Shown here in pieces: positions 1 to 49,400 of a DNA stretch of 49,400 nucleotides. The notes under the pieces were generated by a model. It searched no databases, was not told where the DNA came from, and saw only the letters and a program-made list of their open reading frames with translations. The DNA comes from Candidatus Gastranaerophilales bacterium (lineage in GTDB: Bacteria; Cyanobacteriota; Vampirovibrionia; Gastranaerophilales; Gastranaerophilaceae). Both the position numbers and the translations under genes were made by a program. The stretch is taken from contig CALVAT010000004.1 of the NCBI GenBank assembly GCA_944325565.1, positions 1-49,400 of the forward strand. Reading direction: 5' to 3'. Each line of letters opens with the position of its first letter. Position 1 is the stretch's first letter.

Positions 1-18
1 GCTTTTATTCGGCAGAGT

Positions 19-55
19 CTCTATTCAAAATGATACTTAATCATTTTGAATAGAG
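19..55. repeat. Perfect 15-bp inverted repeat (hairpin) after the autotransporter gene
   Basis: CTCTATTCAAAATGA (19-33) is the exact reverse complement of 41-55, with a 7-nt loop. It lies 38 bp past the stop codon of the minus-strand autotransporter gene, so it may end that transcript. No clear T-run follows on either strand, so it is not a canonical intrinsic terminator. It could also be an mRNA 3'-end stabiliser. Confidence 0.6.
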
Positions 56-92
56 TTCTTATCTCGAGCAAGAATCTATATAGAATCTAAAT

Positions 93-3000
93 CTATTTCC
101 CGACTTTCCATCTGAGACCGGCTGTCAGTGATACACCATTGCGGCCGCCGTTGTGTACCATTGCCTGTCCAAAAGCAAGGAATCTATCCTTAAATCTCTT
201 CTGGACACCTGCTCCATACTGGACGTATGGTTTAATGGACATTTCTGGTAATCTTACATCATTCGCTGTAACTCTGCTATCATCCAGCAAGTTCCATACC
301 ATATTTACTCCTATGTATGGCTGCCAACCGTTCTTTGTATTACCTATGAGTTTTATCCCGGGCGCTAGCTGGATTGCATGGAGTGGGTCGGATTCTATGC
401 GGACTCCTGCTGCGTTGTTGTAATCAAATGTATTTACAAACGTATATGATATTAGGAAGTTGGGCTGTAATATCATTTTGCCGTCCCAGAACTCAAAGTT
501 ATACCCTGTTTTGTTTCCTATACCGGCTAAAAGCATTGTATAGTTTTCTGAGCCGTACATTGTTGTTGCGTCGCCTGCTGTTGCTCCAACAGATAAGGTT
601 GTTGCATTAAAGAAGTTGCCTTTGTAGAACGTTGCTGTTCCGCCTAGTAAGCCCCCGTTTTGATATGCGTCTACTCCTGAGTATCTTTGGCTTGCTCCGT
701 TGTATCCTATGTAACCGGTTAAGACTCGTTCAAAGCCGTTTCTTATTGGGGTTAATTGGCTGTCATAACCTACAAGGGTTCCATAGTTGATGTTGCTTAC
801 TTTGGGGCCATTTTTAAGTGGTACGTTTTCAAAGCTTGCATACGGTTTTACCCAGAACCCTGCATCTTCTTCTTTTGTGAGGAGTGGGGAGAAGGTTCCT
901 ACATCCGTTGCGTCTGCTGTTGGAGATAGAGCATATTTGTTTGCATTTATTATTGATATACGTTCTAAGTACGGAATATTCATAAACGTATCTGCGTGTT
1001 GGAATGCGTAGTTAAATGTTTGCAGTTGGGTTGTATATGCTCCTGCTTGGGTTGCTACACCGGGGGCGAGCACTGAGGGGTTAAACGAGTCTGATATATT
1101 TCCTGCTGCTGTGTTTCCGTTTCCATCGCCGGTTCCTGATATTGCTCTATCGAAGAAGAAGTAGCCTTGTTTGTCGTTTTCATCTACTCCGTAGTTTACT
1201 GTATATTTGTAGATTGGTGAATAGATTATATTCGTTCCTTTGTAGGATACCGGAGAGGTGCCTGTGTATTCTACATTGTTGGCTATTGGTTCATCTGCAA
1301 AAAGAATTTTCACGTTTTCTTTTTCTGTTGTTGATATTAAATTGAGGTCTTTTACGTTTAAGACGGCGTCTTCAGATACGTTGTATGTATCTGCTGTAAC
1401 TCTGTCCATTGACTCATTTGCGAGGTCGACATCAACGTACAGGTCTGTGTTTCCGTTCAAGTTAAGGGTTGGAACGTGCATTGTTCCGATTGTGTTGTTG
1501 TTAAGATACATTGTGCCTGAGTTGAGGGAAAGTGCAATGCTGTTGTTGAACACATCTTCTCTGCCTATGTAGAGGTTTGTGTTATCAAGTGATATGTTTG
1601 CGTTGTTTACATTGTTGTTTATTGCAATTTTTGATTTGTCGTCGCCGTTGAGGGCAAGGGTATAGCCTTGAGCTCCGTCGATTGTGTCATTGATGAGTAT
1701 TTCGCCTTCATTTGATGCAGTCATGTTGATTGTTTTGGAGGAATCGTTCATCTGAATAGCTGAGGTGTTGCCGGTGAACTCTGATTTCCCTGCGTCGGAT
1801 GTTATGTTAAGGTCTATGTTAGATTGTATAGCAGTACCGTCTGTATTTTTGAAGGAAGTATTTGTTAAGTTGACGTTTGCATTTTGGTTTTCTGCTTTTA
1901 TTGCGTAGTCTTTTGCGTTTTCTATAGTTGTATTATTGATGTTCAAGGTTGTTTCGTTTTGGAGGTTGAACATCGTGTGGTTTTGGGCATTGATTGTTGA
2001 GGGGGTTGTTGTGCCAAGACCGTTTATGTTTAAAACGCCTGCTGTTGTTGGGGTTAGGTCTTCTTGTACGTTATATGTATCAGCCGTTTTAAATGTGAAA
2101 TTTCTTTCATTCGCTGATTCTTTTTTATTAATCAATTCCAGAGGATTGTTGTATATTTTATCTTTTTGGATTATCACAGAATCGTGGTAGGTGTCTGTTG
2201 TACCTAAGGATATGCCGTCTTCTTGAGCAAAGATATCAGTGTTGTAGACTGTGTCTGGAATTTGTTCTAAAACGTTATCAACCCAAGGGGTATTTGGGTC
2301 TAATGTCCCTATTATTTTTATATTATCACCTAAGGCCAGCTGTAATGTAGAGTTCAAATTAGCATTGTTTATGACTTGAAATATTGTGGGAACAGAGGGA
2401 TCTAGTTCTGAACCAATGAAGTTAAGGGTGTTTAAATAAATAGTTCCTGTAGAGTTGTTTTCAGTAGAGATTGTGTCAGATGTTGACGTTGAAAAATCTA
2501 AATCAAGGTTTAGTTTAGAGTTTTCGTCGGCTGTCATCGAAGCAAGGTCATAGTTGAGAGTCTGACCATTTGCCATATCGAGAGTTACGTTAGAAGAAGT
2601 AACATCAGCGTTAGTTACAGTGTTGTATAAACTTACCGTGCCTGTGCCGTCGCCGGATATGTTTAAGTTGTAGCCTGAGACACCGTTAATCATGTCGTCA
2701 AAACGGATTGAGCCGTTGTTTCTGGCTGTTAGATTGAGGTTAGAAGAAGAACTGCCGGCATAAATAGCTTCATAGCGCTTGCCATTTGTGTCTTCTACGT
2801 AGTTGCCGGAAAAGACAGACTGTCCGTTGTCGGCTATGATGTTTGTTGTTCCGCCTGATGCATAAATAGCACCGCCTTGAGCTGTGTTTGATTCTGATTT
2901 TGCATAGTTGTTGTAGAAATTGCTGTTGGTTAATGTTATTGTTCCTTCATTATAAATGCCTCCGCCGTTGGCATAGGAATTCGTTGAAGATACGTAATTC

Positions 3001-4928
3001 TCTGTAAAATCTCCTTGTATATTTCCTATTGTTCTTCTATTGTATATAGCACCACCATATACGTAGGCACCTGAGCCTGACGCTGATACATAATTACCGG
3101 TAAAATTTCCATTGATACCGCTTTTTATAGTGCCATTATTATATATGGCTCCGCTATATGCAGGTTTTGAGTCAGAAGAATAGGAATAGTTGTTTATAAA
3201 ATCTCCTGTAATACTTTCTATTGTTCCCATATAATTAAAAATGGCACCACCGTTGGCAGAATTTGTGGACTTTATAACTGATACGTAGTTACCTATAAAA
3301 TCGCCTATAATATTTTTTACTGTCCCCTGTGATAGAGAAATTGCACCGCCAGAAGCTGAATCGGAATTAGTAGCAGAGGCATAGTTGCCTATAAAGTCAC
3401 CATTTATATTGTCAATCGATGCATTTGAACTATCGATTGCACCGCCGTAAACACGAGATCCAACTGCAAAATTGCCAATAAAATCACCGTCTATATTACC
3501 TATAGATGCACTGTTATCGTTAAAAATTGCACCGCCATTTGTATTTATGTTGGAGGAACGATTCGGATTGCCTACGGCACTATTTAAGATAAAATCCCCT
3601 GTTATGCCTTCGATATCTCCACTGTATCCATAATTATAAATGGCGCCACCATAAGCACGTGTGCCTGTTGCATTATTAGCAACAAAATTACCGCTTATTT
3701 CTCCAAGTTTACCATTTTCATTATATATTGCTCCTCCGTATGCATAGGAATTACTCGAAATAGACTGATTTCCTGTGAAATTAACATTTAAATCATCAAT
3801 ATAACCACGTTCTACCTTTATAGCGCCGCCTTTAGAATAATTTCTTGATTTTGCGTAGTTTTCTATAAAATTACCGGTAATGGAGCCGATATCGGTATTA
3901 GTTTCTACAATAATTGCACCGCCGTTTGCGTAACTGGATGGAGCTAATACATAGTTACCAATAAAATCACCTGTAATTGAACCTATTTTGCTGCCACCCT
4001 TGGCGTGTATTGCACCACCAATAATATCTTTAGCTCCTCCTTGAGCATAATTGTAAAGAAAGTCAGCATTTATGCTATCAATTTTGGCATTTTGTCTGTT
4101 AGATATGGCTCCACCTACTGTTTGTTTATTTGATGAGTATACATAGTTTCCTATAAATGCACCATTTATATTTCCAATATAATCATTATTGCATATAGCG
4201 CCGCCCCATCCTCTAGCAGTGCTTTCATGACCTATGTGGTTACCTATAAATATTCCATTAATGTTGTTAATTGTATTATCGTTATTTATCGCTCCACCTA
4301 AGGATTCGGTGCCACCTGTTATATAATTTCCAATAAAGATACTTTGTATATTATTAATTGTCCCACTGTTATAAATTGCACCACCACCTATTTCGCTGTT
4401 ACCTGAAACATAATTATTTATAAAGTAGTTGTTTATTTCGTTAGTTGTGGCGTTATTTGATATAGCTCCGCCGTATCCCGCTGCAGTCTTTTTATAATAC
4501 GTGTTTTCAGTGTTGTAATTAATGTTAATAGTGGTACTGTCGTTACTAGAGGGATTTTCAACAAATTTATAGCTATTGTTTGATGATTCTTCCCAGCCAA
4601 ATGTAGTTGTCTGGTCTCCATTTCCTATGTTTTGGTAGTTATCTTTTAACTCAATCTGGTAATAAACTGGTACAAATTTATTTTCTGTGTCTGACCATTC
4701 ATAGTTAGTTATGGTTCTGTTACCTTCTGCTTCCACCTTTTTTAATACATACACTGATTCTGGATAAACCTGTGGCGGGTTTGTTCCAGGGATTGTTGCA
4801 CCATCTTGGTTGAGTTTATCGAGGGTTGGTACCGGTGCTTGTGCGTTTGCAGTAGGTATTGATAGGTTTATTGTACATAAAAATGCAATTATGCATAGCT
4901 TTTTTACTAACCTGCTATTCTTATCCAT
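93..4928 (-). CDS. Pmp-like autotransporter adhesin with GGAI/FxxN repeats
   Basis: This 1611-residue protein is probably a surface adhesin. A signal peptide is visible: Lys-rich start, hydrophobic core at about 11-25, then Ala-x-Ala near residue 31. Residues 150-690 hold about 18 units of roughly 31 residues. Each has GGAI (variants SGAI, GGGI) followed by FxxN, for example FIGN, FINN, FTGN, FVAN. This pairing defines chlamydial polymorphic membrane proteins and suggests a beta-helix passenger. Residues 690-1330 are Asn/Thr-rich, with two ADTYNV copies. From about 1340 (FWVKPYASF) to the end, alternating aromatic and polar strands fit an autotransporter beta-barrel. The last residue is Lys rather than the usual Phe or Trp, which is odd. 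The gene stands alone, facing away from tdk. Surface placement is inferred; the ligand is unknown. Confidence 0.8.
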   Translation of the reverse strand: MDKNSRLVKKLCIIAFLCTINLSIPTANAQAPVPTLDKLNQDGATIPGTNPPQVYPESVYVLKKVEAEGNRTITNYEWSDTENKFVPVYYQIELKDNYQNIGNGDQTTTFGWEESSNNSYKFVENPSSNDSTTININYNTENTYYKKTAAGYGGAISNNATTNEINNYFINNYVSGNSEIGGGAIYNSGTINNIQSIFIGNYITGGTESLGGAINNDNTINNINGIFIGNHIGHESTARGWGGAICNNDYIGNINGAFIGNYVYSSNKQTVGGAISNRQNAKIDSINADFLYNYAQGGAKDIIGGAIHAKGGSKIGSITGDFIGNYVLAPSSYANGGAIIVETNTDIGSITGNFIENYAKSRNYSKGGAIKVERGYIDDLNVNFTGNQSISSNSYAYGGAIYNENGKLGEISGNFVANNATGTRAYGGAIYNYGYSGDIEGITGDFILNSAVGNPNRSSNINTNGGAIFNDNSASIGNIDGDFIGNFAVGSRVYGGAIDSSNASIDNINGDFIGNYASATNSDSASGGAISLSQGTVKNIIGDFIGNYVSVIKSTNSANGGAIFNYMGTIESITGDFINNYSYSSDSKPAYSGAIYNNGTIKSGINGNFTGNYVSASGSGAYVYGGAIYNRRTIGNIQGDFTENYVSSTNSYANGGGIYNEGTITLTNSNFYNNYAKSESNTAQGGAIYASGGTTNIIADNGQSVFSGNYVEDTNGKRYEAIYAGSSSSNLNLTARNNGSIRFDDMINGVSGYNLNISGDGTGTVSLYNTVTNADVTSSNVTLDMANGQTLNYDLASMTADENSKLNLDLDFSTSTSDTISTENNSTGTIYLNTLNFIGSELDPSVPTIFQVINNANLNSTLQLALGDNIKIIGTLDPNTPWVDNVLEQIPDTVYNTDIFAQEDGISLGTTDTYHDSVIIQKDKIYNNPLELINKKESANERNFTFKTADTYNVQEDLTPTTAGVLNINGLGTTTPSTINAQNHTMFNLQNETTLNINNTTIENAKDYAIKAENQNANVNLTNTSFKNTDGTAIQSNIDLNITSDAGKSEFTGNTSAIQMNDSSKTINMTASNEGEILINDTIDGAQGYTLALNGDDKSKIAINNNVNNANISLDNTNLYIGREDVFNNSIALSLNSGTMYLNNNTIGTMHVPTLNLNGNTDLYVDVDLANESMDRVTADTYNVSEDAVLNVKDLNLISTTEKENVKILFADEPIANNVEYTGTSPVSYKGTNIIYSPIYKYTVNYGVDENDKQGYFFFDRAISGTGDGNGNTAAGNISDSFNPSVLAPGVATQAGAYTTQLQTFNYAFQHADTFMNIPYLERISIINANKYALSPTADATDVGTFSPLLTKEEDAGFWVKPYASFENVPLKNGPKVSNINYGTLVGYDSQLTPIRNGFERVLTGYIGYNGASQRYSGVDAYQNGGLLGGTATFYKGNFFNATTLSVGATAGDATTMYGSENYTMLLAGIGNKTGYNFEFWDGKMILQPNFLISYTFVNTFDYNNAAGVRIESDPLHAIQLAPGIKLIGNTKNGWQPYIGVNMVWNLLDDSRVTANDVRLPEMSIKPYVQYGAGVQKRFKDRFLAFGQAMVHNGGRNGVSLTAGLRWKVGK
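2860..4480 (-). repeat. Coding tandem repeat array of the autotransporter (about 18 GGAI/FxxN units)
   Basis: The codons for GGAI recur about every 90-105 bp, from residue 153 near 4472 down to about residue 683 near 2870. On the plus strand they show as repeated gc(a/g/t)cc(a/g)cc blocks. Units differ at most other positions, so this is an old, diverged protein repeat rather than a recent DNA tandem duplication. Unit spacing varies by several residues. Confidence 0.8.
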
Positions 4929-5131
4929 AAAATTCTATCCTATAAGTGTGTTATTAATCTATTCGGCTTTTGTTATTATTAACTTTAACAAAATATTGAT
5001 TTATTTACAAAAGTTTATATCTAAGATTTGGATATAAAAATTATTGTATAATAAAGAGAGAAATTTTTAATAAGTATTGTTTAAAACTATATAAGAGAGT
5101 GTAAATATTTTCAGGGAGATAGGGGAGTGTT

Positions 5132-5746
5132 ATGGCATACTCTTTTGAAGTAATTACTGGGCCGATGAGTTGTGGTAAAACAGAGGAACTTTTAAGAAGA
5201 ATAAAAAGATGTATTATTGCACAAAAGAAGGTTAAAGTTATTTCGCCTGAAATCGACACAAGGTCTAAAGGAGATTACATCGAATCAAGAAACGGACTCT
5301 GGCTGGATGCGATTAACGTTAAAAATGCACATGACATACTTTCACATATTACTCCGGAAGACGAGATTGTTGCTATAGATGAGATACAGTTTTTTGATAT
5401 GGAAATAGTTTCTGTTGTCAGAAAGCTTATTGAACACGGGAAAAGGGTTATTGCTTCCGGTCTTGATCTTGATTTTAAAGGCGAACCTTTTGGTGCTATG
5501 CCTGAGCTTTTGTGCCTTGCTGATAAAGTGGACAAACTTAGTGCAGTTTGTATGAAATGTGGCTCTGACAATGCCACGAGAACCCAAAGGCTTATTAACG
5601 GATTTCCAGCAGATAAATCCTCTCCTCTTATCATGATTGGTGGGGATGAAACTTATGAGGCAAGATGTCTTAAGTGCTATGAACTGCCCGATAAAGTATC
5701 AGAAAACAAGAAAAAAGGCTTCAAACTTTTGAACTTTACAAAATAA
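5132..5746 (+). CDS. tdk: Thymidine kinase (type II)
   Basis: Phosphorylates thymidine to dTMP with ATP in the pyrimidine salvage pathway (cytoplasm). The 204-residue length fits the tetrameric type II family. A P-loop GPMSCGKTEELL lies near residues 10-20 and a Walker-B-like DEIQFF near 88. Two Cys pairs (CMKC and CLKC) form the structural zinc site of the lasso domain. The start is supported by a GGGGAG Shine-Dalgarno 6 nt before the ATG. A possible -10 box TATAAT lies at 5047-5052 without a good -35. The gene is divergent from the autotransporter and converges on a small unknown gene 6 bp downstream. Confidence 0.93.
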   Translation: MAYSFEVITGPMSCGKTEELLRRIKRCIIAQKKVKVISPEIDTRSKGDYIESRNGLWLDAINVKNAHDILSHITPEDEIVAIDEIQFFDMEIVSVVRKLIEHGKRVIASGLDLDFKGEPFGAMPELLCLADKVDKLSAVCMKCGSDNATRTQRLINGFPADKSSPLIMIGGDETYEARCLKCYELPDKVSENKKKGFKLLNFTK

Positions 5747-5752
5747 ATCCTG

Positions 5753-6001
5753 TTAAGATTTAAAATAATCGCAGATGAGTTTTTCTTTTGTATTATTTAG
5801 ATGTAATTTGTTCATTATTTTTTGAAGCAAGGAACATTTTATAGAATCAAGTTCTTTTTTACATAATGCTTTTTTTATTACAAGTTTATTATATTTTATA
5901 TTTGCGTCTTGAGAGTATGATAGCTCATCTTTTAGTTTAGACATTTCTGTATTGTATTTTAATATTGTTTGACGGAGCTTTTGGGCTTTTTTAGTGCTCA
6001 T
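5753..6001 (-). CDS. Small coiled-coil hypothetical protein
   Basis: An 82-residue, Lys-rich, hydrophilic protein with no signal peptide or membrane segment. Heptad-like spacing of Leu and Ile over residues 6-65 suggests a helical or coiled-coil protein. Four Cys residues are scattered without a metal-binding pattern. It is convergent with tdk (6-bp gap) and divergent from the GGDEF gene. I do not recognise a family. The ORF is intact, but weak initiation signals leave it only moderately supported. Confidence 0.5.
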   Translation of the reverse strand: MSTKKAQKLRQTILKYNTEMSKLKDELSYSQDANIKYNKLVIKKALCKKELDSIKCSLLQKIMNKLHLNNTKEKLICDYFKS

Positions 6002-6162
6002 TGTGTATCCTTTAATAAAAATATTAGTTGGGGGTGTCTTTTGCTTTTGACGATTTCAACTTTCATATAATAATAAATATATGAAAATTTTGACTCCACC
6101 AAAAAAAGTAAAATATATCTAAAAGGCTAAATCTTTTGTATGGTATTGCTGTTGTTAAATGT

Positions 6163-6192
6163 TTTACATCATAAGGCAAATAGTAGTATAAT
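6163..6192 (+). promoter_or_regulatory. Sigma70-type promoter of the GGDEF/HD-GYP gene
   Basis: TTTACA (6163-6168), an 18-bp spacer, then TATAAT (6187-6192). The predicted transcript start near 6199 leaves a leader of about 34 nt before the ATG at 6233. This is the best promoter match in the 231-bp intergenic region. Confidence 0.65.
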
Positions 6193-6232
6193 GACACAAT
6201 AATCAGTTCTTAATTGTTTTGTTCGGGAAATT

Positions 6233-8149
6233 ATGGATTTTTTAAAAAAAATTAAAGAATATACCAATAAAGTTAATGAAATAGAATATAGCATCTCCAA
6301 TAACAAAAAGGAGTTTCTTGAAATCTATGAAAGAAACCTTGCCCTTGAAAAAGAGATTGTGCAGCGTACACAGGAGCTAGATCAGGCTAATAAAGCATTT
6401 TTAACATTAAAACATGTATGGGAACTTATGAATTCCTCGGAGCCACTGTCTAGCGTTTTGCAAAAACTCGTGAACTCTCTGCATGGTGAAATGGGATATA
6501 TAAATAGCACAATACTGCAGGTATGTGACGATGAAAAGGGTAAATATTATAGAATCAAGGCGTTTTCAGATAGTCCTATTCTAAAGAAAATTGAGCAATT
6601 TTTGCAGGAAAAAAAGATTGATATACACGAATATCACCTTAAATATGACGAAAAAATGCTTATAACAAGGGCAATAGAAGAGCGTTCAATCCTGCATACT
6701 ACTGATTATCTTGACGTCATAACAAAATTATTATATGATTTTTCACCCGAAAACATAGAAACAATAACAAAACTCGGTGTGAGTAAAAGCGTGATTTGTA
6801 TTCCTCTTGCTCCTTCTAACAAGCCTTTTGGGGCAATGATGGTGTTTTCGCCAAGGGAAGACGTAACGGATAAAGAGCTTAATTTCTTGACTTTGTTTGC
6901 AAATCAGGTGGAGATGGCTATTACTATTGCTAACCTTTTTGAAAACCTGAAAAAAGAGGCTGTAACTGATTCTCTTACTGAATTATATAACAGAAGATAT
7001 TTCAATCAGGCTTTACAAAAGGAATTAGAACGTGCACAACGCTTGCAGCAGCCGTTTTCTATAGTCAGTCTTGATTTGGACTATCTTAAAAAAATTAATG
7101 ATACATACGGGCACTTTTTTGGCGACCTTGCAATAAGGACTATTGCTGATATTTTGAAGAAAAATGCCCGTTCTATAGACGTACCGGCAAGACTCGGGGG
7201 AGAGGAATTTTCTGTTCTTCTTCCGGGGGTTGACTCGTCAGGTGCATTGATTGCCGCAGAAAGAATCCGTGCAGCTATTGAGGCACAGGAGCTTGATACA
7301 ATCGGTCATATTACAGCAAGTGTTGGTGTTGCTACTTTTCCTGAGCATTCTTCAAAACTGGATGAACTTCTTGATATGGCTGATCAGGCTATGTACAAGT
7401 CTAAAATTAACGGACGTAACCGTGTTACACTTGCCAAGAGAGTTGAAGATGAAGCTGAATGGCAGGAAGTTGCATTCGGCGCGTTTATGGATATTCTTAC
7501 CAAACAAAAAGTTCCAATACCAGATATGGTCGCAAAAGAAATTACTTCAAAGCTAAAAGCAATCGATTCTTCAACGACCAAGGACACACTGTTCTCTGTT
7601 GCGGATACCATCGCTCAAACTTATAATATGCAATATAAAAGAGGGATTACAAAAGAAAAGGTCTCTCTGGCTATAGAGCTTGCTAAAAAAATGGAGCTTT
7701 CAAAAGAAGATATAGATAAACTAAAAATAGCTATGATGCTATATGATATCGGCAAGTTGACTATACCTGAAGAAATTTTGAATAAGAAAGAACCTTTGAC
7801 AGAGGAAGAAAAGCAAAAAATTAAAGAACATCCTCTTGTCGCTGCGAGAACAATTTTAAAACCTATTAGTGATATAGCAGACATTGTTCCTATAATAGAA
7901 GCACATCATGAAAATTGGGATGGAAGCGGATACCCTAATAAATTGTCAGGTGATGAGATTCCTATATCTTCTCAAATTATTCTGTTGATTGACTCTTATT
8001 TTGCTCTTATTCAAAGCAGACCATACAGAATAGCTAAAACAAGCGAGGAAGCTCTTGATATAATAAAGCTTGAAACAGGCAAAAAATGGAATGAAAAGCT
8101 TGTAGACGAATTTGTGAGATTAATGAATGAGCGTAAACAATCAGAATAA
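6233..8149 (+). CDS. GAF-GGDEF diguanylate cyclase with a degenerate HD-GYP domain
   Basis: A 638-residue soluble c-di-GMP signalling protein. Residues 1-60 are coiled coil and 70-235 form a GAF-like sensor domain. Residues 240-400 are a GGDEF domain with active-site GGEEF (322-326) and an inhibitory RxxD site (RSID, 313-316) exactly five residues before it, so cyclase activity with product inhibition is likely. Residues 415-635 are an HD-GYP domain. HHENWDGSGYP (558-568) and EHP (532-534) are kept, but the signature HDIGK reads YDIGK (504-508) and the upstream metal-binding His near 462 is absent. Phosphodiesterase activity is therefore doubtful and the domain may only bind or regulate. No membrane segment is visible. 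The downstream gene overlaps its end. Confidence 0.88.
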   Translation: MDFLKKIKEYTNKVNEIEYSISNNKKEFLEIYERNLALEKEIVQRTQELDQANKAFLTLKHVWELMNSSEPLSSVLQKLVNSLHGEMGYINSTILQVCDDEKGKYYRIKAFSDSPILKKIEQFLQEKKIDIHEYHLKYDEKMLITRAIEERSILHTTDYLDVITKLLYDFSPENIETITKLGVSKSVICIPLAPSNKPFGAMMVFSPREDVTDKELNFLTLFANQVEMAITIANLFENLKKEAVTDSLTELYNRRYFNQALQKELERAQRLQQPFSIVSLDLDYLKKINDTYGHFFGDLAIRTIADILKKNARSIDVPARLGGEEFSVLLPGVDSSGALIAAERIRAAIEAQELDTIGHITASVGVATFPEHSSKLDELLDMADQAMYKSKINGRNRVTLAKRVEDEAEWQEVAFGAFMDILTKQKVPIPDMVAKEITSKLKAIDSSTTKDTLFSVADTIAQTYNMQYKRGITKEKVSLAIELAKKMELSKEDIDKLKIAMMLYDIGKLTIPEEILNKKEPLTEEEKQKIKEHPLVAARTILKPISDIADIVPIIEAHHENWDGSGYPNKLSGDEIPISSQIILLIDSYFALIQSRPYRIAKTSEEALDIIKLETGKKWNEKLVDEFVRLMNERKQSE

Positions 8150-8486
8150 TACAGATGAAATTATTACAAAACTATATAGATGGTGTACAACATATAAGGA
8201 TCAGGCTGTTTTACGGGATACAACTCGTCTTAAAAATACAAAGTTTGATGCTTTTATTGACAGTAATTTAACGACACCGCTGTCCTTTACTGTTTTTCCT
8301 TTGTCGGATAAGGGAGAGCTAATTGTTGACAACAGGCAGAAGCTTCTTGAAAGTCAGGCTGCTTTCTTTTTGTTTGTTAACCCTAAAACTGGCTGGATTT
8401 TTGCAATAAAAAACAGTCTGGAAAACCAGAAAAAATTATTAACTAATCAACCAATACAAAATTTCAAAGTAAAAATTGTACAATAG
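8127..8486 (+). CDS. Hypothetical protein overlapping the GGDEF gene
   Basis: A 119-residue soluble protein with no signal peptide. Its ATG lies 23 nt inside the end of the GGDEF/HD-GYP gene, so the two are probably translationally coupled and may share a role in c-di-GMP signalling (inference from position only). The middle (about residues 50-100) alternates hydrophobic and polar residues and looks like a small alpha/beta fold. No catalytic motif was recognised. Its stop is 4 bp from the stop of a convergent gene. Confidence 0.65.
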   Translation: MSVNNQNNTDEIITKLYRWCTTYKDQAVLRDTTRLKNTKFDAFIDSNLTTPLSFTVFPLSDKGELIVDNRQKLLESQAAFFLFVNPKTGWIFAIKNSLENQKKLLTNQPIQNFKVKIVQ

Positions 8487-8502
8487 AAGTTTATTCTTCT
8501 AT
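8483..8502. terminator. Weak hairpin across two convergent stop codons
   Basis: ATAGAAG (8483-8489) pairs with CTTCTAT (8496-8502) across a 6-nt loop. It covers the ends of both convergent genes. No T-run follows, so any termination role is weakly supported. Confidence 0.3.
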
Positions 8503-8745
8503 ATCGTAGTTCATTCCTGCGTCGTCTTTCGCAGCCATCTCTATTAATATATATGTCATATAGGCACCGAGTGCAACTGCTTTGGGGTCTAAATCTGTAT
8601 TATTTGCTGCTTCGATGATTGCACTATTGATTTCCGGGTTTTCGTCTTTTATGTAGTGAATCATTTTTTTTCTCCAGCCATGTACGTCCTGGAAAATTTC
8701 TGCAAAAGCTAGTGATGTGTGTTCTTCAGTTACAATAGGCAGCAT
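8491..8745 (-). CDS. Small hypothetical protein
   Basis: An 84-residue acidic protein with an AAGGAG Shine-Dalgarno 8 nt before the ATG, so the start is well supported. It appears helical, with a mildly hydrophobic stretch at about 59-71 that is too short and interrupted for a confident membrane helix. A -10-like box (TATAAT on the minus strand, 8778-8783) lies 33 bp upstream. No family recognised. Convergent with the gene ending at 8486. Confidence 0.65.
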   Translation of the reverse strand: MLPIVTEEHTSLAFAEIFQDVHGWRKKMIHYIKDENPEINSAIIEAANNTDLDPKAVALGAYMTYILIEMAAKDDAGMNYDIEE

Positions 8746-8838
8746 AGACTCTCCTTATATCATGAATTATGTCTTTTATTATATACTAAAAAATTCTATT
8801 TTTATCCACTATATTAAGTAAATGTTTAAAAAAGCTCG

Positions 8839-8883
8839 GTATATACTTTTTAAATGTTTTGTATATATTTCTTAACATTTTAA
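8839..8883 (+). promoter_or_regulatory. Two-box intergenic element, copy A
   Basis: GTATATACT, 17 bp, then ATATTTCTTAA and ATTTTAA. A second copy with identical box order and spacing is at 28989-29033, and 36 of 45 bases match. AGGCAATT follows in both (8892-8899 and 29054-29061). It lies before a small plus-strand gene starting at 8952. It could be a promoter for an alternative sigma factor or a regulator site; function unknown. Confidence 0.45.
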
Positions 8884-8951
8884 AACAATTTAGGCAATTT
8901 TTAGAACCTAAATCACTTTATAGAAATATAGAGCCTAGAGGAATAGAAAAT

Positions 8952-9155
8952 ATGAAAGAACATGAATTAAATACAATAATGGATGTAGTGTCTGACCCGA
9001 TAAAAAATGTATATGACATATCTTCAAGAAAAAATTTGGCAGAAATTCAACGAATTATAAGAATTTTTAAAATCAACGAAGAACAAAATATGCAGACTAA
9101 AATGTTTGCAATCAAAAATCTTGCGGCATTTAAACTTGTAACAAGCAACAACTAA
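8952..9155 (+). CDS. Small hypothetical protein (67 aa)
   Basis: The reading frame is open from 8859, but ATG 8952 is the better start because AGAGGAA lies about 10 nt before it. The 67-residue product is hydrophilic and probably helical, rich in Asn, Lys and Ile, with no signal peptide or membrane segment. A distinctive two-box DNA element (8839-8883) lies just upstream. No family recognised. It may be a lineage-specific regulator or accessory protein, but nothing in the sequence shows which. Confidence 0.5.
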   Translation: MKEHELNTIMDVVSDPIKNVYDISSRKNLAEIQRIIRIFKINEEQNMQTKMFAIKNLAAFKLVTSNN

Positions 9156-9187
9156 ATACAAATAACTACAATAAAAGCAGAAACTTT

Positions 9188-11836
9188 CTATTCGTCATAA
9201 TTATCGTCTTCGTCAATATATTCGGTAATTATGGCGATATTTTTTTCTATTTTCTTGAGCTGCTTTTCCATATTTAATATTTTTTGAGTTAATTGTTCGT
9301 TTTCAACCATTTTTTCGTTTGTAATGCTAATTTGTGAGGCAACGAATTCTAATAACGATTTTAACTCTTGTGAATCAGCCTGTTGTTCTAAAATTTTGTT
9401 AATTTGATTTTGTTGTTCGTCAAGCTTTTCATTGATTTTGCTGAGTGCAGAATCTAATTTTTCAGTAATATTTTCTTCGTCTGAAAGGAGTGTTTTTTTG
9501 ATTTTTGATATATCGTTTTGCAAATTATCAAAAGAATCACTTGCTGTATCAATCCATTCTCCCATATAAACAAAGGCTTCGTTTATAGCATTGTTTGATT
9601 GAACAATGGCTTCTGTACCTCTGGTTATTACTTCTACCTTTTTATTAATATCTTTTAAGAACACAGAGTTGTAAAAAGATTTGCTCTGTTTGTCAAAAGT
9701 GTTAATTAAAGTAGTGAATGCACTAATGTTTGATAAAAGTTTTTTAGTTACTTCATCGGAAGATATAATAAGTTTATTTGTTCTTTTGCTTATACTTGCA
9801 ATATCTTCTGTCAGCCCTGTAAACATTTCTTTTATTTCACTGACCTGATGGGTTATAGGGCTGTCTTGCATTTTTTGTACAGCCGATTTGAGGTCGCTTA
9901 ATCTTGTGGCTATATCAATGCTATGATCTTCTGTTAAGCTGTCAGGATTAATTAATGTTCTTTGAAGGTTAATTAAATCTGTTCTTAACTTAGCTATATC
10001 TGATTCGACATCGGGCATCGTGTAGGATATGTCATTATCTTCTCTGAAGCCGTTTGTTAATAGTTTTATTTTTGATGCTAAATTGCTTATTTCTTCTGAA
10101 ACATTAGCCTTTAAAGACTCATCTATTTTGTTAATACTGCTGACGATATTTTCATTGTCAGATTCTGTTTGAGTTTGCAGTTGTGTAAAGTTTGTCTTTA
10201 ACTCGTTTATGTCTGCGGAAATTTTTGCAGAAGAATTTGTTAATTCTTCTTTGATTTCATCTGAAGATGTAGTTATGTTGTCATTAATATCTTCAGCCTG
10301 TTCTTCAAAAGATATATTGTCTGCTACCTGTACGAGTTGTGTAACAAATTTTGTTTGTAAATTTTGCAGGGCAATTTCAATTTGTTGGCCCTGTTCTTTT
10401 ATTATGAGATTGTTTAATTCTGTTTTCAGATTTTCCAGAGATGTTGATAGCTGTTTAATCTGTTGCGCAGAAGCCACACTTTCTCCAGAAATAATATATG
10501 TGATGTCTTCTTTTAAATCATCAATTTGTTTTACAACATTTTTTATCTGGTCAGAAGTAGCAACGCTTTCCTCTGATATAATATCCGTCAAATCTCCTTT
10601 TAAAATGTTTATCTGACCGGAAATAGCATTTGTTAAATCTTTGTTTAACACTTCAATATTGTCAGAAAGCTCTTTAATTTGCTGATTTGATGCAACGCTT
10701 TCTTCTGATATCATGTCAATAATATCATCTTTAGCAGTTTGCATACTTTTGTCAAAAGTTTCTTGTTTAACAACTGTTTCATCAAGGCTTTTGACAGTAT
10801 CTTTTATTCCCCAGATTTCTTCTTTTAATACTTCTGTACCCTGGAAAAATATTTTTTCTGTATAATTTTTTATATCAGTTATGTCTGCAACATTTAATTT
10901 TGAGAAGATATTTGCTTCAAGCTGTGTTATCAAATTCAGCGAATGATTTTTTATTTCTTCCTTGTTGTTGGCTGCATTTTGTATGAAATCTTCTTTTGTT
11001 GCAAGTTCTTTTAATGTAGCTGAAATTAGTTCTGATTTTTTGAAAATATCAGCAACATCAGTTTTTAATTCCTCAAATGACTCATCATCAAATATGTTTC
11101 CAACAACCTCAACAAGTGTATTCAGGTTGTTATTCAGTATTTCTATGCTTGCATCTGATTCTTGCAATTTGGTTATTATAGAGTCAATCTTGTCTGCAAT
11201 AAAGGTTTTTACATCATCTGTCTGATCAGAAGTTTGTTCAGACAGTTCTTTGACTTTGAACACAAGCGAAGCTAAATCTTCAAGAAGTTTTTTGTTATTT
11301 ATTTCTACTTCTTTATTAAACTGTAATAACTCATCAATCTGATTTTTAAGAGTTGTATTCTGTTCATTTAAAATTGCAAAATCATTGACAATAATTTCGT
11401 TAGTGTCCTGTAAAGTACCGAAATTTTCAAGATGTACAACTAATGCATTGTAGCTTTCTTTCTGGCTTTCTTGTCCTTCTGTCAGATAGTGAATCTGGTT
11501 GTGAATTTTGTTGAATGCAGCAAGCAACTCCGGAGTCTTTAAAGATTCAAATAACAGTTTGTTTAAATTTTCAAATTCTGATTTAATTGCAATAAATTTG
11601 GCATCGAGAATTTCCTGTCGGCTTTGTAGAAGCTGACCTATTTCCTGTCCGAGTGTTCTTATTTCTTCGGTAGTATCTGAATTTGAGAACAAATCCATTT
11701 TTGTGTTAATTTTTTCAAGAATTTGTGCATAAGTAATGCGAAAATCTTCGTCGGTTTGTTCTTTTTGTATGATTTTATCGACTAAAGTATCAAGTCTGTT
11801 TTGTATAACTTCAAAATAACTATTATTTTCTGACAT
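9188..11836 (-). CDS. Giant coiled-coil protein (882 aa)
   Basis: Almost the whole protein is predicted helical coiled coil: Leu/Ile heptads, Glu/Lys/Asp/Asn/Gln-rich, very few Pro or aromatic residues. No signal peptide or membrane segment is visible, so it is probably cytoplasmic or peripheral. An internal repeat centred on I-S-(E/G)-E-S-V-A followed by QIK occurs three times at about residues 375-460, spaced 44 and 29 residues apart. The acidic C-terminus ends EDDNYDE. Such proteins often serve as scaffolds, filaments or chromosome/envelope organisers, but no SMC, chemoreceptor or flotillin signature was seen. It follows pgi on the same strand after 113 bp, with a 7-bp inverted repeat between them. 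Confidence 0.8.
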   Translation of the reverse strand: MSENNSYFEVIQNRLDTLVDKIIQKEQTDEDFRITYAQILEKINTKMDLFSNSDTTEEIRTLGQEIGQLLQSRQEILDAKFIAIKSEFENLNKLLFESLKTPELLAAFNKIHNQIHYLTEGQESQKESYNALVVHLENFGTLQDTNEIIVNDFAILNEQNTTLKNQIDELLQFNKEVEINNKKLLEDLASLVFKVKELSEQTSDQTDDVKTFIADKIDSIITKLQESDASIEILNNNLNTLVEVVGNIFDDESFEELKTDVADIFKKSELISATLKELATKEDFIQNAANNKEEIKNHSLNLITQLEANIFSKLNVADITDIKNYTEKIFFQGTEVLKEEIWGIKDTVKSLDETVVKQETFDKSMQTAKDDIIDMISEESVASNQQIKELSDNIEVLNKDLTNAISGQINILKGDLTDIISEESVATSDQIKNVVKQIDDLKEDITYIISGESVASAQQIKQLSTSLENLKTELNNLIIKEQGQQIEIALQNLQTKFVTQLVQVADNISFEEQAEDINDNITTSSDEIKEELTNSSAKISADINELKTNFTQLQTQTESDNENIVSSINKIDESLKANVSEEISNLASKIKLLTNGFREDNDISYTMPDVESDIAKLRTDLINLQRTLINPDSLTEDHSIDIATRLSDLKSAVQKMQDSPITHQVSEIKEMFTGLTEDIASISKRTNKLIISSDEVTKKLLSNISAFTTLINTFDKQSKSFYNSVFLKDINKKVEVITRGTEAIVQSNNAINEAFVYMGEWIDTASDSFDNLQNDISKIKKTLLSDEENITEKLDSALSKINEKLDEQQNQINKILEQQADSQELKSLLEFVASQISITNEKMVENEQLTQKILNMEKQLKKIEKNIAIITEYIDEDDNYDE

Positions 11837-11901
11837 AAAAGACTACTCTCTCATTAAAGCTCCTTAGTTAATTGTAGCAAACTCAAAACTACATGTATAA
11901 A

Positions 11902-11920
11902 ATGTAACTTTCTGTTACAT
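11902..11920. repeat. Inverted repeat between pgi and the coiled-coil gene
   Basis: ATGTAAC (11902-11908) and GTTACAT (11914-11920) form a perfect 7-bp stem with a 5-nt loop. Read on the minus strand the hairpin is followed by TTTTAT, so it may act as a weak terminator after pgi. It could instead be an operator for the downstream coiled-coil gene. Confidence 0.45.
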
Positions 11921-11949
11921 GATTAAGAAAATTCACTTATAAAAGCGAT

Positions 11950-13335
11950 TTATATTGATAATTTTTTTTGAAGAACCGCAGCCGATTCCTCATATCCTGC
12001 CCTGCCCATAAGCGCGTATGTATAATTTTTTGCCTGCTCAACTCCAGGCTGATCAAAGGCATTTATGTGATATAAAGCTCCAGTAATTGCTGTTTGTACC
12101 TCAAGCATATATAACAGCTGCCCTATGTTATAAGGCGAAATGTTGTCCAGCGTAATTGTTACGTTAGGACGTTGATAATCAACAAGAGTTACTCTTGTTG
12201 CATCAGCTTCTGCATTAAGAAGTTCGTTGATAGTTTTTCCACCGAGATATCCAATACCTGTATATTCGAATATCTTGGGTATTTCTATTGATGAATCAAA
12301 CTCTTTTACTCTTATAAATGTAATTAGTTTGTTATTTGGCCCTTCATTATATAACTGAATTTGTGAGTGTTGATCTGTGGCTCCGACTGCTTTTATCGGA
12401 GTTGGTCCTACGCACACCGGTTCGCCATCAAGATTTTTGTTTTTACCCAGACTTTCGGCCCATATTTGTACAAACCAGTCCGATATGTATTTAAGTCTGC
12501 TGGAATAAGGCATCATAACAGCGAGATTTTTACCTTTTTGTGTATCCATCAAGTAATGAATAAGAGCATTTTGTGCTGCAATATTGTGTCTTATATCTGT
12601 ATTTTTCAGGGCAAGATCCATGTCTTTTACCCCCTGCATAAGCTCTTCAATATCTATACCTACAAGCGCAAATGGCAATAAGCCAACAGCAGAAAATACA
12701 GAAAAACGGCCACCTACATCATCAGGAATAACGAATGTTTTGTATCCTTCCTCGTTAGAAATTTGTCTTAGAATGCCAGTTGTCTGGTCTGTTGTTGCGA
12801 CGATATGTTTTCTATAATCGTCACCCAGTTCTTTCTCCAGTCTGCTTTTTAAAACCATAAACTGGGACATTGTTTCAGCCGTAGAACCTGATTTAGTAAT
12901 AACATTGACCAGTGTCTTTTTCAGGTCTAGAACATTTAAAAGCCCATTCATCTGGTCAGGGTCAATATTGTCCAAAAAGAATATTTTGGGCAGATTGTTT
13001 CTTTGTTCATCTGACAATAAATTCCAATAAGGTTTTAAAAGTGCTTCACACACAGCCATTCCGCCCAGAGCAGAACCACCTATACCCAGAACAAGTATGT
13101 TGTCAAATCGGCCTTGGGTCATTGCTGCATATTCTTTTACAAACCACACAGTTTCTTCACTATATCCAAGATTCATCCACTGCAGCCATTGACCGGGCTT
13201 GTCTTTTTTAGAGTTTAAATCGCTAATTATTTTAGCAATTTTGTCATTATATTTGTTGAATTCTTCTTCAAGATTTAATCCGTTGCCTTCGCCAAGTCTT
13301 TCGGCACTGACATTCTTGCAGTTAAATTCTAACAT
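11950..13335 (-). CDS. pgi: Glucose-6-phosphate isomerase
   Basis: Interconverts glucose-6-phosphate and fructose-6-phosphate (EC 5.3.1.9) in glycolysis and gluconeogenesis. The 461-residue length fits the shorter bacterial form. Family signatures are present: GIGGSALGG near residue 85, the phosphate-binding loop ITKSGSTAET near 146, VGGRFSVFSAVGLLP near 207, the TDQHSQ motif near 320 and FDQPGVEQAKNY near 433. A GAGGAG Shine-Dalgarno supports the ATG. It is divergent from the 13541 gene, with paired inverted repeats in the shared intergenic region. No other glycolysis gene is adjacent. Confidence 0.95.
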   Translation of the reverse strand: MLEFNCKNVSAERLGEGNGLNLEEEFNKYNDKIAKIISDLNSKKDKPGQWLQWMNLGYSEETVWFVKEYAAMTQGRFDNILVLGIGGSALGGMAVCEALLKPYWNLLSDEQRNNLPKIFFLDNIDPDQMNGLLNVLDLKKTLVNVITKSGSTAETMSQFMVLKSRLEKELGDDYRKHIVATTDQTTGILRQISNEEGYKTFVIPDDVGGRFSVFSAVGLLPFALVGIDIEELMQGVKDMDLALKNTDIRHNIAAQNALIHYLMDTQKGKNLAVMMPYSSRLKYISDWFVQIWAESLGKNKNLDGEPVCVGPTPIKAVGATDQHSQIQLYNEGPNNKLITFIRVKEFDSSIEIPKIFEYTGIGYLGGKTINELLNAEADATRVTLVDYQRPNVTITLDNISPYNIGQLLYMLEVQTAITGALYHINAFDQPGVEQAKNYTYALMGRAGYEESAAVLQKKLSI

Positions 13336-13378
13336 CTGTGTCTCCTCTAAAAAAATATTACATATTATATAAAAAATT

Positions 13379-13427
13379 TATACACTATATCTATTCTACT
13401 TGCTGACAATTAAATTAATAGTGTATA
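13379..13427. promoter_or_regulatory. Paired 10-bp inverted repeats in the pgi/13541 divergent region
   Basis: TATACACTAT (13379-13388) and its exact reverse complement ATAGTGTATA (13418-13427) are 39 bp apart centre to centre. A second inverted repeat, GTTAC-GTGT-GTAAC, lies at 13432-13445. Both sit between two divergent genes, so they may be operator half-sites. The regulator is unknown. Confidence 0.4.
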
Positions 13428-13540
13428 TGTAGTTACGTGTGTAACATTTCTTAATAAAAAATTATTTTTAGGGCAATTTTAGAAAGGTGATTGTTTTTAT
13501 AAATGTAAGGTTAGAAATTAAATAGGTTGGAGTCTAGGTT

Positions 13541-14650
13541 ATGGCTATGAATTTTGACACATACAATACAAGTTTTCAAAGCTTAATGAAGCCAATGTAT
13601 AATGTCAATGCTAATTATGCAATGGGATTGGGCGGATATCCTGGTGCAGCAGGTATGTATGGCTCTGGATATATGAATCCGGCAATGATGGGAATGGGAA
13701 TGTATGCTGCTGGTCCAATGGCAGGTGTAAGTGTCGGTCAGTTCAATGCTAGTTACTTGCTTCCAGCTGAAGATCAGATGAATAATTATTATGCAAGACC
13801 TGTTGCTGCTCATAAGAAAGAAAATGAAACAGGAACAATTTTAGGTATACTTGCTACAGCTTTAGGTACCGCTGCTATGTTAGCTGCGCTGGCTAAAGGG
13901 AAATTTAGACGTGCACCTAAAGCGCCTAAATCTAATGCAGCGCCTAGAACGGCAAATAACCAGACTTCTAGTTTGGCTACAACAAATAATACTGCCTCAA
14001 ATTCAACTGGTGGTGTAAAAACTAAAAATAATACAACAACTTTATCAAAGAATACTAATAATACGCAGTCAGCATCTAGAATTGCTGGAGCTTTGCCTCC
14101 TCACAATTCAAGAAGACAATACGCTTTAAATAAACTACAGGCTGCAAGTAATCTTCCTTCATCAGGAAATGTTATAGTTACACCGCCACCGGCTTTGCCT
14201 GCTTCAGGCTCTGCTGCAACCGGTTCATCTATCGCTAATTTACCTGCTGTTGTGACTAAACCTGTTCAAAATCCGGTAAATCCATCGAATATTGCAACAC
14301 AGAATGTGCCGAGTGTTGTATCACAAAATATTAAATTAAGACCAATAGAAGAATATATTAATCATCAAAATCAATTTAATATTCCTGATAAATGGATTAA
14401 AGGTTCTCTCCCTTTGCATGCCGGGACTCAACAGGCTGCTTCAACAACTGCTAATGTGAAGGCTTTGCCAAAGTCTGCTGAAGCACTCGCAAATGAAAAA
14501 TTGATTGAGGTTAGACCTGATTTGACTTCACAGGGGGCTGTTGTTCACACAACACATACTCCGGAGTCTATTGCGAACGGGTATAGCATTGCTTCTAATG
14601 CTAAAGGTGGAGACAAGCTCGCTGAATTACTTGCAAAGCTGCAATCTTAA
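13541..14650 (+). CDS. Low-complexity protein with a hydrophobic segment
   Basis: A 369-residue protein with no recognised domain. Residues 1-75 are rich in Met, Gly, Tyr and Ala, with YG/MG/GM repeats. Residues 98-116 form one hydrophobic, Gly/Ala-rich segment (GTILGILATALG and on) that could span or insert into a membrane. The remainder is Ala/Ser/Thr/Asn/Pro-rich and probably disordered. No classical N-terminal signal peptide is present, so topology is uncertain. A weak purine-rich site precedes the ATG. Several neighbours are similarly unknown, suggesting a lineage-specific envelope or structural role, but that is inference. A terminator follows at 14739. Confidence 0.75.
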   Translation: MAMNFDTYNTSFQSLMKPMYNVNANYAMGLGGYPGAAGMYGSGYMNPAMMGMGMYAAGPMAGVSVGQFNASYLLPAEDQMNNYYARPVAAHKKENETGTILGILATALGTAAMLAALAKGKFRRAPKAPKSNAAPRTANNQTSSLATTNNTASNSTGGVKTKNNTTTLSKNTNNTQSASRIAGALPPHNSRRQYALNKLQAASNLPSSGNVIVTPPPALPASGSAATGSSIANLPAVVTKPVQNPVNPSNIATQNVPSVVSQNIKLRPIEEYINHQNQFNIPDKWIKGSLPLHAGTQQAASTTANVKALPKSAEALANEKLIEVRPDLTSQGAVVHTTHTPESIANGYSIASNAKGGDKLAELLAKLQS

Positions 14651-14738
14651 TCAAAGTTAATAAAAATTTTAATTATATCATTTATATTTATTTTTAAATT
14701 AAACATAAACCTATTATAAACAAGCTAAAACCTAACCA

Positions 14739-14775
14739 ATCCCCGTTAGCACTCGTGCTGCGGGATTTCTTTTTA
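14739..14775 (+). terminator. Intrinsic terminator after the 13541 gene
   Basis: ATCCC (14739-14743) pairs with GGGAT (14762-14766), and inner AGCA (14748-14751) pairs with TGCT (14756-14759) across a CTCG loop, with small bulges between. A T-rich run (TTTCTTTTTATTT) follows directly. It faces the plus-strand gene and overlaps the end of the convergent minus-strand gene. Confidence 0.65.
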
Positions 14776-15729
14776 TTTAACTTTTTGTTTTTTTCTATTT
14801 TCCAGTTTTTCACTTATATTATTTGCAATAGGTGTTGCAATAACCGGAGAAACAAATCTGTAAATTAATGCGAATACCATCAAGGCTTGTGCTGTTTTAA
14901 AACCATTCATCATTCTTGTTAGTTTTTTTGTGGTGTCTGCTTTTGCAACAAGTTTTATTGCATTATTCATTCCTTCTCTATTAAATGCAGCTTGCATTGC
15001 TCGACTTTTTGTCATTTTTTTCAAATAAATTTCTTTGACAATATCTGCTTTGTCTTTGCCCTTTTCAACAGAGATATTTTTTATTTCTTTTAAAAATTCT
15101 TGAGCAACTTTATCATCTTTGTGTTTTTTGATTTCTTCTTTAAGATAAACTTTGACATTGCTTGTAAATTCAAATTTATTCTTGATTGCATCAATAGTCT
15201 TTTTAAACTTAGGATTTCTGTTTGCAGCTCTTTCAATCACATTTGCGTATTCAGGATCCTGCTTGAATTTTAAGAATTTTGTCTGTAATTTTTCATCTTC
15301 AATTTTAGATATGTGGAACAATTCCGCTACGTGGTTAATTTTTCTATTTAAATAATGGTTCAATGTATAAGCACCTACTGTGGACATCGCACAAACTGCG
15401 CCCTGATTGATCATAAGAGGTACTTTTTGATCTTTTTCTATTGTTTTTGATCGTGCTGTATCGAGCATATAAAAGCCTGATAATGTGCAGCCTACAAATG
15501 CAGCAAGATGTTCCTGATAATTTTTGTTTTTGAGATAGTTAACAAGATTCTGTACAGGTTTTAATGAGGCAAGTGCGCCAAGTGTGTAAGCAATACCGCT
15601 TGTACCTTTATCCCCTGCTTTATTTGCCAACTTGCCTGTTTCTTGAGCCAGTTTTTTAACTGTTGCTAAATCGTAACGTTTGAACACCGGTCTTTGCTGT
15701 GGGGTATATGTGTAAGATTTAATTTGCAT
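14773..15729 (-). CDS. Unknown membrane-associated protein, second of a coupled pair
   Basis: A 318-residue Lys-rich protein of unknown family. Hydrophobic stretches lie near residues 76-92 and 105-125, with a clearer one near 280-302 just before a Lys/Arg-rich C-terminus. The middle (about 135-265) is charged and helical. There is no signal peptide. Its ATG overlaps the stop of the upstream gene as TAATG, so the two are translationally coupled and likely work together. No enzymatic motif is visible. Confidence 0.75.
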   Translation of the reverse strand: MQIKSYTYTPQQRPVFKRYDLATVKKLAQETGKLANKAGDKGTSGIAYTLGALASLKPVQNLVNYLKNKNYQEHLAAFVGCTLSGFYMLDTARSKTIEKDQKVPLMINQGAVCAMSTVGAYTLNHYLNRKINHVAELFHISKIEDEKLQTKFLKFKQDPEYANVIERAANRNPKFKKTIDAIKNKFEFTSNVKVYLKEEIKKHKDDKVAQEFLKEIKNISVEKGKDKADIVKEIYLKKMTKSRAMQAAFNREGMNNAIKLVAKADTTKKLTRMMNGFKTAQALMVFALIYRFVSPVIATPIANNISEKLENRKKQKVK

Positions 15730-16529
15730 TACTCTAGCCCCCCTGTAAAGTACTGGAATGTTTTACTCGCTTTAGCATTGTTTTTAAAGTTTATAATAGA
15801 ATATCTGTAAATCGGGTTTTGCAGAAGATTTTGTTCGGATTTTTGTGACTCAGGCTGTTTGGTTGTGCCAAAAATTCTGTTTAAAAGATATTTATCAATA
15901 AATGGTATTAATGCAATTGTAATACCAGAGCGAACACTGGCAGTTAGAGCTTCTGTTGACTTGTTAACAAGCATTGTAAAAGTCTGCGCATTTTTTGTTG
16001 AGCCCATAAACTGTGCAGCTTTCTTTGCATATATTTCTGGATTTGCTTTGAGTTTGTTTAAGCCCTTTTTAATAGGTGAGAATAATGCTACTGCAAAACC
16101 ATATCCTATTAACCCAGAGGAAATTGAATGAGATGCAGCTTTTTTGTTCTTTTCTCTATTCTTTTCATTAGATTGGGCCATGATTGCTGCAGGACGCAAT
16201 ACACAGGTTATACCTAGCGCGAATACAGCATCAAAAATTGTCTGGCTTGCGTCTGCCATACTTATAAATTTTTCAAGTGTTTTGTTGTTTAAAAATTTCC
16301 AGAGTCTGGTCTGTTTTACTCTGTTAACTTCTGATAAAGAAAGACCGCCAAATGAAACATTTTTAGCGGTCTTTCTTGAAATAAAATTATCTGTTTGATT
16401 TAATGACTTCTTATTTAATGAGTCATGATACAACATGAACTGAGAAATAGAATCATCCGTTGCCCCTTTAGGCACCCCTGTGAACTGCTTAGATGCTATA
16501 TTTACTGTATTAGACTGTAAATTTAACAT
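15729..16529 (-). CDS. Unknown membrane-associated protein, first of a coupled pair
   Basis: A 266-residue protein without a recognised family. The N-terminal 75 residues are polar and contain NVSFGG near 53-58. Hydrophobic segments follow near 95-115, 136-155 and 195-215, consistent with several membrane passes or a hydrophobic helical bundle, separated by Lys-rich loops. The downstream gene starts on this gene's stop (TAATG). A purine-rich GAGGGAAA precedes the ATG. The similar layout of both products suggests a two-component membrane assembly, but I cannot show that they are paralogues. Confidence 0.75.
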   Translation of the reverse strand: MLNLQSNTVNIASKQFTGVPKGATDDSISQFMLYHDSLNKKSLNQTDNFISRKTAKNVSFGGLSLSEVNRVKQTRLWKFLNNKTLEKFISMADASQTIFDAVFALGITCVLRPAAIMAQSNEKNREKNKKAASHSISSGLIGYGFAVALFSPIKKGLNKLKANPEIYAKKAAQFMGSTKNAQTFTMLVNKSTEALTASVRSGITIALIPFIDKYLLNRIFGTTKQPESQKSEQNLLQNPIYRYSIINFKNNAKASKTFQYFTGGLE

Positions 16530-16733
16530 TTCCCTCTTTCACAAGTCTTTTCTGCTTCCACTTATCATTCAATAATTAGAAGTTCAAAAATCTTTTCTTT
16601 TGCTAGTTTAGCATGACAAATTTACAATTCAATCCACCTTTTTTATGAATTGTTTTGTGCTTTGTCCGCAATCTCTTATTATAAGTGTATTTTGGACATT
16701 TAAATTCAACTAAACAAAACTTAATATTTGTAA

Positions 16734-17771
16734 CTATGGGGTTAATAAAACCTTTATTGCTTCACCTCTGTCATGTGCTAAAATTGCTTCTTTAGCCTGA
16801 GATAGAGGCATCTTCTTTGTAATAAGTTTTGTAACATCGATGTGACCGTCTGCGATTAAATCCAGCGCCTGTCTAAAATATTTAGGCGTATGATGGAAAA
16901 CGCTTATTAATTGTATTTCGTCATAGTGAAGCTGCCTTGTATCTATTGATATCTTTGTTCCTGCTTTGCAGCCTCCAAACAAATGAACCTTGCCTCCCTT
17001 TCGTACAATTGAAAACATTTTTTCCCATACTTCCGGCAAGCCTACACATTCAACTGCTACATCTAGTCCTCTGCCTTCTTGAGTAAAAGATTTAAAAATC
17101 TTTTCTGGATGCTGGTATTTTAATAGGTCTACGACTTCATCCGCCAGTGCGAATTCTTTTGCCATTTTAAGTTTTAGAGGATTTCTTCCGGCTGCAATTA
17201 CTTTAGCACCTTTGAGTTTTGCAAGTCTTGCAAACATAAGTCCTATAGGACCTATACCTATTATTCCTACTGTATCTCCGGGTTGAATATCTGTTCTTTC
17301 CACTCCATGCACAACATTGGCAAGAGGTTCGCAAAAGGCTGCTTTTTCAAAGCTTAATCCGTTTGGTATTTTAAGCAGGTTTTTTTCAACAATTCGTTGA
17401 GGGATTGTTATATATTCAGCATATGCACCGTTAAGCAGATCAAGATTTTCACAAAGATTATATTGTTTTTTCTGGCAGAAAAAACATTTTCCGCAAGGTG
17501 CTGAATTAGCAGCTACGACTCTGTCGCCAATTTTAAAGTCAACAACATTTTTTCCTGTTTTTACAATTGTTCCTGCAAATTCATGCCCGAAACCCGATGG
17601 AGTTTTTTTTATTAATACAGGATGTCCCCGTCTGAATGTTTTTACATCAGTACCGCATGTAAGTGCTGCTTCTATTTTTACCAGTACTTCATTATCATCA
17701 GGTTCTTTTATTTCTACATCCTCGTATCTTATATCCTGCGGGGCGTAGTATCTTATTGCTTTCATTTTCAT
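16734..17771 (-). CDS. Zinc-dependent alcohol/polyol dehydrogenase (MDR family), copy 2
   Basis: A 345-residue medium-chain dehydrogenase/reductase. Catalytic zinc ligands are seen at C39, H63-E64 and E148. The structural zinc lobe has C93, C96, C99 and C107 (C-x2-C-x2-C-x7-C). The nucleotide-binding GIGPIG lies at 172-177. The overall pattern resembles sorbitol, threonine or butanediol dehydrogenases, but the substrate cannot be read from sequence. It follows a second MDR gene after 8 bp, so the two form an operon divergent from a GlcF-like gene. ATG 17771 and ATG 17765 are both possible starts; neither has a strong Shine-Dalgarno. Confidence 0.88.
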   Translation of the reverse strand: MKMKAIRYYAPQDIRYEDVEIKEPDDNEVLVKIEAALTCGTDVKTFRRGHPVLIKKTPSGFGHEFAGTIVKTGKNVVDFKIGDRVVAANSAPCGKCFFCQKKQYNLCENLDLLNGAYAEYITIPQRIVEKNLLKIPNGLSFEKAAFCEPLANVVHGVERTDIQPGDTVGIIGIGPIGLMFARLAKLKGAKVIAAGRNPLKLKMAKEFALADEVVDLLKYQHPEKIFKSFTQEGRGLDVAVECVGLPEVWEKMFSIVRKGGKVHLFGGCKAGTKISIDTRQLHYDEIQLISVFHHTPKYFRQALDLIADGHIDVTKLITKKMPLSQAKEAILAHDRGEAIKVLLTP

Positions 17772-17779
17772 GTTTCGAA

Positions 17780-18808
17780 TTAATCTTTTTCCACTTTGAT
17801 GTATGCTTTTAATGTCTTGTTTGCAATAGTATCTTCTATTGCCCTGCCTATGTCTTCAAAAGGATAGGCAGTCGAAAGATATTTTACAATTATTTTCTTC
17901 TTTGTTAATAGATTATAAGCTGTTTCTAAATCTTTTGGGGCTGGTGAATAACTTCCTAATATTTTTAATTCTCTATAATAAATTTCATTATTGGTATAAC
18001 CGGCTGTGTCATTTTTTACGGAAGAGAACACCAGTATTGTTCCGCCATCACGTACTGCCTTCAGGGCAAAATCTAGTGATTGGTCGGCTCCTGCTGTCAT
18101 AAACACTATGTCTGCACCTATCGAACAGGTCATTTCTTTAATTTTCGCAGCAGTTGTATCGTTATTTTCAAATTTCATTGCGACATCAAAGTTAAGATTA
18201 TTTGCAATCGCTACTCTTTCTTCAATAAGGTCGCAGCCTATAACATCTCCTTCAAAGGCTTTAACAGCCTGCCCCATTAAAAGACCTATTGACCCTAGAC
18301 CAATTACAAGTGAAGTTGTTCCTTTTTGTACTTCTGCTCTTTCTACTGCTCTTACACAGCATGCCAGAGGCTCCATAAATGAAATTTCCATATCATCAAG
18401 ATTGTCAGGGGTTTTGAATACTGTATGTTGTAGATGGAGCGGGGATACATAAATATATTCAGAAAATCCCCCAGGGAATATATTTGTTTTTTTGAACTGC
18501 CTGCACATAGAATAGTTCTGATTTCTGCAATAGTCACATTTCATACACGGAACGTGATGACCTAAAACAACTTTGTCTCCCTTTTTAAATTTTGAGAACA
18601 AACCGTTATTTATATCAACAATTTTCCCTACAACTTCATGGCCTAGAACTTTAGGAGCTCCGTCGTGAAGAAATTTTACAATATCAGAACCGCATAATCC
18701 GCATCCAAGTACTTTTACAATTGCACCTTTACCTCCATATTCCTGTAATGTTGGCTGGGGTTTTTCCTGTATTGATATTTTTTGATTCTCTGATACTGCT
18801 GTTTTCAT
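17780..18808 (-). CDS. Zinc-dependent alcohol/polyol dehydrogenase (MDR family), copy 1
   Basis: A 342-residue medium-chain dehydrogenase with intact zinc sites: C39, H57-E58 and an E in MEPLA for the catalytic metal; C88, C91, C94 and C102 for the structural metal. The Rossmann motif GLGSIG lies near 170. Sequence divergence from the next gene is large, so the pair probably have different substrates or consecutive steps rather than being a recent duplication. An AAGGGA site lies 13 nt before the ATG. The promoter region is shared with the divergent iron-sulfur gene and contains a symmetric -10 palindrome. Confidence 0.88.
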   Translation of the reverse strand: MKTAVSENQKISIQEKPQPTLQEYGGKGAIVKVLGCGLCGSDIVKFLHDGAPKVLGHEVVGKIVDINNGLFSKFKKGDKVVLGHHVPCMKCDYCRNQNYSMCRQFKKTNIFPGGFSEYIYVSPLHLQHTVFKTPDNLDDMEISFMEPLACCVRAVERAEVQKGTTSLVIGLGSIGLLMGQAVKAFEGDVIGCDLIEERVAIANNLNFDVAMKFENNDTTAAKIKEMTCSIGADIVFMTAGADQSLDFALKAVRDGGTILVFSSVKNDTAGYTNNEIYYRELKILGSYSPAPKDLETAYNLLTKKKIIVKYLSTAYPFEDIGRAIEDTIANKTLKAYIKVEKD

Positions 18809-18870
18809 GTTTTATTAATATCCCTTGTGTTCGATATTTAAAAATTCTATCACTAAATAATTCTTTGTGA

Positions 18871-18884
18871 ATATAATATTATAT
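18871..18884. promoter_or_regulatory. Symmetric (bidirectional) -10 palindrome
   Basis: ATATAATATTATAT is a perfect 14-bp palindrome. It contains TATAAT on the plus strand (18872-18877) and TATAAT on the minus strand (18883-18878), so one element could serve both the dehydrogenase pair and the GlcF-like gene. No good -35 box is seen on either side. Confidence 0.45.
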
Positions 18885-18904
18885 AACAAATAATAAATTC
18901 TCTC

Positions 18905-18914
18905 CGGCTAGCCG
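18905..18914. promoter_or_regulatory. GC-rich 10-bp palindrome before the GlcF-like gene
   Basis: CGGCTAGCCG is a perfect palindrome and stands out in a very AT-rich intergenic region. It lies about 20 bp past the predicted transcript start and 19 bp before the ATG at 18934, a place suited to a repressor operator or a small hairpin. The binding factor is unknown. Confidence 0.35.
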
Positions 18915-18933
18915 TAGTAGGTAAGTATAATAA

Positions 18934-20151
18934 ATGAAGAAAGAATTTAAAGATTATCAAGAAGAGATATATAAATGCTCCAGATGCGGGCTGTGCCAGT
19001 CAGTTTGTCCTGTATTTAAAGTTACATTGAATGAATGCGCAGTATCTAGAGGTAAGTTTAATATACTGAATGGAATACTAAAGGGTGATTTGCGTTTTAG
19101 TGACAATGTAAAAAAATATCTGGATTTGTGTACCGGATGCAATGCTTGTAAAGACTTTTGTCCTAGCGGGATAGATGCATGTAAAATTTTTATTGCAGCA
19201 AAGCATGAATATTATAAAAATAAAAAGATATCGTTATTTGTGCGTTTTTTAAATTCTTATTTTTTGTTTAAATCTTTTCTGGTTTGTTTAGGAATTGCTG
19301 CATTTATATTGCGTGTAACCGGAATATGTAAAATTATAAAAATATTTGAAAATCTTATTTTAAAATTTGGTTATTTGGGCAAAAGGCTTGTATTGTTTAA
19401 CTCTCTGGTCTCTTCTAAATACGGTAAAGCAAGAGAAAAAATTGTTCAGGGGAAGACTAAAAAAGCTGTTTATTTTGAGGGTTGTTTTAATAAGTATATA
19501 AACGATGATACCAAAAATGCTGTTACAAATATTCTGTCACGCTGCGGTGTTGAACTTATTGATAGGAATTTTGAGTGTTGTGGAATAAGTTATCTGCATG
19601 ACGGTAATTTTGAGCAATTTAAAAAATTGATTAACAAAAATATAAAAGCATTTGATTGCGATGTTGATTATGTAATTACAGATTGTGCTTCATGTAATTC
19701 TGTTCTTAAAGAATATAAAAATTTTTATGATACAGAAAAGACTGTTGATTTGAGTAATAAAACCACTGCTGCCGTTGATTTGATAAAAAATATTCATTTT
19801 GAAGCTTTTAAAAAATTAAATGTTGCAGTTCATAAACCATGCCATGATAGTTACGATTTTATTAACATTGTTAAAAATATAAAAGGTATAAATTTTGTTG
19901 ACGTGGAAGATTTTGATAAGTGCTGCGGCTTTTCTGGAAAGTTTGCAGTACAGAATCAGAAAATTTCACGTGAAATTTCCAGACAAAAAATATTACATTA
20001 CGTAGAGCAGGATGTTGATTATATAATTACAACATGTCCGGCATGTCTGCTGGGGTTGAATCAGGGGCTTGCCGAAATAAATACCGCTAAAAAGCCAGAA
20101 GCAATAAATTTATTTGTATTTCTTGCTAAATATTGTAAACCATCTATTTAA
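18934..20151 (+). CDS. GlcF/GlpC-like iron-sulfur (CCG domain) protein
   Basis: A 405-residue electron-transfer subunit of the glycolate oxidase / glycerol-3-phosphate dehydrogenase type. Two 4Fe-4S ferredoxin motifs are visible: CSRCGLCQSVCP (about 11-22) and CTGCNACKDFCP (about 67-78). Two CCG domains follow, with ECCG near 211 and KCCG near 330, each paired with a later Cys motif (CASC, CPAC). A hydrophobic stretch at about 93-125 may associate with the membrane. The flavoprotein partner normally encoded beside it (GlcD, GlpA or LldD type) is absent. Two zinc dehydrogenases are divergent neighbours and could feed the same pathway, but this is inference. The last 8 bp overlap a convergent gene. 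Confidence 0.85.
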   Translation: MKKEFKDYQEEIYKCSRCGLCQSVCPVFKVTLNECAVSRGKFNILNGILKGDLRFSDNVKKYLDLCTGCNACKDFCPSGIDACKIFIAAKHEYYKNKKISLFVRFLNSYFLFKSFLVCLGIAAFILRVTGICKIIKIFENLILKFGYLGKRLVLFNSLVSSKYGKAREKIVQGKTKKAVYFEGCFNKYINDDTKNAVTNILSRCGVELIDRNFECCGISYLHDGNFEQFKKLINKNIKAFDCDVDYVITDCASCNSVLKEYKNFYDTEKTVDLSNKTTAAVDLIKNIHFEAFKKLNVAVHKPCHDSYDFINIVKNIKGINFVDVEDFDKCCGFSGKFAVQNQKISREISRQKILHYVEQDVDYIITTCPACLLGLNQGLAEINTAKKPEAINLFVFLAKYCKPSI

Positions 20152-20377
20152 TATACTTCATTGCAAGAAGAGAAAGAGCAGATACTGCGAGACCTATAAT
20201 AGGCCATTTGTAGTTTGGCTTTTCTTCTGTCGTTAAATAGCTGTATGTCTTTGAAATGTTATTTTTCTGGGTATCAAAGCAGTAGCTAGCAATATCTTTT
20301 GTTACTTTTGTTGCTCCGACTGCATTTGATGGATATCCTTGATATGGAATTTGAGATGAATAAACACTTTGTACCAT
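20144..20377 (-). CDS. Small tail-anchored hypothetical protein
   Basis: A 77-residue protein with a polar N-terminus rich in Ser, Tyr and Lys and a single hydrophobic segment at about 59-74 close to the C-terminal YIK, so it looks tail-anchored with the bulk in the cytoplasm. AAGG lies about 12 nt before the ATG. Its stop overlaps the end of the convergent iron-sulfur gene by 8 bp. No family recognised. Confidence 0.55.
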   Translation of the reverse strand: MVQSVYSSQIPYQGYPSNAVGATKVTKDIASYCFDTQKNNISKTYSYLTTEEKPNYKWPIIGLAVSALSLLAMKYIK

Positions 20378-20477
20378 AATTTAATAAAACCTTACTTTAC
20401 TACCTACTATTTATATAAAAACGAATTGTAAAAAAAAATTGCTAAAATTTTAACATTTCGCATTTTTGTGTTATTTT

Positions 20478-20506
20478 TTGCAATTTTTGGGAATTATTAA
20501 TATAAT
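20478..20506 (+). promoter_or_regulatory. Sigma70-type promoter of the first prepilin-like gene
   Basis: TTGCAA (20478-20483), a 17-bp spacer and TATAAT (20501-20506). The predicted transcript start near 20513 leaves a leader of about 20 nt with AGGAG before the start codon. Confidence 0.75.
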
Positions 20507-20532
20507 AGGGTCAAAAGTTTATAGGAGCTAAA

Positions 20533-21234
20533 TTGAATATGAAACCTGAAAATAAATACAAAAAATTTGCATTCACAATGGCAGAAACGCTTCTTACAAT
20601 TACTATTTTAGGGATTATTGCGGCATTAATGATGCGTTCAATTAACCGTATAAATCCAGATAAGGACAAAGTAATGTTTTTGCGAGCATTTCATGCTTTA
20701 GAGTCGGCAGCAGGAGAAGTTGTTAATAATACTTCATATTATGATCCTGATTTGATTGAACTTTCTGATTTGTCTACGGATCCTTTGCCTTCTGCAAGAG
20801 TTGAGTTATATACTACGGAATCTGATGAAAAACCGTTATGTTCAACAAAATCACGTTATAATGACTGTAATAAAATACTGAATAAAAGTAATGCTTTATG
20901 TTATTTAGTTGCTGGAGAAATGAGCCTTACAGGTGTTGTTAATTGTGCTGCTGGTGAAGATGTAATGAATTTTCGTACAGGTAATGGTACATGTTATTAT
21001 GGTTTAGCTGGTAGAACAGCTCCATTTGAATTCGTTATTGATCCTTCTTGTAAGGGGATTGAATATGGTTATGCCGCTAAGATTTTCCCCTCTGGTAATA
21101 TGACAGTACCTGAAACTTCAGCTACTTATGCTGATATGTTTAAAACTGAGGATAGGCAGCAAAAAGCTTATGTTTGGATTAACGAACAAACTGACGTTAA
21201 AAAACGTGAGTATGATTTCGAAAATGGAAAATAA
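20533..21234 (+). CDS. Type IV prepilin-like / pseudopilin protein 1
   Basis: A 233-residue protein with a class III prepilin signal: short Lys-rich leader, then KKFA|FTMAETLL with Glu at +5 and an N-terminal hydrophobic helix to about residue 38. The -1 residue is Ala rather than the usual Gly. The globular domain has Cys pairs that may form disulfides. It is probably processed by a PilD-type peptidase and assembled in a pilus or type II secretion-like fibre; no assembly genes are nearby. Two starts are possible: TTG 20533 (5 nt after AGGAG) and ATG 20539 (11 nt). A second homologue follows with its own promoter. Confidence 0.85.
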   Translation: MNMKPENKYKKFAFTMAETLLTITILGIIAALMMRSINRINPDKDKVMFLRAFHALESAAGEVVNNTSYYDPDLIELSDLSTDPLPSARVELYTTESDEKPLCSTKSRYNDCNKILNKSNALCYLVAGEMSLTGVVNCAAGEDVMNFRTGNGTCYYGLAGRTAPFEFVIDPSCKGIEYGYAAKIFPSGNMTVPETSATYADMFKTEDRQQKAYVWINEQTDVKKREYDFENGK

Positions 21235-21247
21235 TTTTATTTCCATT
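21223..21247 (+). terminator. Hairpin at the end of prepilin gene 1
   Basis: AATGGAAA (21223-21230) pairs with TTTCCATT (21240-21247) across 9 nt and overlaps the stop codon. The following sequence is T-rich but interrupted, so termination may be partial. Confidence 0.4.
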
Positions 21248-21249
21248 AT

Positions 21250-21277
21250 TTGAAATTTGTTTAAAGTAAATTATAAT
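21250..21277 (+). promoter_or_regulatory. Sigma70-type promoter of the second prepilin-like gene
   Basis: TTGAAA (21250-21255), a 16-bp spacer and TATAAT (21272-21277). It gives the second prepilin gene its own start of transcription, about 16 nt before the ATG at 21300. Confidence 0.65.
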
Positions 21278-21299
21278 TAGAAAATAGTAGGAGATAATA

Positions 21300-21956
21300 A
21301 TGAATAAAGAATCAATAAAAAAAGCTGCATTTACTTTGGCAGAAACTCTTTTAACTTTGACAATTATCGGTGTTATTATGGCGTTAATGCTCAGATCAAT
21401 AAGCCGTGTTAACCCTGATAAGGATAAAATTTTATTTATAAAATCATATCATTCCATAGAGGAGGCTGTTGCGAATATTATTACAGATTCTTCAAAGTAT
21501 GATCAAAATACTGAAGAAAATGGTGATTTTTCAAACGATCCGTTGGGCACTGCTTTTGCCAAAATTAATGGAACGGTTTATTGTACCTCCAATTGGGAAA
21601 ATCCTGATAATGCCGAAGAAGGTATAACATGTAATAATACAGAGATTAATCAATCTAATGCTCTTTGTTATTTCCTTTCTGAGCAGATTAACTTTGTTGG
21701 TGGTTTTAGCTGTGCTGGTGGTAATGATGAATTGAACTTTAAATCAACCAACGGAGTTTGCTTCTATGGTTGGGGTGCTTTCACAGGAGAATCTATAACA
21801 GGTAGAGTCGATCCCACATGTAAAGGAAAGGGCTATGGTATAACTGTATACAAAGAAGGTAAAATGACTGTTCCGTCTTCTGCTGACGGTGTTGATGAAG
21901 AAATGCAGAAAGATGCTGTTAGATGGATGGAAGAACAAACACAAATTAAAAATTAA
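21300..21956 (+). CDS. Type IV prepilin-like / pseudopilin protein 2
   Basis: A 218-residue homologue of the preceding protein: leader KKAA|FTLAETLL with Glu +5, hydrophobic helix to about residue 34, and the shared block R-S-I-(N/S)-R-(I/V)-N-P-D-K-D-K just after it. Both share an SNALCY motif and a DP(S/T)CKG motif near the C-terminus, so the pair arose by duplication. AGGAG lies 6 nt before the ATG. Cys residues again suggest disulfides outside the cytoplasm. The role in a pilus or secretion pseudopilus is inferred. Confidence 0.85.
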   Translation: MNKESIKKAAFTLAETLLTLTIIGVIMALMLRSISRVNPDKDKILFIKSYHSIEEAVANIITDSSKYDQNTEENGDFSNDPLGTAFAKINGTVYCTSNWENPDNAEEGITCNNTEINQSNALCYFLSEQINFVGGFSCAGGNDELNFKSTNGVCFYGWGAFTGESITGRVDPTCKGKGYGITVYKEGKMTVPSSADGVDEEMQKDAVRWMEEQTQIKN

Positions 21957-21990
21957 TGATTGAGTAATGCGACTTGGGGAGAATTTTATA

Positions 21991-22794
21991 ATGGAAAATA
22001 AAAAATTAGCAGATATAGGTGTATTTGGTGGTTCTGGCTTTTACAAATTCCTTGACAAAATTCAAGAAGTAAAAGTCGAAACACCTTATGGCTCACCGTC
22101 GGATAGTGTATTTATCGGCGAAATAGGTAAACATAAAGTTGCTTTTATGCCGAGACACGGTAGAACACATACCCTTCCACCTCATTTAATAAATTACAGA
22201 GCAAATGTTTGGGCAATGAAATCTATAGGCTGTACAAGAGTAATTTCTCCTTGTGCGGCAGGCAGTTTGCAAAAGCATGTTGCTCCAGGCCATTTTGTAA
22301 TATGTGATCAGTTTGTTGATTGGACAGACGGCAGAAAATCAACATTTTATGATGGCCCTGTGGTTACCCATGTTAGTGCAGCTAATCCATATTGTGAAGA
22401 AATGCGCCAACTGGCTGTTGCAACTGCTAATGAACTGGGTATTACTGTACATGAAACAGGTACAGTAGTTGTAATTAACGGTCCCAGATTTTCAACAAAA
22501 GCTGAATCCAAATTCTTTACTTCTCAGGGCTGGGAAGTTATCAATATGACACAGTTCCCCGAGGCATATCTTGTAAAAGAATTGGATATGTGTCCGTTGA
22601 ATATTTCATTGATAACTGATTACGATGCTGGTCTTGTTGGAGAAGTTCCTCCTGTTCAACATGCTGAAGTTATTAAGGTATTTAATGACAACAATGAAAA
22701 ATTAAAGGCCTTGTTGTTTAACCTTATAGAAAAACTTCCATTAGAAAGAGAACACTGCAATTGTGCAAAAACAGTTGCATCTTCAAGAGCTTAG
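21991..22794 (+). CDS. mtnP: S-methyl-5'-thioadenosine phosphorylase
   Basis: Cleaves methylthioadenosine with phosphate to adenine and 5-methylthioribose-1-phosphate, salvaging the by-product of polyamine synthesis. The 267-residue product has GGSGFY at the start, the phosphate site PRHGRTH, SPCAAGS, the substrate loop INGPRFST and NMTQFPEA, and ITDYDAG, whose Asp pair favours a 6-aminopurine substrate over guanosine or inosine. ATG 21991 has GGGGAG 10 nt upstream and is preferred over the earlier in-frame ATG at 21967. Functionally linked to speD at 27171. Confidence 0.92.
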   Translation: MENKKLADIGVFGGSGFYKFLDKIQEVKVETPYGSPSDSVFIGEIGKHKVAFMPRHGRTHTLPPHLINYRANVWAMKSIGCTRVISPCAAGSLQKHVAPGHFVICDQFVDWTDGRKSTFYDGPVVTHVSAANPYCEEMRQLAVATANELGITVHETGTVVVINGPRFSTKAESKFFTSQGWEVINMTQFPEAYLVKELDMCPLNISLITDYDAGLVGEVPPVQHAEVIKVFNDNNEKLKALLFNLIEKLPLEREHCNCAKTVASSRA

Positions 22795-22809
22795 GGAGAT
22801 AAATATAAA

Positions 22810-23076
22810 GTGAGCATCGCTTATTTAGTAAATAATTTATTTAACTTTTATTTCTGGTTTGTACTGGTTAGAATTTTCCTTACCTGGATTCCTTCAATTA
22901 ACTGGTACAACCAGCCTTTTAAGACAGTTGCCATAGTTGCGGATGTTGTTCTAAATCCTTTTAGAAGAATTATCCCTCCTATGGGAGGATTGGACTTTTC
23001 TCCGGTAATTGCACTCTTATTTTTGCAGATTGTCCAATTCTGTGTTGTAAGAATGCTCTTAATACTAGGTCTGTAA
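22810..23076 (+). CDS. yggT: YggT family membrane protein
   Basis: An 88-residue integral membrane protein with two hydrophobic helices (about 5-27 and 65-87) and the family signature W-x-N-Q-P-F-K near 32-38 and NPFRRIIPP near 49-57. YggT/YlmG proteins affect cell division or membrane organisation in bacteria and chloroplasts. It starts with GTG, 11 nt after AGGGAG, and follows mtnP by 15 bp, probably in the same transcript. Confidence 0.88.
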   Translation: MSIAYLVNNLFNFYFWFVLVRIFLTWIPSINWYNQPFKTVAIVADVVLNPFRRIIPPMGGLDFSPVIALLFLQIVQFCVVRMLLILGL

Positions 23077-23078
23077 TA

Positions 23079-23102
23079 GATTTACATCAAAAGACCGATG
23101 TA
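23079..23102. repeat. 8-bp inverted repeat after yggT
   Basis: TTTACATC (23079-23086) and GATGTAAA (23095-23102) form a perfect stem with an 8-nt loop right after the yggT stop. A-rich sequence, not a T-run, follows on the plus strand, so it is not a standard terminator there. It may be a processing hairpin or operator. Confidence 0.45.
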
Positions 23103-23229
23103 AAAAAATGTTAATATACATTAAAATATTAAATAGAACTAGCAAAAATTTTTTTGTTGGGCTTTAAAATAATATGAGGCATTTTAATATGTCACTTTGT
23201 GTAAGAGAGTAAACACAGGAGAATTAAAG

Positions 23230-23607
23230 GTGGTTGATAACCGTTCAGCTGGATTTTTCGGAATCGGTGGCAGCTTTAATTTTAAAAGCGGCGACATATC
23301 CGGTACTGCTGCAAAAACTGCTGATGACCGCCAGAGCCCTGGAATGGAATATTTTCAACAGGGAGAATTTCAAGAAGACGGACAATTTTCGGAATCGCAG
23401 TTTGTTGATAGAAGTGCACAACTCAGTGCTACGCTTAATTCTCTTGCTATGATGAATGTTGCTAATTTAATTAAAAAAAATAAGGAAGAAAAGTCTAAAG
23501 TCGAGGATAACAAAAAGGACAAGGATAAAAACAAAAATCTTGATGCTAAAATCCCTCTCTGGGAAGATTATCAGGATGAAAACGAAGACTTTTTGTACGT
23601 AGATTAA
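23230..23607 (+). CDS. Hydrophilic hypothetical protein upstream of obgE
   Basis: GTG 23230 is the likely start, 8 nt after AGGAG; the frame is open earlier but without a ribosome site. The 125-residue product has a Gly/Ser/Phe-rich N-terminus, an Ala/Leu/Met helix at about 68-86 and a Lys/Asp/Glu-rich tail ending in acidic residues (ENEDFLYVD). No signal peptide or membrane helix is visible. It precedes obgE by 41 bp and may be cotranscribed. No family recognised. Confidence 0.6.
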   Translation: MVDNRSAGFFGIGGSFNFKSGDISGTAAKTADDRQSPGMEYFQQGEFQEDGQFSESQFVDRSAQLSATLNSLAMMNVANLIKKNKEEKSKVEDNKKDKDKNKNLDAKIPLWEDYQDENEDFLYVD

Positions 23608-23648
23608 GCTTTATTTTGTCATACATTTTTTTGTGTTAATCTTTTTTT

Positions 23649-24920
23649 ATGGCAATGTTTTTAGATAAAGCAAAAATAAAAATACTTTCAGGACGCGGCG
23701 GCAACGGTGCCGTTGCTTGGCGCAGGGAAAAATACGTTGATAAAGGCGGCCCTGCAGGTGGTGACGGCGGCAGAGGCGGTGATGTCTATTTTGTTGCTGA
23801 CGAAAGTATGACAACATTAATGGACTTTAAATACCAGTCCATTTTTAAGGCAGAAAACGGAGAAAACGGCAGACCCAAATCACAGCATGGAAAAGGTGGC
23901 AAAGACCTGTATATAAAAGTTCCTATCGGTACTGTTGTTAAAGATCCGGAAAATGACAAAATTATTGCCGACTTAACAGAACCGGAACAAAAAGTGCTTG
24001 TTGCAAAAGGCGGCAGAGGCGGCAGAGGTAATGCAAGATTTGCTACTGCACAAAAACGTGCGCCTCAGTTTTGTGAGCCCGGGGAACCAGGAATAGAAAG
24101 AAATTTAGAACTTGAATTAAAACTTATAGCAGATGTTGGGTTGCTTGGTATGCCTAATGCCGGTAAATCTACATTAATAAGCGTAATAAGTTCTGCTAAA
24201 CCCAAAATTGCAGATTACCCGTTTACAACACTTGTTCCTCATCTGGGTGTTGTTAAAAAGCCATCTGGTGACGGATTTGTTGTTGCTGATATTCCAGGAC
24301 TTATCGAAGGTGCAAGTGAAGGTGTCGGTCTGGGGCACGAATTTTTGCGTCATGTTGAAAGATGTCGTTTTTTAATTCACGTTGTTGATATTACTGGCGA
24401 TAATCCTGTTGAAAACTACTTAAAAATCAATGATGAGTTGAGAAAACATTCACAAAGGCTGGCTGATTTGTATCAGATAGTTGCTCTCAATAAAATTGAT
24501 TCCGTCGAAAGCGAAAAACAGCAGGAATATTTAAATCTTTTTAAAGCTTATGCAAAAGATGTTTTTCTTATTTCTGCGGCAACAAAGGAGAATATAGATA
24601 CTTTCTTAAACTTTGTTATGCAAAAAGTTGATGAAATTCCAAAACCTGAATTCAAAATTGATATTGACGAGGATTTTGCGGCTTTTGACAATGATGACAG
24701 CTCTTATTCGGTTTATAAAATAGATAAAAATACATATTCTGTTGAAGGCGGAAAACTTATTCGTCTTGCAAACGTAACTGATACAAGAAATATTGACCAG
24801 CTTTACAGGTTCCAGAATATTCTTGCTTCTATGAACGTATATGAAGCATTAAAACAGGCTGGAATTAAAGACGGTGATGTTGTAAAAATTGGACATATAC
24901 AGTTTGACTATTACGACTAG
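23649..24920 (+). CDS. obgE: GTPase Obg
   Basis: Essential ribosome-associated GTPase (50S assembly, stress response). The 423-residue length fits the family version with a C-terminal domain. The Gly-rich Obg fold is at residues 1-160 (GGNGAVAWRREK, GGPAGGDGG, GGRGGRGNARF). The G domain follows with G1 GMPNAGKST, G3 DIPGLIEGA and G4 NKID. The C-terminal OCT domain is at about 350-423. No clear Shine-Dalgarno precedes ATG 23649; ATG 23655 is an alternative. It overlaps the end of the convergent protease gene by 4 bp. Confidence 0.95.
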   Translation: MAMFLDKAKIKILSGRGGNGAVAWRREKYVDKGGPAGGDGGRGGDVYFVADESMTTLMDFKYQSIFKAENGENGRPKSQHGKGGKDLYIKVPIGTVVKDPENDKIIADLTEPEQKVLVAKGGRGGRGNARFATAQKRAPQFCEPGEPGIERNLELELKLIADVGLLGMPNAGKSTLISVISSAKPKIADYPFTTLVPHLGVVKKPSGDGFVVADIPGLIEGASEGVGLGHEFLRHVERCRFLIHVVDITGDNPVENYLKINDELRKHSQRLADLYQIVALNKIDSVESEKQQEYLNLFKAYAKDVFLISAATKENIDTFLNFVMQKVDEIPKPEFKIDIDEDFAAFDNDDSSYSVYKIDKNTYSVEGGKLIRLANVTDTRNIDQLYRFQNILASMNVYEALKQAGIKDGDVVKIGHIQFDYYD

Positions 24921-26188
24921 GGCACTTTTGCTATTTCATGTTGCGTGTTTATAAGCTTTTTGATTATTCTTTTGGCTTCATCCATCTGCGGGTCTTTGTC
25001 GTTTATAAAATCTTTTGTTGTGTATTCAACTTCGTAATCGGGTGAAATACCTTTTTTATTTATATCTATGCCTTTTGGTGTAAGATACTTGGCAATTGTA
25101 AGATTCATGCCTGTTTGGTTAGGCATTGGATAAATTCTTTGAATCATACCTTTGCCGTAGGTTCTTTTGCCGACAAGAATAGCCTTTTGATTGTCTTTTA
25201 GCGCACCGCTTAAAATTTCCGAAGCGCTTGCCGTTCCCTCGTCAATAAGTATTACTAGGGGTTTGTTTATTGCATATGGTTTTGACTGAGCGTTTATAAC
25301 AGCTTTTTGTTTGTCACGATCAACTATGCTTACAATATGTCCCTGAGTAAGAAACATATCAGCAATTACAACAGCATTTGGCATAAGTCCGCCTGTATTG
25401 CCTCTAAGGTCTATTATAAGACCCTGACAATTTTGTGTTTTATTGAGTGCGTCTACAAACTCTTTTGTCATATCAGAGCTTATAAAACTTATTATCTGTA
25501 TGTAACCTATATTTTTGTCTATAACAGAAGCTTTTATATTTTTTATATGAATTTCTTCTCGTGGAATTTCTTTATTAATCCTTGTTTTGTCCCTGAGTAT
25601 ATCTAGTTTTACTCTGGTATTAATTTCTCCACGTATAAGTGCTGCTACATCACTAATTGTTTTACCGCTTACATCTTTTCCATCAACTTTTAATATTATG
25701 TCTCCTGCTTTTATTCCTGATTTTTGAGCCGGTGTACCATCCACTACACTGATTATAACTATTTTGCCCGAAAGCGACATTATGTTTACACCGATACCTA
25801 CTATTTTTGCATCAATGTTTGTATTTTGTTCTTTGTATTCTTCTCTGTTTAAAAATCTTGAATACGGGTCATCAAGGCTTGCGAGCATTGAATTTATCGC
25901 TACATAAGCATCCTCTTCTGTTTTTATTTGATCAATATAGTGCCTGTTCCACTTTGTCCAGTCCTGACCATTCATTGTAGGATCATAGTATTTGCTTTTT
26001 ATTATTCTCCACGATTTTAAAAACAACCTTTTGGGGTTAGTTGTCTGCTTATTTATTAACTCCCCTTCTTTATAATCTGGGGTGATAAAAAATTGCACAT
26101 TCTGCAGGTTTAAATAGTTGTATATTGCAAGACATGCCAGAAAAATTATAAAGATAAAGATTATTTTAGAGAATACTTTTTTGTACAT
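24917..26188 (-). CDS. ctpA: C-terminal processing serine protease (S41)
   Basis: A 423-residue membrane-anchored periplasmic protease. Residues 5-26 are a signal anchor. A PDZ domain is at about 125-210 (KSGIKAGDIILKVDG). The S41 peptidase domain follows with the Ser-Lys dyad S321 (TASASEIL) and K346 (TYGKG), exactly 25 residues apart as in Tsp. In photosynthetic cyanobacteria CtpA trims the D1 protein. No D1 exists here, so it more likely processes envelope proteins or peptidoglycan hydrolases, as in other bacteria (inference). The rpaA gene precedes it by 62 bp on the same strand. Confidence 0.92.
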   Translation of the reverse strand: MYKKVFSKIIFIFIIFLACLAIYNYLNLQNVQFFITPDYKEGELINKQTTNPKRLFLKSWRIIKSKYYDPTMNGQDWTKWNRHYIDQIKTEEDAYVAINSMLASLDDPYSRFLNREEYKEQNTNIDAKIVGIGVNIMSLSGKIVIISVVDGTPAQKSGIKAGDIILKVDGKDVSGKTISDVAALIRGEINTRVKLDILRDKTRINKEIPREEIHIKNIKASVIDKNIGYIQIISFISSDMTKEFVDALNKTQNCQGLIIDLRGNTGGLMPNAVVIADMFLTQGHIVSIVDRDKQKAVINAQSKPYAINKPLVILIDEGTASASEILSGALKDNQKAILVGKRTYGKGMIQRIYPMPNQTGMNLTIAKYLTPKGIDINKKGISPDYEVEYTTKDFINDKDPQMDEAKRIIKKLINTQHEIAKVP

Positions 26189-26250
26189 AAAATCATTTAA
26201 CTGCTTAAATAATATTTAATCAATAATACTGTTGTTTTATTTTTGAGCTA

Positions 26251-26964
26251 TTATTTTGACGGCTTACCCTCCGGTAGAAGCCTGTAACCTCCGCCATAAA
26301 TTGTTTCTATATACTCTTTTCCGTCTGAAACTTTTTTGATTTTCGTTCTCAGGTGTCTTATGTGAACACGAATGGTTTCGACATCGTCTTCAGGTGCATA
26401 TCCCCAGATATCTTGCAAAAGTTTGCCTGAAGAAACCATACAGTCGTGGTTTTGTACAAGCAGATTTAATATGTCGTATTCAATGGGAGTAAGTTTGGCA
26501 ATTTTATCTTTTATTTTTACGCTGTATGTTTCAGGCAGCAGAGTTATATCTCCAATTGTTAAAATTTCTTTTGTTGCAAGAGATTCAGGGATTGCATGTA
26601 CTCTCTTTAACAGAGCACGCACACGGACTTTTAACTCTTCCATTTCAAAAGGTTTTACGAGATAATCATCAACTCCTATGTCAAATCCTTTTACTTTATC
26701 TTCAAGCATATTAAGAGCAGTCAGCATAAGTATGGGAATATCTTTTGTTGACGGATTTTCTCTGACTCTTTTGGCAACAGTGTATCCGTCTACATCAGGC
26801 ATCATAACATCTAGTATGATTAAATCTGGCAATTCCTGTTTTGCAAGCGTAAATCCTTGAATACCGTCAAAGGCTGTGATAACCTCGTATCCAAAAATTT
26901 CTAAATTAACTTTTATCAGTTCGTTTATTGCAGTGTCGTCATCTACTACCAAAATTTTGCTCAT
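26251..26964 (-). CDS. rpaA: RpaA-like OmpR-family response regulator
   Basis: A 237-residue receiver plus winged-helix regulator. The phosphoacceptor is D52 (LDVMMPDVDG), with the acidic pocket at DDD (8-10) and the conserved Lys in VKPF. The DNA-binding domain has the segment WGY-x-PEDDVETIRVHIRHLR, which closely matches cyanobacterial RpaA, the output regulator of the circadian clock partner kinase SasA. No kinase or kai gene is in the window, so its input here is unknown. AAGGTG precedes the ATG. Assignment as RpaA is from remembered family sequence and should be treated as probable. Confidence 0.8.
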   Translation of the reverse strand: MSKILVVDDDTAINELIKVNLEIFGYEVITAFDGIQGFTLAKQELPDLIILDVMMPDVDGYTVAKRVRENPSTKDIPILMLTALNMLEDKVKGFDIGVDDYLVKPFEMEELKVRVRALLKRVHAIPESLATKEILTIGDITLLPETYSVKIKDKIAKLTPIEYDILNLLVQNHDCMVSSGKLLQDIWGYAPEDDVETIRVHIRHLRTKIKKVSDGKEYIETIYGGGYRLLPEGKPSK

Positions 26965-27170
26965 AATTCACCTTATTAGCTGAAAACTCAATTATCTGCA
27001 GGTTTTATCTATTTGTATAATAAACAAAAATATAAATATATTCTATTATGTTTAGAAAGATTAAGATATTTTACCAAAATTGGCAAAAATAAAAATTTTA
27101 GTATTTTTGTAGTATTATGATATTTATTGTAAAAAGTACACTGAAAGTGTTAGAAAAGGAGATAAATGAA

Positions 27171-27617
27171 TTGACTAAATCTATGACAGCTTCTAACGTT
27201 TATCACGTTGATACAAAAGCTAAGTATCTTGGACAGCACGTTTTGGCTGAATTTTTTGAATGCGACCCTAATATTTTGAACAATGCGCAAAAGGTCGAAA
27301 GTCTTATGATTGATGCAGCTCTTGAGTGTGGTGCAACAATCGTTCAAAAATGTTTTCATATGTTTAGTCCGCATGGTGTAAGCGGTGTTGTAATTATTTC
27401 GGAAAGTCATCTGGCTATTCACACTTGGCCTGAACTCGGTTATGCAGCTGTTGATTTGTTTACCTGCGGTGACAAATGTGACCCTAAAGTTGCATATGAG
27501 TTTCTTAAGAATGCTTTCCATTCGACAAAAGCATCTTTCTCTGAATTAAAAAGAGGAAAAATTGATGCTGCTTGCCATGTTTCAGAAACTCCTTTTGAAA
27601 TTGCAAGTCAGTTTTAA
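27171..27617 (+). CDS. speD: S-adenosylmethionine decarboxylase proenzyme
   Basis: Makes decarboxylated SAM, the aminopropyl donor for spermidine. The class 1B signature ESHLAIHTWPE is present; its Ser becomes the pyruvoyl group after self-cleavage, and the following FTCG holds the catalytic Cys. TTG 27171 is the likely start: AAGGAG lies 9 nt before it, while in-frame ATG 27117 has no ribosome site. This gives 148 residues, slightly longer than typical. A three-codon mini-ORF (ATG AAT TGA, 27166-27174) overlaps the start. SpeE is not in the window; mtnP at 21991 would recycle the by-product. Confidence 0.9.
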   Translation: MTKSMTASNVYHVDTKAKYLGQHVLAEFFECDPNILNNAQKVESLMIDAALECGATIVQKCFHMFSPHGVSGVVIISESHLAIHTWPELGYAAVDLFTCGDKCDPKVAYEFLKNAFHSTKASFSELKRGKIDAACHVSETPFEIASQF

Positions 27618-27647
27618 TTGAATAAAATATATTTAAAAACCTTAATA

Positions 27648-27687
27648 AAAACCCGATGTCAGCGTTGACATCGGGTTTTGTTTGGGT
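27648..27687 (+). terminator. Intrinsic terminator after speD
   Basis: AAAACCCGATGTCA (27648-27661) pairs perfectly with 27666-27679 across a GCGT loop, a 14-bp stem. T-rich sequence follows with interruptions (GTTTGGGTTTT). Confidence 0.85.
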
Positions 27688-27754
27688 TTTCATATAATTG
27701 TATCCCTATCGGGAGTACAGATTTGTGCTGAATTCTGATTTTCGAAACGGATAT

Positions 27755-27783
27755 GACGCACGGAGCGTCGTTGCAAACTCCGT
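27755..27783 (+). promoter_or_regulatory. Two mutually exclusive hairpins in the rpsL leader
   Basis: GACGC (27755-27759) can pair with GCGTC (27765-27769), or ACGGAG (27760-27765) can pair with CTCCGT (27778-27783). The two share bases and cannot form together. The element lies 70-100 nt before rpsL, where ribosomal-protein autoregulation is common. A -10-like TATAAT is at 27693-27698 without a good -35. Confidence 0.35.
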
Positions 27784-27853
27784 AATAATAGGCTAAGGTG
27801 TGTTTGCCTGACCTGAATTAACAATTATTAAAATTTATATACAAGGAGAAATC

Positions 27854-28237
27854 ATGCCAACAATTGCACAATTGGTAAGAAAAGAACGTAAAAAATTAGT
27901 TGATAAAACTAAATCACCGGCTCTTACAAACTGCCCTCAAAGACGCGGCGTTTGCACAAGAGTTTATACAACTACACCGAAAAAACCTAACTCTGCTTTG
28001 AGAAAAGTCGCAAGGGTTAGATTGACTAACGGTTTTGAAGTTACATCTTATATTCCTGGTATCGGACACAACCTTCAGGAACACAGTGTTGTTCTCATTA
28101 GAGGCGGCAGGGTTAAAGACCTTCCTGGTGTTAGATATCACATCGTAAGAGGCACTCTGGATACTGCCGGCGTTGCTAACAGAGCACAGAGCAGATCTAA
28201 ATATGGTGCTAAAAAAGCTAAAGCAGCTAAGAAGTAA
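27854..28237 (+). CDS. rpsL: 30S ribosomal protein S12
   Basis: The 127-residue S12 protein of the decoding centre. The hallmark segments [11 protein letters not shown] and [12 protein letters not shown] are intact. The Lys residues in both are those whose replacement gives streptomycin resistance in other bacteria, so the protein looks wild type. ACAAGGAG lies 7 nt before the ATG. It is first in a short str-type operon with rpsG, 68 bp downstream. Confidence 0.98.
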
Positions 28238-28305
28238 TGGCTTAGTTCGTTTTTCTTAACGGACATAATCCAGTAAGTTAACTAAAAAGAAAAGGAATTA
28301 TAAAG

Positions 28306-28776
28306 ATGTCAAGAAGAAATAAACCACCAAAACGTATTCCGGCACCTGATGCAATATACAACAGTGTCGATATCGCTAAATTCATTAACAGATTGATGAG
28401 ACGCGGTAAAAAATCCATTGCAGAAAAAATCTTCTATGGAACAATGGAAGCTATTAAAGAAAGAACTAAAGAAGATCCTATCGAAATATTCAACAAAGCT
28501 TTTGCTAACACAACACCGCTTTTGGAAGTTAAAGCCAGAAGAATCGGTGGTTCTACATATCAGGTACCTGTAGAAGTTAAACCTGATAGAGGCAAGGGAC
28601 TTGCTGCTATATGGATGATTGATGCTGCTAAGAAAAGACATGGCAAATCAATGAAAGATAAATTAACTGCCGAGTTGATCGATGCATCAAACGGACAGGG
28701 TGCTGCTTGCAAAAAACGTGAAGATACTCACAAAATGGCTGAAGCAAATAAAGCTTTTGCTCACTACAGATATTAA
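28306..28776 (+). CDS. rpsG: 30S ribosomal protein S7
   Basis: The 156-residue S7 protein that nucleates assembly of the 30S head. RRNKPPKR start, LMRRGKKSIAEKI and the AHYRY C-terminus are typical. AAAGGAA precedes the ATG. In photosynthetic cyanobacteria fusA, tuf and rpsJ usually follow; here a strong terminator begins 29 bp after the stop, so the operon is split. Confidence 0.98.
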   Translation: MSRRNKPPKRIPAPDAIYNSVDIAKFINRLMRRGKKSIAEKIFYGTMEAIKERTKEDPIEIFNKAFANTTPLLEVKARRIGGSTYQVPVEVKPDRGKGLAAIWMIDAAKKRHGKSMKDKLTAELIDASNGQGAACKKREDTHKMAEANKAFAHYRY

Positions 28777-28804
28777 TATTTTGCAAGACAATAATAAATT
28801 AGCT

Positions 28805-28847
28805 GAAATTCCTGAATTAATACTTAATTCAGGAATTTCTATTTTTT
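28805..28847 (+). terminator. Intrinsic terminator after rpsG
   Basis: A perfect 15-bp stem: 28805-28819 (GAAATTCCTGAATTA) with 28825-28839, 5-nt loop, followed by TATTTTTT. It closes the rpsL-rpsG operon. Confidence 0.9.
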
Positions 28848-28988
28848 ATCTTTATATACAGAAATTAATTAATACAAATAATTACATAAAATATCATCAT
28901 TATATGTAGTGTTAATATTTTGTTACAATCAAATTTTTATGTATTTAGTATATACAAATTTAAAAATAGCTGCTTGAAATGCAAAAAA

Positions 28989-29033
28989 GTATATACTCTT
29001 TTTGTTTTTTTGACATATTTCTTAATATTTTAA
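28989..29033 (+). promoter_or_regulatory. Two-box intergenic element, copy B
   Basis: GTATATACT, 17 bp, ATATTTCTTAA and ATTTTAA, in the same order and spacing as 8839-8883 (36 of 45 bases identical). AGGCAATT follows 20 bp later. Here it precedes a gene-free stretch that ends in a terminator, so it may drive a small RNA. Confidence 0.45.
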
Positions 29034-29084
29034 TTTTTTACATGACTCTTGGGAGGCAATTATTTCTTTTTTATATACTTTATA

Positions 29085-29213
29085 TAAATACAAGAGATAA
29101 ATAAAAACTAAAAAGCAAAACAGACTAATAGATTATAATAAACTTAAAACATATAAGGAACGGGAAAAATAGGTATTTAAAACACGAGGCTATATAAAAA
29201 GCCTCTTTTTTTT
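29085..29213 (+). ncRNA. Candidate small RNA between rpsG and the CHAP gene
   Basis: The 500-bp gap 28777-29276 has no convincing ORF but holds a promoter-like pair (TTGGGA, 17 bp, TATATA, about 29049-29077) and a clear terminator at 29186-29213. A transcript of roughly 125 nt is implied; its 5' end is uncertain. It contains TAGATTATA and, nearby, ACATATAA, a pair of short motifs also found in the 35150 candidate RNA. No known RNA family was recognised. Confidence 0.35.
29186..29213 (+). terminator. Intrinsic terminator of the 29085 candidate RNA
   Basis: GAGGCT (29186-29191) pairs with AGCCTC (29200-29205), then eight T residues. No plus-strand gene lies between the rpsG terminator and this one, so it must end another transcript. 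A second hairpin, TTTTGTATA with TATACAAAA, overlaps the T-run on its downstream side. Confidence 0.75.
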
Positions 29214-29276
29214 GTATAAAATTTTACAGTATACAAAATAGTATTACTTGCTTTTAGCAATTGAATGAAAAGAATA

Positions 29277-29993
29277 TTATGCAGATACAGGTACAAATAC
29301 TTTCATGTCGCTTGAATATTTTGGATTAGTGTTTACAAAGTCGCTTGCGGCTTTTCCATCACCAAGTGTAATTTCTATATGGCCATATTGGCTGCTGTAT
29401 CCTGCTGAGCCTCTTGGATAAACAAGTATACAGCCGGCAGGTAAGCTCGCAAGTTCATTTTGTGAAACTTTAACTTCTTTGAAGTTCGGATTGTTTCTTA
29501 AGTTGTTTTCCATCTGGTATGCATGCCCGCGTGTGATAGATATTCCCGAAGCTTCAATTGCGTCACTAACAAATTCTGCACATCTTTTTTGCGAGCGTGC
29601 CCCTGCGTGAGATTTTGCATTTTGTGCAAGTTTTTTGGCTGCGTTTGCATCGTAATTTACGTCACTTAAACTTGCTGTTGGAGTTGTGTTCCAGTTGAAG
29701 TTTGAGTTAAAAAACATTTGTTGAAATTGATTGAATTGATTTTTGCAATTTTGAATAGTTGTATTATACATATCTATCAACATACCAAAATCGATTTGTG
29801 GCATTTCAAAATTAAATGATGGGTATGATGGCATAGTAGGGAAAAAGCTGTCCATTGCCATATATGTTCCTGGCATATAACTAGAAAAATCGAATAGTGG
29901 TGTAGTCGGCATTAACATTGTATCTGTAAACATATTGTTAATACCAGTGTCTAAATATGTTGCGCCGTTCAATTTTATACCGTCTATTGTCAC
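29277..29993 (-). CDS. CHAP/NlpC-like amidase-domain protein
   Basis: A 238-residue protein whose C-terminal half (about 115-238) resembles a CHAP or NlpC/P60-type Cys peptidase/amidase. Candidate catalytic Cys138 lies at the start of a helix (KRCAEFVSDAI) and His205 in a strand (YGHIEI), separated by a Gly/Pro segment (LPAGCILVYPRG), the usual layout. The N-terminal 100 residues are Met/Phe/Pro/Asn-rich and unusual, with no signal peptide, so export would need another route or the protein may act inside. It starts with GTG, GGGAG about 7 nt upstream. Peptidoglycan is the expected substrate by family, not shown here. Confidence 0.7.
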   Translation of the reverse strand: MTIDGIKLNGATYLDTGINNMFTDTMLMPTTPLFDFSSYMPGTYMAMDSFFPTMPSYPSFNFEMPQIDFGMLIDMYNTTIQNCKNQFNQFQQMFFNSNFNWNTTPTASLSDVNYDANAAKKLAQNAKSHAGARSQKRCAEFVSDAIEASGISITRGHAYQMENNLRNNPNFKEVKVSQNELASLPAGCILVYPRGSAGYSSQYGHIEITLGDGKAASDFVNTNPKYSSDMKVFVPVSA

Positions 29994-30038
29994 AATTTTC
30001 TCCCAAATAATATCCCTTATATTAATAAAGTAATTTTG

Positions 30039-30067
30039 TTGTAAAATATTGCTAAAAATGCGATAAT
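30039..30067 (+). promoter_or_regulatory. Sigma70-type promoter of the outer-membrane protein gene
   Basis: TTGTAA (30039-30044), 17 bp, GATAAT (30062-30067), about 56 bp before the ATG at 30123. Confidence 0.6.
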
Positions 30068-30122
30068 GTTAAAATATATTAAGTAAAAACAAACGTGAGT
30101 ATGCGTGTTATTGTTGATTAAT

Positions 30123-31121
30123 ATGAATAAAATAAAATTTTTGTTATTAATATTTTTATTTTGTTCAACTTTTGTTTGTCCAGTATATGCACTGGAGCTT
30201 GCAGAACCTGTTGAAATGGAGCCTGTTGGGCAAAATTCATTTGAACAACCTGCGGAAAATGTTCAACTAGACAGTGATATGTTTGCCCCTATAGATTTAG
30301 ATTTGACAGATTATACATATTTGAATAAAGAAAAGAATAAGAAATTTGAGTTATCTGCAACAAAAGAGGGCGAACCTGCTTATGTAAAAAATACCGGCCA
30401 AATTTGGGACGAAGACATGTTGTTTCGTTACAATTTTTACGCAGATGAAGACAATTTGAGAGTACTGCCGAGCTATGGTTCTTTGAATAGCTATGTAAGT
30501 CAGAAACTTGATGACAATACAACTGTCATGATAGGTCAGGATGGTATATCTTCAATTAATGGTGATACAGTTAACTTTGCTTATGCAAATAGCTCCTACT
30601 ACAGCAGCGGTGCAAGAATCGATGGTAGTGCAAAGAATTTTAACTATTCTGTAGGTGCTTTTACTGAAACTGATACACTAAATCAGCAACTTGCTGCAAT
30701 AGTTTCCACAAAACCTAGAAGTATAATGAATACAAAGGGAAAATTCTATGTTGGCGGCGGTGTATTTTCTAATTTAATGGACGATGTTAATAAGAATACA
30801 ACCGGTGTTTTTGCACAGTACAATAATGATAAATGGTCGTTTGGTACCCAGCTTGCGCGTTCTCAATATACTAAAAGCGGGTATGATGATTCAAATAGTT
30901 TGCATTTTCTTACTCAATACAAGGTTAATGATCATTTATCATTAAAGAATAAAATTGTTAATAACTTTGACGTTGATGAGATTCAAGGTGAAATAGGCGT
31001 AGTTTACAAGCCGCTAAGCGATACTGATAGACTTCAGTTTGAGCTTACAGCGGCCAATTATCAATCACAAAATGTTATTACAAGACAGAGATTGAAATTT
31101 ACAACCTCGTTTAAATTCTAA
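30123..31121 (+). CDS. Probable outer-membrane beta-barrel protein
   Basis: ATG 30123 begins a classical signal peptide (MNKIKF, a Leu/Ile/Phe core, then a cleavage region near VYAL); the open frame extends six codons upstream from a TTG but this would spoil the signal. The 332-residue precursor is acidic after the signal. From about residue 105 it alternates hydrophobic and polar strands with Tyr/Phe/Asn turns, ending in the barrel-like sequence FTTSFKF with terminal Phe. This fits an outer-membrane protein of unknown type. It overlaps the end of hisS (convergent) by 11 bp. Ribosome site is weak. Confidence 0.7.
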   Translation: MNKIKFLLLIFLFCSTFVCPVYALELAEPVEMEPVGQNSFEQPAENVQLDSDMFAPIDLDLTDYTYLNKEKNKKFELSATKEGEPAYVKNTGQIWDEDMLFRYNFYADEDNLRVLPSYGSLNSYVSQKLDDNTTVMIGQDGISSINGDTVNFAYANSSYYSSGARIDGSAKNFNYSVGAFTETDTLNQQLAAIVSTKPRSIMNTKGKFYVGGGVFSNLMDDVNKNTTGVFAQYNNDKWSFGTQLARSQYTKSGYDDSNSLHFLTQYKVNDHLSLKNKIVNNFDVDEIQGEIGVVYKPLSDTDRLQFELTAANYQSQNVITRQRLKFTTSFKF

Positions 31122-32343
31122 TATGTTTTAGATATTCATTTCTTGAAACATTAACTTGCTCAGAAGTATCGAGATTTTTTATTGTGACTGTATTTGATTT
31201 AATTTCGTCATCCATTAAGATAACCGCATATTTGGCTGTTTTTGCTGCTTTATCAAGCTGTTTTTTGAATTTTTTATTTGCATAATCAAATTCAGCACTA
31301 AATCCGTTATCTCTGAGTTCTTCAACAAGTTTTAAAGCAGCTGTTGTATCTTCAGAAATCACAAAGGTATTAAGCTTTTCTGAATCAACTTGAGGGATTA
31401 AAGAATTTAGCCTTTCCATCCCCATTGCCCATCCTACAGCAGGAGTCGGGGTGCCGCCCAGAGTTTCAACAAGAGAATCATATCTTCCTCCTCCGCATAC
31501 CGCATTTTGTGAACCGAGATTGTTTGATTTTATCTCAAACACTGTTCTATTGTAATAATCCAATCCTCTGACCAGCTGTTTGTTCCTTTTGTAGGGGATG
31601 TTTAGTGCGCTCAGGTATTCCTGAACTTTGGCAAAATGTTGTGCGCATTCTTCACAAATGAAGTCGCCCAGAATGATTTTTTGAATTTTTTCTTGCTCAA
31701 ATATTTTTTTACAGGACTCAACTTTGCAATCAAGAATCCTTAATGGATTTTTTTCATATCTAAAATTGCAATCCTCGCAAAGTTCGCCTAGATATGGCTT
31801 TAAGACTTCTTTTATTGCTTCTCTGTATTTTTTTCTACATTCAGGACACCCCAGAGAGTTGATTTCGATTTCAAGGTCATTGAGACCGAGTTTGTTCAGA
31901 TATTTTACCGCAAGATTTATAACCTCTGCATCAGCAGAAGGTTCAATAGAGCCGAACATTTCGACGCCAATCTGATGAAATTGTCTTTGACGTCCTGCCT
32001 GCGGTCTTTCATAGCGGAACATCGGGCCTTTGTACCATAGTTTTACCGGCTGAGGTAATCTGTGAAATCCGTGTTCTATATAAGCTCGTACAACACCTGC
32101 TGTATTTTCAGGGCGTAGTGTAAGAGAACGCTCGCTTTTTTCAAATGTGTACATTTCTTTGTTTACTATGTCTGTTGAATCACCGACACCTCTTGCAAAA
32201 AGTTCGGTTGCTTCAAATATAGGTGTTCTGATTTCTTTAAAATTTGCTTTTGAAAATACTTCATAGCCGGCTGCTTCCATTTTTTGCCAGTTTGAAATTT
32301 CCTGAGGAAGAATATCTTTAGTTCCCTTTTGTGCTTGTATCAA
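31111..32343 (-). CDS. hisS: Histidyl-tRNA synthetase
   Basis: Charges tRNA-His. A 410-residue class II synthetase: GTKDILP start, motif 2 FRYERPQAGRQRQFHQ near 112-127, His-specific GLDYYNRT near 264 and motif 3 AVGWAMGMERL near 306, then an anticodon-binding domain. A Cys-rich insertion at about 165-240 (CPEC, CEDC, CKVESC, CEEC) could bind zinc and occurs in many bacterial HisRS. Convergent overlap with the outer-membrane protein gene is 11 bp. Confidence 0.96.
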   Translation of the reverse strand: MIQAQKGTKDILPQEISNWQKMEAAGYEVFSKANFKEIRTPIFEATELFARGVGDSTDIVNKEMYTFEKSERSLTLRPENTAGVVRAYIEHGFHRLPQPVKLWYKGPMFRYERPQAGRQRQFHQIGVEMFGSIEPSADAEVINLAVKYLNKLGLNDLEIEINSLGCPECRKKYREAIKEVLKPYLGELCEDCNFRYEKNPLRILDCKVESCKKIFEQEKIQKIILGDFICEECAQHFAKVQEYLSALNIPYKRNKQLVRGLDYYNRTVFEIKSNNLGSQNAVCGGGRYDSLVETLGGTPTPAVGWAMGMERLNSLIPQVDSEKLNTFVISEDTTAALKLVEELRDNGFSAEFDYANKKFKKQLDKAAKTAKYAVILMDDEIKSNTVTIKNLDTSEQVNVSRNEYLKHIRI

Positions 32344-32448
32344 TTTTTACCTCGCCTTCTCAATTTGATTATATATTAAACATGGCTATTTCAATATATT
32401 AAAATTTATAGTAAAATCACAGTGGTATTATCAAAAAACGAGGTTAAT

Positions 32449-33480
32449 ATGGATATAAAAAGTTCTTTAACGCCAAAGAATATTTGTTTTACTCTTCTGG
32501 TGTTATTTATAATATTTCTGATTGTCAAAATGACGGACATTGCTCTGTTGTTATTTTGCAGCTATGTAATATCCTCTGCTATAAACCCGTTTGTTGATAA
32601 ATTATCGGAAAAAATGCCAAGAGGCGTTGCTACTACACTAATGATAGTAATTATATTGCTTGTTACTCTCGGAGTATTGACGCCTATTGTAATTATGTCG
32701 GTAAGTGAAATTTCTGATTTTATGAATCATTTGCCGCAGCAAATAGAAAAACTGCAAAATTTTATTTTAAATTTTAAAATAGCAGGACAAGGAATAGCGC
32801 AGTATTTGAATATAGACACTCTTTTAAATAATTCGTCAACAATTGCAAAAGAAGTTATAAATAAGTCTATAAATGTAACTGTTGGCTTTGTTGGTTTGCT
32901 TACTGTTCTTGTTACAATTGGCATTATTGTTTATTTTCTTTCAAATGACAGAGAAGAAATCAAAAAATTCTGTTTGAAGTTATTTCCCTATAATCTTCGT
33001 CCTAGAGCCTCACAGGTTATCGATGATTTAGAAACAAAGGTTGGGGGGTATGTTACAGCCCAGCTTTTATCGATTTCAATAGTAGGTATTGTTGTTGCTC
33101 TTGTATTGCTTGTTATGAAGGTAGAATATGCTGTCTTTCTCGGTTTTATCTCTGCAATACTGGATCTGGTACCGGTTGTTGGTCCTATTATTTCCGGTAT
33201 ATTGATATTGCTTGTTGCATTTCCGAAGGGCTGGATTGTTTGTACAATAGCTATATTCTCTTTGCTGTTGGGGCAATTCCTTGAAAATAACTGGGCAAAA
33301 CCTTATTTCTTTTCAAAATATATGGATTTACATCCGCTTGTTGTAATATTTTCATTTGTAGTTGCTGCAAAATTTTTGGGAGTTATAGGTGTGCTTATTG
33401 CACCTGCTATAGCTGCTGTTGTTGTAACACTGTTTGAGGAAATATATGTTAAAACAATGAACGACGGAAAAGAGGAGTAA
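32449..33480 (+). CDS. AI-2E family (PerM/TqsA-like) membrane protein
   Basis: ATG 32449 has CGAGG 6 nt upstream and is preferred over the earlier in-frame GTG 32422. The 343-residue product has about eight hydrophobic segments and the family pattern: paired N-terminal helices, a long amphipathic region (about 75-140), then VGGYVTAQLLS, LDLVPVVGPIISG and FLENNWAKPYFF. Members export autoinducer-2 or act as Na+/H+ antiporters; the substrate cannot be told from sequence. It ends 2 bp before the radical SAM gene and probably shares its transcript. Confidence 0.9.
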   Translation: MDIKSSLTPKNICFTLLVLFIIFLIVKMTDIALLLFCSYVISSAINPFVDKLSEKMPRGVATTLMIVIILLVTLGVLTPIVIMSVSEISDFMNHLPQQIEKLQNFILNFKIAGQGIAQYLNIDTLLNNSSTIAKEVINKSINVTVGFVGLLTVLVTIGIIVYFLSNDREEIKKFCLKLFPYNLRPRASQVIDDLETKVGGYVTAQLLSISIVGIVVALVLLVMKVEYAVFLGFISAILDLVPVVGPIISGILILLVAFPKGWIVCTIAIFSLLLGQFLENNWAKPYFFSKYMDLHPLVVIFSFVVAAKFLGVIGVLIAPAIAAVVVTLFEEIYVKTMNDGKEE

Positions 33481-33482
33481 CA

Positions 33483-35084
33483 TTGTCAGATATTATTTTA
33501 TATGATATTCCACAAAAATCTCCAGAAATTAATATCTGGATGGCTTTTCCGGCTATGATGTCTTTTGGCATGTCATCTCTCGGGTACATGTCTATTGTAA
33601 AGCGTCTTGATATGAGAAGTGATTATTATGTTGAAAAAATTTTTACTGACACAACTAATACAAAGTTACGCACTCAGGATGTCGATGTATTGGGCTTTTC
33701 AGTGTCTTTCGAAATAGATTTTCTCGGGATTTTTAAAATTCTTGATAACTTTAATATTCCTCTTAAATCTTCTCAAAGAGATGATACCTTCCCGTTAATA
33801 TTCGGCGGCGGGCCTGTATTAACTGCAAATCCGGAGCCTTATTGTGAGTTTTTCGATTTTATTATAATAGGTGATGCTGAAGAAATTGATACAAAAATCA
33901 TTGATGTAATTAAAAACAATAAAAACTTATCTAAAAATCAGAAATTAATCAAACTTTCGAAAGTTAAAGGTATATATGTGCCATCTTTAACAAAATATGA
34001 TCCTGAAAATGGTGTTACTACCTTGAATGGCCAGCCGTATTATGTTGAAAAATTATCATCACCTTTGTGTGAATGTATAACAACTCCTGTATTAAGCGAA
34101 AAAAGCTTTTTTGCAAATACATATGTAATAGAAATTGTGAGAGGCTGTCCGCAGCGCTGTGGATTCTGCCTCGCCTCATATTTGAATTTGCCGTATAGAT
34201 ATTGTGATTTAAACAAAATTACAGAAAAAATAGATGAGGGGCTTAAATATACAAATAAAATTGCTTTGCTGGGAGCTCTGATAACAGCACATCCTCAGTT
34301 TGAGATGATTTGTGAGCATATTTTAAAAAGAAAGAATGACGGTGTTGCTGATTTGGAGCTTTCTGTTTCGTCTTTGCGTGCTGATTCCATATCACCTTTG
34401 ATTATAAAGACACTGGTAGAATGCGGTCAAAAACATTCAACAATTGCTATAGAAGCTGGCTCTGACAGATTAAGAAAAATTATTAATAAAAATCTTACAG
34501 AATCTCAGATTATCGAAACTGTTAAAACGGCTCAGAATAATGGTTTAAAAGGATTGAAAATTTATGCGATGATAGGTCATCCAACAGAAACTCAAGATGA
34601 TATAGAAGCTTTTGTCACTCTCGCTAAAAAATTAAAATCTGAATTTAAAACTTTTGAGTTTACATTTTCTTTTGCTACTTTTGTTCCAAAATCTCATACC
34701 CCGTTTCAGTTTTGCGCTAGAGAAAACATAAAATCTCTTGAAGCTAAATATGAATATTTGAAGAAGGAATTTCATAAACTTGGCGTAAAAATTCGTACAT
34801 CAAGCGTAAAATGGGACTACTGGCAGGCTTTGTTATCCCGTGGTGACAGACGTCTTGCGGATTATCTTATTTCTGTTTATAAAAACGGAGGAAATCTTGG
34901 CGCTTTTAAGCAGACTTATAATGAAATGAAAAAGTCATGTAATTTACCTTCTTCTGATTTTTATGCACTTGAAAATAGAAAATTAGATGAGAACTTACCG
35001 TGGGATTTTATAAAAATTTCTCCAGAAAAAGATGCTTTAATCAAAGAATACAAAAGACTTTTAGCTAATTATAACAAAATGTAA
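33483..35084 (+). CDS. Radical SAM protein with B12-binding-like N-terminal domain
   Basis: A 533-residue enzyme. Residues 1-190 resemble a cobalamin-binding fold (GFSVSFEIDF, FGGGPVLTANPEPYCEFFDFIIIGDAEE), though the classical DxHxxG His motif is not evident. The radical SAM cluster is CPQRCGFC near residue 224, in the usual VRGCP context; IAIEAGSDRLRK follows as the SAM-binding/barrel core. The substrate is unknown; such proteins range from methyltransferases to tRNA modification enzymes. The start is TTG, 6 nt after GAGGAG, which overlaps the end of the membrane protein gene. Confidence 0.85.
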   Translation: MSDIILYDIPQKSPEINIWMAFPAMMSFGMSSLGYMSIVKRLDMRSDYYVEKIFTDTTNTKLRTQDVDVLGFSVSFEIDFLGIFKILDNFNIPLKSSQRDDTFPLIFGGGPVLTANPEPYCEFFDFIIIGDAEEIDTKIIDVIKNNKNLSKNQKLIKLSKVKGIYVPSLTKYDPENGVTTLNGQPYYVEKLSSPLCECITTPVLSEKSFFANTYVIEIVRGCPQRCGFCLASYLNLPYRYCDLNKITEKIDEGLKYTNKIALLGALITAHPQFEMICEHILKRKNDGVADLELSVSSLRADSISPLIIKTLVECGQKHSTIAIEAGSDRLRKIINKNLTESQIIETVKTAQNNGLKGLKIYAMIGHPTETQDDIEAFVTLAKKLKSEFKTFEFTFSFATFVPKSHTPFQFCARENIKSLEAKYEYLKKEFHKLGVKIRTSSVKWDYWQALLSRGDRRLADYLISVYKNGGNLGAFKQTYNEMKKSCNLPSSDFYALENRKLDENLPWDFIKISPEKDALIKEYKRLLANYNKM

Positions 35085-35115
35085 ACTTTAAATAGTTTTT
35101 TTATTACAAAAGGTA

Positions 35116-35143
35116 TTGACATTAATTTTTCTTTTGGCATAAT
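35116..35143 (+). promoter_or_regulatory. Strong sigma70-type promoter of the 35150 RNA
   Basis: Consensus TTGACA (35116-35121), 16-bp spacer, CATAAT (35138-35143). Among the best -35 boxes in the window. Transcription would start near 35150, with no ORF of note before the terminator at 35270. Confidence 0.7.
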
Positions 35144-35149
35144 AAAATA

Positions 35150-35304
35150 TGTAAGGTTTAAGTGTAGTCGAAACACTAAATAACATCTTAGATTATATTA
35201 ATAACCCCGAACACATATAAACTCCTAAATAATAAACACAAAAGAGACCATTAGGATGCAGAAAACAAACCACCCAGAGATTAAAATCTGAGTGGCTTTT
35301 TTTT
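35150..35304 (+). ncRNA. Candidate small RNA or attenuated leader before fumarase
   Basis: A promoter (35116-35143) and terminator (35270-35304) bracket about 155 nt lacking a credible gene. A 5' hairpin AGTGT-(7 nt)-ACACT lies at 35161-35177, extended by three more pairs. TAGATTATA at 35189 and ACATATAA shortly after also occur in the 29085 candidate. It may be a stand-alone small RNA, or the fumarase leader with conditional termination. An 11-codon ORF at 35255 was judged chance. Confidence 0.45.
35270..35304 (+). terminator. Intrinsic terminator of the 35150 RNA
   Basis: CCAC (35270-35273) pairs with GTGG (35292-35295), and CAGA (35275-35278) with TCTG (35287-35290), with one C/A mismatch between. 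Eight T residues follow (35297-35304). It lies 148 bp before the fumarase start, so it could also act as an attenuator. Confidence 0.8.
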
Positions 35305-35306
35305 AC

Positions 35307-35436
35307 TCTCGTTAAAAACTTATAAAGTGTATATCATTTGATATCCAACAAGTGTAAAAATGACAACAAATAACGATTGGCTTACGAATCGTGAATTATT
35401 TCACAATTGTGTAGTGTTTGCTTTTCTTTAACGAGA
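35307..35436 (+). promoter_or_regulatory. Structured leader of the fumarase gene
   Basis: TCTCGTTAAA (35307-35316) and its exact complement TTTAACGAGA (35427-35436) could close a 130-nt domain. Inside are three local hairpins or palindromes: ATATC/GATAT (35331-35344), ACGATT/AATCGT (35373-35392) and CACAATTGTG (35402-35411). This layout resembles a multi-stem cis-regulatory RNA. No known riboswitch consensus was recognised. Confidence 0.4.
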
Positions 35437-35452
35437 AGTTTATCATTAAAGA

Positions 35453-36814
35453 ATGATTGAAATTGATTCGAATTTAATTGAAGAAGCGGTTTACAACCTT
35501 TGTATACAGGCGAATACTTCTTATGACGATAATCTGTATAATTTAATTTTACAGAAGTTTAACAATGCCACTACTCAAGATGACAAAATTAAATATTCAA
35601 ATATTCTGAATAATATAAAACTGGCTTTTGACTCTAAGCGCCCACTTTGTCAGGACACAGGGCAGGTTATTGTGTTTGTTAAACTTGGTAAGAGTATTGT
35701 TATAAAAAATAAAACTTTAAATGATGCAATAAATTCTGCTGTTGAGAAGGCCTATACAAAAAATTTCTATAGAAAATCTGTTGTTATAAATGCAATTTTT
35801 CAGCGTGTTAATACAAATACTAATACACCTGCATTAATTTATACAGAGCTTACAGATGGAGATTTAATTGTTATAGATTTAATGATAAAAGGCGCCGGGT
35901 CTGAGAACTGTAGTTCAATCAAAATGTTTAAACCTTCTGCACAGAGAGAAGACATTTTCAAATTTATTAAAGATACACTTATTGCGGCTGGAGAAAAAAG
36001 TTGTCCTCCTATGGTGCTAGGAATTGGTATCGGTGGAACTATGGAGTACGCTGCGCTGCTTTCTAAAAAATCTTTTTTCTATAATCCAAATGAACAGGAG
36101 TGGCATTTCATTTCGGATTTAAAAAAATACTTAAAAAAAGAAGAAAATGATATATTGGATATTCGGTTGATGACGGGTGCTACACATATAGCGTGTTTAC
36201 CAGTTGCTGTTACCGTTAATTGCCATAGTACACGTCATGCTTCTGCTGTTATAGGAAAAAATAATATACAATATAATGAAAATTCTTCCAAATATGACAA
36301 CATCAAAGAAATTGATTATACTTTTAAAGAAGTGGACTGCTCTGACATTGATACAATACGTTCATTAAAATGCGGGGATAATATTCTTTTAACCGGAGAA
36401 ATCTATACCGCTCGTGATGCTGCACATAAAAAATTTAAAGAATATTTTGAAAATCATGGTGTTCTACCACTTGATTTTAAAGATAAAATCATATTTTATG
36501 CAGGTCCGTGCCCTGCTGCTCAAGGAGAAATTATAGGACCAGTGGGCCCGACAACTTCATTTAGAATGGATGAGTATTGTACACTAATGTATTCTAATGG
36601 GCTTCTGGCGACTATAGGCAAGGGTGAGAGAAGTAAAGAGGCTAGTGATATTATACAAAAATATAATGGCAGATATTTTGCTGCTCAAGGTGGTATTGCC
36701 TGTTTACTTTCTAAATGTGTTAAATCGTGCGAGATTGTTGCTTTTGACGAACTTGCTACAGAGGCTGTCAGAAAACTTTATGTAGAAAAACTACCGTTAA
36801 AAGTTGTTATTTAA
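35453..36814 (+). CDS. Class I fumarate hydratase, alpha and beta domains fused
   Basis: Interconverts fumarate and malate using an oxygen-sensitive 4Fe-4S cluster. The 453 residues combine the alpha domain (about 1-275) and beta domain (about 280-453) that many anaerobes encode as two genes. Cluster Cys are C66 (LCQDTGQ), C153 (SENCSS) and C184 (KSCPPM). The beta domain has TGEIYTARDAAH, YAGPCPA and GPTTSFRMD. L-tartrate dehydratase is a homologous alternative. No strong ribosome site precedes the ATG, and an unusual structured leader lies upstream. It converges on rpaB, sharing a terminator. Confidence 0.9.
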   Translation: MIEIDSNLIEEAVYNLCIQANTSYDDNLYNLILQKFNNATTQDDKIKYSNILNNIKLAFDSKRPLCQDTGQVIVFVKLGKSIVIKNKTLNDAINSAVEKAYTKNFYRKSVVINAIFQRVNTNTNTPALIYTELTDGDLIVIDLMIKGAGSENCSSIKMFKPSAQREDIFKFIKDTLIAAGEKSCPPMVLGIGIGGTMEYAALLSKKSFFYNPNEQEWHFISDLKKYLKKEENDILDIRLMTGATHIACLPVAVTVNCHSTRHASAVIGKNNIQYNENSSKYDNIKEIDYTFKEVDCSDIDTIRSLKCGDNILLTGEIYTARDAAHKKFKEYFENHGVLPLDFKDKIIFYAGPCPAAQGEIIGPVGPTTSFRMDEYCTLMYSNGLLATIGKGERSKEASDIIQKYNGRYFAAQGGIACLLSKCVKSCEIVAFDELATEAVRKLYVEKLPLKVVI

Positions 36815-36819
36815 GTATT

Positions 36820-36853
36820 AAAAAACCTCTTCTGTAAAAAGAAGAGGTTTTTT
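36820..36853. terminator. Bidirectional terminator between fumarase and rpaB
   Basis: AAAAAACCTCTTCT (36820-36833) pairs perfectly with 36840-36853 across GTAAAA. The A and T flanks give a T-run on both strands, so it can serve both convergent genes. Confidence 0.9.
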
Positions 36854-36856
36854 AGT

Positions 36857-37609
36857 TTAGTTAATTCTCTGGAACATATAACCGATACCGCGTGCTGTAA
36901 GAATCAATTCAGGATTTGCAGGATCAGTTTCGAGTTTTGAACGCAATCTTGAAATATGTACGTCAACAACTCTTGTATCAATTCTGTGATCCGGTGGATA
37001 AGCCCATACATATTGAAGAATTTCATTTCTTGAATAAGCTTGTCCTGAATTGTTAACAAGCAGTTCTAACAGGCTGAACTCCATACCGGTGAGTCTAATT
37101 CTTTCATTTTTTCTGAATACCTGACGTCTAGCAGTATCAATTTTTATGTTACCTGTAGTGATTACATTTTTTGTAACTTTACCTGTTGAAGGTGTAATTT
37201 CTCTGTTAGTAGAACGTCTTAACACTGATTTAACACGTGCTTCAAGTTCTTTCGGGCTGAAAGGTTTTACAACATAATCATCTGCACCCAATTCAAGACC
37301 TGTAATTCTTTCTGAAACATCGCCTAATGCTGTTAATATGATGATAGGTACATCTGAGGTTCTTCTAATTTCTCTGCAAACTCCATATCCGTCCATTTTA
37401 GGCATCATAACGTCTAAAACGACTAAATCAGGGTTTTCTTTAGCAAACACAGCAACTGCTTCTTCTCCGTCGGCTGCAGTAACTATATCATACCCTATCA
37501 TACTTAATCTTGTTTCAAGAATTCTTCTTATACTTGCTTCATCATCTGCAATTAATATTTTTTGTTTAGCTTCAGTTTGTTCATTAGGAATTTCACTATT
37601 TGGACACAT
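36857..37609 (-). CDS. rpaB: RpaB-like (Ycf27) OmpR-family response regulator
   Basis: A 250-residue regulator very close to cyanobacterial and plastid RpaB/Ycf27: EASIRRILETRLSMIGYD at about 24-41, phosphoacceptor D66 (LDVMMPKMDGYGVC), TGLELGADDYVVKPFSPKEL, RLTGMEFSLLELLV and TRVVDVHISRLRSKLE. In phototrophs RpaB controls high-light and photosystem genes with the kinase NblS/Hik33. No photosynthesis gene is present here, so its targets must differ. No kinase is adjacent. The first ~15 residues are a variable extension. Confidence 0.9.
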   Translation of the reverse strand: MCPNSEIPNEQTEAKQKILIADDEASIRRILETRLSMIGYDIVTAADGEEAVAVFAKENPDLVVLDVMMPKMDGYGVCREIRRTSDVPIIILTALGDVSERITGLELGADDYVVKPFSPKELEARVKSVLRRSTNREITPSTGKVTKNVITTGNIKIDTARRQVFRKNERIRLTGMEFSLLELLVNNSGQAYSRNEILQYVWAYPPDHRIDTRVVDVHISRLRSKLETDPANPELILTARGIGYMFQRIN

Positions 37610-37767
37610 GTTAAAAACCTATCTTTCCTTTACCCTATTTTGTAAACCACATGTTCTTAAAAAATTTTTGTAATACTTAAATAAATATTACAAAATATTG
37701 ATTTTTTTTAAATTATATTACAATTTTTTCATATAGTCAACTTAACTAAGGCGGACAATTGACAAGT

Positions 37768-37796
37768 TTGCATTAGTTTTTTGCTGGTGCTATAAA
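37768..37796 (+). promoter_or_regulatory. Extended -10 promoter and long leader of thrS
   Basis: TTGCAT (37768-37773), 17 bp, TATAAA (37791-37796) preceded by TGC (extended -10). Transcription near 37803 leaves a leader of about 185 nt before thrS, with a hairpin CAAACAA/TTGTTTTG (37841-37867, one bulge). No T-box sequence, Thr-rich peptide or terminator is seen. The rest of the 379-bp gap 37610-37988 holds no gene. Confidence 0.5.
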
Positions 37797-37988
37797 GTTA
37801 TTAGGATGTCCGAAAAATTTTCGTGATAAGAACATTCTGCCAAACAAAATAATAAAGTATTGTTTTGCGAGATGTAAGTGAGTAACGGATTTTTTGAGTG
37901 ACGCGTTGAGAAAGTGAGTCTTTGAGCTCGAAGGTTCGAAACAAGAAAGACGACACTAGATTATATTACTAAAAAAGGGGATAAAATA

Positions 37989-39938
37989 ATGTCTAACATC
38001 GAGGTAATTTTGCCTGACAATTCAAAAATTTCGCTTCAAGAAGGTGCAAATGGTTTTGATTTAGCTAAAACTATAAGCGAAGGACTTGCCAAAAATGCTG
38101 TGGCTTTAGAAATTAACGGAGATGTTAAAGACATTCGAACACCTTTGTCTGATGGCGATAAGGTAAGAATACTTACCCCGAAAGATCCTGAAACGTTATT
38201 TATAATGAGGCATTCAACATCTCACATAATGGCACAGGCTGTTATAGCTCTTTTCCCGCAGGCTAAGCTGGCTATAGGGCCTGCTATAGAAAACGGTTTT
38301 TATTATGACTTTGATTTAGAAGGACATACATTTACAGAAGATGATCTTCAAAAAATTGAAGATAAGATGAACGAAATTGTTAAACAGAATCTTACTTTTG
38401 AAAAATATCTTATTCCTGATGTTGATGCTCAAATTAACGAGTTTAAATCAGAAGGAGAAATTTATAAAGCTGAGCTCCTAGAAGAACACAGAGATCACAA
38501 ACCAACTCTGTTCTTAACAAAAAACAGTGATGGTCAATCTTTATTTAATGACCTTTGTGCCGGGCCTCACCTTCCTAATACTTCTTTTATTAAAGCCTTT
38601 AAGTTAATGAAGGTAGCAGGAGCATACTGGAGAGGTAATGCTAAAAATAAAATGCTTCAGAGAATTTATGCGACTGCTTTTTGGTCAAAAGAAGATTTAA
38701 AAGCATATTTAACAATGCTAGAAGAAGCAGAAAAACGCGACCACAGAAAATTGGGTACAAAATTAGATTTATTCTCTGTAAGAGAAGAAATCGGCGCAGG
38801 TTTTGTATTGTGGCACCCGAATCTCGCTGTTGTCAGAGAAGAAATTGAAAATTACTGGAGAACAGAGCACAGAAAAAGAGGCTACGTAATCGTTAATACA
38901 CCACAGCTTGCAAAATCAAAACTGTGGGAACTTTCAGGGCATATTGACCACTACAGAGAAAATATGTTCTTTATCCAGAAGGAAAATGAAGACGATGATC
39001 AATATATCGTTAAGCCGATGAACTGTCCGTTCCATATATTGATTTATCAGGCAAATAGACATTCTTATCGTTCTTTGCCGTTAAGAATGGCAGAGCTGGG
39101 AACAGTTTATAGAAAAGAACATTCTGGTGCACTTTCTGGGTTAACCCGAGTTCAGGGCTTTACGCAGGATGATGCACATATTTTCTGTACTCCGGAGCAG
39201 CTAGTTGATGAAATCAATGAAATTATTGATTTTGTTGCAGATACAATGGCTATCTTCAATATGAAATTTGAAGTTGAACTTTCAACACGTCCAGAAAGCT
39301 ATATAGGCGAAATTGAAAACTGGGATAAAGCAGAGGCCGGCTTGAAAGAAGCAATGGAAAGACGTGGAATGAAATATGAAATCAATGAAGGTGATGGTGC
39401 ATTCTATGGACCAAAAATTGACTTCAAAGTTAAAGATGCAATCGGCAGAACCTGGCAGTGTGCTACTATTCAGTTAGATTTCAACCTGCCTGCACGTTTT
39501 GATATTAAATATCAGGACAAAGACGGCCAGTTAAAAACACCGTTGATGCTGCATAGAGTTATCTTTGGTTCAATGGAAAGATTCCATGGTATATTGATTG
39601 AACATTATGCCGGTGCATTCCCGCTCTGGCTTGCACCTACACAGGTTGAAGTTGTTCCAATTTCTAACGACAAACATACCGATTATGCTGAAAAAGTTTA
39701 TAAACAGCTTAGAAACGCGGGTATAAGAGCTAATCTTGATGATAGATCGGAAAGTATGAACTACAAAATAAGAGAAGCCCTGCAGGATAAAAAGATTCCT
39801 TATGTTGTTGTTGTCGGTGACAAAGAAATGGCTGACGGAACTGTTGCCATAAGAAAAAGGGGCGAAGGGCCTATCGGTACAAAAACTGTTGATGAATTTG
39901 AAGCTATGCTTCTTGATGAGATAAAAAACAGAGTGTAA
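37989..39938 (+). CDS. thrS: Threonyl-tRNA synthetase
   Basis: Charges tRNA-Thr. At 649 residues it is full length: TGS domain (1-62), second additional/editing domain with HSTSHIMAQAV and the later C-A-G-P-H motif (about 63-240), class II catalytic core with zinc-binding residues in MNCPFH and the later His sites (about 260-540), and anticodon-binding domain (about 545-649). AAAGGGG lies 9 nt before the ATG. It is the first gene of a run with tsaD 5 bp downstream. Long leader suggests regulation of unknown type. Confidence 0.97.
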   Translation: MSNIEVILPDNSKISLQEGANGFDLAKTISEGLAKNAVALEINGDVKDIRTPLSDGDKVRILTPKDPETLFIMRHSTSHIMAQAVIALFPQAKLAIGPAIENGFYYDFDLEGHTFTEDDLQKIEDKMNEIVKQNLTFEKYLIPDVDAQINEFKSEGEIYKAELLEEHRDHKPTLFLTKNSDGQSLFNDLCAGPHLPNTSFIKAFKLMKVAGAYWRGNAKNKMLQRIYATAFWSKEDLKAYLTMLEEAEKRDHRKLGTKLDLFSVREEIGAGFVLWHPNLAVVREEIENYWRTEHRKRGYVIVNTPQLAKSKLWELSGHIDHYRENMFFIQKENEDDDQYIVKPMNCPFHILIYQANRHSYRSLPLRMAELGTVYRKEHSGALSGLTRVQGFTQDDAHIFCTPEQLVDEINEIIDFVADTMAIFNMKFEVELSTRPESYIGEIENWDKAEAGLKEAMERRGMKYEINEGDGAFYGPKIDFKVKDAIGRTWQCATIQLDFNLPARFDIKYQDKDGQLKTPLMLHRVIFGSMERFHGILIEHYAGAFPLWLAPTQVEVVPISNDKHTDYAEKVYKQLRNAGIRANLDDRSESMNYKIREALQDKKIPYVVVVGDKEMADGTVAIRKRGEGPIGTKTVDEFEAMLLDEIKNRV

Positions 39939-39943
39939 TCTTT

Positions 39944-41002
39944 ATGGCTAAACTTCTAAAAGAATTTAAAAGGCCTATTTCGGGCGAATCTGTTTTTATC
40001 GGTCCAGACGCGGATAATGACATAATAATCATGGCGTTAGAATCAAGCTGTGATGAAACAGCCTGTGCCATTGTCAAAAACGGTAGAGAAGTGCTGGCTA
40101 ATGTAGTTGCTTCTCAAATAAAGACACACCGTGAGTTTGGTGGAGTTGTTCCTGAAGTTGCTGCAAGAGAGCACCTCGATGCTGTGAATTTGATTATACA
40201 GGAGGCTTTTGACCAGTCTGGTTTAAAACCTGAGGATATAACTGCAATTGCAGCAACGGTAGGCCCGGGGCTTGTCGGTTCATTGCTGGTTGGCTTAAAT
40301 GCTGCAAAAGCGCTTGCTGTAACTTATGACAAGCCTTTTATCGGTGTTAACCATCTGAATGCCCATGTTTGTGCAAATTACATAGATACGGATTTAAAAC
40401 CGCCTATGATTGCGCTTTTGATAAGCGGCGGACATACACAGATTATTAAGGTCGATGATTATCTCAATCAGGAAATAATAGGAGAAACTATTGACGATGC
40501 AACGGGCGAAGCCTACGATAAAGTTGCAAGGCTTCTTGGGCTGCCTTACCCCGGTGGTTTAAATCTTGACAGAATGGCACCAAACGGAAATCCGAAGGCT
40601 TACAAGCTTCCAGAAGCAAAAGTTCAAGGTGAGTTTGATTTTAGCTTTTCCGGTTTAAAAACCGCTGTTTTAAATCTTACAAGAAAGTTGGAAAAAGAAC
40701 TTGGCTATTTACCTAAAGAAGATATTGCTGCGAGTTTTCAGGAATGTATTACATCAACATTGTATAAAAAAACGTTAAAAGCTGCACAAAAATACGGCAT
40801 AAATCAAATCGTGTTAGGCGGTGGTGTTGCGGCAAATTCTGAAATAAGAAAGAAATTTTTTGCACTTGAAAACCAGGGTTACAAGATTTTTGCCCCTGCA
40901 ATGAGGTATTGTACTGATAATGCTTCAATGATTGCAAGTTCTGCTTATTTTCTGGCCAACACAATGGATTCACTTGAAATTGAAGTGTTTTCAAGATGTT
41001 AA
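39944..41002 (+). CDS. tsaD: tRNA threonylcarbamoyladenosine synthase subunit
   Basis: Transfers the threonylcarbamoyl group to A37 of ANN-decoding tRNAs with TsaB and TsaE. Metal-binding H137 and H141 (NHLNAH) and the later Asp in CTDNASM are intact; ESSCDETA and SGGHTQI are typical. The first ~29 residues before MALESSCDE are an extension absent from most family members, but the internal ATG 40031 lacks a ribosome site, so the long start is kept. Both thrS and this gene use threonine. The 3' end overlaps the next gene by 7 bp. Confidence 0.93.
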   Translation: MAKLLKEFKRPISGESVFIGPDADNDIIIMALESSCDETACAIVKNGREVLANVVASQIKTHREFGGVVPEVAAREHLDAVNLIIQEAFDQSGLKPEDITAIAATVGPGLVGSLLVGLNAAKALAVTYDKPFIGVNHLNAHVCANYIDTDLKPPMIALLISGGHTQIIKVDDYLNQEIIGETIDDATGEAYDKVARLLGLPYPGGLNLDRMAPNGNPKAYKLPEAKVQGEFDFSFSGLKTAVLNLTRKLEKELGYLPKEDIAASFQECITSTLYKKTLKAAQKYGINQIVLGGGVAANSEIRKKFFALENQGYKIFAPAMRYCTDNASMIASSAYFLANTMDSLEIEVFSRC

Positions 41003-41454
41003 AAAAAATAACTCTTGTATTACTGTTATGTCTGACTATGGCTCCTGTACAAGCAAGAACAAACGCTGAAATAGGGCAGCAGCTTTATAATGTTGCAAAT
41101 CAAATGGCAAATCAAAGTACTGTCCGCAGCGATGAGATGAAGGATAATATTGAGTCATTTTTGTTGGACGCAAACTTGTTGCATTTTAATGAAAGTACTG
41201 CTGTATGGAAAAAACTTCCTAACGGGTGGTATTATGATTCAAAATCATTGTGGAGCTTGTATAACAGATATATGGGTGTATATAAATCACCTAACGGGCT
41301 TGTTATGGGAATATTTGATTTAAATTGTGAAGATTTTAATGATGTTCAAGAGAGGCAATTCGGTTTTATTATAAAAACAGAAGTGTATTTCTCTTTAAAC
41401 TATAGACCACCAAGAGGAAGGTCGTTTGGGCTTTATAAAACCTTTTGCAAGTAA
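40996..41454 (+). CDS. Secreted hypothetical protein
   Basis: A 152-residue precursor with a clear signal peptide: MLKKIT, Leu-rich core, cleavage near PVQA|RT (about residue 20). The mature part is soluble, Asn/Tyr/Phe-rich and has two Cys (in LNCEDF and the terminal TFCK) that could form a disulfide. No family was recognised. Its ATG lies inside the last codons of tsaD, so it is translationally coupled to it, although a functional link is unlikely. Confidence 0.7.
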   Translation: MLKKITLVLLLCLTMAPVQARTNAEIGQQLYNVANQMANQSTVRSDEMKDNIESFLLDANLLHFNESTAVWKKLPNGWYYDSKSLWSLYNRYMGVYKSPNGLVMGIFDLNCEDFNDVQERQFGFIIKTEVYFSLNYRPPRGRSFGLYKTFCK

Positions 41455-41533
41455 TTATTGTTATATAGAACACTTGCAATGAGTGTATTAAAATGCTATA
41501 TTTGAAGAGCTATAGTATTTTATTGGATTGGGT

Positions 41534-42292
41534 ATGGGTTTTAATAATAAAAATTTATCAGCTAAAGACAGAATTGTTCTCGCGTTGGATACTGATTCTC
41601 TTGAAGAAGTTGAAAGACTGGTAAAACTGCTTAAGGATTACGTTGGTTGCTTTAAGGTAGGCCCTCAGTTATTTATTTCGTGTGGATATGAAGCTATTGA
41701 TTTAATAAAAAAATCAGGCGGTGATGTGTATTTTGACGCTAAATTTCATGATATACCGTCAACTGTTGCAAAGGCGGCATCTAACCTTGTCAAAAGAGGT
41801 GTAACTACTTTTAGCGCACATCTTGCTGGCGGATCAAAAATGTTAAAAACAACGGCCAAAGTCGCAAGAGAAACTGCCAAAAAATTTAATCAACCCGAGC
41901 CAACTATTCTTGGCGTTACATTATTATCAAGTTTTGGTCAAAGGACTCTTACTGAAGAATTAAATGTGAGAATGAATATTGATGAATATGTTGCTCATTT
42001 AACATATCTCGCTAAAGAGTCAAAGATAGATGGTGTTATTGCAAGTGCATCTGAAGCTAAAAAAATAAGAAAAGAATTTTCTGATGAATTCATTATTATG
42101 TGTCCTGCTATTCGTCCAACATGGTCTGTTGTGAATGATCAGATTCGCGTTGTTACGCCTGCTGATGCAATACGTGCTGGCGTAGATTATATGGTCGTTG
42201 GTCGACCTATTACATCTGCTGATGATCCTATTGCTGCTGCGAACCTTATTATTGACGAAATTGAAGAAGCATCTAAAATAGTAGAAGTATAA
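41534..42292 (+). CDS. pyrF: Orotidine 5'-phosphate decarboxylase
   Basis: Final step of de novo UMP synthesis. Active-site residues are recognisable: LALD near 15-19, FKVGPQ near 40, the DxKxxD-type motif FDAKFHDIP near 68, and GRPITSADDP near the C-terminus. ATG 41534 is preferred to TTG 41528 because GGA lies about 6 nt before it. The 252-residue length fits the family. It lies 79 bp after the secreted protein gene and 25 bp before ald. No other pyr genes are in the window. Confidence 0.94.
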   Translation: MGFNNKNLSAKDRIVLALDTDSLEEVERLVKLLKDYVGCFKVGPQLFISCGYEAIDLIKKSGGDVYFDAKFHDIPSTVAKAASNLVKRGVTTFSAHLAGGSKMLKTTAKVARETAKKFNQPEPTILGVTLLSSFGQRTLTEELNVRMNIDEYVAHLTYLAKESKIDGVIASASEAKKIRKEFSDEFIIMCPAIRPTWSVVNDQIRVVTPADAIRAGVDYMVVGRPITSADDPIAAANLIIDEIEEASKIVEV

Positions 42293-42317
42293 CAATTAAA
42301 TTTGACTGGAGGTATTA

Positions 42318-43439
42318 ATGATTATCGGTGTGCCCAAAGAAGTGAAAAGCTGTGAAAACAGAGTGTCATTGATACCATCGTCTGTTAAAACCCTTGTAGA
42401 TAATGATAATGTTGTGTACGTCCAAAAAGGGGCCGGCGAGCAGATAGGTTTTTGCGATGAAATGTATATAGAGTCAGGTGCTAAAATTGTTGATACACCG
42501 CAGGAAATTTATGATAAGTCAGAAATAATAGTAAAGGTAAAAGAGCTTCAAAAACAGGAATACGATATGCTAAAAAACGGTCAAACCGTTATTACATATT
42601 TCCACCTTGCAGTTGAACCGGAACTTGTTGATGTTCTTTTGAAAAAGAAAATTACTGCTATTGCTTATGAAACTATTGAAAAAGAAGATGGCTCACTTCC
42701 TCTTCTTGCACCTATGAGTGAAATAGCCGGCAGAATGTCTGTACATATTGGCGGCAGATATCTTGGTAATGATTTTGGCGGAGTTGGAAAACTTTTGGGC
42801 GGTGTTCCCGGGGTTTATCCTGCAACTGTTTTCATAATAGGTGCGGGCGTTGTGGGCTATAATGCAGCAAGGGTTGCGCTTGGTTTGGGGGCCAATGTAG
42901 TTGTAGCGGATATTTGTCCAAACAAGTTAAAAGAGCTGGATAGAGAATTTAACGGAAAAATCAGTACAGTTATTTGTAATGATTACAATATTGAAAAATT
43001 TATAAAAACTGCGGATATAGTTATAGGGGCTGTTCTTACCCCATCTAAAAAAGCTCCGTTACTTGTAAAGGACTATATGGTTCAAACAATGAAAAAAGGC
43101 TCTGTTATTGTTGATGTGTCAATCGACGAGGGGGGGATTTTTGAAACTATAGAGCGTCCTATGTCCTTGGATTCCCCTGTGTTTGAAAAATATGGAGTTA
43201 TTCATTATGCGGTGCCTAATATTCCGAGCTGTGTTGCAAGGACTGCTACTATATCTTTGAATAACTATACTATGCCCTATATAATGAAGCTGGTTAATAA
43301 AGGCTTTATTGCTGCTGTAAAATCAACACCTGAACTGTATAAAGGTGTTAATACTTTTCAAGGAAAATTGACAAATCCTGATGTTGCTAAAACTCTGGAA
43401 AAACCGTTTTCTGAATTGTCTATGTTAATAGGATTTTAA
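42318..43439 (+). CDS. ald: Alanine dehydrogenase
   Basis: NAD-dependent interconversion of alanine and pyruvate plus ammonia. The 373-residue length matches. Seen: MIIGVPKEVKSCENRVSLIP at the N-terminus, catalytic His in YFHLAVE, the Rossmann GAGVVGYNAA near 172, and VDVSIDEGGIFET near 265. GGAGG precedes the ATG. It ends exactly where the convergent helicase gene begins its stop codon (no gap). It may link pyruvate and nitrogen metabolism in an anaerobe. Confidence 0.95.
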   Translation: MIIGVPKEVKSCENRVSLIPSSVKTLVDNDNVVYVQKGAGEQIGFCDEMYIESGAKIVDTPQEIYDKSEIIVKVKELQKQEYDMLKNGQTVITYFHLAVEPELVDVLLKKKITAIAYETIEKEDGSLPLLAPMSEIAGRMSVHIGGRYLGNDFGGVGKLLGGVPGVYPATVFIIGAGVVGYNAARVALGLGANVVVADICPNKLKELDREFNGKISTVICNDYNIEKFIKTADIVIGAVLTPSKKAPLLVKDYMVQTMKKGSVIVDVSIDEGGIFETIERPMSLDSPVFEKYGVIHYAVPNIPSCVARTATISLNNYTMPYIMKLVNKGFIAAVKSTPELYKGVNTFQGKLTNPDVAKTLEKPFSELSMLIGF

Positions 43440-46400
43440 TTAGATTTCAGTAATAAGTCTTTTTACCCTGTCAACACATGCCTGTGAGCTATGCTGCCAT
43501 TCACGGTATGATATTCTTGTGACTTTGTAGCCTGCTCGCTCTAAAATAGTTTGCTTTTTGGTATCAGAAATTTTCTCTTTTGTGTTATCTTCAACACCGT
43601 CAATTTCAACAATGATTTCGCTGCCGGTTTCGGTATCTTTTATAATAAGGTCTGGTAACACTCCTGCTGCTTCGATACCTGCACGTACTTCAAAACCTTC
43701 CATAACCAGTGCCTGTGAAACTTCTTTTTCAAACTCGTTTTTGTATTTATTTTTCTGAAATTCATCATCTTTGGCACTATCAAGATAGTTTTGAATATAT
43801 TCCAGATAATCTTTTAGCAGCCCGGGCGGCAGACCTTTGGGATCTCTAGAAATAAAACAAATAAGTTTTTTACGTGCTCTTGTAATTGCCACGTTAAACA
43901 AATTAGGCTTTTGAAGGAAGGTCAAACTCTGAACAAAGCTGTTTTCAGCAACTGCCCATGACAGAATCATTACATCTCTTTCGTCACCCTGAAAAGTATG
44001 TGCTGTGCCTACTTCTATCTGATGCTTTCGTATAGTTGATTCTGTAAGAACCTGTCGTAGTGCTTTTGATATTAAATCTACCTGTCCTCTAAATGGTGAA
44101 ATTATACCTATAGAAACAGGATGTTCATCGTTGCCCTCGTCAGCGAGAATAAGTTCGTGCACTCTTTTTAATACTGCTTCAACCTCGGGCATGTTGCGTG
44201 TTGCGTCAGAATCAACTTTTCCGTCAGCTACAATATGCAGTTCTAATACATTTTCTGTACCCGCATTTTTTGTCATAATACGTATTCTGTTGCCGTAAAA
44301 TTCCTGATTGCTGAACTGTATTATCGGGTAGCTGCTTCTGAAATGCTCATCAAGCAATACAGGATTTGTTGAATAATAGTTTGCAAGGTCAAACATGGAG
44401 TTTGTTCTGAATCTCCACATAAGCTGATATTTGTCAGGAATATTATACTGGCTAAGGAATGATTGTTCTTTCGCTTTTTCGAGGAATGAGAGATGCGGGA
44501 GCTGTTTGTCATCTCCAACAATTACAGCTTTTTTGGCTCTAAAAAGTATTGGAAAACAGCTTGCAATATCGCATTGTGACGCCTCATCAATAATTGCAAC
44601 ATCAAACAATCCGGGCTTCATCGGCAATGAACCAGATACGGCGTAAGTTGTTAAACACCAGCAAGGAAAGGCTTCAAGAAGTGGTGTGAAATCTTCCTCT
44701 TCAAGCAATCTGTTTTGTAGATTTTTCTTCCTTTCCACAATTGCTTTTGTGTGAACAATCAATCTCTGACGTTTAACCTGATCTCTTAATAGTCCTTTAA
44801 GAGATTCTCTTCTTTTGTTTTTCAGAATGTCAACAGCAAGTGTTCTCTGTTTTTTCTTAAGTTCTTTGATTTGCGCAAGAAGCTGGTGAATGTTGCCGAT
44901 TTTGTGGATTCTCGTTTCGGTCATTCTTGCATTGCATTCCATTTCTTCCGCCTGTAGCTCCAGTGACAACCTCATTATTGACTCTGGATCTGATGGAAGA
45001 GTATTTATATTTAGTATTTTTTTTAGCTTCATTGCAGACATTGTATTTGCAATAGAAGTAAATAATCCTGACTTCTCAAGATTTTTTTCTATACTTGAGA
45101 GTACTTTTTTTATTTCATCAATTTCATCTTTTTTAAGCTTGTGATTAATGTATTCTTTTTCCCCTAAATCCGTTTCTAGGGCAAGCTTTTTACCAATGAT
45201 GTCATGCCACTCTTTTTCAAGAGAAAGTATTTTTTCACATTTGTTTTCTAGTTCTTTTATTGCGTTTAAAAGCTCGTACATGTCATCAACATCGACAAGT
45301 ATTGCATCTTCATACCCTGTATCAATATCTATTTTGTTGGCAATAAGGTCCTGAAGCTGAAAACTAAGCTGTTTTTGATAGTTTAATCTTCCAGCCCTTA
45401 GAGCAAGGAAAGGTGCTCCTAGTTCATTTAATCTCTGCGCTACAACGTCAACGGCTTTATCCATACGAGAAGCAACTAAAACAGTTTTTCCGTTAGCGAC
45501 AAGATGTGCAACAAGGTTAACAATCGTTTGCGATTTGCCTGTACCAGGCGGGCCATAAACTGCAAGCAGTGTATTTTGCTCAATTTTCTTGATTACATCT
45601 TCCTGTGAATCGCTTAAAGATAAAGGTGTTACTGCACAAAAATCGGACATATCTTTTGGCTCTTTATTTGATTTATCAAAAAGTTTGCCTATGCCTCTGA
45701 GATATTCGTCATTTACTACCGACAGAGCGGTTTCTCTGAATACGCCGCTTGGCTTTTCTGCAATTTGTGTAAGCTCATGCAAAACACCTGCAGTAATAGA
45801 AGGACGTTTTGTTAAAATAACTGCACTCTGGCTTGTTATTGAAACTTTATCCAGCTTCATAACAGGTCTTGGTGCACTTGTTTCTTCTATAAAATCTTCT
45901 ACGTTTTCTGAATCTATTTTTTGATAGAAATTATCAGCCTCATCTTTTACATAGTTTTCATTCGCGTCATCTTCGTGATTGAGAGAAATTTCAACATCTG
46001 GTAAAATGGATTTTAATGTAGTTAAAAATATATTTAGTTTTTCTTGAGTCAATGGAAGTTCGGGAACTACTTCCAAAAGTCCGTCGAGCATGTGTTCCAT
46101 CTCATCTTCGTCATCGCTTTTTCTCATCAAAGCAGTTAAAGCGCCGGTATTAAGCGACAATACATCATCTTGAAGCGTGCAAACTATATCCATACCTTCT
46201 CTGTCAAGCTTGCAAGGTGCATATAAAAGCGGTGTCAAAAATTCGTTGCTTCTTTTTGTACGCGAATTTTTACCTACAAGAAACAAATGTCCGTATATAA
46301 GATATTTATCCTTCTGGCTCATTTCGCTTTGTATCATAAGTTCAGTCAAATCACTGTCCGAGCCGTCCAGATGCAAAGGTTCATCAAACTTTGTAAACAA

Positions 46401-46571
46401 AGCTTCATCACCTTTTATAAAAATCCATTTGTTGTCTTTATCCTGTTTCAGATTGCGAAATGTCGAACTTTGAACTTCTTCCCTAACACAATCATGCAGG
46501 TAGAGACTTAATCTTTTAATAAAACTGTCGTGAAATGCCGACTGAATAATTTTTGTAGCTTCTTGTAACAT
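43440..46571 (-). CDS. Superfamily 1 helicase fused to a Vsr/DUF559-like nuclease
   Basis: A 1043-residue multi-domain protein. Residues 1-300 are an unrecognised N-terminal domain. The Upf1/Dna2-like helicase core has Walker A GPPGTGKSQT near 340, a coiled-coil insertion (about 430-600), DEAS Walker B near 661, GDDKQLP near 690, RSSYP, the motif V region HTFQGDERDV and motif VI VAITRARKK. Residues 930-1043 resemble a PD-(D/E)xK nuclease of the Vsr/DUF559 type: LPDLII, then IIVEIDG, a later Asp-Lys pair and GYKVTRIS. The family is known in phage defence and DNA repair settings, but the role here is open. The ATG has no Shine-Dalgarno and lies close to a -10 box, so the mRNA may be almost leaderless. 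Confidence 0.85.
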   Translation of the reverse strand: MLQEATKIIQSAFHDSFIKRLSLYLHDCVREEVQSSTFRNLKQDKDNKWIFIKGDEALFTKFDEPLHLDGSDSDLTELMIQSEMSQKDKYLIYGHLFLVGKNSRTKRSNEFLTPLLYAPCKLDREGMDIVCTLQDDVLSLNTGALTALMRKSDDEDEMEHMLDGLLEVVPELPLTQEKLNIFLTTLKSILPDVEISLNHEDDANENYVKDEADNFYQKIDSENVEDFIEETSAPRPVMKLDKVSITSQSAVILTKRPSITAGVLHELTQIAEKPSGVFRETALSVVNDEYLRGIGKLFDKSNKEPKDMSDFCAVTPLSLSDSQEDVIKKIEQNTLLAVYGPPGTGKSQTIVNLVAHLVANGKTVLVASRMDKAVDVVAQRLNELGAPFLALRAGRLNYQKQLSFQLQDLIANKIDIDTGYEDAILVDVDDMYELLNAIKELENKCEKILSLEKEWHDIIGKKLALETDLGEKEYINHKLKKDEIDEIKKVLSSIEKNLEKSGLFTSIANTMSAMKLKKILNINTLPSDPESIMRLSLELQAEEMECNARMTETRIHKIGNIHQLLAQIKELKKKQRTLAVDILKNKRRESLKGLLRDQVKRQRLIVHTKAIVERKKNLQNRLLEEEDFTPLLEAFPCWCLTTYAVSGSLPMKPGLFDVAIIDEASQCDIASCFPILFRAKKAVIVGDDKQLPHLSFLEKAKEQSFLSQYNIPDKYQLMWRFRTNSMFDLANYYSTNPVLLDEHFRSSYPIIQFSNQEFYGNRIRIMTKNAGTENVLELHIVADGKVDSDATRNMPEVEAVLKRVHELILADEGNDEHPVSIGIISPFRGQVDLISKALRQVLTESTIRKHQIEVGTAHTFQGDERDVMILSWAVAENSFVQSLTFLQKPNLFNVAITRARKKLICFISRDPKGLPPGLLKDYLEYIQNYLDSAKDDEFQKNKYKNEFEKEVSQALVMEGFEVRAGIEAAGVLPDLIIKDTETGSEIIVEIDGVEDNTKEKISDTKKQTILERAGYKVTRISYREWQHSSQACVDRVKRLITEI

Positions 46572-46580
46572 AATACTTTA

Positions 46581-46595
46581 ATTATACAGTATAAT
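46581..46595. promoter_or_regulatory. Symmetric divergent -10 element
   Basis: ATTATACAGTATAAT is a perfect palindrome around one central base. It supplies TATAAT to both strands: 46590-46595 for the plus gene and 46586-46581 for the helicase. The helicase ATG begins only 9 nt past its -10 box, suggesting a leaderless or very short leader. Confidence 0.5.
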
Positions 46596-46600
46596 ACTTC

Positions 46601-46617
46601 GTTCGTATCATACGAAC
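46601..46617. promoter_or_regulatory. Operator-like palindrome between helicase and 46660 genes
   Basis: GTTCGTATCATACGAAC: a perfect 7-bp inverted repeat with a 3-bp centre. It lies next to the symmetric -10 box, at about +1 to +16 of the predicted plus-strand transcript and in the spacer/-35 zone of the minus-strand promoter. This is a position typical of a repressor that controls both genes. Confidence 0.55.
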
Positions 46618-46659
46618 TGATGAAAATATGCTAAAATTGCAATCAATAAGGAGATTGTA

Positions 46660-47574
46660 ATGAAAGAATTTAAGCCCGCTGTCTTATTCATAATTGCTGG
46701 AGCGGCAATAACAATATCTGCCGGCATAGAAATGTTTAAATTGATGAATAACATAAAACAACCTGTTAAGACTGTCACTCAGCAGACTCGTGTGACAGAA
46801 CATATTGAACCCAAGGTAACAAAAGAACATGCTTTAAATGATTTGCCAGAGGTAGAAGGCAACCTCGCTTTTAATAATGTAAGCGACTATGATAACTTAA
46901 CAAAAGAGGATGTTTACAATTTGCGTAAGAAATACGTTTCTTCTTCCTTATTTGCTTCTCTTGATTATGAACCATCTGATGAAGTGTTTGGTCGGATTGC
47001 CTCTAAAAAACCCTGGTACGGTTTGGATTACAGCGGCTGTATTACTGTGGTGAGGGGACAAAAGGAAGTAACACAGGGACCTTCTGAGGAAAGTCGTTTT
47101 ATAAACAATCCCAATATGCTTGTTGGGGTGATGTCAGGTTCTAAAATGGTAGAAAAGGGTGACCCTGTTTGTTTTGACAAGTCCTACTGGATTTTACCGG
47201 TAAAGCTTTCGTATTTTAAGGATGAGAATACTATTGAGGCTGTTTATGATTTTAGATATTCTGGTTCAATGTATCTGGTTGGTTTAAATGCAAGAGATTT
47301 GGGATATAAATATGTTTATGCTGTTAAAGCTGAAAATGTTAGGTTTAAATCTCAAACAAATATATCAAATACCATACATGAGTTTAAGGATTTTATTCAT
47401 CTTGGCGGTTCCTGCGGATATAGTGATGGCTGCAATAATGGGTCTCCATATCAGAGTGAACTGGATTATAAATATTTGAGCTATCCCTCGACAATTGAGC
47501 TTAAGTTATGGAAGAATAGGCCTACCGGTGTGCGAGATAGGGCAGATATTAACTACAGGATTATTTTTAAGTAA
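46660..47574 (+). CDS. Membrane-anchored hypothetical protein
   Basis: A 304-residue protein with one N-terminal membrane segment (about 7-29), a polar linker, and a likely extracytoplasmic domain rich in Tyr, Ser and Asp. Cys residues within SGCITVV, DPVCFD and the CGYSDGC stretch could form disulfides. No catalytic motif or family was recognised. AAGGAG lies 6 nt before the ATG. It is divergent from the helicase-nuclease across an 88-bp region with two palindromes, so the two may be coregulated. Confidence 0.7.
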   Translation: MKEFKPAVLFIIAGAAITISAGIEMFKLMNNIKQPVKTVTQQTRVTEHIEPKVTKEHALNDLPEVEGNLAFNNVSDYDNLTKEDVYNLRKKYVSSSLFASLDYEPSDEVFGRIASKKPWYGLDYSGCITVVRGQKEVTQGPSEESRFINNPNMLVGVMSGSKMVEKGDPVCFDKSYWILPVKLSYFKDENTIEAVYDFRYSGSMYLVGLNARDLGYKYVYAVKAENVRFKSQTNISNTIHEFKDFIHLGGSCGYSDGCNNGSPYQSELDYKYLSYPSTIELKLWKNRPTGVRDRADINYRIIFK

Positions 47575-47595
47575 CCTTTGGGCTGTTTGTAACAA

Positions 47596-47636
47596 AAAAA
47601 CAGAGTCCTTAACTATTAGCTAAGGACTCTGTTTTT
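47596..47636. terminator. Bidirectional terminator between the 46660 gene and hup
   Basis: AAAAACAGAGTCCTTA (47596-47611) pairs perfectly with 47621-47636 across 9 nt. A and T ends give T-runs for both convergent genes. Confidence 0.9.
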
Positions 47637-47648
47637 ATAAAGTTAAAA

Positions 47649-47921
47649 CTACTTAACAGCTTCTTTGAATTTTTTACCAGCTGAGAATGCAGGAACTGTT
47701 TTAGCTGCAATTTTAATTGTAGCACCAGTTTGAGGGTTACGACCTGAACGAGCTGCTCTTTTTCTTGGTTCAAAAGTACCGAAACCAACGAGAGTAACTT
47801 TTTGACCTTTAGATACAGTTTTTGTAACTGTTTCTAAAGTAGCAGCGATAACGTCAGCAGCAGCTTTTTGTGAAACTTTTGCTTTCTTTGCAACTTCTTT
47901 TACTAATTCTTCTTTGTTCAT
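47649..47921 (-). CDS. hup: HU-family DNA-binding protein
   Basis: Nucleoid protein that bends DNA without strong sequence preference. The 90-residue protein has MNKEELV at its start, VTLVGFGTFE near 45-54 and the arm motif RSGRNPQTGATIKI near 61-74. AAGGAGG 7 nt before ATG 47921 fixes this start; the frame extends 20 codons upstream but without a ribosome site. It could be HU or an IHF-like homologue; only one subunit gene is seen. Confidence 0.96.
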   Translation of the reverse strand: MNKEELVKEVAKKAKVSQKAAADVIAATLETVTKTVSKGQKVTLVGFGTFEPRKRAARSGRNPQTGATIKIAAKTVPAFSAGKKFKEAVK

Positions 47922-48078
47922 AAGAACCTCCTTTTTGTTAACATAGACTATTATATCTATTTTCCCTAATTTAGCAAGCATTTTTATGAAAAACTAATCA
48001 AATATTACATTTATGATTAGTTTTTCAAGTATAGCTAATTTTAAAATGCGCTTGGTGTAAGGCTTTGAGGTTGTAGTT

Positions 48079-48966
48079 CTATAACGACCAGGCCGGATCT
48101 AGTTTGCCGAATTTTACGTTATTGTAATAATAAGTTAAGATTTGATAAGCACTGTATCCGTTTTGTGCAAGTTTGTTAGCACCATGCTGGCTCATGCCGA
48201 GCCCATGCCCGTTCTTTTTTACACCTTCATCAAATGATGGTACGGATTTTAAAAATGGTAAATCTTTATTCCATACAGCTCCAGAGTTTGTTGTATGTCC
48301 TCCGGCAGAAGCTGAATAGTACGCAGGTATAACTTTCTGGTTATAAGTAATCACAACCCCTTTGGTTTCAATAACAGCACTGTTTGTTGTAGCAGTTTCA
48401 GAAGATGCACCGCCGTATGCCTGATCCTCGGGAGTGTCTTTGAGGTCATAACCACGCGAAGCCCGTTTCCCTCTGTTTGCAATTGCATAACTTCTTGCAG
48501 CTATCGCCTGTGCTTTTAAAGCTTCATAACTCCATTTTGAAGGCATTTCAGAAGGGACTACTCCTAAAAGATAATCTTCTAATGGCAGATTATTTATGAC
48601 AACAAGCTTTCCTCCTCTATTTTCTATTATGAATTCCCCTCTATACCATCTTCTTTTAGTTGAAATAAAACCGTTATCGTTGGGCTTTATTACAACTCTG
48701 TTTATGTTCAGGTTAAACCACTGGTTTTGTAATTCTATGGAAATTGTATTGCCGCTGGCTTTAAACGGATACGCCTTCATTGCTGTTAGTTTATAAAAGG
48801 CTTTGTTATGCAGAGGACTGATTAGTTGAGCGTCTTTGCTAGCTCCTATGCTCACTTGCGCAACACCGTCCACAAGACCTATTTTCATAGCTTCTGCTCT
48901 TGTAGAGGTTAAAACAGGTATGGCAATTATTGTAAATATTATTAATAAAAGTTTGTTAAGTTTCAT
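48079..48966 (-). CDS. SpoIID/LytB-domain protein
   Basis: A 295-residue secreted protein. ATG 48966 starts a clear signal peptide (MKLNKLLLIIF and on, cleavage near RAEA); an earlier in-frame ATG 48999 lies in the upstream gene and is less likely. The SpoIID domain has LPLEDYLLGVVPSEMP, the following LKAQAIAARSYA and GHGLGMSQHGA. SpoIID is a lytic transglycosylase in sporulating Firmicutes, but the family is widespread, including in cyanobacteria, as a peptidoglycan remodelling factor. The ATG is 1 bp past the stop of the upstream gene, so they are coupled. Confidence 0.9.
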   Translation of the reverse strand: MKLNKLLLIIFTIIAIPVLTSTRAEAMKIGLVDGVAQVSIGASKDAQLISPLHNKAFYKLTAMKAYPFKASGNTISIELQNQWFNLNINRVVIKPNDNGFISTKRRWYRGEFIIENRGGKLVVINNLPLEDYLLGVVPSEMPSKWSYEALKAQAIAARSYAIANRGKRASRGYDLKDTPEDQAYGGASSETATTNSAVIETKGVVITYNQKVIPAYYSASAGGHTTNSGAVWNKDLPFLKSVPSFDEGVKKNGHGLGMSQHGANKLAQNGYSAYQILTYYYNNVKFGKLDPAWSL

Positions 48967-48967
48967 T

Positions 48968-49270
48968 TTATAACGTTTCTGCTTTTTCAAGAAATGCAAT
49001 TACACTTATTGCTATTTGTTTGCGTGTTTCTTCATCTGCTTCTTTTAGGTAACAAAAAGCTTCTGCCAGTTGTTCATCACTGTCATACCATCTGTGCATA
49101 ACGTAATTGAACGCTCCGAACAAATTGCTTTGTAAAATTATTCCGTAATCCTGTGCCTTGTCCTTAATAAACTTTGCACATTCTATTTGGATATCAGGTT
49201 TTGAATTTTTTATAAGGCTGACTGCCAGACTTATTGTTGGTTCTTGGTCATACCAGCGTTTATTATTCAT
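48968..49270 (-). CDS. Small hypothetical protein upstream of spoIID-like gene
   Basis: A 100-residue helical, soluble protein with no signal peptide. Trp and Tyr pairs recur (RWYDQEP near 5 and RWYDSDE near 60), hinting at an internal duplication: both halves continue with a helix rich in Ala, Ile and Glu. GGAG lies 7 nt before the ATG. It is cotranscribed with the SpoIID-like gene. No family recognised. Confidence 0.65.
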   Translation of the reverse strand: MNNKRWYDQEPTISLAVSLIKNSKPDIQIECAKFIKDKAQDYGIILQSNLFGAFNYVMHRWYDSDEQLAEAFCYLKEADEETRKQIAISVIAFLEKAETL

Positions 49271-49400
49271 GAAATATCTCCAACTGCTATAATATTATAA
49301 CATCAAATTTTTTTATGATAAATTTGTTAAATTTTGATAGTGGTACAGATTTTTTGCACGGATACAAAATAGTAAAGTTGATAATATTTATTATGTAAAA

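Follow-up and report, generated by a model that had tools for sequence, protein, structure and literature searches.

A Upf1/Dna2-like helicase with a Vsr-type nuclease tail behaves as a core gene across the order Gastranaerophilales

The gene at positions 43440 to 46571 (minus strand) of the DNA analyzed here, a 49,400-nucleotide stretch from a Candidatus Gastranaerophilales bacterium (the window), is on balance best read as encoding a lineage-core housekeeping nucleic-acid helicase of Gastranaerophilales, which are nonphotosynthetic Cyanobacteriota of the gut. By its sequence, the protein is a member of the broad bacterial class of Upf1/Dna2-like helicases with a DUF4011-type N terminus and a Vsr-type C terminus, and it is probably an order-specific helicase derived from the DUF4011/Hhe class. 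The open reading frame proved real and its predicted coordinates exact, running from an ATG at 46571 to a stop at 43440 and specifying 1043 amino acids. A chance reading frame or architecture can be excluded because full-length orthologs align with it over the whole length at 50 to 97% identity.

As originally predicted, a Upf1/Dna2-like helicase and a Vsr/DUF559-type nuclease are combined in a single chain. Pfam searches with the 1043-aa protein returned AAA_11 (E = 1.1e-27), AAA_12 (1.5e-25), and the MTES_1575 REase family PF18741 (2.2e-12; 47.3 bits against a cutoff of 38.2, and 52.3 bits in a second run), together with DUF559 barely above its cutoff (21.2 versus 20.6). Reading frame, Pfam matches, and orthologs agree on an N-terminal domain, an SF1 (Upf1/Dna2-type) helicase, and a C-terminal Vsr-type nuclease domain. 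Membership in the SF1 Upf1/Dna2 type follows from the presence of both RecA-like domains and of what we take to be helicase motifs I to VI. In the alignment, motif I (Walker A) reads GPPGTGKSQT (aa 340 to 349; 45525 to 45554) and motif II (Walker B) IIDEAS (aa 660 to 665; 44577 to 44594), and the second RecA-like domain (AAA_12; aa 725 to 906; 43854 to 44399) carries motifs IV, V (GTAHTFQGDERD), and VI (NVAITRAR), all on the minus strand. A long helical insertion or stalk (aa 428 to 612; 44736 to 45290, minus strand), delimited from the secondary structure of a moderate-confidence model, is fast evolving, with 10 of 200 positions invariant across residues 421 to 620 of the ortholog alignment. 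Comparison with seven close relatives gave dN values of 0.010 to 0.061 for the N-domain and the helicase versus 0.091 to 0.146 for the nuclease.

The N-terminal domain had been described as unknown, which holds insofar as it has no Pfam match, DUF4011 (PF13195) included, at E values up to 10; however, hhalign comparisons and a structural model suggest that its alpha/beta region (aa 45 to 200; 45972 to 46439, minus strand) is a probable divergent DUF4011-like domain. The 101-row profile of the protein reached 90.9% against L163 alone, a single DUF4011 protein, and 61.4% against six DUF4011 sequences to which L163 had been added, versus 9.1% against five, whereas profile comparison of A2 with L163 gave 11.0%. 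Controls, which cover the six-sequence set and not L163 alone, stayed at most at 1.6% for 40 column-shuffled versions and at most at 2.6% for reversed ones. Foldseek searches of the PDB with the N-domain model (pLDDT 67.5) returned no match at E ≤ 0.001, and VIA-align returned no Z of 5 or more for the same model. Because there is no Pfam match and the similarity is mixed and of the profile-profile kind only, we keep the label DUF4011-like, not DUF4011, for what is probably a remote, divergent relative of this domain of Hhe-type helicases. Conservation among orthologs is strong over most of the N-domain.

The gene was found in 57 of the 58 order genomes searched, its own included, and was absent from a 59th, which belongs to another order. 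At E ≤ 1e-40, a search across the taxonomic class matched 45/45 genomes of the window's family and 0/73 genomes of other orders (the sizes of both groups follow from the list of these 118 genomes), and an N-domain profile matched 132 of 291 genomes of the phylum, all 132 within Gastranaerophilales. The best 6, 7, and 8 candidates per genome were scored in the class, N-domain, and RecD2 searches, respectively, with absences read from tallies in which 53, 139, and 79 of the genomes without a match are not itemized. One close copy per genome was the rule among the genomes searched. Helicase and ThrS identities were correlated over 40 related genomes (rho = 0.93), a set that excluded genomes with a fragmented helicase as well as G016 and G018, where ThrS is split in two, G049, where it is partial, and G044, which has no ThrS match. 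The sampled families group together on a helicase tree of 28 rows, built by a quick method from the N-domain and helicase only. Inheritance, as far as these alignments tell, is consistent with vertical descent. Plasmid matches covered at most 65% of the query at approximately 27 to 34% identity (among 30 rows listed of 575 records). A phage-borne origin was rejected, since a search of viral contigs with two short patterns confirmed no relative among 38 candidate stretches and only 9 of 50,697 phage records had matches, all partial and none covering 80% of the query.

In the window, inspection of translations identified alanine dehydrogenase-, pyrF-, tsaD-, thrS-, and HU-like genes and a 304-aa unknown as neighbors, and Pfam found a SpoIID protein near the gene. 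As predicted, no restriction, methylase, or CRISPR neighbor was seen in these translations. Loci were compared in an alignment of 101 rows, made up of the window, 80 loci (placed in the window's family by an identity of about 62% or more, not by taxonomic call), and 20 further loci, with some genomes taken twice. A contig search covered the best 80 of 201 relatives. Across the 101 loci, gene order is not conserved in a way that would link the gene to a pathway; the commonest neighbor cluster, seemingly of the PolyA_pol/CCA-adding type, lies divergently and directly upstream at 28 of them. PolyA_pol was matched by 20 of 123 ortholog neighbors, a set of complete proteins of up to 900 aa to which 2 of 70 loci contributed none, and defence models (1e-10) matched at most 5 of the 123. 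The rarer paralogs of the relatives had 3 of 13 neighbors matching defence models, and two of these 3 come from a single locus. Neither a patchy distribution nor a defence neighborhood, the general marks of phage defence, was thus found (57/58 genomes; at most 5/123 neighbors). The original reading of a possible defence factor is not supported, because the gene is order-wide, single copy, and placed mostly among ordinary chromosomal genes, which is largely the outcome named with that prediction as counting against it; repair, the other role suggested there, may still apply. As a standard single-copy gene of the order, it therefore looks more housekeeping than phage-defence. Among the open-access papers listed in literature searches, we recognized none as dealing with this gene in Gastranaerophilales.

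The start region was suspected of near-leaderless expression under tight control by an adjacent operator. A promoter-like pair, identified by eye and with a pattern kept in congeners, comprises TATAAT (46581 to 46586), a 17-nt spacer, and GATACG (46604 to 46609; the pair spans 46581 to 46609, minus strand). The near-leaderless start was borne out: 9 nt separate the end of the TATAAT box from the ATG, and this spacing is 8 to 9 nt in nine copies, window included, versus about 30 nt or more in the other congeners viewed by eye. A -35-like TAYGATACR lies approximately 17 nt before TATAAT in 23/23 congener loci viewed in the same way. Overlapping the -35-like element is a perfect palindrome, GTTCGTATcATACGAAC, that is, GTTCGTAT-C-ATACGAAC (46601 to 46617), for which a genome-wide search found no other exact copy. 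Sites within 3 mismatches numbered 5 (forward strand, palindrome included) versus 12 for a backwards control, and a repeated operator or regulon was rejected on these counts. Congeners keep only the shorter TAYGATACR-like motif at this position, and tight control by an operator is accordingly not upheld.

Conservation differs between the helicase and its tail. The MTES_1575/Vsr-type nuclease domain (aa 947 to 1038; 43458 to 43733, minus strand), placed by Pfam and by the secondary structure of the model, contains a putative active site of D974, E989, and D991 (codons 43650 to 43652, 43605 to 43607, and 43599 to 43601, within 43599 to 43652 on the minus strand), positions taken from the alignment that we presume to be the catalytic acidic motif of MTES_1575. 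The three residues are present in the window copy and intact in 84/84 rows taken as its family, so cleavage may matter there, and the nuclease tail of this family can probably still cut. By contrast, 10 of the 17 rows representing other families of the order have an incomplete triad, with at least three changes on the 28-row tree, while the helicase motifs are kept in all 17; cleavage is therefore not what the order conserves. Outside the window's family, the putative catalytic residues are lost recurrently in the aligned sequences, and in several of these families the tail would remain as a fold, perhaps for nucleic-acid binding.

As a housekeeping helicase, the protein would be an ATP-driven SF1B translocase, probably moving 5′ to 3′ as in Upf1, IGHMBP2, and Dna2, whose polarity is 5′ to 3′, with the N-terminal domain and the long stalk positioning the substrate. 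It would serve routine chromosomal or RNA maintenance, for example the removal of structured ends, of flaps, or of RNA-DNA hybrids. Several points run against this maintenance reading: the nearest named families are anti-phage proteins or candidates, the triad is intact throughout the 84 family rows, synteny links the gene to no pathway, and immunity is compatible with core presence, as the Pseudomonas aeruginosa case below illustrates. IGHMBP2, UPF1, SETX, and Dna2 share motifs I to VI with the window protein and are among its best PDB sequence and fold matches, but they differ in the N-terminal and nuclease domains, and the IGHMBP2 family model (TIGR00376) scored 151 against 348.9 bits. A special case of the housekeeping reading, rather unlikely in our view, is a Upf1/SETX-like helicase directed to RNA, with a role at transcripts, at R-loops, or in tRNA/mRNA turnover. 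Aquarius, SETX, UPF1, Sen1, and IGHMBP2 were the best Foldseek matches, IGHMBP2 and UPF1 the best PDB sequence matches, and the PolyA_pol/CCA-type neighbor is frequent. However, this neighbor is divergent and not universal, DNA is the usual substrate of Vsr-type domains, and the substrate is not readable from the fold because Dna2 is also among the sequence and fold matches.

Of the named families, those nearest to the window protein are Hhe, PDC-S37, ProA, and MkoC, all of them anti-phage proteins or candidates. Hhe (NF042953; PADLOC PDLC02194) and PDC-S37 (PDLC05009) likewise place a MTES_1575/Vsr-type nuclease after an SF1 helicase, with an N terminus probably of the same kind (NCBIfam names Hhe a DUF4011 protein), but their profiles are 1550 to 1911 positions long against 1043 aa, DUF3320 is absent from the window protein among the 25 of 26 Pfam matches listed, and their distribution is patchy, whereas the window gene is core. 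The window protein scored 129.7 bits on Hhe (cutoff 2000) and 214.8 bits on PDC-S37 over profile positions 717 to 1340 of 1550, its best stretch (residues 437 to 1042) being helicase and nuclease only. Membership in PDC-S37, taken as a match along most of the profile, was instead seen in two long PDC-S37/Hhe-type proteins among the rarer paralogs of relatives (1164.4 and 1352.1 bits over 8 to 1346 and 4 to 1343). Likewise, ProA (NF058533; profile length 1903) aligned with the helicase and nuclease part (residues 433 to 1042) at 208.8 bits against a cutoff of 1500. MkoA and MkoC of Mokosh (PDLC03920/PDLC03924) share the SF1 helicase core. PMC10952713 gives Mokosh a PLD-like domain; the window protein has MTES_1575, and its listed Pfam families (25 of 26) include no PLD. 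SF-I helicases fused to Vsr-type nucleases are described in PMC3710099, and compared with these fusions, the window protein lacks HEPN, transglutaminase, and wHTH/DUF3320 among the same 25 of 26 matches.

These partial matches, to MkoA as well as to the four closest families, allow for fixed core innate immunity, with a Hhe/PDC-S37-like protein universal in the order that still recognizes and degrades foreign DNA. Core presence is compatible with immunity, since PMC10250203 reports a large DUF4011 gene that every Pseudomonas aeruginosa isolate carries and that flanks a defence hotspot, and the intact triad of the window's family fits degradation. We consider this explanation unlikely, in view of scores far under the curated cutoffs for Hhe and ProA, the scarcity of defence neighbors, the incomplete triads beside kept helicase motifs in other families, and a conservation of most of the N-domain that does not suggest an arms-race sensor. 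Less likely again is a Dna2-like DNA end-processing factor, also a special case of the housekeeping reading, that makes up for the loss of RecD2 and AddAB-type enzymes. Dna2 is among the Foldseek matches, RecD2 was found in 0/45 family genomes versus 19/73 others, and PF12705 proteins of AddAB size (from 800 aa upward) in at least 18/45 versus at least 54/73, lower bounds counted by hand from the matches listed (Fisher p = 0.00005 and 0.0004, respectively, for related genomes that are not independent); 22 of the 45 show a single PF12705 match of 203 to 236 aa among the matches listed. However, f12, another family of the class, is without PF12705 in 9/10 genomes and without the helicase, 54/73 other-order genomes lack both RecD2 and the helicase, and the triad is incomplete in 10/17 other-family rows.

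As to how the housekeeping helicase arose, it is conceivable, if rather doubtful, that a defence-class DUF4011-type helicase-nuclease joined the core genes when Gastranaerophilales originated and turned into a helicase indispensable for genome or RNA maintenance, perhaps replacing lost RecD2/AddAB, after which the nuclease decayed at least a few times with helicase and N-domain fixed. Most known proteins of the DUF4011/helicase/Vsr build are anti-phage proteins or candidates for that role. The window protein is an architectural cousin that behaves as a core gene across a whole order and forms a natural series from intact to decayed nuclease, a warning that domain order alone is insufficient for calling defence. 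The nuclease-decay series also lets the function of the helicase half alone be examined in a natural experiment.

The helicase-nuclease (1043 aa; positions 43440-46571, minus strand) is a single-copy gene in its own genome and was found in 57 of the 59 genomes searched, own included (E ≤ 1e-10). The two misses were G048, an 87% complete member of the order, and G058, the sole genome from another order; the gene is thus carried by 57 of the 58 Gastranaerophilales genomes searched, in pieces in some of the less complete ones. At 1e-40, a class sample of 118 genomes yielded 45/45 members of the window's family vs 0/73 others (group sizes read from the listing of the same sample). A profile of the N-terminal domain matched 132 of 291 phylum genomes, i.e., 131 of the 132 of the family (all except G328) plus G040 of the order; by tally, none of the remaining 158 matched (139 not named individually).

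Identity to the window protein drops as taxonomic distance grows, from 84 to 97% within the genus to 57 to 68% in other genera of the family and about 50 to 61% over length in other families of the order. Helicase and ThrS identities correlate over 40 related genomes (Spearman 0.93), and a 28-row tree of the N-terminal domain and helicase keeps the window's family and five others (designated f2, f3, f4, f6, and f7) each as a group, with three forks open. These patterns fit vertical descent. The nearest named records among the best 80 of 201 relatives are Candidatus Gastranaerophilales MAGs (97% identity). The same 80 include records titled Brachyspira, Clostridiaceae, and Clostridia (L125, L127, and L078), whose 63 to 84% identical gene under such titles suggests mislabelled MAGs.

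Pfam delineated AAA_11 (aa 319-505), AAA_12 (aa 725-906), and an MTES_1575 nuclease (aa 947-1038). Two other large minus-strand ORFs of the window, at 93-4928 (1611 aa) and 9188-11836 (882 aa), had no Pfam match at E 0.001. Among sequences of solved structures, IGHMBP2 was the best match (6.9e-21), followed by UPF1, Sen1, and Dna2. Foldseek searches with the full-length model (pLDDT 65.8, pTM 0.47; moderate only) recovered Aquarius, SETX, UPF1, Sen1, IGHMBP2, and Dna2 with good E-values and low TM-scores (0.16 to 0.26 by query length); no Vsr structure was among the 50 matches listed. The model, with moderate confidence, places a long helical stalk at aa 428-612, and its strand/helix order at aa 946-1042 fits that expected of a Vsr-type nuclease. 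The N terminus had no Pfam match up to E 10. The Bernardetia helicase L163, which contains DUF4011 (Pfam, 2.2e-11), was aligned by tblastn in two pieces within aa 114-925; in pairwise BLASTP, its N terminus aligned with that of the window protein at E 0.003, starting at the PLL-P-L-N core. The hhalign probability of a 101-row ortholog profile was 90.9% against L163 alone and 61.4% against six DUF4011-type sequences including it (40 column-shuffled controls, ≤1.6%; reversal, 2.6%), with weaker values for a smaller N-domain profile (11.0%) or the five sequences without L163 (9.1%). We call this domain, modeled at moderate confidence only (pLDDT 67.5), DUF4011-like on the strength of these alignments.

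Across the 101 rows the helicase motifs vary little or not at all, and motifs I to VI are kept in all 17 rows from other families with conservative changes (e.g., DESS for DEAS in motif II of five of six f3 rows). Invariant positions amount to 100/310 in aa 621-930 vs 6/104 in the nuclease, and dN against seven close relatives is 0.010 to 0.061 in the N-domain and the helicase and 0.091 to 0.146 in the nuclease; dS is saturated, making the ratios rough but low. The triad D974-E989-D991, presumably catalytic given the family motif, is intact in 84/84 rows assigned to the window's family, as it is in f2 (2/2), f5 (1/1), f6 (3/3), and one of three f7 rows, but incomplete in f3 (6/6), f4 (2/2), and the other two f7 rows; E989 never changes. 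These losses need at least three changes on the 28-row tree. Decay in f3 (L142-L158) is graded (DEN, DEV, SEI, SEA, KEA); a REW motif near the C terminus is unchanged in 101/101 rows. If the triad is catalytic, cleavage by this domain would not be what the whole order conserves.

We saw no evidence for the tight control that the original prediction drew from near-leaderless expression and an adjacent operator. TATAAT lies nine bases 5′ of the ATG and GATACG 17 bases further upstream, a pair kept in congeners. A perfect palindrome overlaps GATACG; it has a single copy in the genome and, among the 23 congener loci viewed, is seen in this genome alone.

A fixed immune role has a real probability. 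Fusions of SF-I helicase and Vsr nuclease with HEPN and transglutaminase were described in 2013 (PMC3710099). A large DUF4011 gene of P. aeruginosa is reported in every isolate and beside a defence hotspot (PMC10250203), so that core status alone settles function neither way. PDC-S37, an anti-phage candidate of similar build, was the top PADLOC match (best stretch, aa 437-1042). Curated cut-offs were missed widely for ProA (208.8 vs 1500 bits), Hhe (129.7 vs 2000), PLuB (134.3 vs 999), and TIGR00376 (151 vs 348.9). Genomic contexts across the 101 loci are of several kinds, the largest neighbour clusters including thrS-, tsaD-, pyrF-, and alanine dehydrogenase-like genes (named by inspection). 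The commonest cluster, divergent and directly upstream in 28/101 loci, is apparently a CCA-adding/polyA-polymerase-type gene, given PolyA_pol in 20/123 neighbours (Pfam). These 123 neighbours are the nearest ones at 68 of the 70 loci selected. Five defence models (MzaA, three Specificity_II models, and PrimPol) matched one of them each at 1e-10, giving at most 5/123 and probably 3. More distant paralogs occur in 7/59 genomes; we examined eight at seven loci, from six of these genomes plus G143 of the class sample. The PDC-S37 profile was matched over most of its length by two of the eight (1164.4 and 1352.1 bits); one of the two has a 909-aa helicase as its tandem partner. Such rarer SF1 helicase paralogs lie at L193:4287-12268 (G049) and L194:5889-10154 (G034). 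Defence models matched 3/13 paralog neighbours, two at one locus, a modest contrast with the helicase-nuclease in small numbers (Fisher p = 0.012 to 0.029).

Most likely, the protein is an order-specific housekeeping helicase whose cleavage activity would persist in the window's family and a handful of others; from its core status we infer maintenance, and polarity and substrate would follow those of its helicase family. In the class sample, a small PF12705 protein (roughly 200 to 240 aa) is common in the window's family, and 9/10 genomes of family f12 have no PF12705 match (E ≤ 1e-5). RecD2 was found in 0/45 genomes of the window's family vs 19/73 others, and AddAB-size PF12705 nucleases are fewer there (at least 18/45 vs at least 54/73, by hand count); these contrasts suggest a repair role only as a candidate.
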